A DNA stretch of 64,000 nucleotides, from assembly GCA_029717555.1 (NCBI GenBank), contig JAMDHS010000009.1, positions 291,654 to 355,653 of the forward strand, written 5' to 3'. This document shows, one piece after another, positions 1-64,000 of this stretch (position 1 is the first letter of the stretch; each line of letters begins with the position of its first letter). This DNA is from Peribolospora baueri. Taxonomy: Eukaryota > Basidiomycota > Peribolosporomycetes > Peribolosporales > Peribolosporaceae. A model generated the notes under the pieces. The model ran no database searches. It saw only the letters and a program-made list of their open reading frames with translations, and was not told the origin of the DNA. The translations under genes were made by a program, and so were the position numbers.

Positions 1-93
1 AAAGGCGCTGCGTAGCTCTGCGATGAGTTTGCGCCTGTCGGAGCTGCGCAAGGGCGTGGACGGCTTGAGCTTGTGCAGCGGCTTTTTGAACAT
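1..93 (-). CDS. TMA64: eIF2D / TMA64 (ligatin), N-terminal exon only
   Basis: Only the first 31 codons lie in the window; the gene runs off the left edge. The start codon is at 93-91 and the exon reads MFKKPLHKLKPS then TPLRSSDRRKLIAEL, which matches the conserved N-terminus of eIF2D/ligatin (a basic stretch followed by S-S-D-R-R-K-L). In known members this precedes a PUA domain, a SWIB/MDM2-like region and a SUI1 domain. The protein acts in the cytosol, removing deacylated tRNA from 40S subunits during ribosome recycling. No other methionine start competes. The identification rests on a short segment, but the motif is characteristic. Confidence 0.75.
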   Translation of the reverse strand, partial: MFKKPLHKLKPSTPLRSSDRRKLIAELRSAF

Positions 94-611
94 GTGGGGA
101 GAAAGAAAGAACCAGAAGAAGGGGGCAGCTGAACAGGATCGAGGGTGAGAGAAGGGTGATGAGCGAGAAGTTGGCGTCCCTCTTCTGAGCACGTCGTCGT
201 TGGCGATCCTTTCAGTCTTCTGCCCCCTCCTCGTAGTATGACCGCAACGCTCGTCAGTGATCGGTAGCGGCGATACGCGGCCCATCCGGCGACCACTGGC
301 GTACGGACAGAATTAACTGACTGACTGACACCGACCAGGCGGATCGAGTCGCGACTACGTACGTCAGAGGAGGTCCTCTTGGGAACGAAGAATGTGCCGT
401 GTTGCGGCTACGGATGAGATGCGTGGACACACGAGTAGTCGCTCGGATACAGTTACAATGATGCTCGACCCCTCCGGAAATGTACAGATGCGTATTTGCG
501 ATTAACTCTCTTTCGGCGGCACCTCGAGCCCCAAGCAACGCTTCCAGTTTTCACCGCTCGACTCATCCCTCATCATGCCTGTACCATCCTGACAATACTA
601 GCTCATGCACT
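94..611. other. intergenic region, no gene seen
   Basis: About 520 bases between two genes on the minus strand. Short open frames occur in several frames but none shows a family motif or plausible splicing. It should hold the TMA64 promoter and the 3' UTR of the next gene. Confidence 0.5.
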
Positions 612-1366
612 CTACCCTGACGCCGGCGTCCCAGCTCCGCTACCTTGTGTGCTGCTCTGAGCGCTAGGCGTGGCGGATCGACGCTCCTCGATACGAAGCT
701 GGTTGCGCTTACCCAGGACACGCAGCGTGCGTTCGCGCTCGGCTGGGGTCATCTGAGGCCAGTTGTGAATTCGAGACAGCGTCTGAGGCGGGGGTGGGTA
801 TATAAGCGGGGAGAAGGGGCGGTCAGAGCGCAAAGTTTGGTGAGAACGTCCAGGATCTGGCGTCCAGCCTGCCTGATGGGATGGGGTACGACGCGGCCTG
901 GGAGGGATGGCGCCAAGGCCTCAAACACTCACTCCATCACTGTTGACCTGATAATAGCAGAAATAAGAGGAAAGTACAAAATAGGCACACGTACAGGGAG
1001 AATAGCTCTCAGCAAGCTTGTTCATGAGCAATCCGATCGCATGCTTGCCTCGACGGGCCAAGGGAGAATTGCAATCAAGCCAGGAGGCGCGAACAGATTG
1101 CTCCAACGCAAACTTACCACCATGGGCCCCAAGTGGTCCAACGTCACCTTGCCCCCACCAACCTCGATCATCTTCGTCTCGCCCGGCTGCAGGTTGGACG
1201 TCTCCGGCGGCGCTGGAAGGCTTAAAGGGGCCCCACCGGGACGTGAGTCAGACTGTGACTGACCTTGCTGCTGAGAGGGAGCGTTGTCGGGGTCAAAGAC
1301 CGCCCCCGGTTCGAGCTCATCGGGATCGTTGGCGGAGGGTCGCTCGTAAGGTTGTGAGGCTGCCAT
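612..1366 (-). CDS. small conserved fungal protein of unknown function, 144 aa
   Basis: Three exons: 1366-1118, 947-933 and 782-612. The middle exon is 15 bases and encodes V-N-S-D-G. The spliced protein has a low-complexity, Pro/Ser/Gln-rich first half and a compact conserved half: I-E-V-G-G-G-K-V-T-L-D-H-L-G-P-M-V-V-N, then DGTLSRIHNW and ERTLRVLGKRNQ. I recognise this second half as a recurrent short domain in fungal genomes, with D-x-LGP(M/V)VVN followed by a W and R-V-x-GKRN, but know no function for it. No signal peptide or membrane segment is visible. The gene is divergent from coatomer epsilon with 170 bases between the two ATGs. The tiny exon is supported because skipping it removes the most conserved residues. 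Confidence 0.7.
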
Positions 1367-1536
1367 GCTTGGGAGGCAGGTCTGAGGAGATCGGGTGGTG
1401 CTGATGCGAAACCGTATATATATGAACGGTCGAGGGCTTCGGACTCGTGCACGTGGTTCCGACCCGCCGCAGCGCTGGAAGGTGCTGGCTCAATCGAGGG
1501 ACGGAGAGCGACATCGAACACCACCATCAATCCAAG
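1367..1536. promoter_or_regulatory. short bidirectional promoter with TATA-like tract
   Basis: The two flanking genes start outward from this 170-base gap, so both promoters must lie here or in the neighbouring coding sequence. A TATATATAT run at 1415-1423 is about 115 bases upstream of the coatomer ATG and about 50 bases upstream of the minus-strand ATG. Assignment to one gene is not possible by eye. Confidence 0.4.
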
Positions 1537-2846
1537 ATGGACACCGCGAGTTTCCACATCAAGACGCTCTTCTATCAGGGTGAGTAACGGATGGAGACAA
1601 GCAAGAAGGGAAAGTCATTGTTACGTTAGCGACTGTTCGTTTGCAGGCCGACCGACTGACCTGACTCCCACCGGTTAACCACCCAGGCTCCTACAAGGCA
1701 GCCATCGCCGAGGCGACCTCCCAACCTTCCACGCCCCTCTCGGACGTTGCGGTACGCGTGCGCCAGCTCTACCTCGCTCGCTCGTACATTGCCCTCCACG
1801 ACGTAGAGAGCGCTCTTGCGCTTCCCATTCTCACTTCCGACGAGCAGCCTGATGCGTTGGCCGTGAAGGCTCTCGCGGGGTACGTTGCGGCGGCTGACAA
1901 GGGGGCCGAAGCGGACGACGAGGAGCTGAATGAGCATGTAGAGGACCTCAGGGGTCTTGTAGAGGTTGTAGAGAGTGATAACGCTGAGGTGGTCAGGACT
2001 TGCGCCGGCACGGTGTTGCACTTGAGTGGGCAGACGGAGGAGGCGTTGAAGGTATTGGGCGTTGGCCAGAATAGCAAGGAGCTCGAGTGGTGAGTCGAGT
2101 CTGGTGGTCCGCGGCTTCTCTCTCTTCCTTTACCTTGCGCTCATTTTACGGATAAACGCTACATGTCGTCATTCCTCCAGCATCGCCCTCGCCGTCCAAA
2201 TCCTCCTCTCGATCAACCGGCTCGACCTGGCGGTGCAAGAGCACGCCGCGGCACGAACCTGGGCGGACGACTCGTTGTTGATCCAGCTCATCGAGGCCTG
2301 GATTGGGCTCAAGGAGGGAGGCCAAAAGTATCAGCAGGCATATTATGTCTTTGACGAGATCGCTCAGGTGAGACACTCTTCCTAGCTCTGTTGCGATGCA
2401 GTACAGTACGAGGCAGCGCACGTCTCGAACTGTCGTGTGAATCATTTTTCACCCCCTTTAGCTTCCTTCCGCAAGTAACCCCGCCATCTTGAACGGCAAG
2501 GCCGTTGCGCACGCCGCACAGGGCCACATCGACGAGGCGGAGGGGGCGCTGGACGAGGCCCTCACACTCGACCCCAACTACACTCCTGTTCTTTCCAATA
2601 AGGTTGCTCTCGCTCGACACGCCAGCAAACCTGCAGACGTCGAAGTTTTCTTGAGGTCAGTGGAGGAGCCGCAACCTTTTTTCGTACGATGCATCTCGCA
2701 GACACAGACCTGCTGACGTACGCTCCTCCATGCTCGGCAACAGCCGTCTGCGCACGAGCGCGCCTCATCACCCTGTCTTGGCAGACCTGGAGGCGAAGTC
2801 GTTCTTGTTCGACGAATCGGCAGCCAATTTCGCTCTTGCTGCGTAG
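1537..2846 (+). CDS. SEC28: coatomer subunit epsilon (COPI)
   Basis: Five exons (1537-1579, 1687-2089, 2181-2367, 2462-2655, 2744-2846) give 309 residues, close to the usual 290-310. It is the epsilon subunit of the COPI coat, which supports alpha-COP in retrograde Golgi-to-ER vesicles. The start MDTASFHIKTLFYQGSY matches the family N-terminus, a short lead into the first TPR-like helix. Helical repeats fill the protein, for example RVRQLYLARSYIAL, VQILLSINRLDLA and NGKAVAHAAQGHIDEAEG. The C-terminus ends ADLEAKSFLFDESAANFAL, typical of the family. All introns have GT-AG ends and preserve frame. Its single-copy housekeeping role argues that it is intact and expressed. Confidence 0.93.
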
Positions 2847-3467
2847 AAGGAGGTTAGTAGCAGTATACCACCGCGCCTCGGGTAAGGCACGCTGTACCAG
2901 TAGGGTACTCCGGTATACAGAACTATAGTATTCGAGTAGATAACTGCTTTTGCGCCCCGTGAGCGCAATTGCGTGAATTCCGGCGAGTTCACGTTCGGTG
3001 TCACATAACGACAAAAGAAGGTAGCTTAGCATCGGGGCAGCAGAGTCTCATATGCGCCATAGCTGATCGTCCTTTCAAGCAGGACGTGGTGGACGGTGGA
3101 CGACTGATTCATGGAATGCGAATCGGATGTGCCACTCCCACGCTGCCGGGCCCCACCGCGCTTGGTGAAGCAGCGCTTGACAATCCGGTGGACGTTGGGT
3201 CGTGCTCGTGCCATAGAATCTTACTATACGAACTTGCGAATCGTCGAGCCGAAGAAGAAGAGGCAGCTCACATCCGTACTGTATGCACATACCGAACGGG
3301 TCCTCGGACACCGGCATCTCACGTCCCTCGCTCGCAGCCACTCGCCTCCCTCAGTCGTCGCCGTTGGCTGCGTCACGCCCGATCGCGAAACGCGCCGCCT
3401 GCGCTCCTTCGCACTTGTCCACCACGACGACGGCACCTAGAACCAGCGTCTCTCGTCTCCAGTCGAA
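2847..3467. other. intergenic region, no gene seen
   Basis: About 620 bases between two genes read in the same direction. It contains the coatomer 3' UTR and the upstream region of the zinc-finger gene. Open frames on both strands lack motifs. Confidence 0.5.
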
Positions 3468-5298
3468 ATGTCGTACAGGTTCGTAGCATTTTTCCTTCTC
3501 TATTCCGGCCGTCGACGAGTACCATTTTTGACGTAGGCGCTGAAATTTCGTTCCACACAATCGCGCCGGCAGAATCGAGTATGCCAAACGGTCGCAGGCC
3601 GGCTGTAAAGGCCCTCTGCCTTGCAAAGGGACGAAAATCTTGAAGGGAGAGCTGAGGTTTGGGACGGTTGTTGACATCCAGTGAGTTGGCTTGCAGTAGC
3701 CCTTCTACGATCTCGCGGCTGTCTTGTTTCCTTATCTGCCGCTGTCGCCCGTCGTCCATTCGCTGTCCTCGAGACCGACTGGTCTTGAGGACAATCGCGA
3801 GCGCTCGACGTTGGGTTGCTGACGCTGGACCTTATACGTGTATTCTTTGGGACTCAGAGGTAACACCAGCTGGGCGTGGAGGCACTGTGAGTAGCTCGCG
3901 CGGTCCACCGACTCTTGCCTCGCTCTATACTGTTTTCTGCAGCATCCTTGGGGAAAATAGACGGGAACTTCAGCAGTCTGACGAGGCTCTACATCGAATC
4001 TGTTCTTTCGTCGGATGCGGGGGTAGACGGCTGTTTGACACCTCAGGTCATCAAGAACGTCAAACAAAAGGTGGACGATGACCCAGCGGAGCTGGATGGC
4101 TTTGAAGAGCTCAGGCCGGAAGACCAAGAAAAGCTCAGGAAAGCCTGGGAGGCTGACGAAGGCGAGTGATCAGGAGGAGAAGGTTGCTGAACGGACACAT
4201 GCTATCGTCTCCTCATCGTCAGACTGACACCCATGATTCTGACACTGTCTTCCTGCTCTCACATGCCCCTGTTTGCTTGTCAGTCGCCGAAGAAGACATC
4301 CCTGAATCGGCCAAGAAGGCCGAAGACGAAGTGGTGTGTTGAGATAACGGTGTCCCAGTCCAGTGTCGCTCGCCGGTACTCGCAACGGTCTGATTTTTTA
4401 TCGACTCCCACGTTTCCATTTTTTCATACATTCACGCACTTCGCTCTTCCTAAGGAGGAGGAAGACGACGGAGAAGGAAAATCCAAGAATCGCAAGTCAC
4501 CCAAGCGCAAGAAGGCGGAGTCTGACGAGGAAGAGGAGGAAGAGGCCAAGCCCAAGTCCAAGCGCGGCCGGCCCCCCAAAGCGTGTGTACATACCGTCCG
4601 TGGGTGGAACTGTTTCCTATAACTGGTCTGAGGCTAACCTTTCGTATTATCCTGTTTTTACTATAGGAGCACGTCAAAGGCCGAAGCGAGGCCGAAGCGC
4701 AAGTCCAAAAAAGAAGAAGTCAGAGATGAGGATGCTGGGAAAGAGAGCGAGGAAGAGAAGGAGCCCGTAAAAGAAAAGACTAGGAAGGGGAAAGGCAAGA
4801 CAAAGGTGTAAGTTTGGCGCGACGGCGCATCGTTTATGGACGACGGGTTGTGACACATGCGTTCGCCCTTGTGCCCGTCTGGCTCCGTATGGTGATAATG
4901 ATACCTACCTTGCATATCCTGCATTCTCGGCTCGCGTCAGTGCGAGTGATTCCGAGACGAGTCTTAGCGAAGAGAAGGAAGAGGACCAGGAGGAAAAGAA
5001 GCGGCCGAAGTGAGTCAGCCGGGTTTTCCACCGCCAGCGTCCCGGCCGGCCGTGCTGATTTGTATTGTGGCTCGTCGCCAATCCTCCTTTCGGTAGGGAA
5101 GAGCCCGCGGGCCGCGGACGTGGCCGGCCTAGGAAAATTCAATCAGCTGAACCGTCGACACCCGCTCAAGCGGGCCCTCGTCGCGGTCCTGGCCGTCCAC
5201 GTAAGCCTGAGTCGGAGAAGAAGCCTCGGCCGCCGAAGAAGTTGAACCCGGACGGAACGCCTAGGGGTCGCGGTAGGCCCAGGAAGTCAGAGTCTTGA
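3468..5298 (+). CDS. PARP-type zinc finger protein with AT-hooks, no PARP catalytic domain
   Basis: Nine exons (3468-3478, 3573-3680, 3858-3886, 4027-4161, 4284-4333, 4455-4582, 4667-4807, 4941-5009, 5097-5298) give 290 residues. Residues 1-60 form a PARP-type finger: MSYRIEYAKRSQAGCKG, KGELRFGTVVDIQGNTSW, then WRHYGCLTPQVI, keeping the H-x2-C ligands; the usual HWGC is HYGC here. The rest is acidic/basic and disordered with four AT-hook cores: KRGRPPK, GRGRGRPRK, RRGPGRPRK and GRGRPRK at the very end. The product is therefore probably nuclear and binds DNA, perhaps nicks or A/T tracts; fission yeast Hpz-type proteins share this layout. There is no ADP-ribosyltransferase domain. Intron 4 appears to use a GC donor (G|GCGAGT at 4162). 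The acceptor at 4026 is chosen to restore the finger; a stronger-looking acceptor at 3952 would insert about 28 residues. Confidence 0.8.
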
Positions 5299-5640
5299 GA
5301 ACTGGAGGAGCAAGGTCCGAGGCTTTTTCTATCCGCTTGACTGTTGCGTCGGGATTACGATCTCGATATTCGTTTATCACGATTGCGGTAGCAAGCTCCA
5401 TCTCGAATGTCGACCTCATTTTATAAAAAGACAAGCTCGGCGCCTATCAGACGTCGGACGTGTGTCCAAACTGATTTCTCTCACCCGTGCATTCCACCTG
5501 ATCCTTGACGAAAAGAAAGCTCTCCAGCCACCCCGCTAATGCACAGAGAAAATCAAGTCTATGGGAAATCTAAACGATCCGTGATCTAGGCGGAATCGAA
5601 ACGACATCAGAAGAAGATGGGGGCGGGAAGAAGAGGAAGC

Positions 5641-6142
5641 TCAGAGACGCTCGCGGCTCCACCTGAGACCAGAGCCAAACGGGCAAAAGCGTCAGCGTTC
5701 GGAGACCTGGTATGATAACGCAGCTTGAAAATAGGTCGGTTCGATGAGACTCACTTCTTGTCGAAGGCCTCCTTGTTGACGGCGTAGAGCTTAGTGTTGG
5801 TGCCAGGCTTGACGTCTTGCCAGGGCATGGGGTTGCCCTTGCGGTCCCAAACGACGTCGGGGCCGCGAGCGAGGCGGCTGACGTACCACGCAGCGCCACC
5901 AACAGCGCCACCAATGATAACGAAGATGGGGAGCACCTCCGGAGAGTACCTAGGAAGGGAAGAGAAGAATAGGTAAATTAGATGCTGGACTAGAGGCCAG
6001 CTCTACGCAAGGCAAAGGCAACGCCCACCAGTTCCTCTTGATAGCAGCCCAGGCCGCTGTGCAAAGATGGAAAAGAACATAAATTCCAGTGAGTGCCGAG
6101 CTAGAGCGAACAAACACAGTGCCGTCGCAAAAACTCACACAT
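5641..6142 (-). CDS. NDUFA4/MLRQ-like (B12D) respiratory-chain subunit
   Basis: Four exons (6142-6139, 6056-6029, 5949-5755, 5662-5641) give 82 residues. The first exon is just ATG plus one base and the last is 22 bases. The product matches the B12D/NDUFA4 family: a short basic start (AAIKRNWYSPEVLPIF), one membrane helix (VIIGGAVGGAAWYVSRLA), then RGPDVVWDRKGNPMPWQ and NTKLYAVNKE, ending DKKWSRERL. These small proteins sit in the mitochondrial inner membrane with complex I or IV. It is convergent with the zinc-finger gene. Confidence 0.85.
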
Positions 6143-6524
6143 GGTGGCGGAAGTATGGACAAGCGGATAAAGGGGGAGGAGACCTACAAAGAGGGCGATG
6201 GGGAAGGAAAGACGGAGTGGTGGTAGTGGCGATAGTGCACAAAGCGTCGGCTCGACGAAATTCGAAGCCGCCCCGGGCGGGCGGATGCCGGCGAGGAACG
6301 GAAACAGACCAGCCCAACTTCCCACGACCACATTTATTTCACGTGACATTCACATGCGTCTAGGCAGCTGCGGCATGCTCGGCGTCACCTCCAGTTTTCG
6401 CACCGAACGCCGATTCCCCAGAAATTCCCGCAGCGGGCAGCGGGGAAGGACCGTCCTCGGTCTGTCTCCCACCCCACCTCTTCTTCTCTTTTCAACACAC
6501 CGTCCGACGATCAGAAGCACGCAC

Positions 6525-9088
6525 ATGACGATGGCTGCCTCTAACGCTCCCTTTGTCCTTCGCTGGGGTGAGTTATGTGCTACCAGGCGTCCTTGCAGGT
6601 CGGAACGCAAAACCCGGGCAAGGTTCCGCAGACCTTCGGTTATTCAGCTGCTGATGACACCTTACCTTTAACATCTCTGTTCTATCTCTCTTCCTTTGTT
6701 TATTTCTCGTGTATTCATATGTACGATTTCTATTTCCGTTTACGAATTTCTCGGCATCGCAAAACAGGCATTCTTGCCACTGGAGGCATCGCGGAGAAAT
6801 TCACGAGTGGGTGAGTAAAAGGCTGTCGCTTCAAGCCTTTGCACCCAGTGTTGACGAGTGCTTCACTTGACTTTATAATCGTTTGCAACGTTTTAATTCC
6901 CCGTTTTCAGTGAGCGGCTGGCGTCGACGCGTGGTCTTTCTCCATATGCGCACACGCTCGTCGTAGTAGTCTAAAGAGAAATGTTCCGCTCTTACCCTTC
7001 CGGCTCCCACCGTCGCGTATACCGCATTCTCTGCCTTCGCACCTAACTTTCTCCGGTCTAGATCTTCTCCTTGATCCCGCGACCCGCGGCGTCACCGACG
7101 TCAAGCATGTCGTCACTGCTGTAGCCTCTTCCTCCTCAGTTGACAAGGCTAGGCAGTTCTGCCAGAAGGTCACTGATGGAAAGGGCGATGAGATCAAGGT
7201 AGGGGTTTCTTTTTCCCTCCATGTCCGGCCGTTCGTTTCAATATTTGAGAGAGCAGGACACTTTTGTGTTTCCACGGCGTCGTGTTTCCCTTATCTTCCT
7301 TTTGTAGATCTGACGTTGGTCGCTCGCTCCGCTTCTAGACCTATGGAAACTACGAAGAGCTCGTCATGGACCCCAACGTGGACATCATCTACGTTGCCAC
7401 GCCGCACTCGCACCACTACGATAATACGCTTCTGTGCCTCGAGGCTGGGAAGTCTGTTTGCTGCGAGGTGACTGTCAATGTCGATCGAAGATGATATGAG
7501 GAGGGTGGATGGATTACTCATACTTTCCGATATTGTGGCTGTATCTTTCCATGAAATGTTTCCAGAAACCTTTTACCATCAATGCCCAGCAGACGGAGCA
7601 GCTCATCGCTGTTGCGAAAGCAAAGGGTCTCTTCCTCATGGAGGCTCAATGGACGAGGTGGGTGCTGGAAACGGCATTCATTCCTTCACTGGCGCCAAAG
7701 CAAAGTGCACCATGACTACTTTGTGCCTCACCATTCTCATCGTGACGTTGCGTTGTCTGTAGGTTCTTCCCTCTCACCTTGGAACTTCAGCGTCTCATCC
7801 ACAAGGAGCGTATTCTCGGCAAGATCCAACGTGTCCATGCCGACGTGAGTGCTCCGCTTCGTCTCCTTGTCTGTCGTTTATTTGGCCAACCTGTGGGCGA
7901 ATGTCAGTCTCACTGACTCTCCGAGCTTGGTGCCCGTCTTCGCCAGTTTGGCCTCTCCTTTGAGCCCGATCCCAAGCACCGTCTTTTCAACCCCGATCTT
8001 GGCGGCGGCGCCCTACTCGACCTCGGCATTTATCCCCTCATCTGGAACTTTTTGACGCTCTACCAGGATCCGGACAACAAGTTGACTGCTCCCAAGGTGA
8101 GCCCACCAAATAGAGCATGAAACGGCGCGCGACGAAGGGAAGAGAGCCCTCGGTGCTTGCGGCTGGCACGGGATTTTGCGCAAAATTGCGCTGTATCTCC
8201 GATCAAGTTCGTCGTTAACTAGCTTGGTGCTATTGAACGTATGGTGATATTCTCTGCAGGTGACCAGCACGATGCTCAAAACGCCGTTGACCAACGTCGA
8301 CGAGTTCACCACCGTCTCTCTTCTCTTTGAGAAGTCGCACACTGTGGGCTTGGCCACAACCAATGTAGGTGCCTTTTTTTTTTCTCTTTACGGTTCTAAC
8401 TAGAACCACGTTTTGTCGTTTTCATTCCGGTTCAGCCCACCCACTTTGGCAACACGGACTTACATCTCGTTGGGCTTGTCTTGTTGTGTGTGCTTGGTCT
8501 TCGCTTTACAGATGACAGTCAACACGCCCAAGCCCGGTTATTTCTGCCTCATCCAGGGCGAGAAGGGCAACATCACAGTGGGCGGCAACCCTTTCCGTCC
8601 CGAGTTGTGCGTCCGACCGTTTTCCTTTCTTGGAATGCCTTGGCTATGGCGTCATATCTCACGCATTTCATTCCTTCGTCATCTGTCCTTCTCTTGCTCT
8701 GCCCCTTACAGCTTCACCATCCAGCTTAATTCTTCTCCCGACAAGCCCGAAAAGCGCGAGTTTGCGATTGTCGGCAACGGGCAGCACTGGGAGGCTGACG
8801 CTTGCGCTCGCGCGATCAGGGACGGCAAGAAGGAGAGCAAGGGCATGACGTGGTGTGAGTGGTGGAGTCGGAATTGGATTTTGTTTGTACTCCTGCTCGC
8901 CGTGGCGACCATTTACTATCGATGCTAACTAGCTGCATTCGCCTCGTTTCGTATTCCATCGGTCTCCTCACTCTCCTTGATCATCTTCGTCAGCGGAGTC
9001 GCTCCTCCTCATGCAGGTCATGGATCAGGTCCGCGCTCAGAACGATTTCCGCTACCCCGATGCGCTCGAGGCTGTGCGCTCCAAGTGA
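6525..9088 (+). CDS. Gfo/Idh/MocA oxidoreductase, dihydrodiol dehydrogenase / D-xylose 1-dehydrogenase type
   Basis: Eleven exons (6525-6567, 6768-6806, 7062-7198, 7339-7467, 7566-7657, 7763-7844, 7947-8096, 8260-8364, 8512-8603, 8712-8854, 8994-9088) give 368 residues, normal for the family. The N-terminal Rossmann fold carries [15 protein letters not shown], then [20 protein letters not shown] and [15 protein letters not shown], where EKP holds the catalytic Lys. The C-terminal half has [12 protein letters not shown] and [13 protein letters not shown], characteristic of dimeric dihydrodiol dehydrogenases and fungal NADP-dependent D-xylose dehydrogenases. Substrate cannot be fixed from sequence. 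The second ATG at 6531 is equally possible as start. The exon 2 donor (A|GTGGGT at 6807) was chosen because the stronger GTGAGT four bases later breaks the frame. Confidence 0.85.
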
Positions 9089-9696
9089 GCGGTGTCTTGC
9101 CATGCAGACGCTCCATTGACGGACCCTCTACCGAGACCCTCGAGGTGGAACCCGGCGCGCGGGTCGGTCACTGACCCGGCTTCGCGCTACTTATTTATTC
9201 GGCGTACTTGGGTTAGACATCGTGAACTTGTCTGATAGGTCGCTCGGATCGGAGTTATTGCGAGCCGGTAGGAGAATGACCAATGACCCTTGGACGAGAG
9301 CCCTCTGCCGTCATGAAAGGATGGCCGGTTTGATTATCGAGTACTTAGACAGCGGCGGTACCGAAAGATCATCGGCCAGAACGCTCCTTCTCTCGTCATA
9401 GACACAAAGATATCCCGATCAGCGAGGCGTCAATGAACGAAAAATCTCGTCCTCCTTCTTACCGCTCTCGACTCGTCCGCTTTGGGTGGGGCCGTCCGGC
9501 TCGGCGAGTGACCGGGTCCGGCTCCCCGGACTCCGCACCGCTTCCCCGCGCCCAGAGATAATAAATCCGGCGCTCCTTTTCAACGCCATCTTCCTTCCAC
9601 GCTCACCTCCTCCTCGACCCGCACCTCCATCTCCATCTCCATTCCCTCTCCATCTCCATCTCTAGCCCAATCTCCTCTCCAACCAGGACAGCCACC
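9089..9696. other. intergenic region upstream of nitronate monooxygenase
   Basis: About 600 bases between two plus-strand genes. The last 100 bases before the ATG are rich in C and T (many CTCC and CATCTC units), a common fungal 5' UTR/initiator composition; an AATAAAT run lies near 9560. No gene seen. Confidence 0.4.
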
Positions 9697-11949
9697 ATGT
9701 CGAGCCCAGCCCAGATCACCACCGAGCTCACCAAGGCGCTCGGCATCAAGCACCCCATCCTCCTCGCCGGTGAGCACCACACCCAACGGGCGGCCGTGTC
9801 GGACGGAGGAGACACACCTGACCACCGCTCCCGCATTCTTTCGCTTGCCATTCTGACACTCCCCCTCTCTCGCTCGGCCGCTTCTCTTTCAATCCAGGTA
9901 TGAACGTTGCCGCTGGACCGGAACTCGCCGCGGCTGTAACCAACGCAGGCGGCTTCGGTGTCATCGGAGGGTGAGCAATCGCTCCTGGCTTTTCTCGACC
10001 TGACCCTCTGCGTCATGGGCTTATTTCGAGCGCACCCTTCCATCACTCGCTCCTATCGACTCTCTCTCTAAGGATCGGCTACACCCCAAAGTTCCTTCGC
10101 CAACAAATCGCCACGCTCAAGGAGCATCTCAACGACAAGAACGCGCCCTTCGGCGTCGACCTCCTTCTTCCCCAGGTCGGAGGATCGGCCCGCAAGACCA
10201 ACTACGACTACACGCAGGGCCACCTTCCTGAGCTTGTTGATGTTATTATTGAGAGCGGCGCCAAGCTTTTTGTGTGAGTTGCAGGGTCGGACGCTTGTAT
10301 CGAAGAGGAAGGGGGCCCGCATTGGAGACCGCCGGTAGTCATGTGTATGTTGTCCATTGACCATGGCCTTTCCATTGCCCTTGTGACACAGCTGCGCCGT
10401 CGGTGTCCCTCCTAAGGACGTTGTCGACCGGTTCCACAAGGCCAAAATCCCGTGAGTGGACTGGTTTCGAACTTTCTTCGATCGCCGTTCTCTCAGAGCA
10501 TTTACGCCGTCGTCCCTCGCTTGGTCGCGCCTTCCCTATACAAGAATCATGAACATGATCGGTGAGTGTACAGTTTGCTTGTTCGAGAATATCTTTCTCG
10601 TACGTTCTCACGACAGCACAACTGACTTCCACTCTGCGACTTCCCGTCCTCGTCTGCATCGGTTCGCGCCTTCCCCTCTTGTATCTCAATAGGCCACCCC
10701 AAGCACGTCGAGAAGGCGCTCCAAGCGGGAGTTGATATCATCTGCGCCCAGGGTGGCGAGGGTGGCGGTCACACGGGCGATGTGCCTACCTCGTGAGTTT
10801 TGTCGAGCCAGCTCTACCGCCCGTCTTTCCTCCGATCATACTTTCCAACGCCGTTGGGGCCGCTTGACATTCTCAACGTGCGTCCCTGTCTTTCCTTCAG
10901 CATCCTTATTCCGCGCGTCGTCGAGCTCTGCAAAGGGCGCAAGAGCCCGCTCACCGGCAAGGACGTTTACGTTGTCGCGGCCGGAGGCATGTACCGGGGT
11001 AGCCAGCTCGCCGCTGCTCTCATGTGCGTTGTACCGGTACCTAGCTTCGCCTTGACATTGGCTTCCATTCGGTTCTGATGTTCTTTGGTTGCTTCCATTC
11101 TCTCATCGCATTCCCTTTGCAGGTGGGGAGCGCAGGCGGTTTGGGTAGGCACGCGGTTCGTGTGTGCCACCGAAGCGGGCGCGCCCAAGAGGCACCAGGA
11201 GGCCATCATGAAGTCTAACCACGAAAGCGACGTCCGCACGATCATCTTCACCGGAAGGCCTTTGCGTGAGTCAACCCGTCTGAGGCACAGTGGAGACGTA
11301 CGAAAGTGCAGGATGGGATCACCTGATAGCGGTTTCCGGTATTCTTGCGATCGTCCTGGCATTTCTCGGCGCTAGGCGTGTACAAGACGCCTTACATCAT
11401 GGACTGGTAAGTCTCTGCGTCCAGCACGGGCGTGCCGTCACTGTTTCCCTCTCACTCTTTTCGCCGCGTTATGGCTTGACTTTCTTCGTCCTCACCTATG
11501 CCCTACCTTTCTCCTTTCGTTCTCTAGGGAGGACAACCGCCAGGCGGAGATCAAAGAGCTGACAAGCAAGGGCGTCATCCCCGTCTACCACGACCTGGAC
11601 CACGACGACGAGGAGGGAAGCAAGGAGGCCGCCGCGCGCGAGAGGTGGCTCATGGGCAAGGTCGCCGCCGTCGTCAATGTGAGCGACTGACCGCCGTTCC
11701 GCGCTTCTTCCCGTCCCGGGGAAGGAGGAAGAGAGGGGGGGGGGCGGCTTTTAAGGAATTAGATCAGTTGAGATCGACGGATAGAGATGGATTGACTGAC
11801 TGAATCTTGCCTCTTCATCCATCCGTTTGGTTCGCGTTGCACAGGACGTGCAGCCGGCGCGCCAGATCATCGACGAGATGGTCAACGAGGCGGCCGAGCG
11901 CCTCAGGACCGGTCCTCAGCTGCTCATCCGTCCTTCGTCCAAGCTCTGA
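9697..11949 (+). CDS. nitronate monooxygenase (2-nitropropane dioxygenase family)
   Basis: Eleven exons (9697-9769, 9898-9970, 10073-10273, 10392-10451, 10545-10561, 10693-10792, 10901-11023, 11123-11265, 11376-11406, 11528-11678, 11845-11949) give 358 residues. The product is an FMN-dependent TIM barrel that oxidises alkyl nitronates, probably detoxifying propionate-3-nitronate. Diagnostic pieces are IKHPILLAGMNVAAGPELAA at the start, GGFGVIGG, IICAQGGEGGGHTGD (FMN phosphate loop with the catalytic His), VYVVAAGGMYRG and GAQAVWVGTRFVCATEA. The exon of 17 bases at 10545-10561 encodes part of IMNMIG and is needed to keep frame. No targeting signal is evident, although the C-terminus ends P-S-S-K-L, and SKL is a canonical peroxisomal PTS1, so the enzyme is probably peroxisomal. 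Confidence 0.92.
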
Positions 11950-12482
11950 TCTAGATCGCACGCAAGTCGCGGCTGCTGTGCTCGTCCCGTTGAGCGCAAG
12001 GTGGTTTGGTTTGGATTCTTCTTTCAAAGGCTATTTCTGCTTGGGTTTTTTTCTTCGCTCGCTCCTCTTTTGAATCTGAGATTAATGTGAACGTGTGTGA
12101 CTAGCTAGCTACGTCTCCTCCTTCCTGAGCACGTGTTTCTGCTGGAGCGGGATGATATCGACGTTTGAGAGTTTCCTTCTCTCACTTTTGTCACCGACGC
12201 CGTCAGGAATATAAACAAACGCAAGCACGAAATACCGATACGTAGAAGTGATTCGACCGTAGATATGCGCCCGCGATGCGGGCTAATGATAGAAGGGTTA
12301 GAAGAGCAGCTACCAACAGAAACGATAAAAGCGGGGCTCGGTCGAGGCGATAAGTAAAGAATACGCTCGACGCGTACGAATGCTAAAATCTACATTAGGA
12401 GGAGTACCGGTGGGTGGGTGTGCTCGCCCTCTTCTACTTTTCAATGTCCTTTTTTCCCAACCCAGACTCTGTAGCCTCGCTC
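11950..12482. other. intergenic region between convergent genes
   Basis: About 530 bases holding the two 3' UTRs. No motif-bearing frame seen. Confidence 0.5.
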
Positions 12483-15400
12483 TCATTTCTTACCCAGGAG
12501 CCACTTCCTCTCGCTCTTGCCCTCGCTCGCACCCTCATCCTCGTCGTCTTGGTCCCGGGTTTCGTCACCGGCGTGTGCTGGGTCCTTGACGATCATGGCT
12601 GCAGGAACGATGCGAGGCGTCGGACCTGCCGCTTCGACGATGTACGGTGACTCCGGCGAAGGCGACACGCCTCCAATAGGTGAGCGCGCTCCTTGTGGCG
12701 AGGTGGCGTACGACTGGACGATGGCGCTGCCCTGGGAATAGTGTTGCTGACTTCCGTTAATCGTTGGACTGGATGGCGTAGAGAACGTAGTTGGCATGGA
12801 CATCTTCTTGACAACCTCTGCAGGGCGGAAGGAGAGCCAAATCTTTTCAGATACGCAAATCAGACGAACAAAGACAGCGCGCAAATGAGCCTCACTATCG
12901 AAGGCCCGAGGCGTATCCGCGCTTGCCGAAGCCGATACGTCATGATCCAGAGAATTCGCCCTGTTCATGGTACCATACGCCTTGCGCATGGGCGCTCGCT
13001 GTGGTCCGCCGTATTTCCTTCGGCGTTCGATTATGCCGCGCAGGAGAGGCGCCCAAGCAGCGCCCGGAGCATTGTCGCGAGGATCGGAGCGGCGGACTTG
13101 TATTTTCGAGTGCACGTCCACAAAGACGTCTGTCTCGTCGATGATCTTTTCGAGAGGACAGAGTTAAAAACAGGTGTAGGTTGGTTTAGCACCAGAGGGT
13201 ATGACAGCGCACGGGGGCCACGATTTCGCACTCACTTCCTCGCCGATCATCTCTTCGATGATGTCTTCCAGCGTGACCACGCCCATGGCGCCCCTTTGCT
13301 CCCCGGGGTTTTTGGACACCAGAACCATGTGAGACCGTCCTTGTTGAACTGCAGTGCGTGAGAATGGACAAAAACAGGTGAGCATCGCCGCAAAGGGAGA
13401 AAGTCCCCGTCACCACAGACGCGCACAGTAATTCAAGCAATCAAGTCTGTTTAAATAAAGGGGTTAAAACGCGGGCTGAGCTTGCGGCTTCCAGAAACCT
13501 TGCCAGGCAACCACTCACAATGAGAGCTCAGGGCTGGCCTCGGGAAGTGGCGTGAGCGGGAAGTGCGACACAGGCAGACAGTCTTCGGGATCGTAGGTGA
13601 TGAGTTTTTTAACGCTGGAAAATACATGCACGTCCGGTGAGAATACAGCTCCAGCGATAAGTGGACAAGAGGGGAAGTCGACTCACAGCAACATGCCCAG
13701 AATGTTCTCTGGCTTCCCGGACTCGTAAATGGGTACACGACTGTAGCCGGAGTGAACGAGCTGCCAGATGCAATATGGATGCCACGGGGATGTAAGTTCG
13801 TCGAGGCCCTTCGCATGACACAAATGACGGACGCCATGCGCCCACATTCTGAATCGCCTTCTCATCTAAAACAGCATCTGAGCTGAGGCAGAAAACATCA
13901 TCGATGGGGGTCATAACGTCCTCGACGGTTTTACTGAGTGACCAAAGCAAATAAAAACATGTAGGGCGTCAGATGCACAGAGACGGCGCGAGTCCGCAGG
14001 TAGGCAAGGCGAAGAGCAGAGAGAACGTACTCGTTCAGGTCCAGAACAGCACGAATACTGCAAGTGGAAACAATAAGAAATCGCTAAGAGACGAGCGTAT
14101 CAACTTGGGCGGACGAAGAATGATCTTACATTGTGACTTCGTCCTCATTGAGATTGTCGGTGCCAATTTGCTGGTGCAGAGACACGAGCGTCTTCAACTC
14201 TACAAGAGGCACGCATGCTCTGCCATGAGAGAAGAACATAGGAGAGCTCTGAAATGGACCTTTAGAAGAACTCACCCGCTTTGCGATACGTCGTTCCGTG
14301 GTCTTGGCCCAGTGCCCAGTCGAGGAGCTTGGCGATGGGCCAGGCAACGGGCGAAAGGATCCACATTACGATCCTTGTATGCACGCAACAGGGCAATGGT
14401 TGGACACGTAGACGTTAGCAACCCATATTATATAAGACTTCAAAGGACCAGGCAGACCGCGCGCGCTGGCATGCCCTCATCACTTCCTCATTGCAAGGAC
14501 TCACCTGACGAGGGGAGCACAGAATGCTCCAATTGCGAGACCGTGACGAGCGCAGATGGACTGAGGGATGATTTCGCCAAAGATGACAATGAGTGCCGTG
14601 GACCTGTTCGGGCAGGGAAGGAGACGGAATTTTCAATGGACATGAACGACACATCAGTCATAGCTCGCAAGAAACCACGGACGGGAGGAGCATACGTACG
14701 TCAAGACAGCCGTCAGGCCCGAGCCAAAGACGGACAAGAAGATTGGCAGGGACTCGTTCACTGTAACGACGTAAACATTTAGATATGCCAGAACGGGCGT
14801 GGGCATGATCATGTAAGACCAGCCGAAGGCAAAAGACCGCCTCTGAACAGTCCGAGAACTCGCTTAAATCACCGCTTCTAGACTCACCGATTACGTTGCC
14901 AAGCAGGAGCACAACGAGACACCAATGCCGGCCCATGTTGAGCAAGTTGAGCACCTTTGACGCTGCCTTGCGCTCCTCAGGTGTGCCGGAGGACGCGAGC
15001 ACGGTCAGATTGATGTGGTCCAAGCCCATAAGTCCGAGAGTGAGGCCGGCGAAGATACCACCAAGAAGGACGAGACCCTGTAATGTAGATCAACGACAAT
15101 TCCATAAGCGGAACGGACTCGGAGTCTGCATTTGCTAGTCGTCATTATCTGGACAAGACGCAACTCACGGCAATGATAAGGAGGTTGAACACAAGCTCCC
15201 ACGGATTGCCTGACGGGACCCTGTGGAGCACGAGCAGCAAACAAAGACCGTCAGCTTTCGAAGTTCAAGACAGGCCATCTATACCGGAACCACCAGAGGG
15301 TAGAATGGACAGGCCCAGGGACTTTGCTTTGCTTACCCTTCGTCTGCACCACCATGCACGACGTGGACCGTGCCGGCCGGGGCAGCGCGAGAGATGCCTA

Positions 15401-15506
15401 TCATCTGAGGGACGAGGGATGAAAGAAGGAGGAGAATCTTCGCCGAAGAATGAGAGCCATTTCGTAATAGCGGAGATGGGACGGCGGCGGAACCGGCGGC
15501 TGGCAT
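12483..15506 (-). CDS. MAM3: CNNM / MAM3 family protein (DUF21 plus CBS pair), metal homeostasis
   Basis: Fourteen exons (15506-15337, 15220-15169, 15077-14888, 14760-14700, 14603-14505, 14373-14276, 14199-14130, 14057-14031, 13933-13846, 13760-13687, 13614-13519, 13446-13427, 13348-13236, 13145-12483) give about 606 residues. The start was found by reading back from the DUF21 domain: MPAAGSAAV leads into [11 protein letters not shown], a signal-like segment. DUF21 follows ([53 protein letters not shown]) with about four membrane helices, then two CBS motifs ([46 protein letters not shown]). A 200-residue Ser/Pro-rich cytoplasmic tail ends in basic residues. Yeast Mam3 affects vacuolar and mitochondrial metal balance; animal CNNMs move Mg. 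Exon 12 is only 20 bases and supplies part of LLDCLNYFQQGRSH. Confidence 0.9.
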
Positions 15507-16807
15507 GTCGATATCGGGGTAAGGAGACGAGCGCGCGGAGAAGCGGGAGGGTCGGCGTCGGCGAGACGGAGAGCGCTAGAGAGAGCGGCAAGAGACCGCA
15601 CCAGGCAGGCGAGCCGGAGCGGGGTGTGTTGAAGAAAGTCGAGAAGAGAGTATACAAGGATGTAGAGGAGATCGGCGGCGCTGGCCGTGGAGCGTTGTGT
15701 CGTCCACCTTCGACGCTTCCGGTGTAATCATCCGCTGCCAAGATTGAGGATGACCGTCTTGGTTGGAACGGGACGGTGAGCTTAGTCAGCACGGAAGGCA
15801 CGTGCCGACGGCGACAACGGCGACGACAGCGACGACGACAACGACGACATCGTGTTTGACCACTTCCTCGACTTTCCGTACGGTTCGCACTGAGCAACCG
15901 GTTCTCTCTCCCGCTCGCTGAGATGCGCTGCTGATCCCTTGCCATAATGGATTTCCCCGCAAGCTCATTTTCTCTCTCTAATCCGTCCAGGGCAGGCACA
16001 GCCGATTGTGTCCGGCTGCAGTAGCAATTGAAAAGATAGACATGGTCGGCGTGAGGACGGACCCCTTGCCCCTCTTGCCGTCGCTGTCGTCCACTGCATA
16101 TGTACATGACCAGTTCATCCGTATCACTGCGTCATGACGCGTTTTGACAATAGCCCTCGTATCGCCTGATTCACTTCGCTCGGATCGGAACTCCTTGCAT
16201 TCCACAAATCCGAGGTGGGCTACAAGGTGAAGAGGATGCGGGCCGCCGACTGTCCCGGCGTGAGTGCTTACTGCTCACGTCAGCAGAGATCGCTCACCGA
16301 CCGCGACCTCGATGGACGGTTCGCATAGCAGCACATGTCCTTCGAGCTGCCCCATGTCTGGCGATTGTCATACCGTGGGCATCGTTGAGAAAGAAGTCGG
16401 CCATGCCGTCGAGGACTTTGCGATGGGTGATAGGAAGAGCGCGCGGCGTCAACATGTTAGCTCACCATTTTACTCCTGTGCCAGGTTTCCGGCTTCACCT
16501 CCTGGACTACCAGTCTGGTCCAGCGAGTGCAAAGCGAATAAGTATACCGCTTTAAACGTCAGCATGATCGACTACGGTGATGGTGAGTGCGCGCGCTCGT
16601 CGCCGAGGTATCTTAGTAACACGGCTCCGAACCCGCTGATGCAGTGTCTTTTCTCGCTTACATTTTGCTCGCATTCCCGGTACAGCTGCCCACAAACGTT
16701 TTCATAGAGGAAGCCGCCGAGAAGAATCGAGTAGGAGCGGACTTAAATACCGAAACGAGCATGACACGACTGTCTCTTGGAAACAACATTGTGGTAGTCC
16801 TACCGCA
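15507..16807. other. 1.3 kb without a secure gene; possible minus-strand remnant
   Basis: Open stretches exist on both strands. On the minus strand, 16435-16310 reads KVLDGMADFFLNDAHG and, in another frame, LEGHVLLCEPSIEVAV; a splice pair near 16305/16250 could join the latter to sequence ending at 15978. None of this matches a family I know, and the plus strand offers equally long frames. Near 15790-15850 there is a run of (CGACGA)-type triplets. I treat the region as intergenic, with an uncharacterised gene possible. Confidence 0.3.
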
Positions 16808-17404
16808 TCAATGCATCGCTCGACATTCATCCCGCCACGACCTGAACTTGTCCAATGTTTGCTGACCGACGTGGAAGCGGCCGTCTTGGGTGACCATGCG
16901 CCCCTCAGCCTCAAAGAGGGAGATGAGGTCTTCGAGCGCGTTCTGGAGCGCGCTCATCTTCTCTTCGAACAGGTACGGGTTCTCCGCGGTGTGTGCCGGG
17001 CTGAGTGCCGACCCCTGCCCTCCTTTAGGAATCGGAGTTCGTTTGGGGTTCTCATGCCGAGGGTCCGCCGGCGGCTCGAAGTGCTCTGGCGGAGGCGCGG
17101 CTGCAGAGACGGACAGGAAGGGCGCGACAGGGATAGAGGAATAGGTAGGGACAACCAAGATATTCAATCCTCCGGGCCTGGTTAAAAAGGTAGAGCGGGA
17201 ACAAGCACATGCCACTCACGAATGGGGTCGGCTTTGGGATACACGCCGGCAGGGTTCTCCCTAGTCGGCTCAGGGCCCTTGGCGCCGCTGGTCTGGCCGG
17301 GGAACTTTGCGTCTGCTTCGCCTAAAAGAAGGGGAAGCGAAGAGGCCATGAGAGGAGCTAGGAGCTCTTGCTCGCTCTGCGTGCGCGGGAATCTCACCTA
17401 GCAT
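16808..17404 (-). CDS. hypothetical protein, 160 aa, Pro-rich linker and helical C-terminus
   Basis: I do not recognise the family. Three exons (17404-17398, 17321-17216, 17177-16808) give 160 residues. The first exon is M-L-G; the second begins EADAKFPGQTSG and ends KADPIRE; the third has NILVVPTYSSIPVAPF, a Pro-rich linker (PPPEHFEPPADP), and a charged helix-forming tail (LFEEKMSALQNALEDLISLF then FHVGQQTLDKF). No membrane segment. The second donor (GA|GTGGCA at 17215) is weaker than the GTGAGT four bases upstream, but only the weaker one keeps the frame open. The gene could extend further, because the ending at 16808 lacks a conserved landmark. Confidence 0.5.
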
Positions 17405-18121
17405 GATTGCACGATAGAGAAGAGGGACAGGAGTGTCAGGATGAGGAATGAAGAGATGATGTGTGTCGTGCAAGAAGAGCGAAGCGACGACGAGCCAGTT
17501 CTTCGATCTGGTCGTCTACACACTCGATCACTGACGTCACGCTAGCCGAGCATGGGACCACCTCGGGAGGCCACATTGTCTTGCGCCAGCTCCAGCCTTA
17601 GCTGCCTTTGACCTGTAGTTAGCTATTTCAGCCAGCTCTAATCCTTTCGTGTCCTCATCTGCGGGACGAACGACGGCATAGGTCCATCTTCCTTCACCCT
17701 AGCCACCTGCCATGGGCAAGCGGGCTAGCGAACCGTGAAACCGGGGTAGTCATCACGTGCTTCACTTGCCTCGACTATTTCCCTCTGGATCATCGCCCGT
17801 CTTGTCTCGCCCTACTTAACTGCTCACCCATCTCAGAGCGCCTCACCGCTGCCCCTTGTCTTCGCCGATGCTCCTGCTTCAGAACGCGTGGGGGGAAACA
17901 AGGTCCGGACGACTGCCGAGCAGCGACGGCGCTCTGATCCTTCGGGGAGGCTCCGATAAGATAAGGTGGCTCACTTAATCCGATCTATACGAAGGCTTTC
18001 CTCCTCGCCCTCATACCATTCGCACCCACACAGGAAAGAAGAGCAGAGCAGAGCATAGCAGAAGGACAACAGCCAAGGCGAGCGACAAGCCTTGTCCCCT
18101 CCCCCTTCTCTGTCCCCGATC
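17405..18121. other. intergenic region between divergent genes
   Basis: About 700 bases containing both promoters. Contains GATAAGATAAGG around 17955-17966 (tandem GATAAG-like sites), about 160 bases upstream of the nickel transporter ATG. No gene seen. Confidence 0.4.
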
Positions 18122-21100
18122 ATGGTCCTCGTCGCTCCGGCCCCCGACACCGACGCCTGTCCATCTCACTGCGAGCACCGCCAGCGGGGCATAGCAGGCA
18201 GTCACGAGACCTCGGAGGCCAGCCTCAGAGCAGCAGAATTGAGGGACAGGTTCTCCGCGGGTGGAGATGCGCATGAACAGGAGGGGAGCGAGCCGTGCAA
18301 TGAAAGAGTGAGCGTCCATCAACCGCCTCGGAGGACAGAGGATTGCATATCCGCAAGCTGGGACAGTCCAAAAAGGACTGGCGAAGGTGCTATGAGAACG
18401 GGAACGTCTCCGTTGACCATAGGTATTCGTTTTTGTCTCAGTTCCTCTCATCTGCGCAGCCGCCCACACATATCAAGGCAGAATCGGAAGTGACGCAAGC
18501 TAACCTCCGAGCTCCCTCGCCAACCTTGCTCTCGCGTTCAAATCCACCAGCCTCCGCCTCGTCCCGCTCACACTTCCCCAGCCAGCTCTTTTATCGTATC
18601 CGACGCCGCTTCCTCACCCGCCGCCTATCGAAGCCGAAGGCCTCTCGCACGCTCACCCTTTTCGGCCGCTCCCTCCTCCTCATTCTTCTAGAACTTCTGG
18701 CCAACATTGTGCTCTGGGTCGTTTCAAGCTCCTGTAGTCGGGACACCAGGGGCGTATTGGGAGTTGCCTTGATTGCTTGGGTGGGTCTCTTCTGGTCCTA
18801 TTTGTCAAAGGCGGATGGGACGCCGCGGCGAGCGCGACTCCGGAAGGACCGTGGACGATCCACCGATCCTTCCTCGGTGCCCATCCACATTGTTCGCTTC
18901 CATTTCGGTCCTCAGTCAGATCCAGTTTAGTTACTCACCTCGCACCGCGCCTCGTCTCACACACAGACCATCGGTCTTCGACACGGCTTAGACGCAGATC
19001 ATAGTGAGCCTAACCTTCACTCGTCCTCTAGTCTCCTGTCCTCCCCCCTCTTTCGCCTCCTTCCTCGCCGATATGCCCTTGACCTTTACTCTTACTTTTG
19101 CCTCAACTCTCGTCGGATCCCAAGTCAGCGCGATAGACAACGCAACCCGTCGAATGGTCTCCCTCTCACGCCGTCCCGTCACTTGCGGTCTTTTCTTCTC
19201 CCTCGGACATAGCACCATTGTTGTGACGGTCGTGAGTGGAAAAAGAGCCAACGGTCGATGCGACGTCAACATTTCCTTCCTCGATCTAACGCTCGAGCCC
19301 CTCTTATGGTGCAGTCTGAGAAAGAAAGCGTGAAACGCTGACATGTCCGTTCATCGATGTCCTTTGCTTTTCGTCCCTTCCCGTCCGCATCTCATGATCA
19401 GACAACGGCCATAGCCGTCTCCGTCCCCGTCTTCTCTCATCTTTCCGATGTCTCTTCCGTAGGCGGCACCGTGGGCACAAGTGTGAGCGCCAGCTTCCTC
19501 GCTCTCGTAGGCATAATCAATTCTTTTGTGCTCTGGAGGCTGTGGAGGGAGAGGAGAAGAAGGCACGCGGAGCCGGGAAGAGGAGGGGGCGGGGGTGAGC
19601 GCGATGAAAAGGAGTTTGGGAAGAGGGGACAGGGGCCGGAGGGATTGGACTTGAAGGAAGAAAAGGTGTGTCGGACGTGCGTCTTGCGTTTGTTCGTTTG
19701 CTCCTCCCCTCATCCTAGATTCGCCCTTCACTCCTTCCTTCCTTCCTTTCCCGACCGGCCCATTCGATTCCCACAGCCAGTATCTTCATTCCCACCCCCC
19801 GTCCTCTCCGTCCCCTCCCTCCCTTGTCCGCAGCCCGTTCATTTCCCTACCTCGCTTGCCACCCCCCTCACCGCAGTGAGGGAGCAGGGAGACGGGAAGA
19901 CGACGACCGCGGCCGCAGCGGAGGACGCAGAGGATGAGAGCGAGGCGGTGAGCAACGGAGTGCGCCTGCCACGGGAGAGGAGGAGAACGACGATGGGGTG
20001 CATGACGAGAGTCGTCTGGCCTCTATTAAAACTCGTCGATAGGCCTTGGAAAGTGAGCGACTCGTGCAGTTCCGTCTTCTTCGCCTTGCCTTCTCGAAGC
20101 GAGGGTTCGAAAAGGGTCCTGGAAAATTGTGGTGGGGGAAACGGAGCGATACCTGATCCCACCGCCCGTCTCTTCCTTTTGTTCGCATCCCCGCTTGACG
20201 TCGTTTGACGGTACCTCGACGAATCGGCTGGTGGTATATTAGATGTGAGTCGCATCGATTCGACCCGACCCCTTTCCTCTTTCTCCGTGTTTGCATCGAG
20301 AAGGCGAACGCCGAGCTGCCCACCTCGCTCGAGAGAGCGCACGGCTATTCTCTTTTTCTCGAATCCGTGTGGCTCACATGTTCGCTGACTTCTCGTGCAC
20401 CCCGCGCCACCCTCCCACTTTTTATTTCAGGTACCCCGTCGGTGTCCTGTGAGTGCTTTCCTGCCATGTGATGACCTGCAGGCGTCTTCCTCCTACGTCG
20501 GCATCGTTTTCACTCACCAGCCTTTATGCCCTCCTCGCTACCAACATTTTTCCCCCATTCTTTCATCTCGTCTGGTTTGGTGTTGATCACACCGCCCACG
20601 CCGCGATAGCTTCGGCTTCGGCTTCGACACCGCCTCAGAGATTGGATTGTTGTCCGTCTCCGCCCTTGCTAAGCGTGGCGTCGATGGGAAGGGCATCAGC
20701 AGAGGGGAGATCATGCTCTTACCGGTGAGCGAATGGAGACGGATGAAGTTGGCGCGAGGAGGAAGACGTGCCGGGTCTCGGGTTGGGGAGAAGGCACCCG
20801 TCTTAACGCTTGACTTACCTTCTCATTCGTCTGTCTGTCTGGGCTTCGACATGGATTGGATTGCCTTTCCAGCTGCTCTTCACCTCTGGCATGTCTCTCG
20901 TCGACTCACTCGACTCGGTCCTCATGATCTACGCCTACTCTCCAAGCGTCACTTCTCTGACTAACGGGCGGCGTTCCCGTTTCGCCCTCTTTGAGCCGAG
21001 GGATGCGTGCGATCTGTCGTTGTCCCAGGCAGGGCTCGGAGGGGGGAGACGAGTTCTAGAAGAGGACGACGAGAATACGAGAGGGACGCCGTCCTCTGCT

Positions 21101-21520
21101 CACTGTGACGAGGAGAACCGGCAAGAATGCACCGGCGAGCGAGGCCCGCAGCCCAGCAGCTTTTACCGCCCTTCCCCTTCGGCAACGTTCAACAATCCGA
21201 TGACCACCTCCCTATCTCTCCTCCTCACTCTTCTCTCCATCCTCGTCGCCCTCGCCATCTCCCTCATCGAGTTTATGGGCCTCATAGGCGAGAAATGCCT
21301 CTCCTGTGCCCAGGCGGCCCAGAACGATGCAGGACTGGGGGGCAAGTGGTGGAGGTTTTGGCAGAGCGCGAACGATCAGAGTGGGTACGTGGGAGCGGGT
21401 ATTGTCGCATGCTTCGTTCTCGTTTTGGTTGGGTGGAGTGTTGGGAGGTACGGGAGAAAATGGTGGAGGACGAGGTACGGGGAGGAAAAGGCGGTTGCGG
21501 AGGTGATGGAACGGCCGTGA
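18122..21520 (+). CDS. NiCoT nickel/cobalt transporter (high affinity)
   Basis: Ten exons (18122-18307, 18460-18780, 18967-19003, 19125-19231, 19402-19665, 19834-20052, 20243-20244, 20431-20448, 20610-20724, 20873-21520) give 638 residues in frame. It is a plasma-membrane or vacuolar permease that imports Ni2+ (and Co2+), the metal of urease. The family signature is present: TIGLRHGLDADHISAIDN (H-x4-DH in helix II), RPVTCGLFFSLGHSTIVV, then MYPVGVLFGFGFDTASEIG and LLPLLFTSGMSLVDSLDSVL. Helices also include LFGRSLLLILLELLANIVLW and the C-terminal LSLLLTLLSILVALAISLIE. The N-terminal 62 residues are an unusual hydrophilic lead containing ACPSHCEH. The large loop after helix IV is low complexity, and the intron 19666-19833 inside it is only a best guess. 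The methionine of MYPVG comes from a 2-base exon (see findings). Confidence 0.88.
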
Positions 21521-21924
21521 GGTGCCATCGTTATCAGGCTGCCGGAGCATGTGGCGTGTGGCCAACTCCACCAGTTTCTAACGCGTTCCACTTCGCTATG
21601 AAGGCTATCGCGGTATGCAAGCTGCGCTGCGAATAAGAATAAAACCTTACCGACCACGTACGTAACACGATGATGGCGACGACGGGCTCCAGAGAGGACG
21701 AAGCAGGCGACGAGTCAGTAGGAAGACGACGACCCGCCAGCCAGTCTTCGACAACGTCAATGTCGATAGGAAGCACAGTTCTTGGGGCATCCATGAAAAG
21801 AGCGAGCTCGAGAAATATCAATGAGGCAAACATGAAAGGAAGGGCGAGCAAACAAAAGGAGGGAAAGAAAGCCGGGCGTCTCTCTGAGACGACCCTACTA
21901 TAAACAACTCGAGACGTGGAGAGC

Positions 21925-24064
21925 TCATGGGCCGACGCCATGGTCGTCGCCGTCCTTTCGCGCCGCCGTCGTCCTCGTCGCCGCATCGTCGCTCGACTCC
22001 TCTCCCGGCGTCGTCCGGGGAGCAGCAAAGGCAGATCTTCCTTCCTCCAGCGAACCCTGTAGATGCGGCAGAGGCGTCGCTTCCTTCGGCTTCCGAATCA
22101 CTTTTACCAAGCTCACGTCCTCGACCGGAGCCGCACCGCGGTTCACAGCGGAGGCGGAGCTGCCTCTCCTTTTCGAGGAGCGCGGCATCCTCCGCTCCCC
22201 ACCTTCGACTTCGCCATCGCCTTCTCCTTCGTCGGCACCGGAAGGCGGCCATTCGCCAGCGAGCCCAGACTGGTAATCATCATCGCCCACATCGCTCAAG
22301 CTCTTCGTCGCCTCCTTCCTCAGCTCGTCTAGTCCATCACCGTGCGGTCGGATCGTAGCGCTCGACGGACCCGGACCGTAGCTATAACTAGAATCGATTC
22401 CGGACGCGCCCGTTCGCTCAGGAGAGCGCGCTCGGCTCGATCGACCTGGACCGGAGTCCGAGCCCAATTCGCTGGCTGTCGCGTCCAGGTTGAGCTGGCT
22501 CGGAGGTCCTTGGATCCCGGCAAGTCGAGAGGTACTTCCGCCTGACGGGGAGAGAGGTGGAGAGCCGAGCATTGAACCATAGCCGTTGTCCAGCTTTGTC
22601 GTCGCCACGGCTCCGGACTGTGCCTGTACTTCTCCGGCGGGGGCGGCTTTTGTTCGAGCGGGCGAGGAAGATTGTGAGGGTGGATACAAGTGCTCTTCGT
22701 TGCGACCCGAGGCCGTCATCCGGCCTCGTCGGCTATTCCAACTAGCGCGTTTTCTCCTTCCCCCGACCGCCGCCAGATCCCCATCCGCGCCTTTGGATGG
22801 ACCTTTTGAGGCCTTGCCGTCGTCGATGGCGTTTTCCATGTCATCATCATCGTTGTCGTCCTCTTCGTCCTCGGAGGCAGAACCGAGGAAGTGATGTGCC
22901 TCCTCCGGATCATCCGAGTCTCGGGTCGATTGGGGTGTCGGCTTGGAAACGTCGTTCGAGGGAGTGAAACGGACGATAGAGTCGATGATCCAGAACTGGC
23001 GGTGAGACGGAAAGAAGACGCAGGGGCAGCGAGGAGAGATAAAGCGGAGAGATACGTCAGGAACGACTGGACGAGGAAACGAGCGGATCTCGGGCTCACC
23101 TGTATAACGTTCATGACGAGGGGGAACACCATCATGACAAAGATGACCTGCGCATGGACACTGTTCCCCAACCACTGCAACAGCCAGTCGCCGACGCGAA
23201 AGAGGACGGGGAAGAGGGCGAAGAGGGCGGTAACGACGGCCTTCATGACCGCCAGTGCGAGCAGGTAGACGACAAGCTGACGCAGCCAGTAAGTCATAAA
23301 GGGCCTTGACCGGGAGCCGTACTCGCCAGAGACGAAGCCTTCGAGTTTCAGGCGGTCAGTCAGGAGGTAGCTTAGGAAGCGGAGAGTAACCCAAATGATG
23401 CAAACGCCTGGAGAATGGAAAAGGTGCGTAAGAGAGTGGGTAAAATGGTCTCAGCAATTGGCTGGACGTCGGCTGAAGCACAACTCGGGACGAGGTGGCG
23501 GACATGAGCCGCGCGCGTACCCACCCAAAGTGGTGTCGATGAGGATGTTGAGAAAGTAGAGCACGCAAGGATTGTTCTTGGCGTGGTGAGCGACGAGAGC
23601 GGAAAGGAGGACGTTCATAGAGTGAACGAACAGTTGTCCGAGGCCTTGTTTGGAGACGTCCAGTGCCCTGTGTCATGGGACGACGAGAGTAGATGGCCCA
23701 AGGTAGAGAAGAAACGCTTTGAGCATGCATCGGTCCGGCGGCGTACCGACGCGCATGGGCGTGCTCACCAAATCTTCCATGGCCTCTTGGGCCTTTCCTT
23801 CTGCCTCTTTATGAGCAAGCTCAAGAGCACCATGGCGCCCATTAAAGCCTGCACGCCCAACGCGAACGGGCCCATGAGCCCGCAGTTCTCCTTGTCGATG
23901 TCTGGCAGATCGGGTGCCGGTGAGCCCGTCGTTTCCGACGGATGGGAGGGGAGGAGAAGTGCGCCGGTCGTCGTCGGACTCGCCAGGACGCTCCTGATCT
24001 CGCGCAGGGACGAGGTGGCGACCCATACCGGGCTCGCGGCGGTGACGTTGGCGAAGGGTGACAT
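21925..24064 (-). CDS. STIMATE / TMEM110-family (vacuolar) membrane protein
   Basis: Four exons (24064-23769, 23667-23525, 23407-23100, 22995-21925) give 605 residues. The first 260 or so residues carry about five membrane helices: LMGPFALGVQALMGAMVLLS, LFVHSMNVLLSALVAHH, VLYFLNILIDTTLGVCIIWV, QLVVYLLALAVMKAVVTALF and AQVIFVMMVFPLVMNVIQ. This arrangement, with GLGQLFVHSMNV and WLRQLVVYL, matches fungal vacuolar membrane proteins of the STIMATE family; animal members promote STIM-Orai contact at ER-plasma membrane junctions. The C-terminal 350 residues are acidic, then Ser/Pro-rich and disordered (EDEEDDNDDDDMENA). The start is the first in-frame ATG before the first helix; the open frame extends further upstream without an ATG. 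Confidence 0.8.
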
Positions 24065-24621
24065 CTCTTCGCTCGCCGTGATCGATGTCGAGGCGGGCGT
24101 CGTGGAGAGAGAGAATCGGGTGGATGGCAAAGAGGTGCGCCGCGATGAGGCGGATAGGACGGTAGGGTCGCAAGGCGTTCCAGGTCTACATACCTCCCCG
24201 AAGAGGGGCAGGCGTGAGGGAGGAGAAAGGTGTGAGCAGACGATTCGACAAGTGGTGGGTCATCGCGATGGTTCAAGTCGTCGTCAGCTTCGCTACATAG
24301 CGAACGAACGTTCCTCGAGCTGCGGCGATCGGCGCGCACGTCCTCGCCTAGGAAGTAGGAAGCCAGCTCCCGCTTCCTACCAACACTCATCCCACCAGAA
24401 CGTCGGGCATCCGGACGATGCTCTTGGGCAACCCGCTCGCTTCGCCAGATCATTTGTACGTATATGTGTAGGCGAGCGTATATATGCATCATACGTACGG
24501 TGCATCGGAGCGTGTCGGCTACGAACCAGAGCAAGCGAGGCAGCAAAGGACCGATCACGTCTACTTATACAGTCGATCTATGCACTGACCCTCCAGAGAG
24601 GGCCCATCATCACCTTCGGAA
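24065..24621. other. intergenic region between tandem minus-strand genes
   Basis: About 560 bases. An alternating TACGTATATGTGTAG / TATATATGC tract near 24457-24487 looks like a promoter element for the membrane-protein gene. No gene seen. Confidence 0.4.
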
Positions 24622-26007
24622 TCAGTCCCAGTCCACACCCTCACCCATGAACCCCTCTCCCGTATCGCCCAACCCACCCTTGTCTCTGACGCCCGTCACT
24701 CCGCCGCGCTTGGCACCTTTGAGCTTGGGGTTAGGCATGGACTTGTAGATCTCCCGCATCTGTTAGAGAGGAGAGGAAAACGGGGGCAGGGTCATGGGGG
24801 TGAACGAGGGAGTGAGCGCGGCGAACGGTCGTGAAGAATCAAAATGGCGTTGAGGAAGCGCCGCCCCTCGCTCGCACGCACCTCATTCTTACTCATGGAT
24901 TCCTGCCGACCTTCCTCCTCTTTCCATTGCCTCTCCCTATACATCCCAGGCGTCTCCACGCCTTCCATCCTCAACCTCTCCGTCCGACTGGGAGTTCCAG
25001 ACCTGCTTCCAACGCCCAAGCTCCCCAAGATCCCCTCGCCGCCTTCTCTCCTCTCCTCAAACCGTTCCTTGGCCCGCTCCTTGCGGTACTCGCCCTTCCA
25101 GTCCGTGCGCGCCTCGCGACGCGTCCACTGCGTGCGAGATATGAGCGCCTGTGCAGCAGCAAAGGTGTTGGCGTTCGTGGAGGTAACGGCGGAGGTCGGG
25201 TCTTCCACAGCGGATTTGACGTGAATGTACCAGCTGCGGGCGCACGATTCAGTATCATTGCGAGAACGTCAGTCGGCTTGACCAACGTTCGCGCCAACGC
25301 GTACGGGGACGCAGAGAGATAGGACGCGGAGACGTGCGTACGTACACATGGTTCAATGTAGCGCTGCGCCTCCACCGTTTGTTGACCGCGGAGGCGTTAG
25401 CAAGTGTGCTGATGGGGAGTTCAAGGAAGATGCGTTGGGAGACCTGGAATGAGCGGGGAGAGAGTGAGCGAGGAGGACATGGGCCATTCGCGAGCGACCA
25501 CAAGGAGAGATGAGGGACGGCCATCCTGTGTCAGGGACTGTGGGCAGGAGACAGGAAAGTGGCGAACCCTGAACGGGTCAATCCACTCACCTCGGTTGGG
25601 AATCTGGCCAGGGGATCCGACCTGCTCTTCTCCGCCTTCACTCGCCTCCCCGCAGACCTCCTGGGCGTTGAAGTGCCTGAAGGAGAGGCTGCGCCGGCCA
25701 AGCCACTCCTCTTTCTCTCCTCCTTGCCGGTCCCCATACCAGGGCTACCAGGCCTGCTCAAGTTGAGCGGCGTACCGGCGACGGTACCGGGAGCGGTGGC
25801 GACGGCGACCATCTCATCGTCGGTATCGACCAGCGAAGCGCCGTCGTCCGACACCCTGTCACTGCCCGGACCGGGGGACTCGACAGACTCCCACTCATCG
25901 ATGGCCGCTCGAGTGGCGTCGGTGCTACGCGACGCCATGGGCTGGGCGAGGTCAGCGTCGGACGTAGGGACGCTGGAGGAGAGAACGGAATGGAGGAGGC
26001 TCGACAT
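24622..26007 (-). CDS. F-box protein
   Basis: Four exons (26007-25591, 25443-25346, 25233-24882, 24759-24622) give 334 residues. After a Ser/Thr/Pro-rich leader of about 135 residues, an F-box spans the exon 1-3 joins: RFPTEVSQRIFLELPIS, then LANASAVNKRWRRSATL and NHVWYIHVKS. F-box proteins bind SKP1 and recruit substrates to SCF ubiquitin ligases. The C-terminal half is a charged helix-rich region (RTQWTRREARTDWKGEYRKE), similar in feel to fungal F-box proteins that bind chromatin or RNA, with a short conserved-looking tail MREIYKSMPNPKLKG. No WD or LRR repeats follow, so the substrate is unknown. Confidence 0.75.
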
Positions 26008-26634
26008 GTCCGTTGGACACGTTGGTATGTATGCCTCGCTGACAGGAGGGTGGCAAATGGGTGCCGACCGGATACGTCAGAACGAAAATGAGCAAGCTGG
26101 CTGGCTGGCTGGCTGGCTTCCTGCTCGCTGATGGACAGATGCTGTTACTGGAAACGGCTGTGATATGTTCAAAGTCGATCGAAGCAGAGACGCAAAGAGA
26201 CTCGTGGTAGCGGGGCTTTGGATGGAGGAGGAGGGAGGAAGGAAGGAGGAAGGATTGCGTCTCCGTCCTCTATCCCCGCTCGCCGTCGCCGATCAGATTA
26301 TGACACATACAACTTGGCGCCCCCCACGTGCTCCGTCGCCTCCACCCAGGAAGGGAGGATCGGAGGGGGCAGAGTCGTCGAGTCGCTGGTGGGCTCACAC
26401 AAATTGCTATGAGCTATGGAGAGGAACCAGTTGCCGTCGCAGTTCTGACGAGCACTCGCAGCGAAGGCCGGTCGTCGTCGCCGATGGAGCCTGACCCGGC
26501 GTCGTCATCGTCAAACTCATCCGCACCGGAATTATTAGACAACCACCTCCGCATTCTTCGTCGGCCAGCATCTTCGCCCGTCCGCCGTCTCACCAAGACC
26601 CGCTCTCTAGAACGCTCACCACCATCAACTGACC
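26008..26634. other. divergent promoter region
   Basis: About 630 bases between the F-box gene (leftward) and the hydrolase gene (rightward). A short GCTG repeat (tggctggctggctggctt) lies at about 26098-26116. No gene seen. Confidence 0.45.
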
Positions 26635-28102
26635 ATGGGCCTTTCTGAAACTCATCGCATCGAATCAGGAAACGACGGCGACCCGGCCGTGTACGGTGCC
26701 TCTTCCACACGCGGAGGCGGGGAGGGCGTTTCGAAAAAGACGATCCCCGTGGCCGGACTGCTGGTCAACGTGTTCGGCCTCGACGAGCTCTCCTCTCCCG
26801 ACGCCGGCGTCCCCCGTCCCCAGGTCACCGCGCTCTTCTTCCTCCACGGCCGCAAAGGCTCAGCGAATCACGAGCAAGGTGTCGCTCGTCAGCTGTACGC
26901 AGACATCGTGGCCCGTAGGCAGAAGGAGGGCGGAACGGAGGCGGGACATCGGGACTTGGTGGTGATCGCCTTCGATCAGAGGAACCACGGGAAACGCAAG
27001 GTGGACGAGGGGGCGAATGCAAGTTGGAAGGAAGGGAACGAGATGCATGCGCAGGACATGTATGGCATGTTCCGTGAGTCAGTCGCATTCGCTACCTTTC
27101 CCCTCCAGGTCTCCGACTTCCCTCCGGTCTCTGACGGACGCCTCTCCACTTCCTCTTTTTCATCCAGTCGGGACAGCTTCGGACGTATCCTTCCTCATCG
27201 ATTTTCTACCCTCTTACCTCTTTCCTAACGACGAGCGCGAGATCATCGAATGGGCGTGCGTCGGAAAGAGTCTTGGCGGACATGCGACCTGGGTGGTGCT
27301 GAAAGACGGTAAGTGGACCCGACTCGACCCCGCATATTTTCTTTTCCATGCTTGCACATCATCTTTTGCTTCGACCCCGACATCAGCGTCCAGGTCTTCC
27401 TTGAGCGTGATGGGGGCGGTCCGACTCACACTCCTCTTCCTCTCCCTATCCTCCTTATTTATTTATTTACTTTTTTCAATCCCAAGATCCTCGCGTCCGC
27501 GTTGGCGTTCCCCTCATCGGCAGCCCAGACTACCTCAAGCTCCTAAACCAACGCGCCAAATCATCCGGCCGGACCCTTGAATCTCCCACCTTGCCGCTCT
27601 CCTTGCTCTGGCTCGTGAAGAGCAAAGACCCGGCGTTTTCCCAGTTCGATGTAGAGGACGGGAAGGTGAACCCATTTTGGGGAAAGAAGGTGAGTAATGG
27701 ATTGGAAGAAATGGAGCGACGAAGGAAAATCTTACGATGCGGCCAGCGCGCTACAAATTGGGAAGGGCCGCAGGGGACGCAGTATTGATGACATTCCTAC
27801 GTCTCCTTCATTGCCATCTGTTCTACCGCACCGGGTTGAATCATCCCAACCGTCCGTCCTCCGCTTTCCCCCAGATCCTTATCTGCTCCGGCGCAGACGA
27901 CAAGCTGGTTCGTTGGAGCTACTCGGAAGAGTTCGTTACCAAACTCATACTCGGTCCCGACGGTCAGAAGAAGGTCGTCCTCGAGCCGGGCGTCGGCCAT
28001 GAGGTCACACAGAGTATGTTGAATGAGACGGCGGAGTGGGTTTGGCAGTGGGCCGTCAGAGCCGAGCCAAATGGTGGAGCCGGTCGAGCTGGTGCACCCT
28101 GA
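26635..28102 (+). CDS. alpha/beta hydrolase fold protein
   Basis: Four exons (26635-27073, 27168-27308, 27487-27689, 27875-28102) give 336 residues. The fold landmarks are ALFFLHGRKGSANHE (HG oxyanion region), VVIAFDQRNHGKRK, ACVGKSLGGHATW with the nucleophile Ser in G-K-S-L-G, LICSGADDKLV with the acid Asp, and EPGVGHEVTQ with the catalytic His. The size and the DQRNHG motif place it among small cytosolic fungal hydrolases of unknown substrate; no signal peptide or lid domain is seen. The last intron (27690-27874) is longer than its neighbours but frame and consensus fit. Confidence 0.85.
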
Positions 28103-28406
28103 ATGATTGGCCTTCTCTTCGACAAGCTGGCGCTCCCTAAACTTCACCTGTCATCTCAGCGGTTATAACCTTGCGTCAGGAGGTAGAGCAACAGACGGAA
28201 TACGTGCAGCCATAACGAGATGGGATCGAACGAGCCTGCCGTGACAGGAAAGCAAAAAGCGAATGTAAGAGGAAAACTAGTTGCTGCCCGAGGATGAGGG
28301 AAGATCCGAGAGCGGGTACTGGCGGGAGACGCCTCGCGAGCCGCCTGTTCCATCCGAGCGCTCCCCTCCGTCCTAGTGCTGTGTGAGGCACCTGTTCTTG
28401 GCTCTG

Positions 28407-28577
28407 TTACTTCTTCCACATGTGAATCCACTGTGCAAAAGTTTTTAGGCAAAACGAAGATAACGGACGAGGGATGACTGAACCCGCTGTTGGAGGCCAA
28501 TACAACGGTCCATGCATATAAACCGTATTGCTTTCTCTTTCTGTTGTAGAACTCATCGAGGCTTCCGTGTCCTCCAT
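28407..28577 (-). CDS. possible 56-aa small protein (weak)
   Basis: A single uninterrupted frame from ATG at 28577 to TAA, ending in AQWIHMWKK. It has one moderately hydrophobic stretch and no family match that I know. It sits alone between the hydrolase 3' end and a tRNA gene. Chance cannot be excluded for a frame this short, so I list it only for completeness. Confidence 0.15.
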   Translation of the reverse strand: MEDTEASMSSTTERESNTVYMHGPLYWPPTAGSVIPRPLSSFCLKTFAQWIHMWKK

Positions 28578-28668
28578 TGATTCGGGATCCGTAGTGGGTC
28601 AGCCGCAGCTCAAGTGTTCGTATCCCGAAGGGTTGTCAGATGCATGGGGGATGACGCAACAAGAACAA

Positions 28669-28761
28669 GCCGTCGTGGTTTAGGGGTCATGACGTAATCT
28701 TCACACGCCAGCGAGCTGGTGGAGTGCGGTTAAAACCCCGGTTCGATTCCGGGCGACGGCA
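28669..28761 (+). tRNA. tRNA-Val(CAC) with a 21-base intron
   Basis: Cloverleaf read by eye. Acceptor stem GCCGTCG pairs with CGACGGC (28754-28760), with discriminator A at 28761. The D arm is GTTTAGGGGTCATGAC. The anticodon stem TAATC (28695-28699) pairs with GGTTA (28728-28732). The T arm is CCCGG-TTCGATT-CCGGG. The loop T-T-C-A-C-A is followed by 21 extra bases (28706-28726) before position 38, which is where nuclear tRNA introns sit; the intron itself contains a CCAGC/GCTGG hairpin. Removing it leaves anticodon CAC (Val, GTG codons). A T-run just downstream serves as the Pol III terminator. Confidence 0.85.
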
Positions 28762-28765
28762 GTTA

Positions 28766-28871
28766 ATTTTTGATATTTTTGATATTTTTGATATTTTTGA
28801 TATTTTGATATTTTGATATTTTGTTATTTTGTTATTTTGTTATTTTGTTATTTTTGTTATTTTTGTTATTC
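28766..28871 (+). repeat. T-rich tandem repeat after the tRNA
   Basis: Degenerate short units TTTTTGATA, then TTTTGATA, then TTTTGTTA and TTTTTGTTA run for about 105 bases immediately after the tRNA. The successive change of unit suggests slippage expansion. The first T-run terminates Pol III; the rest is very unlike the GC-rich surroundings. Confidence 0.85.
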
Positions 28872-28977
28872 AGGGTGAGGGGTATTTCTTTTTATTTCTT
28901 TGGGCACGCATCTCCTCTGCACACCTGGCCCCACATTCCCTCCACTCTCCTCCTCCCTCTTGTGCAGTCTCGCAGGG

Positions 28978-30523
28978 ATGGCTTCCCAGACCTTTCGCAT
29001 CGCCGCTGTTCAAGCTGCGCCTGTCTCCTTCTCCCTTGCCGCTTCGATTGACAAGCTGAGCGCCCTGACCGCTCAAGCTGCCTCTCCTCCCCACTCTGCC
29101 TCGCTCGTCGTCTTCCCCGAGGGCTTTCTCTCCGCCTACCCGCGCGGATCAGACTTTGGCGCCGTCGTCGGCTCCCGTACCGATGAGGGCCGGGAATGGT
29201 TCAGGCGGTACCACGAGAGCGCGCTGGACGTCGAGGGCGACGACGAGTCAATGGAGAGGCTCAGGGCGGCGGCGAGGGACAACGGCGTGACGCTGGTGGT
29301 GGGCGTCATCGAGAAGGATGGCAGCGCTAGTTCGACGCTGTATTGCACCGCGTTGATCATCGGGCCCGATGGGAGGCTGTTGGCCAAGCATAGGAAGCTC
29401 ATGCCCACCGGCAGTGAGAGGCTCGTCTGGGGACAGGGCGACGGCTCGGGACTGCAGGTCGTCGAAACGTCGCTGGGAAAGGTGAGCGAGCGAGCGTGTC
29501 TGATGGTGTCGCCGAGGGAGCGTCCGACACGGCCCCCCACCGCACTTGGACTGACATCGGATGGACGGCTTGCCCTGTCGGTCGTGCCTGTGCTTGTCTT
29601 CAGATTGGAGCCGTCATTTGCTGGGAGGTAGGTGGAAATGGATTGGCCACGGTGACCTTGTCTTCGCCAGTCTCGCCGAACGAACCTGATCGACACTCTT
29701 CTGTTTCGCAGAACTACATGCCCCTCCTGAGATACGCAATGTACGCCCAAGGCATAGAGATCTACTGTGCCCCCACGGCGGACCATCGCGACGTGTGGGC
29801 CTCGTCCATGCGACACATAGCCGCCGAAGGGAGGTGCTTCGTCGTGAGCGTGAACCAGTACGCCACAAAGGCCGACTTTCCGGAAGACTATCCCGCCTTC
29901 CTAGGTCAGTCCATCCATCTATAGATCGGTCTACGGGTTTGCCGTTTCGTTCTTCCTACCCCGTCTCTCCGGAGCTTGCGCACGTCCATCTTCCAAGCGT
30001 ATGAACCTGAAGCCTCGCCTCGCTTTGTTCCCTCTGTCGCTCCATCTCGCCCCACCTTCGACACAGGCAAGCCCAACGGCCATGTAGCCACTCCAGGGGG
30101 CTCGCTCATCGTCGGTCCCTTCGGCCAGGTGCTGGCGGGGCCGCTGTGGAACGAGGAGGGCATCCTTGTTGCCGAGGTCGATCGGAAGGAGCTCGCCAGG
30201 GCGCACTATGACTTTGATCCCACCGGGCATTATTCTAGGCCGGTGAGCGCTGAAAAAAAGGATGGGGGGCGATGTCGACGGACAGGGGCGGAAGAAGAGT
30301 CTTTTTCCGTGTCCACAGCCTCTCCAGCGGCGGTGACCACTGGTGCCAGGCTCACGGAATGGCTCGCTGATCATGGTCTTCTCTTCTCTCCCCGTCTTTT
30401 CGCCGCCCCGTCCTTGTATACTCGCCGCGGCACGAACAGGACGTCTTCCACCTCAGCGTCGATAATACCCCCAGGCCGGTCGCGACCTTTTCGACGACGT
30501 CTTCTTCGTCAAGCAAGAATTGA
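28978..30523 (+). CDS. nitrilase (C-N hydrolase family)
   Basis: Five exons (28978-29481, 29604-29627, 29712-29904, 30067-30242, 30440-30523) give 326 residues. It hydrolyses a nitrile to acid and ammonia; cyanide hydratase activity is possible in this family. The Glu-Lys-Cys triad is visible in [28 protein letters not shown] and [14 protein letters not shown]. The order [13 protein letters not shown] at the start and [18 protein letters not shown] near the end match true nitrilases of branch 1. The catalytic Cys sits in a 24-base exon. The Ser-rich tail after [10 protein letters not shown] is not conserved. The ATG chosen begins [12 protein letters not shown], as in homologues. Confidence 0.92.
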
Positions 30524-30919
30524 GCTCGATTGGAGACGGATGGAACCGCGTCTTCCTTCAGTCAGGCATCTCTCCTTTTGGTGTCGTTCGTGGCGGTCAC
30601 ATGTGCGCTAAGGTTTAGGGAAAGGTTTCAAGTTCTGGTTTAGCACGATCGAAAGGTCCTGTCCGTTGTGCACCGACGAGCCTTGGACGAGTGCTCGGAA
30701 GCTTTGCGCGGAAACGTACGCACCAGCGCTCTCGTGTCATCATGAATGTTAGGGCAAAAGCACAGGCAAAGTTACAGGAGCGCCGAGCGATAGCGCGAGG
30801 AGTCGTGATAAGGAGAGGCCATGTGGGACAGGAGAAAGGGGGCGAATGAACAGAGCGGGCAGACTGACGAAGGCAGGGAGGGAGGGGAGGGAGCGATCAA
30901 GTGCTCGTCGCTTGCTCGT
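30524..30919. other. intergenic region between convergent genes
   Basis: About 400 bases, 3' UTRs only; nothing further seen. Confidence 0.5.
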
Positions 30920-31241
30920 TCAGCATTTGCAGCCGGTGCCACACTTGCAGGGGTTGCTATAGCACAGGAACAGGCGAAAGGGACGGGAGAGGATGGAATT
31001 GGGCGAGGCGAGTGTCATTGAGTCTGTGGTCGAACAGGCGAAGGAAGGAGGCGTCGACTCTGATGCCTGAATCAGCATGGCGCGTCACTCACCAGGAGCA
31101 GCCGGAAGAGCCCTGCTGGCCCTCGTCCTTCTCGTCGTTGTAGTTCACGATGGGCTCCTGCAAGAAAGAAGACGGCGGGACGAACGGACGGTGAGATGGT
31201 GTCTGGGCCGCCGTGTGAGCGACGGCCATGGTACTGACCAT
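30920..31241 (-). CDS. small metallothionein-like protein, 34 aa
   Basis: Three exons (31241-31239, 31157-31093, 30956-30920). Exon 1 contributes only the ATG. The spliced product starts M-E-P-I-V-N-Y-N-D-E and ends with GCSCNPCKCGTGCKC and a stop. The Cys pattern C-x-C-x2-C-x-C-x3-C-x-C is that of fungal copper metallothioneins such as the Neurospora protein, here with six Cys in the last 14 residues. It would bind Cu(I) or other soft metals in the cytosol. Without the first splice, an upstream frame gives an alternative 60-plus-residue N-terminus (MVSTMAVAH...), so the start is less certain than the Cys-rich end. No single exon would flag this gene, which is why it is easily missed. Confidence 0.75.
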
Positions 31242-32236
31242 TGCGAAAATGATGATGTGACAGCGACCGACTCGGAGTGAAAGGAGTTGTAAGCCGGAGT
31301 GAAGATGCGACTGAGGGAAGGAACGACGTGAGCGGGGGCGGGGTCCGAATATATATACTTGCTTGCTCGCCCTCGTCGGTCCCACACTTTGAGACGGCTG
31401 GCAACCGAGCCCTTCGTCGGTCGGCAGACGGCCGTCAAACCGATTCCGCGCACTTTACCCTTCTCGTTTCGCCCGAATTTCACCCATTGATAGCGTGCGA
31501 AGGAAACGTGGCGGCTGCAGTCACTGTCTGTCTGGCGCCTGCAAGTCCAGCCGATGGCGGCATCGTGGAAATGCGCATGAGGGAAAATCGCGCGGGGCTC
31601 TGCACGGCCTTGTGTCGCAAGCATGCGGGCGAAGTGGAAGGAGATTTCCACTTTGGACTAGACAAAAGGCCGGGCGGGACGGAATGAATAGACAGTTGTA
31701 CGAGCGCCGCCTTATCGCGAAATCTAATCTCTGGATCAGATCAGCGGCCGGCACGCGAAAAGGATAGTAGCGGCCGCGCACAAGTCTCGCCCCGCTCCAC
31801 CCGGCTCGGATCGACAGGCCCCAAATCGGCCTCGCCTCAGGCTCAGGCCCTTGCAGCGTCTGCCGCTTACGGCGGGGCTAGCTCAAAGCTCATCGCACTC
31901 TGCCAGACGAATCGAATCGGGTGCCTTCCTAACCCTGATCCTACGCAACTCGAAAACGCACAATATTGAATGTCTTCGTCGGTCGTTCCATCTATGGCCA
32001 GGTCCATCCAACCAATCAATGTCATATCCTAGCAAATAACAGCCATGCTTTCCACACGAACCCGGACTACACGATCGTCTTGTCCGCTATCTAAGCAGTT
32101 GAGAAGGGGGCGGGAATCGTTCGACAACAGTCTGCGCCTCAATGGTTGTAGTCATACTGGCGGAAGAATTTCCTGTGTGACGGGAGAGCAAAGCGGATTG
32201 CTGGTCAGATCTAGCTTCATCCTCCAACTCCGGGTC
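31242..32236. other. metallothionein upstream region and 3' flank of CAF16
   Basis: About 1 kb. Apart from the TATA-like element close to the metallothionein gene, only motif-free open frames are seen. Confidence 0.45.
31348..31358 (-). promoter_or_regulatory. TATA-like element upstream of the metallothionein gene
   Basis: An ATATATATA run about 105-115 bases upstream of the metallothionein ATG, in the position expected for a strongly inducible gene. I could not identify a clear copper-responsive element by eye. Confidence 0.4.
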
Positions 32237-33700
32237 TTACGACTTTGTGACCGAGTAGAAAGACGAAACGTTCGAAGGCGAACAAACGCACTCAGAGTCC
32301 GTCGTCTCCACCCCCCTCCAAGCACCCCGCCTCCTGGCCTTTGTCTTTCCCACCTCCTCATTCCTCCGATCCTCTTCCTCCTCCCTCCGTCTCCTTTCTT
32401 TCCTGTCTTCCCTCAACCACGCCAGAGCGATCTGCAACAATGTCGATCCTTCGGCCTGCGTCTGCGCCGCTTCGAGCTCCGGACGAGAGGGGAGGCCGAG
32501 CTTGGGGAGGTCTGCAAACGAGGTAGTGGAGGAGTTGAGTAGGGACGCGGGCGCAGGCGGAGGGTAGGGGATCGGGTCCCGGGTGACGGTTGTGCCCAGT
32601 CGCATGTGGACGAGGTGAGTGGGGAAGGACTGGAGGCCGTCGAAGATGTGCGTGGCGTCTTGGGGAGCGGACAAACGGGGGGGAGGAATGGGAGATCAGG
32701 AGGACATGAGACCTCAGGCGCATGGAGACAAACGGTCGTGACGAGTATATGAAAGAAAGGGGCTTAACGAACAGATGATAGTCGCCCCTCGCTCTACCGT
32801 CTCCTCCTTGAGGAAATCAAGCAAGTCCGCGCGAACGCAGACGTCCAGATCGACGGTGACCTCATCTAGCAGAAGCAGATTCCATGGCTCCATGAGGCCC
32901 ATGCATAGCTGGACCCTTCGGCGTTCGCCGTCAGAGATGGCGTGCATGTGCCAGGCGAGATCAACGTCGAGAATGTCCAGGAGCCGGTCGCGCCGCTCCT
33001 TGTGTCGGTAGCCGCCGACCGAATCCTGACGGGGAGCGGGAACGGGAACGGAAAGAAAAGGGTGAGGTGGACGATCAAGGGACGCATATACCCACAAATG
33101 GAGCGCTTACCAAGAAGTGAGAGACCGTGATGTCACTTCGAACCACTGGGTTCATGGCCCTTAGATGGGGATACCAAGGAGAGTGAGCGGGAAAGGGAGT
33201 CGTGAGCTTGCTCCACTTCACACACCGCTCACCATTCTGTGCCCAAGTACGTGACTCCCTAGTAGTGACCATGCAAAAGTTGCGGAGAAAAGGAAACAAA
33301 ACAAAAAATAAGTAACAAACTCTCATCGCCTGACATACGCCATACGTCGCTCACCGAAGGCGGGTTCCTGAAAACATCGTGGTCGAACACTTTGACCTCT
33401 GTCGACGCCATGCGTTTGCCAGCGAGTATGCGAAGAAGCGTGGACTTTCCTAAATGTGCAAGAACGAGTAAAAAGACGCATGAAAAAAAAAAAAAAAGTT
33501 GTTCAGGACAGAGTAAGCTTGGCCTCCATCACGACCCCAGGTTTCCGGCTGAGCTGTTATTTACCGGCTCCGTTTGCTCCGATGAGAAGGCACCTCGATC
33601 CCCTTTCGAGAGTTAGGTTGACGTCTTCAAGAGCCGGTGGGGCGCCGTCTGCAAATCTGAAAGTGAGGTTTCGGACGTCGACCGCTTTAGGAGAAGCCAT
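32237..33700 (-). CDS. CAF16: CAF16-type soluble ABC ATPase
   Basis: Six exons (33700-33565, 33449-33355, 33258-33233, 33159-33111, 33025-32773, 32658-32237) give 326 residues. It is a single ABC domain without membrane helices: Walker [14 protein letters not shown] (split by intron 1), [15 protein letters not shown], signature [13 protein letters not shown] (SDGE replaces SGGQ, as in this family), Walker [14 protein letters not shown], and H-loop [11 protein letters not shown]. Yeast Caf16 associates with the CCR4-NOT complex. The C-terminal 80 residues (Arg/Glu-rich, [17 protein letters not shown]) are an extension. The gene lies tail-to-head downstream of the thiolase on the same strand. 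Confidence 0.88.
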
Positions 33701-34090
33701 GGCAAAAAAAGAGAAGTGGGGGAGATGAAAGGATTGGGTCGCCCCTGCCGTTTATCTTTGTCTAACCAAAATCTGGGATTCGCGAGCTTCGAATCCTCCT
33801 CAGCTGCCGCAGCTCGCCGTGGCGCCTTCAAGCTCGGGATGGACGGACGCTTTCAGTTCGTCCTACTCCATGTCCGTCCACTTCCACTGTCTACTAGTAC
33901 GGTCCCTTCGAGCACGTCCGTCTCTCGCGACAGTGCATGTCTCGATGAAGACGACACCCATTTATAAGTGCACGAGAGCGATCATGTGGGGTAACCCGAG
34001 ATGTTCCAGAAACGATCGATTACAAAGCCTAGCTGCTGCAGGCACCACGGCAACTCGCTCTCCTCGCGCCTCCGAGAAGCGCACGACGTC

Positions 34091-35975
34091 CTAGTCCTCA
34101 CGCACGAACACGCCAGCGGCACCCATGCCGAGTCCGATGCACATGCTCGTCACGAGCACCTTTCCTCCTCTCCTCTTCAACTCGCCCAAACCCGTCACGA
34201 CGAGTCTCGCTCCAGTTGCACCCAGCGGATGTCCGAGGGCGATGGCTCCTCCGTTGGGGTTGACCTTTGCAGGATCGAGGCCGAGCTCTTCAACGCAGTA
34301 GACCGCCTGGGAGGCGAAAGCCTCGTTGATCTCGTACACGTCCACCTGGTCCTTGCGGATGCCGGTCTGCTCGAGCAACTTTCTGATCGCGAACACGGGA
34401 CCGATGCCCATGATTCGAGGCGGGAGGCCGCTCACCGCCACGCCTGCGTACTTGGCCAAGATGGGCAGACCGAGAGCTTTAGCCTTGGAACGGCGCATGA
34501 GAAGGACGGCGGCTGGTCAAAGCGAGGAAGCAGAATAGAAGAGAAGGAGGGTTAGAACTGGGCTTCCAAAAAGAGATGCACAGGTTTGGGTCTTATCTCC
34601 ATCGCTCTCCAAGTGGCCACCCAGCGAGAGCTTCGAGGATCGATGCGACGTCGCAAAAGACTCACCAGCACCGTCGGTGATCTGACTAGCATTGCCACCG
34701 GTGGTGCCCTCGCCCCACTGAGGGAACGCGGCCCTGATCTTGGAGAGCTTCTCAGGGGTCGAATCAGGACGAATGCCATCGTCCGCCTTGACCACCTTCC
34801 ACTCCTTCACTACCTTGCCGTTCGCGTCCTTGGTCACCACGGGGACCTCGATGGGTGTGATCTCCTCGGCGAACACCCCAGTTGCCTGCGCTCGAGCGGC
34901 GCGGACGTGGGACTGGGCGGCGAAACGGTCTTGCTTTTCACGCGTCACGTTGAAATCTCTCGCCACGTTTTCCGACGTCCAGCCCATGGGCTGATCGATT
35001 GCCACGTAAGCAATGTCGAGAATGGTTCGTTAAAGGTCGGCATGCGGATACCAGATTCGAGACGAGGATACGGCCTCGGCCGCGCCCTGTTACTCACCAT
35101 GATGCAGTCCTTCGCCACCGGGTGAGACATAATTTCATCCGAATACTCCTTGACGCCGCGGTCGGGCTGTAAAGGGCGGTAAAGGATGTCGGATAATGAG
35201 CGAGATTTCATGTGAAGCGGACGCGATGCTCCCTTTGCCGTTTGACTCACGAAATCCGTCATGCTCTCCGCTCCGACGGCCAGGCCACACTCGATCTCTC
35301 CCGCGATGATCTGCGTGGCGACTGCGCGCACGGCCATGAGGCCGGAGGAGCAGAACCGGTTCACGGTCTGCACGGGCGTCGTGTCAGGAATGCCAGCCGC
35401 GAGCGCGGCGGCGCGAGCGTAGTACGCCGCTCCCGGGGGAAGAACGCTGCCTGGAGAATGAGGAAAGAGGAAAGAAAAAAAAGACGACAAGTTAGTGGAT
35501 GAGCAATGATGAATGCTTAAATCCGATGAAGGTCCGAGCATGACTGACAACGGGAAAAGAGAGACGAACGAATGACGAGGCTACGAATGACGAGGCTCGG
35601 AGGGCAACCTGCCAATATGAAAAGGGAAAGCCTGGCTACTGACCAACCTGCACATCTTCGATGACCTTGGGGTCCACTTGGGATTTTGCCAAGATGGCCT
35701 TGAACACGGCGGTGAGGAGCTCGTCATACCTGCGAGGTGTGCGTGAGCAGTGGATCGGGGGCAGGTGTGAGTGCCGAAAGCTCTGGACGAAGAAAACAAA
35801 GGGAGGGTCACCTCATGTCCTTGAGTCCGCCCTTCCTGGCCTTGCAGAAGGGCGTCCTGGTGGCACTGACGATGACCACGTCGTCATCGTTCTTCGCGAG
35901 GATCTTGCTGAGCGCCTGATTATCAGCGTTGTAAGGGGAGAGGTGGGAGGCGAGCTGGGAAAGCCGAGAGGCCAT
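34091..35975 (-). CDS. POT1: 3-ketoacyl-CoA thiolase, peroxisomal
   Basis: Six exons (35975-35812, 35729-35644, 35450-35251, 35166-35098, 34990-34666, 34512-34091) give 421 residues, the usual length. It performs the last step of beta-oxidation. A PTS2 import signal is explicit at residues 4-12: R-L-S-Q-L-A-S-H-L fits (R/K)-(L/V/I)-x5-(H/Q)-(L/A). Catalytic pieces are VNRFCSSGLMAVRAV (acyl-enzyme Cys), YEINEAFASQA, GGAIALGHPLGATGAR (His) and TSMCIGLGMGAAG (second Cys). It is divergent from the Dap1-like gene across 311 bases. Confidence 0.95.
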
Positions 35976-36286
35976 GTCGGGTGGTGTACGCGGTAGAGGA
36001 ACAAAGATGAGTGTGGGTATGAAGATGAAGGTGGAAGATGGCCAAGGAGCGAGATGATGGTGGACGGCGGGGTGTGGATGGTTGAAAACGTTGCGGGGTC
36101 GACGTTGAGCCGGAGGCCGGCCACTGGCGAGCCGGTTTGCCGTAGGGCTTCGACCCCAGACTCCGGATGATCTCATCTTCCAGCGCGGGCCAGCATCGGC
36201 ATCAGCATCGTCGACGCTTTCGATCCTTCTCTTGCAACTCAACGACTCGCTCTTGCACCTCGTTCACGTTCGCCGCCCTTACCAGC
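35976..36286. promoter_or_regulatory. divergent promoter, thiolase and Dap1-like gene
   Basis: A 311-base gap between two outward start codons. No canonical TATA or oleate-response element is obvious by eye. Confidence 0.4.
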
Positions 36287-37313
36287 ATGCTCGAAGCTCC
36301 GTTTCACAGCGAGTCTTTCCTCTATAGGGTGAGTGAGTGGGCCGGCGAGCGGCGTTGTCGAGGCAACGAACGCAACGCGGGACGCAAGTCTGACGACGTG
36401 TACCACCGCTGCTTATTATGTCCCTGCCTCCGTCGGATCGTAGCTTGCTCGCTCCCAGCTCTTCACGAATCCAATCAATTTCGTGCTGCTCTGTCTCCTC
36501 CTGTACAAGGCTCTCCCTCTTCTTCTGCCCTCTTCCACCGCCCCGATCAAGACGAAAGACGCTCCCTCTTCATGGAAGACGTCCTACTCCTATCTTCCCA
36601 CTCCGCCAGCGGACGCGGTCGTCTGGAGAAAGTACACGCCGAAGACGCTCGTTGAGTTTGATGGACGAGGGAAGACGGGTAGGATCCTGCTCGCCATCAA
36701 CGGAAAGGTGTTTGACGTCACCGCTGGTGCCAACTTTTATGGCCCAGGTGAGTAGCATTCCGTTCCTCCCTCTCATCTCATCTAAACAGGCAGCCAGACT
36801 TGACCAGCATCGACTTTGCTCCACACCGGCACTTTTTAAGACGGACCATACGGCAACTTTGCCGGTCACGATGCATCCCGAGGAATGGCCAAGCAATCGT
36901 TTGATATGGGTGGGCGAGAACGAAGCTCCCGAAGGCCTCTGTGGGAACGGACGCTTGGAACCGAGCTGAACCATCCTACTCACCTTTCATGTTGCTCTCC
37001 TCCCTTGTCTCCTCGCTCCTCACAGATATGCTCACGCCGATTGACCAGCCTATAGACAAGCTGGAAGACCTGACGCAGGCAGAGATCTCCAACATGTTGG
37101 GTGAGCCTTGTTCATCCCTCCGTCGATCAACTCAGACAATGCCCTCATCGGTCGTGCGGCCGTGCCTACTTGTCGGACTCGAGGCGACGGCCATCTATCT
37201 GTTCGCTCACCTACTTTTTGCGCGTTTTTTCCCTTGCTGTCGCAGAATGGCAAGCGCATTTCACGGGAAAGTACATCGTCTGTGGAGAGCTTGTCAACAA
37301 CGATGAAGCCTGA
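36287..37313 (+). CDS. membrane-associated haem-binding protein (MAPR / Dap1-like)
   Basis: Five exons (36287-36328, 36444-36747, 36841-36909, 37026-37100, 37246-37313) give 185 residues. One N-terminal membrane helix, NPINFVLLCLLLYKALPLLL, anchors a cytochrome b5-like domain: KYTPKTLVEFDGRGKTGRI, LLAINGKVFDVTAGANFYG, PYGNFAGHDASRGMAKQSFD, then EWQAHFTGKYIVCGEL. MAPR proteins coordinate haem by Tyr rather than His; the Tyr in NFYGPDGPYG is in place. Yeast and fission yeast Dap1 bind and support the sterol demethylase Erg11/CYP51 in the ER. Confidence 0.9.
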
Positions 37314-38328
37314 GTTTTGGCCCCGAGCCTACTGGACAGGCTGCCTCACGTCTGTTTCGGCTCGTCTCGTCTCGTGCTTCGTCTCGTCTCTCCCCGAGCA
37401 GTAAGAGCCGGTAGCATCCTCAACGCTGTTGTCGATGGTCTACCAGATGCCGTTTTGTTTGTTTTGTTCCCCATCCTTATGGATTTCGTGCTTGAGGAAT
37501 GAGACAGGTACTCCAAACGATGATTGGCAATAGAGTTGAGCGCATAAACCGCGGCCAGCAGGAGAGTTCCAACTGGGTCCGCGGCTGCCAGCCGTCGGCT
37601 AGCGTTCTCGCTTTGGGATTCGTGCGACAGCCACTGGAAGCGATGATCGTCGCTGCAGAAATCCTTCGTAACTTGGATCCGCTTCGGGAAGGCCCTGCGA
37701 GGATGAGGTTTTTAGCGTGAGACGGAAGACCTTCTAAGATGTTGGAAAAGTTTGCCAGCTCCTCATCAATATCCAAGAGGAAGCCCACGTTTCCTACCAG
37801 TGAGCCTACTTGCTTTCCTTTCATCTGCTCTGTCATCCACGACTAAACACGCTGACTCGTTGAACTCTCTGCTTTTCACACATCAAGCTAGATCCTTCAA
37901 CCTCGACCTTATCGATACGGGCCATCTTCCCCAATAGCGCATGCTACGTGGCGACCCTGCCTCATGAGATGCTCAACCTGCTCGGACCGCCGCAGGCTCC
38001 GGTACTCCCAGCTGGGATCGCTAGCGACGATACTGTGTTTCCGGTGTGGAGAAGAACTATGGCCAACTTCAAAAACACCATGCATCATATCCACATATGA
38101 ACCACCTTCCTCACAACCGGTCAATTCGGACGCTGGGTCCCGTCTCATTATTCAGTTCGAGACTTATTGCACAACCTTTGCTGCTCAATCATGGACATGA
38201 TGCGTCCGATCGGCTGCGATTCACCCGAGCTTGACCCAGCTATCGCGCCGGATCTTGGGGCTGGTCAGAAGGCGCCATCATGGTCAACACGACGTCTACT
38301 CTGGATGGACGGTTAGTCTCCTCGGCAC
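37314..38328. other. 1 kb with no secure gene
   Basis: A two-exon plus-strand model is possible: ATG at about 37739 (MLEKFASSSSISKRKP), intron, then a frame to 38100 containing NSACYVATLPHEMLNLLG, for about 89 residues. Equally, the minus strand at 37836-37690 reads FLLDIDEELANFSNILEGL. Neither matches a family I know, and neither has support beyond open frame. It also holds the 3' flanks of both neighbours. Confidence 0.25.
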
Positions 38329-41300
38329 TCACGCGTCCAAGACGAGCTTCACGGTCTTGATTTCGAATCCACGGAAATCCAGAGAGATTGATGCGCCATT
38401 CTTGTCGGACCCACTTGTTGTCTCGTTCAAGGACAACTCTTTCAACTCGTCTTCGAGCAAGTTGACAAGGGAGGCCTTGCGAACGGGAAGATTCGTGATG
38501 AGCTTAATGGAGGCGTGCCCGCCGAACGCCTCGTACAAGCGAAGGATGATGCTGAGTTCCTTGTGCTTGTTCGGATGCCGGAAGTCATCCTCCTCGCCGC
38601 GCTAGCAGGGGATGCAAAGCAGGGAATAGAGCACCGTCAGAGCCGGAACAAAACATGCCTCCAGCGACGATACCGCCTGTTGTCTACCTTGACGGTGTCG
38701 AGGAAGACTGTGTCTGCCCCTGAGATCGTGAACGGCGACTTTGGGTGGACATCGGGAGCTCCGTAGCGGAAATGCAGCGGGGCGTTGAACCGACGGGCCA
38801 CCTGAGGGACGTCGCTCGTGATGAAATGACCTACAGGTGGAAGAACTCGACATATCAGCGGCGGTTTCGCAATGTCAATAGCTCTTGGCGTCACCGCTCA
38901 CCCGCATGAGGATAGATGGCGAAAGCAAACGCCTGCCAACATCGTCGGAATAGAGGCACGTTAGCAACCCCGAATTCAAGAGCCCTTGCACCGTGGCCTT
39001 GGGACAGACTGTCAGTCATGCTCACATGTTTTCCCTCATCCTGGTGCGCGTCAGGATAGGTCGCCCCACGAAGCAACGAAAGGCGCATGGTCGATCCTTC
39101 TGTGGCGTAGCCATATTTGGAATCGGTCATGATGGCAACGCCAAAGTTGGACTCGGAGAAGTCGGCAAAGCGGTGCCCGCACACTTCGAACTTGGCCGCT
39201 TCCCAAGACGTGTTACGCGTCGTCGGACGGGCAATGGCGCCAAACTGGGTCTCGTAATACGCTTCGGGGGAAGAGATTTTGGTGGGCAGCTCGAATTTGA
39301 GGAATTCTGGAAGAGACAACAGCTGCAGTTAGCGCGAACAATAAGTAATCATGTAGAACTACACACTTGACCACTCACTGTGTTTCTCGAACCAGTCCAC
39401 CTCGGCGTCGAAACGGAGCATGCAGCCGCCATCGTTCTTGATCGAGGCACTAATGGCGTCAAGAGAGGCATGCATTTTGATGGTGCTATTGCCGACTTTG
39501 GCCTGTAGCAGCAGCGACCCTCGAAGAGGGCCTCGCTCTACGATCCTCACGTCGGTGAACGGCACGGCCCTGTATCAAAAACCAAACCGCATTGAGGTTC
39601 ATGGGCATAATTCAATTACACCGTCTGCACCAACAGCCGTACGACTCACCTTCCAGTCTCGAGGTGGTAAAGTTCGACCTCCCACGCATCAAAGTTCGGC
39701 GGGAAATCCTCATAAATCATAAGGCCAGCTGGCTTAGACAGGAGCTCGCGCTTGTTGGCGAGATCAACGATACTGGTGATCTGCCCGTCTCTGATCTGAA
39801 TCGACATGGCAGAGTTTCGCATCACGAAGCTGTTCTTGCCCGTCGCTTCTACGCTGACCCACTCAGCTGACATGTCGTACGTGCTAGCAGGACGCAAGCT
39901 GACGAGCCCGTCGCCAGAGGTATCCTCGGCGACTACAAGGCCTGACTTTCCGTCGTGAGAGTACTGGAGGACACAATCCTTGATCGCCGCTCCGCTGCCT
40001 GGGTCCAGAGGGAGCTCGACTACCTCTCTGCGAGGGTGGAAGGTCGTGTTGACGGCAAAGACGGAGCCGAATGCTTTCTCCTCAGCACCGTGCAAGAGCG
40101 CTTTGGAGGTTGGAGACAATGCCTTGAGCGCTTCTTCAAGCAGCGCAAGGCCCTTCTCGGCGATCTCGCCATAAATCTGCCCGCACGTTGACAAAAATCA
40201 GCCGAGAACAAAATCAGACACGGAAAGGTAAGGTAAAAGGATACCGCACCTTCTCTGCGTCTTTGTATACCATCCCGATAGAGCTGCCGGGCAAGACGTC
40301 GTGAAACTGGCAGAGGAGCGTCTTCTCCCAGAGTGCGTCAATTTCGTCTTTCGGGTACGCGTACGTAGCGTCGTTCAGAGATGCCAGGGTCGCAGCCCAC
40401 TCGACGTCGTGGAGAAGCTGCTCGCTGCGCCTGTTGCCTTTCTTGATGCTTCCGTGAGACGTATACACAGCCCGATGGAACTTGATGTATGCATGAAGGA
40501 ATGGTTTGTCAGCGTGGGCCTGCGTATTGAATACCACCGCGCGTCCAGGAAAAGCGCTCACCTCGAGGTAAAGGTCACCTTGCCAAATGGGCAATCGCGA
40601 CCCACCCTTCGTCTCCTTCTCCACCACCGCAAAGAATTCGGGCACAGATCCTCCCACTTTGACCTTGGGAACCTCAGGAAAGTTGCCGTTTGTAGCGCGA
40701 ACGCGACGCAGGCTTTCCAACATTTTCTCTGCCGGACCTCCGCCTCCGTCTCCCCAACCGAAAAGGAGCAACGAGTTGCTCGTGACGTCCAGGTTCTTGT
40801 GTGCGCTGATCGCCTTACGAACGTCTCCCACTCCGCCATCGCTATCGTAGCGGTCTACGGGAGTCATGTGGACTAGCATTTGCGTGCCGTCGAGGCCCAC
40901 CCAACGGAAGGTGTGGTGCGGGAATTTGTCTGAAAACATAGTTTGTTTCATCAGTGCTGCGCTCTCGATAGTGAAAGCTGTGGAAACGACGATCTCACTG
41001 ATGTTTGACCAAGACAATTTCTGGGTGAAGAAATAATCCATGCCGGCGCCGCGTGCGAGCTGGGGAATCTGGCTGGAGTAGCCGAAAGTGTCCGGCAACC
41101 AGAAAACATTGGATCGCTGCCCGAACCGAGAGTGTAGGTAGCGTTGGCCTTTGAAAAAGTCGATGACAAGGCGAAAAACGATGAGTTTGGCGAAACACGC
41201 GTTTGCATTCGTCACAGCCGTCCAGGGATTTAACACACCATACAAAAACTGGCGGACAAACGCTTCGCCTGAAGGCATGTTGGCGTCGCATTCGACCTGC

Positions 41301-43537
41301 GTACGTGAAACTCCACGGAGATGAGCTTAAGCTCGTCCCTGTCTAGTTTGCAAAGTAAACTCACCCACGATCCTCCAATCGGCTGAAATCTTCCATCGGT
41401 CATCTTGGCCTTGACCTTCTGGAACAGTGGCGGATACAGTTCTTCGAGCCATTTGTATTGTTGGGCCTAGATAATCGCAGATAAACGTGATGCTAAAGAT
41501 GAAACGCTGAGGCGAACGATGATGGAGAGATGGACCTACAGTGCTGCAGACAAAAACGTGCTCGGGGTACCTGATGATGGAACGTGGGGACGGTCAGGGG
41601 GCGGCCAATGATCCTCTTTAAAGGTAAGTAAATAACAAACCTGTCCATCAGGTCCACCTGTGAGCTCCAGCTGCGGGCCACCTGTGAGCAGAAAAGGAGG
41701 TCAATGCGGCCGCTCCTGGAAAGAGGAAAGCCACGGCATTTACGGCCTACCTTCTGCTGGGTAACGGAGAATGGCCACAGCCAAGCGGTATCAACTGTGC
41801 AGGGGTCACGACAAGAGGCTGTAGGCTCAGCAAAAGACAAGCAGATAACACACATAGAGCGAGGTTCGCAAGAGGATAGATCAAGGACGCACTGTGACAA
41901 TGTCCAATGGCCCAGACCTTCTGCTGGCGGCCGCCCTCATAAATCTTTTCGCCCTTGGCCTCCCAACCTTCTCCGAGGATCTCCTCGGCCAGCTTCCGAC
42001 AGCGCAAAATAGAGCTCAAGTCCTCCTTACGGAACGTGCTCATAATTTCGTTTGCCACCCAGAGCGCCCGATTCTGTACTTCGCTGAGAAGGTTGAAGAA
42101 AGGCAGTGTCAGTGAACGTAACCCTGCACAAACCCACGGCGGGACAAAAAGGTTACGGGCCATCATACTGACCTATCTTGCGGCATTTCCCTCGCGAGAC
42201 CTTTGATGGCTTCAAAGTCCCACATTAACCTCCAAGCATCCATTCGTGGCACAACAATGTCGGCGGTGTGTAGCGTAAAGTATCTGTTCGGGTCTGGATC
42301 GCCTCCAGGTCCCCCTTCCACACCAAACATGCCTGTAGGAGAAGAGAAAAAAGTAAAGCGGCGGATGGAAGTAAGACGAAAGGAGTACCGTCGGACGGCA
42401 GAGCAGAAAAGCCAATGTTTTTTGTTCTCTGTCGACAAGGGTGGAACAAGAATTTACGAACCGTTGCACGACACCTCCAAGTAGAGCTTAATATGCTTGC
42501 GATCATGTCCGACCAGCGGAAAATCCACCCTGCGATCTCCTCCTGAACCTCCGGTAATGCCTGAAAATGGACCAACGAGCAGAGAAATCAGCAAGTTTCG
42601 TCAATGCTAGCTCGACAGCTTATTCATTTACGCCAGCTAGGGCAAACGGACCTTGCAAAGGAACACCCTCATATGACCAAACCATAGCCTCACAACTGTA
42701 AAGGCAATACAAGAGAACATTGAGCAAGAGTTCAGTGAGATTATGGGAAAAGAGAGGGATGACAATCTTACCTGGGATCAAACTCGAGCTGGACCCTCTC
42801 CTTGTTGAGCCAGTCTTTGGGTACGCTCAAATGCACCCTCACCCAGTGGTTTGACCAGGACGGGCCAAAGGTACTAAACAAAGAGAAACAATAGCAGAGC
42901 GAAGAAGAAAATTAGCTGATCGACCTTTCCCGCACTGCTCCCTCTTCAAGTCGTACGTGTCGGAACCCGTGAGCGGCAAAAGCGATACCGAAACATGAAC
43001 ACTCACTCGCCCTTCTTCAGAGGCTTGTACTCCGCCTTGATGGCCTCTTGAAACGTAGGCTTGCTTAGCCCGGGCGCATGCCACACCTCGAGGCGGACGT
43101 GCTCCGGAGACGAGGTGCGAGCTTCGAAAAGGACAGAGGCGAGGTTGTAGTTGCCCCACTGACCTGCAGGACAAGCACGGACGTGAAGAAAGAATATACT
43201 CATATATTTATCAACAAGATGCGTCCCTATTTCTCATGTTCTCAGCGAACGACAAAGTTTTGTTGGAGCGCCCGTGCCCACCTCCGATGAACTCGTCCAG
43301 ACGACGGTTGCGCACGCTCCGGATCGTAGGTCCTTTGGCCGTGAAATCGAGCGGCGGCAACTGTACCGAGCAAAATGGTAACACCAACACATAGACAAAA
43401 GCAAGTCAAGGGGAAATAGAAGAGTGAGCCATAGAAGGGCAGTTCGGTGCATTGATATACTTAGGAACCGCCGGCTTGGTCCACCTGGAAACGACGAACA
43501 AGGAATTCACCTGCGACGGGGGTCCGCTGGACTGCAT
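38329..43537 (-). CDS. AMS1: alpha-mannosidase, GH38, vacuolar/cytosolic AMS1 type
   Basis: Twenty-one exons run from 43537 to 38329: 43537-43511, 43360-43282, 43163-43007, 42873-42772, 42695-42652, 42560-42462, 42332-42173, 42083-41893, 41794-41751, 41681-41641, 41569-41539, 41466-41365, 41296-40999, 40929-40562, 40480-40250, 40176-39650, 39569-39379, 39306-39026, 38932-38902, 38830-38688, 38601-38329. They total 1139 residues, near yeast Ams1. It trims free oligomannose; in yeast it reaches the vacuole by the Cvt/autophagy route, without a signal peptide, and none is seen here. Zn-binding HIDTAWLWPF, nucleophile region VFWLPDTFGYSSQIPQL, NKFPHHTFRWVGLDG and TSHGSIKKGNRRSE are all present. 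The C-terminal beta-domain includes FAFAIYPHAGHF. Every exon junction preserves frame. Confidence 0.94.
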
Positions 43538-44310
43538 TGTCAGCAATGTGCACGGATTGAAATAAGGTCAAAACGAGCAGAGAGAGGGCTGAAAGTAGTG
43601 TTGGTACAGAGGACGGGTGGAAGAGATGTTGGAAGAGCTCGGAGAAGGACGACGGGAAGGGTTGTGCGGGTTGTGCGAGCCCGGAAACCCCACACGAGTG
43701 ATCGGCGGACGCGGGGGCGGGTCAGTCGCGCTTACATCAGCAACGGACCGCGTCCGATGAGACGGAGCTTCTTTCTATTCGTCCGATGCAACGCGATTCC
43801 TTCTCTCCCTCTCATCTGCACTCTTCAAAGGGACGAACGGTTGGACCGGCTCGGACGAGGGGATGTTGGAGTCTATGCTTGCAGGACACAGAACCCCAGC
43901 ACCGTCCACCTGACGTTGTGGTGTCAATTGCGCAGGTCTTTGGACACAACCCAGGGAGCGTGTTCTGCGCGATATTGCGGGCTCGACTATTGTCCGTGGG
44001 CCAACAAAGCAATGAACGCTCCATGAAGGGACCTCTACTGTCTGTTCACTCTGCCGGCCGCATGGGAGGGAAGGTGGCTTCCGCAGTTCGTTCAAACTTT
44101 GAATTTAGAATGTTCGCCCCAGGGAACAAAATATACAGATGGGTAAAAAAACCCGTGGAGAAACCCCCTAAGAAGGAGGGGCGTACGGGGGCGCAGGCAG
44201 GTCGCGAAGAGAATGGGTTTTTACCGGAGACTATATATCGTGCTGCAAAGGGAACGCCGAGTCCGAATGGCACTATTCCCTTTCAGACGCTCGGCCGACA
44301 GACGTTGTCC
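43538..44310. other. intergenic region between tandem minus-strand genes
   Basis: About 770 bases, containing the mannosidase promoter. A long plus-strand open frame (43786-44511) crosses it but has no motif and overlaps the last exons of the neighbouring gene antisense. Confidence 0.45.
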
Positions 44311-47300
44311 TTAGGCACCGGAGCTGGAGATATCAATGGCGAGCGGGTCCTGTCGCGAGTGAACAATCAGCCCAAGGCATTGCATCGTGTCGCACGAAAT
44401 CAAATCAAGGTAAAGGGAGAGAAAATGGCTCGGTCAGCGCCGTCCGCTTCTCGCGCACAAACGAAGCGGACAATCGGCGGTCTGTCGGTCGTCAAGCGGA
44501 CGGCCGAGTGACGGACAAACGTACCTTGCCGGACTTGATCTCGGTTTTGGTGGGCATCTTTCCGATGCGGAGTAGCTCGGAACATTGCGATACGAGCGGG
44601 TCGCGACCCATGCTGATTGGAAAGAAGATTTGTGACAGAGGTGGACGGTAAATGAAGTGAAGAGGCAAGAAGGAAGGCACGCAGGCCGGTGCTAGCCACC
44701 GTGCCCTGAGCCCAGAGCCCAGCTACGCTGATCTCAACCATCGACGTAAATCTGCGTGCCCACTTACCTTGAAACGGCGACGACCGTTTCTCCGTGGAAA
44801 TAATACGCCGCGAACTTGAGCTCGGCGGCGTTGCCGTCGATAAACACGTCGTCGAACTTGGGGCCGTCCGAGCCGCAGTAGCGGAGTTGAGCTCCCAGGG
44901 CCGACCAGAAGATTGGAACCTGAGTAGAGAAGAAAAAAGAGTTGGAATCACGGTGGGGGGGCAATAAAAAAGAAGGCCAAAACGTTGGTCAAGTTGCGCC
45001 CGAAACCGCCCCATTAACATGACCCATGAACGGGCCCCACGAACGGGCGCGAACATGCACACACCTTTTGGAAAGGTGCTGGCTTTCCAGCAACCGTGTG
45101 ACCGACTGAACGACCGTGGTTACCGGCGACATTCCAGTGCTCGATGCGGACTGGCATGCCGGTGCGCTTAGATGGGTAGGTAGCAATGTCACCTTCGTGA
45201 GGTCAGGAGACCAGTGCGTGTTTGGAGATGGATAGAGGAATCCAATGGGGAGCATCAGTGAGCGGGTCCGTGGAAAAGCAAGAGGGAGAGCGTGAGTTAG
45301 GAGGAGAAACGAGTACCGGAGAAGGACCGAAGGCGGAAGAACGAAGCTCACCAAGAGCAAACACCCCGTCCTTTCCAGGAACCCTCAATAGTTCATCCAC
45401 CTTGATACTCCCATCCTTCTCCAGCTCCAAGCCGCTGCCCTTCAAAAAGTCTGTCGCGGGTGCGACACCGACGCCCAGGACGACCGCGTCCGCGGGGAGA
45501 GCGGTTCCGTCCGTCAGGTGGACGGCATTGACGGTGTTAGATTCAGTGGTGGAGAAGGAGCCGACAGAGAGGTCTGTATGGAAGCTGATGCCGTTCTTTT
45601 GCATTGCCTGAAGGGTGGCAAATGCAAAGACGACGTGAGCGCGATCAATTGTCATCTTCTAGCCGGTGCACTCAGGACCTGACCCGAGCCCGGAACCCAC
45701 CTTCATGATCGCCTCGCCAACCTGGGGGCCGAGGATCCCCTCAAACGGCACCTTCTCTATGCCTACAATGTGCACCTCGGCACGTTTGAACGTGGCGTTG
45801 GCTAGCTCCATGCCGATGAAGGAGGTACCCACGATGACGAGTTTCTTCTTTGTGGTGGAAGAGCCATCTTGGTTACCGATGGCTACATAGTGCGAAGGAA
45901 GCAGAGCAAATTAATGTGAGATGGGTTGTGCACAGAAGAAAGGAGCGAAGGAGCACGCACCTTGGTTGATGGCCTTGGCGTCCAGAACGGTCCGAAGGGT
46001 AAACACGTTATTAGCGTCGGCTCCTTTGACAGGCAGACGCTGCGCAGTATGAAACCGAGCGTAAAGCGAACGGCATTGGTAAGACGAGCACACCAGTCGG
46101 ACGTAGACTACCCTAGCCAATGCGCGCTGAGCTCAACCATGCGAGGGACAACCGAAGAAGCTATGCGAATAACCGAAGACGCACCCTGGGCTTGCCTCCC
46201 GTGGCGAGAACCAGCGTGTCGTAATGCACCGATTGACCGCCGAAATTTACCTTCTTGTTGGCAATGTCGACCGAGTCGACATGCTGTGTTGACGAAGGTA
46301 ACGGGAAGATGTAGGGGCAGACGGAAAGAGGAACGAAAAGACTACGTTAAGGTTGAATTGCAGATAAAAGCAACGGGAAGCCCCTGTCCGCCCCTTGTTG
46401 GCCAACGACCCGGAGCAGTCGAGCTGGTTCCCACTTTGTGACCGTGGCCCCCCTTCCTGCCAATGATAGTAAACACTCACAACGCCCGAATGAAAGTCCA
46501 CGCCCAACGTGTCCCGGAGGAAATCCTCGGAGCGCCAGGCGAGCTTGGAGGGATCGTCGATGAGGGCCTTGGAGAGCTTTGTGCGGTCGATGGGGGGGTA
46601 AGGTTCGGCAGAAAGGACGATGATGGGGAAAGCGTAGCCGTTCTATTTGCATGTCCGTGCGGAGTCGATAAACAAGGGGAGAGACGAGACAAGAAAAGGA
46701 CATCAGCATGAAAACGAGCTTGAACGTTGGCTAAGCCTCGGCGTAGACGCATGCGCATGTGTACTAGAGCACACACTCAAAACACCGCGCAGACCAACGA
46801 CACGCAATGTTCGCAAGCTCACCTCCCTAAGCGTCTCGATCAGCTGGATCGTCCCCGAGCCTCCGCCGACTACAACGGTCCCCTTCACAACGTCCTTCTG
46901 CGTCTTCTGAACCTCGGCAGCGGAAGGAGAGGGGTGGCGGAAAGAAGCACACTTCTGCGGGTCGCCCTCGACAAAGACATCCGTACCCTGGAGAGATGTC
47001 TTAAAGACATGGAGGCTCGAGAGGCCCGGTGCGTCCTCGATGTCGCCAGTGGTGAGGGAAAATCTGGGGGAGCGAGGAAATGCACGACGCACGGTTCATT
47101 CAGTCTTTACCATCGTTCAACGGATCGCCTTCAAAGGCGCAACCAACCGACTTACTTGGCCCCGTGCCAAGGACAAGTGACGCATGCCTCGTTGGTCAAC
47201 ACGCCGTTACTGAGCGGGGCTCCATAGTGGCTGCACTTGTTGGACGTCGCATACCACTTGTCTCCTACACGGGCAAGGAGGATCTTGTTACGCTCCTCGT

Positions 47301-47535
47301 CTCCAAACTGAAAGGCTCTCTTCTCGCCATCTTTGAGGTCGGAAATGGAGCAGATACGTTGACGGACGGTAGACATGGCGCTGCAGGGATACGCCAGGCC
47401 GGTGGTGGTGACGACTGGGAAGCGGTATGAGAGTGCGGCTGGGAGCGCGGCGGTGGGTCGCTGTCCTTGGAAGCTTCTTTGAAAGCTGTTGGTGAGGAGA
47501 CGTCTTGGGCCAACGATGGCGTTGAGCAGTAGCAT
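44311..47535 (-). CDS. Rieske-domain AIF-like flavoprotein (AIFM3/NFRL type)
   Basis: Eleven exons (47535-47156, 47063-46823, 46642-46481, 46283-46185, 46039-45961, 45882-45701, 45607-45349, 45192-45065, 44919-44768, 44612-44525, 44349-44311) give 602 residues. The first 50 residues are basic with no acids (IVGPRRLLTNSFQRSF), a likely mitochondrial presequence. A Rieske [2Fe-2S] domain follows: NKCSHYGAPLSNGV and ACVTCPWHGAKFSLTTGD, with both C-x-H and C-x2-H ligand pairs. Then comes an AIF/ferredoxin reductase unit: FAD motif GTVVVGGGSGTIQLIETL, YDTLVLATGGKPRRLP, NAD motif KLVIVGTSFIGMELANA, and GVFALGDIATYPSK. The C-terminal domain carries RIEHWNVAGNHGRSVGHT. The combination implies an electron-transfer oxidoreductase. 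The last exon (13 codons) uses acceptor 44350, chosen because it gives a short in-frame end with no other acceptor available. Confidence 0.9.
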
Positions 47536-48002
47536 GAACAGGGATGGGAGTGCTGGCGTCGAGTCGAGTCCCCGCCGTTCGCCATTTTCTTTCTTTCTCA
47601 GCCTTATCCGTTCACCGTCTTAAACCCCATCGTTGCCGATCGGGAGCATGAAGGCGGGTGGATCACGTAATCAGACGATGGGCTCATCCGCCCATATCCT
47701 CGCATGTCCGTGATCGGCACGTGGGTGCACGTGCATGACGCAATGATGCATGCCATGCCGATCATCGAGCCGGCCACCCGATCAAGGGAAACGAAGAGGC
47801 GGGCGAGGAGGGGAAGGGGGACCGATGGATGGGCAGGGGAGGGGGAGGGGGCAAAGGAGGAAGGTGGACAACTGGAGCACCGTCACGTTCCCCCTCTTTC
47901 CCCTCCACCTCCATCCTCCTCTCTTTGCTCACGCCAGCCAGCTAGCCAGCCTTTTTTGTCTTTGAGCTTCACCTCCAACTGCCTGCAACCAGCTTATCCA
48001 CA
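47536..48002. promoter_or_regulatory. divergent promoter, AIF-like gene and TspO
   Basis: A 467-base gap between outward start codons, with a purine-rich block (GGGGAAGGGGGACCG ... GGGAGGGGGAGGGG) at about 47810-47860 followed by a pyrimidine-rich block before the TspO ATG. Confidence 0.4.
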
Positions 48003-48967
48003 ATGCCGCCAGCACTCCCCGGCCTCCTCATCGACCTACCCCGCAACCCGGTCCTTGCCGTCGGCATCCCCGTCCTCCTTGGCTCCTCCGCTGGCATTGT
48101 CACCCTCAGGCCTGGAAACCCTTACCAGCCCGAAGGACGGTGGTACAAGGGTCTCCGGCAGCCTTTCGGTTCGGTGGGTGCCATGGTGGACGAGCAGCCA
48201 TTAGTCGTCGAAGATTCGTCCGGGGAGAAGAGAGAGATGGCCTGCAAGAAGTTGCGAATGAGGATACTATCGAGAACGCCTCATTTTGTTGTTATCGAAG
48301 CTAATCATCCTCCGCTCTTCATTCCCCCCCATAGCCCCCGCGCTGGCTTCTCACCCCTGCATGGACGCTCCTCTACGCCACCATGGGCTATTCCTCCCAC
48401 CTACTCGTCAAGCGCCTCGACATCACTCCTCCCGGTTTTGGTAGGGACAAGACCAAGAATGCACTTACGCTTTTCTACACTCAGATGGGCCTCAACCTCG
48501 CTTGGTCGCCCTTGTTCTTCGGCGTTGGTCAGGTGCGTGTCCTCTTCGCTTCATGTCGCCAGCTTCCGGTTTCTAGTGATTAAAGCCCAACCATTTTCGC
48601 TTTTCGCTCTTTCTCTACTTTAGATCGGTCTAGCCCTAGTGGACATTCTCGCTCTGCTCGGCACCAACATCGCCCTCTTCAGAGAGGCGCGCGACATCGA
48701 TCCGGATGCGGCCGCTTTCCTCTTGCCTTACCTCGGATGGGTCGGCTATGCCACGTATCTCAAGTGAGACTTCACACTTGAACTCCTCTTGCGATCCTCG
48801 ATTAGAAACATGGACCGCTAGGCTCATCCATTCCACTCACTCTTCCGCCCCTTCCCACTTACAGCGCGGGCGTGTGGTGGCTCAACTGCGGCCAATACTG
48901 GCTCGGCCTGGCCAAGGACAAGGCTGAGGAGGCCAAGGACGATCTGGAGAAGAAGTTCAACAAGTGA
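48003..48967 (+). CDS. TspO/MBR-family (peripheral benzodiazepine receptor) membrane protein
   Basis: Four exons (48003-48173, 48335-48532, 48624-48763, 48865-48967) give 203 residues with five membrane helices. Conserved pieces are NPYQPEGRWYKGLRQPFGS, PPRWLLTPAWTLLYATMGYS, LNLAWSPLFFGVGQIGLALV and WVGYATYLNAGVWWLN; the W-rich and PP-W motifs line the porphyrin/cholesterol-binding pocket. The product probably sits in the outer mitochondrial or ER membrane and affects tetrapyrrole or stress responses. The C-terminal KDKAEEAKDDLEKKFNK is a charged helix. Confidence 0.9.
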
Positions 48968-49641
48968 GCCGGCGATGCCGTCTGACTGAGTCAAGGGAAG
49001 GTGAGAGCTGTGCGAAGCGCGTTGGATAGGCGGAAGCAGTCCAGGGCGAATCCTCAAGCGATCTGCGGTCTGAACGGAGTTGGTGGACTACCTGGACAAC
49101 GGAGGGTTTGGCGTCCTGATCGCCATGGAAGATGTATTGTAACTATCCACTACAAGCCGTGAACCACATTAAAGTACTGTATGTAGCACGAAATCAACTT
49201 TAAGGACAAGTCTCGCCGATTCCTACATGCGACGCATGTCGATCACCCGATCGCCCTTCGGGGTCTTTAGTCCAGACATCCCTTGTCGCTGCGAAGGGAA
49301 GTACCAGAGTAGTAGGGCTCCTCAAGTAATCCCGAGCTGCCGACAGTCAAGTTCACACGTGGCCTGCGTCTTAACACCTTGCTCCGCATCCGGCCGACCG
49401 CCGCATGCGATCCTCGTCGACGTCTCATAGAGCTCTCTCCAATAACCAGACACTCAATGGCTATAGATGAACCCGGAAGAGTACATCAGCACGGGTTCTT
49501 CTATTAACGATTCATCACAGATTCTCCTCTAAACTGGTTCAGCACAATTGCGACTGTACAGATATTATACAACTGGGAGAAGGAATGTAGATAATAAGCT
49601 GTACTAAGATATCATCTGCGCTCTTGCGGACCAGGTCTCGT
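48968..49641. other. intergenic region between convergent genes
   Basis: About 670 bases, more AT-rich than the coding DNA; contains both 3' UTRs. No gene seen. Confidence 0.5.
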
Positions 49642-51881
49642 TCAGGTGAAGAAGAGATCGACGACTTATGACAGGGACACAAGGACAGGGTAGTTAGCAC
49701 GCGATTCCCTGCCGGCACTGGCAAGGACCACTCACAAATAGTCGTGACACCCAAAATGATCTCGAGGACGATCAGGTAGATGACTACCATCTCGAGATAT
49801 TCGCCGTGGCTGCTCGAAACCTGGTCCTTTAGTAGCTGCAGCATATCCTGGAGCACTTCGACGCGGGCGTTAAGTAGGTCGATCCGTTGTGGGATCTCAA
49901 GGTAGGAGCGGGCCGCAGAATAGAGGGGTTCTGCCGACGAAAGGTTAAATGGTGTGAGTGGCGCCTTCCCGTGAACGGATCCGCCATAATGCGCTCACCG
50001 AGGTCGGGTTGTGCCCCTGAGAGAATTAGGTAGTCAGCACAGGAGTCCGTCTCAAGTAAGTAACGTCACAGGCCCTTGCTGAAGTCCTCCTCAAGCCGGA
50101 CTCACAGAAGATTTCAGGAGAGTCGACGATGCTTCCAACGAGATGGATGTTCATCCGCAGAATAAAGAGATGGCCGATCTGCTTCATTATCTCCTGAGGT
50201 GGCATTCCGACCTTGCCCGAGTCAGCGATGGATTGTGGGATGTCCTACGCGATCGACAAAGATGACGAGTTGTTGTCAGCGACGGCACAGGGGCGGGGGC
50301 CGACGGTCCTCATCAGGAGCTCACCTTAGTGGTCTCAATCGTGTTTTCGATGACGGCCTCGAAGAAACTTATCTTCGCGCTCTGCGCTAGAGCATGCGAG
50401 AGGGAGAGCTTGGTCATATAGCTTGAGCCTTGACGAAGAGTTATCACGTCGTTATAGATCCTGAAGGGTTGGGAATGTAGTGAGGCATGTCAGCGCGGCC
50501 AATAGATCCTCCGGGAACACGGCGCGTACTCACCGACTGTACTCGGCTAAGTACCACGTCAGGTCCTCACACTGGACGTCCTCCGCCGCGAGTTTCTCCA
50601 CCTCGAAGCGTTTCAGCTCGCGCAGCAGCCTTCGTTCCTCGGACTCTGACATGCCCCAGATGACGACGGCTACCAGATGAGCGAGATCTCCCCGTCAGCT
50701 GCCTAGCCTAGGGTTACATTAAAGTCCAGTTTCCACAACAAAGACGGAGCACTCACTGCCGTATTCCATAAAGAAAACCTCCGGCAGCGCCTTGTCGACT
50801 TGAAAGCGACCTCTCTTTGGCTTGGTCGCCTTGACTATCTGATGTCCGGATGACGGCAGGTCACTCCGTGCGCTTGTGCTTCCTCCGTCTCCTCCCCCCA
50901 TCGCACCCTGAATCTCTCCGGCAGCCTCGCCACCGGTCTTCGGTGCATCTTCCGCGCGCACAATGTTTGCATCGTTGAGCTCTGGCACTCCTAAGAGATC
51001 ACCCGTCTTCGCCGCTGCTGAGGTGGACGCCGTGTCGATCACAACATTCGCTCCACCCAGAACGCCCTTCCCAGCGCTCTCCTTCCTCCTCTCACGCCCA
51101 CCGTGCTGCTTGCGCCCGTGTCGTTGAGAGTCGACGTGCTCATAGGTGTAGGTGGTGTAGACGCACTCGTCGAATGTTTTTGGATTCGTCTCATGTGTGC
51201 TCCGGCGGGCTTGGAGCCAAGCTGTGAGCTCCCGCATCCGATAAGACCTGCAATAGAGTGACATATAAGCACAGGAACAAAAACAAAGGATACAGATTTC
51301 ACGACCCGTGCAGACAAAGACTCACGTCGCGGTAGAGTAAGCCGTGACCCTGGGCAGTTTGGCCCTCGCTCTCCTCGTAAGCCTTTGCGCATCTCGTCGC
51401 ATAGTACCTTCCGGGATGTGTGCCAACTGCTTGTAGACCTCCACCGCGTTCTCCTCCTCCTCCTCCTCTCCCTCATCCGAGCGGTCCTCCTCATCCGAAG
51501 GCGGCTCGGGAACGTCCTCGGAAGGCGCAACGTGCGGAGTTTGGACATCCGGCTCCGCCTGTCTGCCCGTAGTTGTCGATGGTGTCGCGGGGGCCGGTTC
51601 GGGCTCTTCAGGAAGTATTTTGAGCTTACCAGAGGCTTTAGAGCTCCTGAGAGACGCGAAAGGGAGAAGATCAACGCCAGCCAGACCTTCGCAAGATCCG
51701 AGGGGACGCACCGATTCGGGCCCGTCTTCTGACCGGGCCTTTGACCGCGCTCGTAAAAATTCGGCAGTCCGCCCCCAGATAGCAAGGTGGGACCTGTGCC
51801 AGCGGAGATTCCCTTGCCACTGCCACTACCACTGCCAAATCCAGGCAGACCGCCAGGAGAAGAGAAGCGTCTCGCCGCCAT
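49642..51881 (-). CDS. RMD1: RMD1/RMND1 (DUF155) family protein
   Basis: Nine exons (51881-51712, 51646-51326, 51247-50757, 50669-50534, 50460-50325, 50244-50106, 50016-49999, 49930-49736, 49664-49642) give 542 residues. The family landmarks are RVTAYSTATSYRMRELTAWL, DECVYTTYTYEH, EVFFMEYGTVVIWGMSESEE, then AQSAKISFFEAVIENTIE and DLLNARVEVLQDMLQLLKDQ, finishing with one membrane helix YLEMVVIYLIVLEIILGVTT and a 7-residue tail. Human RMND1 anchors mitoribosomes; yeast Rmd1 is cytoplasmic/vacuolar. The N-terminus here is Gly/Ser-rich, not an obvious presequence, and an acidic Glu run precedes the domain. Exon 7 is only 18 bases (AQPDL). Confidence 0.88.
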
Positions 51882-52257
51882 GTCGAGCAGATGGGAGTTG
51901 ACGAACGGTGGATGGAGGAGTGATCGAGATCGGCGGCCGGGCCTTGGTTCGATCACTGCGGAGCGAGCTGCGGTCGTTCCTCGTCACGTGGATTCCCGTG
52001 TCGCTATAGCTCGCCTTCTGTGAAGTCCTGTATCATCCACCGACTCGTGCATAGTTTTTACGACTTTTTGGTGCTGCTCCCACGTACAGTTTTTAAAAGG
52101 GGCCCTGCGCTCAACAATCTGGATCATGGAAGAGTTCGAAACTAAGAATTGACTCTCCATGTGGACGCGACGGGCCCTCCGTTGGTCCCGCGGCGTTCGA
52201 TATTCCTCCTCCGCATTTCCACCACAACGATTAGAGAACGAAATTTCTCGGGAATTG
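51882..52257. other. intergenic region between tandem minus-strand genes
   Basis: About 375 bases, containing the RMD1 promoter and the gephyrin 3' UTR; nothing further seen. Confidence 0.5.
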
Positions 52258-55231
52258 TCAAAGCAAACTCGGAACCAATGGTCCAAGCAGCATGGCTTCG
52301 CACACTTCCCCCGCATCCAGCCTCGTCTTTGCACCGGGACCGGGCTGCAAGCCGGGCAAGCACACGAGACCGTTGGCCGTCGCCATGCTCGCCATCCGAG
52401 AGGAGCGTTGACCGCCTGTCGAATGCGCTTGAAGAAAAACGGGTGAGGACGGATCGCTGTCCGTGATGGGCGAGGCCGAGGCGACAGGCGAGATAATCAC
52501 TCGATGAAATTCGGGACGCGGATCCAAGCGCATGGGATCGGCGAGCTGGACGAGTAAACGAAGAGTTCGTCCGTCGGAGAGCGAACAAAAAGGCAGAAGG
52601 GTCAATGATTCCGAAGTCCGCGCAATCACACAACTCAAAAGCAAAAGGAATCTGACTCACTCGAACCTTCACCCTGGGCACCTCCCAGGGCCTGCCGATA
52701 ATGACTCCGTCCACGGTCACTCCGTAGCCGGATAGTTTGCGCAAGGCGGGTAGGATAAAAACGTAGAAGCACACGAGGGCAGAAGCCGGGTTGCCTGGCA
52801 AGGCGAACACCAACTTTTTAGCTTGTACGGCGTGCCCAAATGCCGTATCTCCTTCTAAGGAGGGGACAGTAGCAGAAGTGGTGGCGAACGAAGTGGGCTT
52901 CCCGGGTTTCATGGCCACACGGCCGAAGTGGATTGTGGCGTCCAGTTCACGCTCAAGGAGCGGCTTGAGCACGTCAGACTCGCCCATCGAGGTGCCGCCT
53001 GTGGTTATAACCAGGTCCGCTGAAGAGAGGCCGCGACGGAGGGCAGCGAGGGTGGATGGGATGCTGTCAACGAAGAGACGAAATGGGGTACGGTAGTGAG
53101 CTGATCTTTCGGCCGCCGAGCCACAGGGCGCTCTAGCGTCCCGGTTGAATCATAACGCGGCGACGTGACTTACTTGTCTCCCACGATGCCCAGATCGACG
53201 ACCTTGTATCCTTGTGACTCAATCGCCATTTTGAGCGCAGGCCGGTTGGTATCCGTCACCGTCTTCAATCCCTCTCCACCTGATATGGTCCTCTCTTCCT
53301 CTGCTTCTCCTCCGCTTCCGTCGCTGTCATGTAGATCCTTGATCTCCTCGCCAGTGCTAAGGACGGCCACCGTCGGCTTCCTAAACACCTTCACAGCTCG
53401 ACGGCCCACAAATGCTAGAGTGCCTACTTCGCCGCCTAGTGCGCTGATCTGTTGGCCGGCACGTAGAACCACATCCCCTGCGCGAACGTCTGAGCCAGGA
53501 GGTCGTACGTTCTCCGCGACTGAGACTGAGACGAGGAGCTCTACCTCGTCTTCTTCCTCTATGTCCTGGCCTTGTACGACTCCTACAGTCGGTGTCGGAT
53601 TGGCAGGTGAACCGGTGGCAGAGCCGCTGGCGGACGAAATGGAACGAGAGGAAACAAGTCTGGTATCCTCCACCATAACCACGGCGTCCGCACCTGGAGG
53701 CAGAGCCTGACCGGTGTTGACGCGGTATATGTGTCCGGCCGGGAGAGAGATCGTGGACCATTGCGTCGACGGCAGGTTGCGCGAGGTCAACACTTTGAAC
53801 GTCCCCGCTCCATCCGAGGCTTTCCCCGTTATACGTTAAGATCGCAAGATCGAAAGAAGAAAGGGAGCGCGCATGTTTAGCAAAAGAATACCTGGGCCAC
53901 TTTCCACCTGTTATCGCTCGCTCCATCCACAAACTATCATTTCTCGTCTCCTTACCGCGAACAGCGTACCCGTCCACGTTGGTCGTCCTCGCCCGGGGAA
54001 TGTCCCAGTTGGCAGCGACGTCTTCCGCCAGGACATATCCGAGGAGCTTCTCGTCAACGCGGAGCGTATGCACGTCACTCTCCGAAGCGTTCCTAGGATT
54101 ACAAATCGGCGAGGGAGTGTGTTCGTCGATAAGGGAGAGGGCTTTTGAAAGCGAAATAATGGGATAGGGCGACGAGCGCTGGCGTGCTCCGACTGAATAA
54201 AACAAGGACAGACGTAACGAGAGTTTGACTCTGAGCATCTGCATACACAATCACGCGGCAAACTCATAGATCTCAATGACTCACCAGGTTTGGATGGATC
54301 ATTGGAGACAAACTGCCGCGTCCTCGGCACCGGCGCGCGGTGATCATTGTGGCCGTGGTGGTGCTGGTGGTGTGGGTCATGGGAAGTGCCGTGACCGCGG
54401 CCGTGGGCGTGCGAGTGATGATGAAGGAGATGAGGATGCTCTTGCCTACTTCTACCCTCCCTGCTTGCGCTCGTCTTTTGGCCATCACCCTCTCGCTCTT
54501 GACGGTCCATCTCCGCATGAGTTGAAGCGCCGTTACCTCCAGTGACGAGCTCGAGGGCGTGAGACATCACGCTCACCGTTTGCAGTCCCGGTCCGCCGAA
54601 GAGGGCCTCTGCACACTCTCGGATGGCCTTGGGAGAACCGGGTAGAGAGACGATGAGCGAGGTGCCCCGGATGCCGGAGATAAGTCGGGAGAGGGCAGCA
54701 AGAGGTGTGCGGGCCAGGGACGAAGAAAGGAGGTGGTGGGTGAGGCCCGGGGTGGGGCGTTGGATCAACGAGCTGATGGCCTGAGGAACGCGGAACACTG
54801 ATCAGCCATACCTCTCTACAGATGGAATGGTAATGAGATGACCCACTTCTGGGGTGACGTCTCTGACGCCAAAGCCAGTGCCCCCGGTGGATAGGACGAG
54901 GGCAAGTTTCAGCTCGTCGCACCACCGCTTGACGACGGTGATGATCTTATCGGCATCATCGGGGACGATATCAGATACGACAATGCGATAGGACGCATCA
55001 TGGCTCTTCTCGACGAGCTCGCGTAGGAGCGGCCCTGATGCATCTGTGGAAGGCGAGCGGGAGGAGGTGTCGCTGACTGGAGGCGGGGCGGATAAAGGAT
55101 GGAACGTGGAAAGGAAGAAACAGTGCTGCTTAGTGCCGGCAGGTAGACCCGCTACACCTCCTCCTACCACCACTACTACTCCTCTGTGTAATCCCTTCTG
55201 GCTCACCGGTAAGCACTCCGACGGCGTACAT
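52258..55231 (-). CDS. gephyrin/CNX1-type molybdopterin molybdotransferase (MogA-MoeA fusion)
   Basis: Seven exons (55231-55207, 55076-54847, 54780-54285, 54192-53956, 53819-53174, 53063-52661, 52545-52258) give 774 residues. The protein adenylates molybdopterin and inserts molybdate, the last steps of Mo-cofactor synthesis. The N-terminal MogA/G domain has MYAVGVLTVSDTSSRS, LVLSTGGTGFGVRDVTPE and SLIVSLPGSPKAIRECAEAL. The MoeA/E domain has TTNVDGYAVRASD, VNTGQALPPGADAVVMVEDT, VITTGGTSMGESDVL, GRVAMKPGKP and FALPGNPASALVC. A His-rich linker (about residues 215-250, with runs such as LLHHHSHAHGRGHG and HHQHHHGHNDH) joins them. In fungi the cofactor serves xanthine dehydrogenase, nitrate reductase and sulfite oxidase. 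The gene follows the allantoicase fusion on the same strand, 450 bases away. Confidence 0.93.
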
Positions 55232-55683
55232 GTTGGGGAGGTGATTGGAATGTTTGGCGAAGCGCATGTGCGATGGACTGTGGTGGACAGCGAGCGGTCA
55301 GAAAGGAGTCCCACTGTCCATGTTAGATAACCGTGACGCGATAACGATCGATCACCCACTGCTGAGCCTCCCGCCACTGCTCAGCAGTCAACGAACCGGA
55401 CAGGGGAGATGGGGAGGAGAGCAGGTGCTCCCGCGCGTTTGTCGAGGTGCGCAGGCGTTGTGTTCGGCAATGGGACTACAACCAGGACTAGCATTCAACG
55501 TCGGAAGATATGGAGGACAAGTGATGCAATTCGCTTCCATATACCTCTAGAGTCACACGGCGATTCCCAGGCCTGTTTTCCTAGTTGATGTCACTCCACC
55601 GATTTTAACGCTACCTGTCTATATCTATAAGACAGTAGGGGTTTAATCATCATCCCGACTGGGCTATCTTGAGATCTCCTCGT
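55232..55683. other. gephyrin upstream region
   Basis: About 450 bases between the allantoicase fusion stop and the gephyrin start, both on the minus strand. No gene seen. Confidence 0.5.
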
Positions 55684-58547
55684 TCAGAGCAGCCGGACGA
55701 TAGCCTGGTTTCCCTCTTCGTAGAAGGTTTCGTTGCAGTCCAGTTCGCTTGAGCCGCTTTCGTAGACGAGGCAAGCGAAGTCGACACTCTGCAGGGGCCG
55801 ATAGGCACAGCAAGACGTCAGGCAGATCGTCAGTCCTAATCAGAACAAGGGCTATACTTGACGAACGGCTTAGGGAAACAGTGTCTACCTCGTTGACGGC
55901 AAGCATCGGGTGATCTATTCCGACGCCATATGACCAAAACCAGTAGAGGATTCAGATTACTGCACAATGTAGCAGATCTCAGGCTTCTGGTAAGCCTAAA
56001 CTTACGCCAAATCCCGGGGGCATAATTGATACCTTGAGCCGTCGAGGCTACAAAGGCTCGCAACGTAGATAGATCGGGTTCATCATCTGGGAATTGGGAA
56101 TAGTGTTCGTGAAAAGAAGACACTGTGAGCACGTCTTCGATGTTCAGTTCACATGGGCCGCGTTAAACGGGGAAAGCTCACCAGGTCCGTTCAGAGCAAC
56201 AATGACCAAGTACCTCCCCACGCTCCCGTCTCGTCCCAACGGCATGAACGCTTGGCTGCTGTGCTTGTGTCTCTCAAGTACTCTGACCCTGAGCTCGGCT
56301 TGCCCGACGTGGACGAGCGGGCTGCACTTGTATACGCAGAAGTTGCTTGCACCTTCAGCACTCTCGGGATATGTGTTAATAACACTGGCAAGGTGGTGAA
56401 ACTTTTGGGCGCTGCCTTGGTTGCATTCAGTGATCTTGGTGCCTTTGGGAGCGGAATCGAGATCGGCGTAAGATTGGAGCACTTGGCCGTACGGGGCGAA
56501 GGCCTCAGGGGTGAGGGGTAGAGCTGGAACGACGGGGCCTGAGTAGGGGACAGAGGGCAAGGGAGGATCGGGGAGAGGCTTTGCAGATGGCCCTTGCGTG
56601 CCTGCAACTGAGCCAGTCGACGGCACGTCCATAGTCTCCGGAAGAGCACGGCGTCCGACGATGCGGAGTCGCTTCACACCCCCGTCTAGATCGAGGAGAA
56701 TAGCAAGAATGGACCCATTGAGCGACCCTAAGGTCTTACCGTTCCGTACTTGGAATCTAGGAGCGCTCACCGGGCCATATGGTCATTTTGACGTGAGTGT
56801 AGGCGGTGCCATGGACGTTTTCTAGCTGGAAGAAGTGTTGCCTGTGGGGGCCAAGTTTGGTGCGGGGGAGGATTTGTGTCCACGTCGCCGTTTCTGGTGG
56901 CACGTCCTAAGGGAAGGGCATTCCGCACCGCCATGAGGACGCCGCAGTTGACAACGGACTTCGATATACACTTGGTGTTACAGCTAGCTTTCTCACCTCT
57001 TCGCTTTCGGCCGCATGTAGTTCGACAGTGTCCGGGAAGTTACCTTTGAAGTGAGCTGTATCAATCCTTCCGGTAGGGAGGATTAGGATACCGAGCCGTG
57101 CGTCAGCAGCGGAGGTCATCAGACGCTCGGGGTGTCCAGCGCACTTACTCAGCATATTCCAGAAGGCCCGCATGACCACTTGGCGGGAAGATAAAGAGTC
57201 ATGCAAGGTCATATCAGGCTCTAGTCAAGGGGGGTTGGAACGTGTCCAGGAGATAAAAAAAATTCGCACGCACAGGTTGATGATCACCCAATCCCTGTGC
57301 CCTGGCTGCCGACTACGTCTTGTCTCCCAGCCATCGCCCATGTCCTTGCCGCGACCAGGTAGAATGAGGTTGCTACCAACGCCGAAATGCTGGTCGCTAG
57401 TGAATGTCACTCGTCCGCCAGAGAATACGTGGGCGAGGTCGAAGGACGTTGAAGGCGAAGGGAAGAGAGGAGAGACAACGCCGTAGACACGGAAGCGAGC
57501 CTGAAGGAGTCAGGCAATGAGGAGGAGGTCCTGAGCGAGTCGTGCCAGCGCCAGTGAACCTGATGCTGATGACAGGACAGCTCACTATGCCACCATCGGG
57601 GTACATAGACAACTTGATGTGCGTGTACGTTTGCTCAGTCTTCGGGATGGTGAAGAGGTGGCGAGAAGACGGGCCTAAAGGGACACGTGGCAGAAGTTGT
57701 TCCCACTACAAGCACCATCCAGTCAAGTAAAGATGAAGATGAAATCGAGCGGGGATGTAAGGATTAGCCTAGGCGGGAGACCCCAAACCGGCACTCACCT
57801 GCTCGTCCGACTCTGCCGGACTCGCGCCCTTGCTGTCGTCAAAAAGCGCGTGCACGCTCGCTTCTGGTGCCTCATTGCCGTTGAAATTGGCCGTGTCGAT
57901 GTCGAAACCAACGAGGAAGGCGGACGGCGCTCCGAGGCGGAGAATAGCCCTGCATCATCAGGCAAGGTAAAGGTAAATAATGAGCGGGTGTCGGACTGGG
58001 ACATTGGCAGGCTGGGACAGCGAGCCGAGGGTTAATATTGCTCACCAGTCATGCGTCGGATTGTGCCTCCTCGACTCCCAGCCGTCGAAGAGAGCGCCCT
58101 TGGGCCCAAACTGGCCCTTCAAACTGGGCGCAGGCTGCCAGAGGGAACGGGAAAAGGAAGGAAGTAAGCAACAATTGGAGGTTCCAACATGAGGAATAAT
58201 GGGGAGAAGATAAATGTAAATGCTCACGCCGACTTTGAGAAGGTTGGAGGCCTCGGCGAAAAACTCATCGGACACATCGAGGATACGGCCTCCGAGGGCG
58301 CTCGAAGAAACCTCTGTTGGGGACATGCGAATGGACGGCTCAGTGGTCATGACGTGTAAGTGGCCCATCAACATACTTGCCTTCCCCTGCCCAAACTCTC
58401 CTCTCCTCTCCGGTGGAAGGGATGAGCATGGATTGACAACGCTGATAGTTGTCGGCGATGTCGCGTGACCTGGCCCTCACCCACGTAGTTCCCCCCGAAG
58501 ACTTGCTCGAAGTCGGAAGTCGGCACAGCGGCGTACGAGGCGACCAT
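55684..58547 (-). CDS. allantoicase fused to ureidoglycolate lyase
   Basis: Thirteen exons (58547-58481, 58313-58228, 58134-58046, 57949-57799, 57705-57586, 57500-57274, 57178-57149, 57066-56997, 56906-56771, 56685-56182, 56086-56006, 55914-55889, 55788-55684) give 563 residues in one frame. Residues 1 to about 340 are allantoicase, with both internal repeats: [54 protein letters not shown]; then [30 protein letters not shown] and [13 protein letters not shown]. After a Pro-rich linker, ureidoglycolate lyase begins at [18 protein letters not shown] and includes [43 protein letters not shown] and DFACLVYES. Together they convert allantoate to ureidoglycolate plus urea, then to glyoxylate plus urea. 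In budding yeast these are separate genes (DAL2, DAL3). No internal stop or promoter-sized gap separates the parts. Confidence 0.9.
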
Positions 58548-58977
58548 TGCGGTCGTCGGCAACACTAAGGCGGTGGAAAGGCAAAAGATGGAGTAAAGGG
58601 AAGAGAAGGGTGCGAGATGCGATGCGTTTCGAGAGGAGAGGCAGCGATAGATAAGCCAAGGCTCAACCGCCGGCGTCTCGGGACAGCCGAGCCTGGGCGC
58701 CCGCCGTCCCTCGCCGCAGTCAGGGTCGGCATATCGGCCTATCGGCGCTTCGGTCATCTTCGGCCCGCTGCCCCGCTTCTTGCACGGTACAATCGTACGG
58801 ACGTCCGAAACTAAAGCCTATCTTCCCCACTATCTTTACCCTCTCCCCTCTTCTCCACCTCTTCCGCAACCGACGCCGTCCTTCTTCGTCCGTTTCTTTG
58901 CTCTCTCTTCTCATCACCCTCCTCCACGCTAACCGAAGTCCCCTATATCCTTGTCATCGCCTCTCCTCCTATCGTCC
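58548..58977. promoter_or_regulatory. divergent promoter with GATAGATAAG
   Basis: A 430-base gap between the start codons of the allantoicase fusion (leftward) and gamma-glutamyltransferase (rightward). GATAGATAAG at 58646-58655 contains two overlapping GATA cores, about 100 bases upstream of the allantoicase ATG. GATA factors of the AreA/Gln3 class bind such sites under nitrogen limitation. The right half is C/T-rich (many CTCTTC units), as expected before the gamma-glutamyltransferase ATG. Confidence 0.5.
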
Positions 58978-61900
58978 ATGACTTCCCCGAACCTCTCCCG
59001 CGCCCCATTCGACTGGTCCAAGGTCTTCCCTTCGGCAGCCGATTCGACTTTCGCTCGCTTCGCCAGCCGTAGGTCCGTTGTCTACGGTACCAAGGGCGTC
59101 GTTGCTTGCTCTCAGCCCCTGGCCGCTCAGGCTGGCCTTGAAGTGTTGGGAAAGGGAGGAAATGCCGGTGAGCGCTTGTGTTGCGCTAGTGTCAGTGCGG
59201 AGCGCATGGGCATGGAGAAGGACGACTGACCACTCACATTATCTGATCTTTGTCTTTCTCCTTTGCTCGTCACTCGCCCTGCAGCTGATGCAGCCGTGGC
59301 TGTGGCCGCAGCCTTGAACGTGACCGAGCCGTCCTGCACTGGCATCGGTGGGGACATGTTCTGTCTTTTCTACGACGCCTCAACCCGTCGCGTACGTGCG
59401 CTCAACGGCTCTGGAAGGGCTCCTCGCACGCTCTCCCTTGCAAAGGCTAGAGATCTGGGCATCAATGGCAGGGAAATTCCGCTCACTAACATCAATAGCG
59501 TCACCGTCCCTGGAGCCGCTGCGGGATGGTGTGATACGGTCGAGTGGTTGGGGAGTGGCAAGGTCGGCATGCAGGAAGTGCTGGCACCAGCGATTCGTTT
59601 GGCTGAGGAAGGGTGATTGTCAGAGTTCCTTGTTGTCTCTGCATTTATTTCTTGAACGACCTGGACAAGTTATGCTCAGTTCTTACTTGTTCACCTCTTC
59701 CCTTTGGCTTCCTCTATGAAGGTATCCTTGCCATGAGGTAAATTCCTTCGCAGTGAGTACAACTTTTGTCTTTGTGTAGAGGAAACTTTTTATGGGGCAT
59801 CCAGTTCTAACGTCCTCTACCTCATACTTTTTCCCCGTCCTCCAGTGGCAGCGCAGCGAAAACCTCATCCGCGAGGCCTCTCCCGATGGAACGGCCATGC
59901 TCCCAGTCAATGGCAGGGCGCCAAGGCCGGGGGAGCTTGTTCGTCTTCCGGACCTGGCCAAGACTTTTCGCGAGCTGGTTGCCAAGGGAAAGAAAGGATT
60001 TTATGAGGGCCGAGTTGCGGAGGCCATTGTTGAACGTGAGTCAGGAGGAATCATCTGGGATACTTTGGCGAAGTGCTTGTTGGTTTTTTTTAGGACGCAC
60101 GTCGTATTGCCATCCTGACGTTTTCTTGTCGACAATCTTAAGTTATCAAATCCAAAGGTGGAGTTATGGAGCTTTCGGATCTCGCTGAACACACTACCGA
60201 GGAGGTCGAACCCATTAGCTACATCTACGGACACGTACCTGACAAGGAGCCTGGTGTTACCGTTTACGAGTGTCCTCCGAATGTAAGTCGTTCTTCGCTT
60301 TGGTAGTATCAGTTTGGCATTGTAGTTGTGTCCTTTCGCACTTCTTGTCTGACACTCCCAGTCCAATTGTTTTCTACTTCCATGCTCACCTCCGGCTCGG
60401 TTGAAACTGCATTGCCGTTATCGCGTTTCTCGACTCGAACTAATCCTGTAATCACATGACAGGGGCAAGGTCTCACTGCGCTCGTTGCGCTCGGCATCCT
60501 GGACGAGCTCCAGAATGAAGGACGCATTCCCGACCTCTCCACCATCGACCACAACTCGACTGCGTACTTGCACGCCCTCATTGAGACTCTTCGGTGAGCC
60601 GAGTTGAAACGGCTGTTTTGTGGTTGCTCAGCTCTGTTCAGAAAATTCCTCCCTAACCTGCCCACCCTCGGACGGCGCTTGTGTCTTCTTGTCTTCGCCC
60701 TTCTATTGCAGTCTCGCCTTCGCAGACACACGCTATTATGTTGCAGACCCCAATGTGGTGCACGTTCCGGTCAAAGAGCTGCTCTCGAAGGAGTACCTCA
60801 AGAAGAGGGCTGCTTTGTTCGATCCCAAGAAGGCCACTGCGGATGTCAAGAAGGTGCGGACACGGTCTCTTCCCCTTTGCAACTTTTTAGTGTGGAAGAG
60901 GGGGTTGTAAGACAGGATCGCTCACCTCTCGTTATTTTTTGACGATCGCCCCGCTCTCGGTCGCTTTCAATAATGTTTGTGGTCACCTTGCACAGGGCTC
61001 GCCTGTCAATACGTCTAACACCGTCTACTTCTCTGTCACCGACAAGTACGGAAATGCTTGCTCTTTCATCAACTCCAATTGTGAGTGCACGTTGCCTGCT
61101 GTCGTATCGGAGGCGACAGTCCCAAATCCAACCCGGTGCACGTCGTGGATCTTCCTTATATTCTAACTTCTTCTTGTTCTCCCTTTTTACCCGTTGAGAC
61201 GCCGGTTTTGGCACGGCTGCGATCCCTCGCTCTTGCGGCTTTACGCTTCAGAACCGAGGGTCTTGCTTCACGCTTGAAGAGGGCCATCCCAACTGCCTTG
61301 AGGGTGGCAAGAGGCCATATCATACCATCATACCCGCCATGGTTACGAAGGGCGATGAGCTCTATCTGAGTTATGGCGTCATGGGAGGTGGGTTTCTGGT
61401 CAAGGTTCTGCATAGCTGGCTGGATGCGCTGACTCCTTCTCTCGCACGCACCCCGATTCGTGTGTGTCATTTGCGCCGACATCTTCTCACCTCCCATCAT
61501 TGCAGGCTTCATGCAACCCCAAGGGCACGTTCAAGTCCTCATCAATCTCCTTCACAAGGGCTGTACTGTTCAAGAGGCCTTGGATGCACCGAGATTCTGC
61601 ATTAGTGCCGGGTTAGTGACGCATCTTACGGCCCGTCTTCTTGTTTCTCTTGCCCTGTCCGCCTTTGTTGTGTTGTTTTCCCCTCTGCGCGCTGCGCTTG
61701 GCTCTGACCTACGGATGCGAAGCCTGTTTGCCAAGTCGCCGGGGTTTTTTGGCCTCCTTGCCGAGGCTTACCCCCCTGGCACCATTATCCTTATCTCGTC
61801 ATCCAACTGGGCCCTAACTAATCTGCAGTTTTATCTCTCCGGCGCCGGTTTGATATACAGCCTTCCAGATGCAAACGATAAGAGCACAAGTACTGCTGGA

Positions 61901-62122
61901 GATATCAACAGCGAACTGATGCTGGAAGAGGGCATCGCGCCTGATGTCGTCGAGGAGCTAGCCAAGATGGGACACCAAGTCAAGCTTGTCAAGGGACATG
62001 GAAGGGGTGTCTTCGGGAGGGGTCAGATGATCATGAACATTGCTGATAAGGCTACCGGAAAAAGGGTGTGGGCGGCCGGAAGCGATCAGAGGATTGACGG
62101 GCACGCTGTAGCGGAGATTTGA
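58978..62122 (+). CDS. gamma-glutamyltransferase-family Ntn hydrolase
   Basis: Eleven exons (58978-59167, 59285-59612, 59722-59752, 59846-60035, 60143-60282, 60463-60593, 60712-60853, 60996-61080, 61199-61387, 61506-61611, 61861-62122) give 597 residues. Hallmarks are [66 protein letters not shown], and the autocleavage threonine region [18 protein letters not shown] (N-T-x-x-F-like, T starts the small subunit). [15 protein letters not shown] is also conserved. There is no signal peptide or membrane anchor, so it is probably the cytosolic branch close to bacterial YwrD and oxamate amidohydrolase rather than the secreted glutathione enzyme. It is the last host gene before the telomere. The final intron (61612-61860) is 249 bases, the longest in the gene. 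Confidence 0.9.
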
Positions 62123-62332
62123 GCAGCGGGCAGCCATGGCGCCGACAGTGAAGGGGATTGTGCAGTAGAGGCAGTGGACAAACAAAAGTGGAAATGGATG
62201 TAACGCCATACCAAGCGGCACGGAGGTGGAAGTCTGCTCCGTTCTCCTCGTCGCTCGAGTGAGAACGAGTGACTGTACATGGCCATGTCGTCGCCCGTCC
62301 CGAGTGTGTGCCGTGCCTTCTTTTTGTCTTCC
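62123..62332. other. short host flank before the retroelement
   Basis: About 210 bases, the gamma-glutamyltransferase 3' UTR. CTTCC at 62328-62332 abuts the LTR and would be the left copy of a 5-base target duplication; the right copy is lost. Confidence 0.4.
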
Positions 62333-62601
62333 TGTCATGAACGCCGCCTCCGATCCGAGATGACACGACTGCCTTGCGCCGATGCATGTATATATAGGGG
62401 GCCCGACAGGGCCTCCACCTCTCCTTTCCCCAAGCTAGAGATACTTTTGTCACCACTCAGGTTCTTGAGTCTTGTCCTGCCTCTCTGCTTCCTTGCTGCC
62501 TTTCCTCCTCCTGTCTCGGTTCGGTGTCGACTCCTGGTGCAACCCCTTCTGTTCCTCCTGCCTTGCCACCCGACGACCTGAGTAGGGAGCAATCCCTGAC
62601 A
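62333..62601 (+). repeat. 5' LTR of the truncated element
   Basis: About 269 bases bounded by TGTCA and TGACA, a perfect 5-base inverted repeat with the TG...CA ends of LTRs. A TATATATAGGGG box near 62391 marks the element's promoter. With only one copy present, the right boundary rests on the inverted repeat and on the leader plus gag that follow. Confidence 0.7.
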
Positions 62602-62644
62602 TTATCTCTAGCTTCTTAGTACCCCGAGTCGACTCTCCAGCGCC
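62602..62644 (+). other. leader between LTR and gag
   Basis: 43 bases starting TTATCTCTAGCTTC. The primer-binding site should begin here, but I could not match it to a tRNA 3' end by eye. Confidence 0.3.
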
Positions 62645-63315
62645 ATGGACAACCAAGAAGACATCATCAACCAACTCAAGCGGGAAATCAGCGAGTTACG
62701 GGCCGCCCAGCAAGACATGCCCAGAGACTTCAGTCCCAGCATACCCAAGCCACCCGCCAAGAGCCTCGGCGACCTCATGGGCCCTCCCCCCGAGTTCGAT
62801 GGCAAGGACCGTGACTCCTGCCGCACTTTCCTCTCCCAAGTCAACCTCTTTATGGCCGCCAACCCCGAGCTCTTCAACAACGACCATGCCAAAGTGATGT
62901 ACACCATTTCACGCCTCCGTGGTCGAGCCTACCAATGGGTCGAGCCCCATCTCCTTAGAAGCGACAACCCCACCCTTTCCAGCTATCAAACCTTCACTGA
63001 GGAGCTGATCAAGAATCTCGGCGATCCGAACCGCGAGTACACTGCTATCCGGCAGTTAAAGGCACTCCGACAGACAGGCTCAGTCTCCAGCTATGCCACC
63101 CGGTTCCTCCAGCTCGCCTCCTTCATTGACTGAAATGATAGCGCCCTCCGGTACCAATTCTACGACAATCTTAAGCCTGAAACCCAGGACTCTCTGGCCT
63201 TGTCCGCGGAAAAGCCAAAGGACCTCCAAGAGCTCATTGACGTGGCAACCAGGCTCGACAACAGGAATCACGACCTCGACCAGAGAAGGAACCCAAAGGT
63301 TAGGGTTAGGTTTTA
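62645..63315 (+). pseudogene. retrotransposon gag, nonsense-mutated and truncated
   Basis: The reading frame starts MDNQEDIINQLKREISELR, a coiled-coil start usual in fungal Ty3 gag, and contains the retrotransposon gag core: PPEFDGKDRDSCRTFLSQVN, YTISRLRGRAYQWVEPHLL, FTEELIKNLGDPNREYTA and SSYATRFLQLASFID. A TGA stop at 63131-63133 interrupts it, but the same frame continues NDSALRYQFYDNLKPETQD and DLQELIDVATRLDNR. The continuing homology implies a single-base change (TGG Trp to TGA). After QRRNPK the frame runs into telomeric repeats, encoding V-R-V-R-F and a stop. The zinc knuckle and everything 3' are absent. Confidence 0.85.
63298..63310 (+). repeat. interstitial telomeric tract
   Basis: GGTTAGGGTTAGG, just over two TTAGGG units in the same orientation as the terminal array. 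It lies exactly where gag homology ends and where the next subtelomeric segment begins. Confidence 0.85.
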
Positions 63316-63905
63316 AGAGTGTTATTCTACTGTTCCCACTTAAGAGTTGCGTGTGTTAACTACAGGACGAGAGGGGATTAAGCGAGAAGAGTTGGGCGAG
63401 AGAGCTAGAAGGAGTGGGTGAGAGAGGGGGAGGGAGTGGGTCGAGAGAGCGAGATGGACGGGGCGAGAGAGAGTGAGGGAGAGTGGAGCGATGGTTATGT
63501 TGGCAGGGTCTGGGTATGTGGGAGTGATGTGAAGGGAGATATTCCGTCTGGCACGGGCGAAATCCTTGGAAGGTCTGGCAGGCCCAGTTGTGCGCCAATC
63601 ATGTTGAGTAGGTGAAGGCCTATCGGTCGATATTTGGTGCGGTTGAGGAGGAAATCGAGCATTGTGTATCCCTTGCGGCCGTTTATTGCTCGATTGAAAT
63701 CTCGTTGCAGTTGCGCGTTGTGGCGTTGACTGTGATCATTCGTCGTTTGTATGATCATGTCCTGGAAGCATGTGTCGACATGGGTTCGGCGGAATGTTGC
63801 GCCGCAGCAACATGTTTTACCCAAGCCGAAGGTCCCCTTGCGCCATCGGAGTGCCAGCTGACGTTGCTGTCGATCCTTGATGAGCAAGCACCTGTCGGAG
63901 TCCTC
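63311..63905 (-). mobile_element. possible 5'-truncated non-LTR element between telomeric tracts
   Basis: About 595 bases flanked on both sides by TTAGGG sequence. Read on the minus strand it starts directly at the telomere, carries the end of an open frame (63905-63495), and then about 180 bases of purine/pyrimidine-skewed non-coding sequence before the interstitial tract. That is how a 5'-truncated LINE inserted into telomeric DNA would look, with its 3' end toward the chromosome interior. A unique subtelomeric fragment remains possible. Confidence 0.4.
63495..63905 (-). pseudogene. C-terminal fragment of a protein with CCHC-like finger, LINE ORF-like
   Basis: The frame is open from the first base next to the telomere (P-E-D-S-D-R-C-L-L-I-K) to the stop at 63495, with no start of its own. 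It contains LALRWRKGTFGLGKTCCCG then ATFRRTHVDTC, a C-x-C-x(8)-H-x3-C arrangement of the kind seen after the reverse transcriptase domain of fungal non-LTR elements, followed by RAINGRKGYTMLDFLLNR. No catalytic reverse transcriptase motif is inside the fragment, so the assignment is by resemblance only. Confidence 0.4.
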
Positions 63906-64000
63906 GGGTTAGGGTTAGGGTTAGGGTTAGGGTTAGGGTTAGGGTTAGGGTTAGGGTTAGGGTTAGGGTTAGGGTTAGGGTTAGGGTTAGGGTTAGGGTT
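63906..64000 (+). repeat. telomere, (TTAGGG)n
   Basis: Ninety-five bases of perfect TTAGGG repeats, about 16 units, running to the end of the window with the G-rich strand toward the right. This is a chromosome end, not an internal tract, because nothing follows. Confidence 0.95.

What the first reader, a model, noticed from the sequence alone, without database searches (positions are those of the whole stretch)
62333..64000. Layered chromosome end: broken Ty3 element, two telomeric units, LINE-like fragment, telomere
Gag homology stops exactly at GGTTAGGGTTAGG; a 595-base segment follows, then the true telomere. A simple reading is that the chromosome broke inside a retrotransposon, was healed by TTAGGG addition, and a second, non-LTR element then inserted into the new telomeric repeats, with repeats regrowing outside it. 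Telomere-targeted non-LTR elements are known in a few fungi (for example MoTeR in Magnaporthe). Here the fragment is oriented with its 3' end inward and its open frame begins flush with the terminal repeat.
Basis: partly seen in the sequence, partly recalled or inferred. Interest (0 to 1): 0.75.

Follow-up and report, generated by a model that had tools for sequence, protein, structure and literature searches.

The report
Retroelement-patched, healed fungal chromosome end
This chromosome end seems to have snapped inside one jumping gene, been healed with telomere repeats, and then gained a shortened piece of a second, probably telomere-loving jumping gene before its present telomere; such ends are known in a few fungi.

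Summary
The layering is real. Reading outward: a gamma-glutamyltranspeptidase gene; a Ty3-type element with its proximal LTR, a self-priming-type primer site and about 650 bases of gag; 13 telomeric bases (63298-63310); a 595-base segment (63311-63905); then 15.8 perfect TTAGGG units to the window edge. The 13-base tract is not chance.

That the segment is a LINE is suggestive, not proven. Its open frame is no longer than chance gives (536 of 2000 shuffles), codon usage is neutral, and Pfam, NCBIfam, PHROGs and PDB give nothing significant. For it speaks a zinc motif followed by RHN, the signature opening the endonuclease region of MoTeR/FoTeR/CRE elements; but the spacing is at least 4 residues too long and the catalytic residues are absent. 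The layout (5' side outward, truncated, two telomeric units at the 3' end) is that described for stable MoTeR-bearing ends.

Best reading: a terminal deletion healed by telomere addition, then a 5'-truncated MoTeR/Cnl1-like element. No genome is held for this window, so copy number could not be tested. Known kind; modest interest.

The parts
58978..62122 (+). Host gene with several introns, gamma-glutamyltranspeptidase-like; the last gene before the chromosome end (outer bounds approximate, read by eye)
   Evidence: Pfam G_glu_transpept 6.7e-9 on 61433-62119; frame and stop
62333..62601 (+). LTR of a Ty3-type retrotransposon (269 bases, TGTCATGA...CCCTGACA); TATATA at 62389. Limits chosen by eye
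62603..62614 (+). Primer-binding site complementary over 12 bases to 62432-62443 inside the LTR (self-priming type; the type is recalled)
   Evidence: 4 of 20,000 letter shuffles of the 34 bases after the LTR give an exact match this long
62645..63297 (+). gag reading frame with an in-frame stop at 63131-63133; runs up to the telomeric tract, after which the rest of the element is missing
   Evidence: Pfam on 62645-63130; frames; codon usage favours this frame
63298..63310 (+). Interstitial telomeric tract GGTTAGGGTTAGG, same orientation as the terminal telomere
63311..63494 (-). Proposed 3' untranslated part of the second element (reads inward); G-rich on the + strand, with 22/45-base imperfect tandem repeats at 63381-63481; inner end TTTT on + (AAAA on -) beside the tract
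63495..63905 (-). Open frame reading inward (P0001 without its first residue, which is telomeric), cut at its 5' side by the telomere; proposed C-terminal part of a MoTeR/Cnl1-like reverse transcriptase-endonuclease protein
   Evidence: no significant family match
63717..63812 (-). C-X1-C-X7-H-X3-C-X14-RHN motif (P0001 residues 33-64)
   Evidence: compared with the published motif
63906..64000 (+). Terminal telomere, 15.8 perfect TTAGGG units, reaching the edge of the window

Best explanation
This is a terminally deleted fungal chromosome end. The chromosome broke inside the gag gene of a Ty3-type, self-priming LTR retrotransposon lying just beyond a gamma-glutamyltranspeptidase gene, and the distal rest of the element and of the arm was lost. 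Telomerase healed the break with TTAGGG. A telomere-targeting non-LTR retrotransposon of MoTeR/Cnl1 type then entered those repeats by target-primed reverse transcription, its 3' end laid down first against the inner two repeats and its 5' side facing out; it was truncated, either by incomplete reverse transcription or by later erosion, and the present telomere was built on the truncation. Shown: the order and coordinates of the layers, the Ty3 identity, the telomeric nature of both tracts. Inferred: the break-and-heal history, the identity of the second element, the insertion mechanism.
For: Ty3 element anchored by LTR, primer site and gag domains, with telomeric DNA where the rest of the element should follow. 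Internal tract not chance and in telomere orientation. The segment's frame carries C-X1-C-X7-H-X3-C followed by RHN; the relaxed pattern occurs once in six frames of the window and in 3 of 300,000 shuffles of the protein. One FoTeR group reads ARHNAVN; here QRHNAQL. From RHN to an acidic residue there are 20 residues, as in MoTeR1/FoTeR, though here it is D and not E. Layout as reported for MoTeR: 5' ends always nearest the chromosome end, truncated elements capped by canonical telomere, an interstitial tract of no more than two repeats at stable ends; 19 of 24 new telomeres after rDNA-end truncations there grew from seeds of 1-4 bases. A basidiomycete relative of MoTeR, CNL1, has its full-length copies at chromosome ends with telomeric repeats outside (case 7 assemblies).
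Against: No significant family, PDB or collection match for the segment. The strict published motif is not met: 0 hits in the window with X9-10; here X14. R/KPD is absent (RPI stands near the fitting place), the E is D, and the last D/E lies 15 residues on where 12-14 is published. Open-frame length is what chance gives and codon usage is neutral, with one other frame marginally better. No reverse transcriptase region is left to classify. Copy number unknown. The motif spacing was relaxed after seeing the sequence. FoTeR copies have at least 3 repeats at the 3' end, here 2.2. CNL1 also inserts outside telomeres (13 insertions in FRR1), so a relative need not be telomere-bound.
Confidence: 0.57

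Rival explanations
1. The segment is not a non-LTR retrotransposon but another piece of terminal DNA (subtelomeric helicase fragment, Penelope-like element, or plain subtelomeric sequence) copied or joined onto the short healed telomere from another chromosome end, through the telomeric repeats, and then capped in its turn.
For: No significant database support for a LINE; chance-length frame; neutral codon usage. Break-induced replication from other ends is discussed for MoTeR ends, and the authors could not rule it out for MoTeR acquisitions. Penelope-like elements and subtelomeric RecQ-type helicase genes are reported at Agaricus chromosome ends.
Against: The CCHC-RHN motif is rare by chance, and the 3'-inward, 5'-outward polarity fits a telomeric retroelement.
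Confidence: 0.27
2. One-step healing: the second element's reverse transcriptase used the broken Ty3 DNA end as its primer and capped it, the two telomeric units being carried at the RNA's 3' end or added briefly by telomerase, as HeT-A caps broken Drosophila ends.
For: The tract is only 13 bases, so no long intermediate telomere need have existed. Drosophila telomeric elements insert at broken ends, and endonuclease-independent L1 insertion is reported at mammalian telomeres (a passage and reference titles). MoTeR relics keep at least a partial repeat at the 3' end.
Against: No intact copy to show that the RNA ends in telomeric repeats; telomerase-type healing followed by insertion or erosion explains the same tract.
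Confidence: 0.1
3. Assembly or library chimera at one or both junctions.
For: Only one assembly is seen; read support is not available here.
Against: A 13-base tract is far too short to mislead an overlap assembler (inference), and the layering has a known biological counterpart.
Confidence: 0.06

Closest known systems
MoTeR1/MoTeR2 of Magnaporthe (Pyricularia) oryzae, truncated copies at stable telomeres (PMC7367193, passages and section 27)
   Same: Embedded in TTAGGG; 5' side toward the chromosome end; 5'-truncated copies capped by canonical telomere; no more than two interstitial repeats at stable ends; CCHC plus RHD/N motif region
   Different: No sequence of it was at hand to compare; motif spacing X14 and not X9; no RAD or R/KPD and no E at the expected places; the inner neighbour here is a broken Ty3 element; no TTTGGG tract, as expected if truncated
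FoTeR of Fusarium oxysporum (PMC12857005, abstract and sections 16, 18, 19)
   Same: 3' end followed by telomeric repeats; truncated copies keep repeats on the untruncated side; RHNA in one subgroup, as here
   Different: 3.0-8.0 repeats at the 3' end against 2.2 here; the abstract places tandem repeats upstream, here they lie in the 3' part; no sequence compared
CNL1 of Cryptococcus neoformans (PMC12810828, passages)
   Same: MoTeR-related; full-length copies at chromosome ends with telomeric repeats outside
   Different: Different telomere unit (TAACCCCC); also recovered as insertions in the FRR1 gene; no sequence compared
Ty3/gypsy elements of the self-priming Tf1/sushi type (type recalled)
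   Same: LTR, adjoining primer site complementary to the LTR interior, gag domains
   Different: Only the proximal 965 bases remain, a minor part of a typical element (typical length recalled), and gag holds a stop codon

Membership tests
CRE-clade telomeric non-LTR retrotransposon (MoTeR/FoTeR/Cnl1) | Reverse transcriptase domain of the CRE clade | not testable with these tools
   The region is cut away at 63905; no genome is held
CRE-clade telomeric non-LTR retrotransposon (MoTeR/FoTeR/Cnl1) | CCHC motif, C-X1-3-C-X7-8-H-X3-4-C | tested here: met
   C-X1-C-X7-H-X3-C at 63768-63812 minus (definition). CCHC alone is not rare: 3 hits in six frames of the window, 537 of 300,000 shuffles
CRE-clade telomeric non-LTR retrotransposon (MoTeR/FoTeR/Cnl1) | RHD/N motif 9-10 residues after the CCHC | tested here: not met
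   RHN is present but 14 residues after; strict pattern 0 hits in the window, relaxed pattern 1
CRE-clade telomeric non-LTR retrotransposon (MoTeR/FoTeR/Cnl1) | Catalytic E and R/KPD (or RAD) | tested here: not met
   D at the E position (spacing 20), RPI near the R/KPD position (spacing 8), read from P0001; could be decay of a dead copy
CRE-clade telomeric non-LTR retrotransposon (MoTeR/FoTeR/Cnl1) | Telomeric repeats at both ends, 5' side outward | tested here: met
   orientation rule. Holds only if frame P0001 gives the element's sense
CRE-clade telomeric non-LTR retrotransposon (MoTeR/FoTeR/Cnl1) | Repeated at several chromosome ends | not testable with these tools
   No genome held; no relative confirmed in viral contigs and genome contigs, which are viral and prokaryotic collections
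Ty3/gypsy LTR retrotransposon | LTR, primer site, Ty3-type gag | tested here: met
Ty3/gypsy LTR retrotransposon | pol genes and second LTR | tested here: not met
   Telomeric DNA stands at 63298 where they should follow; no repeat of 30 bases or more with the LTR elsewhere in the window
Penelope-like telomeric element | Penelope-type reverse transcriptase | not testable with these tools
   No reverse transcriptase region was found in the segment's long frame (Pfam); any such region would lie beyond the truncation

The most novel reading that the evidence does not exclude
A retroelement directly capped a broken chromosome: a telomere-adapted, endonuclease-deficient non-LTR lineage in this fungus primes on free DNA ends, repairing terminal deletions alongside telomerase. 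The loss of the catalytic E and R/KPD residues in an otherwise recognisable endonuclease region would then be a lineage trait, not decay.
Probability: 0.06. Interest if true: 0.75.

Novelty: new member of a known kind. Interest (0 to 1): 0.33.

Why it matters
If the second element is confirmed, it adds another fungal lineage, with a TTAGGG telomere, to the short list with telomere-embedded retrotransposons (MoTeR, FoTeR, CNL1). It would also give one compact locus where terminal deletion, telomere healing and retroelement entry can be read in order. The 13-base tract is a place to test whether such elements need a pre-existing telomere or can cap a break.

Tried and rejected
Family and structure searches with the segment's frame: Pfam (best E 0.14, DUF3017, rejected), PDB sequences (best E 0.74, rejected), NCBIfam (0), PHROGs (0). 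Relatives by collection: the frame in viral contigs and genome contigs (0 confirmed of 5 and of 87 pattern matches), the first gag piece in viral contigs (0 of 19). These are viral and prokaryotic collections, so this says little. The 19-base 3' junction pattern: 0 in viral contigs; 1 in genome contigs, in a bacterial assembly where GCGCC follows the pattern and not a further telomeric unit: taken as chance. LTR-gag DNA against plasmids: none. Second gag piece against PDB sequences: best E 0.89.

Fold prediction of the single sequence: mean pLDDT 47, too poor, so no fold search was run. Open-frame length as evidence of coding: rejected (536 of 2000). Codon usage as evidence: neutral for this frame, -0.019 per codon against -0.016 to -0.070 in the other five; gag gives +0.151 and the host exon +0.132 in their own frames, though their first minus frames also score +0.095 and +0.069 (trained on five host stretches only). 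Rfam at gathering scores: one tRNA elsewhere in the window. Idea of a second gamma-glutamyltranspeptidase gene near 44 kb: not supported (30-base repeat at 80%; E 0.043 over 36 residues; no Pfam hit up to 0.001).

Papers. PMC12857005: abstract and sections 16, 18, 19. PMC7367193: section 27 and found passages. PMC12810828, PMC3636483, PMC10088271, PMC7473861, PMC4700185: found passages only. PMC3374306 (the original MoTeR paper): not held, not seen. The rest only as search listings. I did not search for this very locus in print and do not claim that it is unpublished.

Full report
What is there. The last 1.7 kb of the window form four layers. The terminal array 63906-64000 is 15.8 perfect copies of the TTAGGG unit and reaches the window's edge. 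Inside it lies a 595-base segment, 63311-63905, without a telomeric hexamer. Inside that is a 13-base tract, GGTTAGGGTTAGG, 63298-63310, in telomere orientation; the 11-mer TTAGGGTTAGG occurs nowhere else in the window outside the terminal array, and none of 100 dinucleotide shuffles produced one. Innermost is a Ty3-type element.

The Ty3 element. Residues from 62645-63130 match DUF4939 (3.6e-13), Retrotrans_gag (2.2e-11) and Ty3_capsid (1.8e-8). A 269-base stretch, 62333-62601, begins TGTCATGA and ends CCCTGACA, with TATATA at 62389; I chose its limits by eye. Just after it, 62603-62614 is complementary over 12 bases to 62432-62443 inside it; 4 of 20,000 letter shuffles of the 34 bases after the LTR reach that. 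That is the arrangement of self-priming elements of Tf1/sushi type (recalled, not from a call). So the proximal LTR is present and the element reads outward. The gag frame has a stop at 63131-63133 and then stays open to the telomeric tract. Pfam homology runs to the stop; the 55 codons after it have no significant hit, so the claim that homology ends exactly at the repeat is a statement about the frame, not a measured homology. The repeat search (30 bases or more) found no second copy of the LTR in the window. The element lies about 0.2 kb beyond a gamma-glutamyltranspeptidase gene (Pfam 6.7e-9), so a coding gene ends within 2 kb of the telomere. This fits a terminal deletion.

The segment. 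Its minus-strand frame (P0001) opens at the terminal telomere and reads inward for 137 codons, the first of them telomeric. Length is no evidence: 536 of 2000 dinucleotide shuffles of the segment hold a frame as long. Codon usage is neutral, -0.019 per codon against -0.016 to -0.070 for the five other frames, whereas gag gives +0.151 and a host exon +0.132 in their own frames. Pfam, PDB, NCBIfam and PHROGs give nothing significant. The structure model is too poor to use (mean pLDDT 47).

The motif. P0001 holds C33-C35-H43-C47 and R62-H63-N64. The endonuclease signature given for SLACS/CRE elements is C-X1-3-C-X7-8-H-X3-4-C-X9-10-RHD/N, then E, R/KPD, D/E; MoTeR1 and FoTeR have RHD with X20 before E, and one FoTeR group reads ARHNAVN (section read). 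Here the CCHC fits, RHN fits (QRHNAQL), but lies 14 residues on, not 9-10. Twenty residues after RHN stands D, not E; eight on stands RPI, not R/KPD; fifteen on stands D, where 12-14 is published. With the strict spacing the window has 0 hits in six frames; with X7-18 it has 1, this one; the CCHC alone has 3. Of 300,000 shuffles of the residues, 1 met the strict pattern, 3 the relaxed one and 537 the CCHC alone. The relaxed spacing was chosen after seeing the sequence, so these numbers flatter it. I take the motif as a pointer to this endonuclease region, probably in decayed form; membership in the CRE clade is not established, because two tested features (spacing, catalytic residues) are not met and the reverse transcriptase is missing.

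What it works like. MoTeR elements in Magnaporthe always have their 5' ends nearest the chromosome end; truncated copies are capped by canonical telomere; stable ends carry a single intact or truncated element with no more than two interstitial repeats; 19 of 24 new telomeres after rDNA-end truncations began on seeds of 1-4 bases (passages and section). FoTeR copies have 3.0-8.0 repeats at the 3' end, and truncated copies keep the repeats on the other side. In the basidiomycete Cryptococcus, full-length CNL1 copies of the assemblies studied lie at chromosome ends with telomeric repeats outside, though CNL1 was also caught inserting into the FRR1 gene 13 times. The present end has the same layout, with 2.2 units at the inner, 3' side. 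The proposed history is: break in gag, healing, entry of a telomeric non-LTR element by target-primed reverse transcription, truncation, regrowth. Only the layers are shown; the history is inferred.

Alternatives. The segment may be other terminal DNA moved by break-induced replication, which the MoTeR authors could not rule out for their own cases, or come from a Penelope-like element or subtelomeric helicase, both reported at Agaricus ends. The element may have capped the break itself, as HeT-A does in Drosophila (passage and reference titles). A chimera is possible, but the 13-base tract is too short to mislead an assembler (inference).

Limits. No genome is held for this window. Its species is unknown to me; intron-rich genes and TTAGGG suggest a fungus, probably a basidiomycete, which is judgement and not a call. 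The collections searched are viral, prokaryotic and plasmid. So the decisive test, the copy number and flanks of the segment at other chromosome ends, remains undone.

Verdict. A real, layered, probably healed chromosome end of a kind already described in a few fungi, with a plausible but unproven new telomeric element fragment.

Noticed in passing
window 62333-62614: The Ty3 element's primer site is complementary to its own LTR interior (self-priming type, recalled), which would put the transcript start near 62432.
   Followed up: yes
window 63381-63481: Imperfect 22/45-base purine-rich tandem repeats within the segment; one G-quadruplex-type match at 63416 on the + strand and none on the - strand of the segment.
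   Followed up: partly
window 44323-44352 and 61895-61924: 30-base direct repeat at 80% identity, one copy in the gamma-glutamyltranspeptidase end; no convincing protein relation.
   Followed up: yes
window 52145-53835: Neighbouring minus-strand stretches matching MoCF_biosynth and MoeA_N, probably one molybdenum-cofactor synthesis gene.
   Followed up: no
window 28669-28761: A tRNA gene, the only Rfam match in the window at gathering scores.
   Followed up: no
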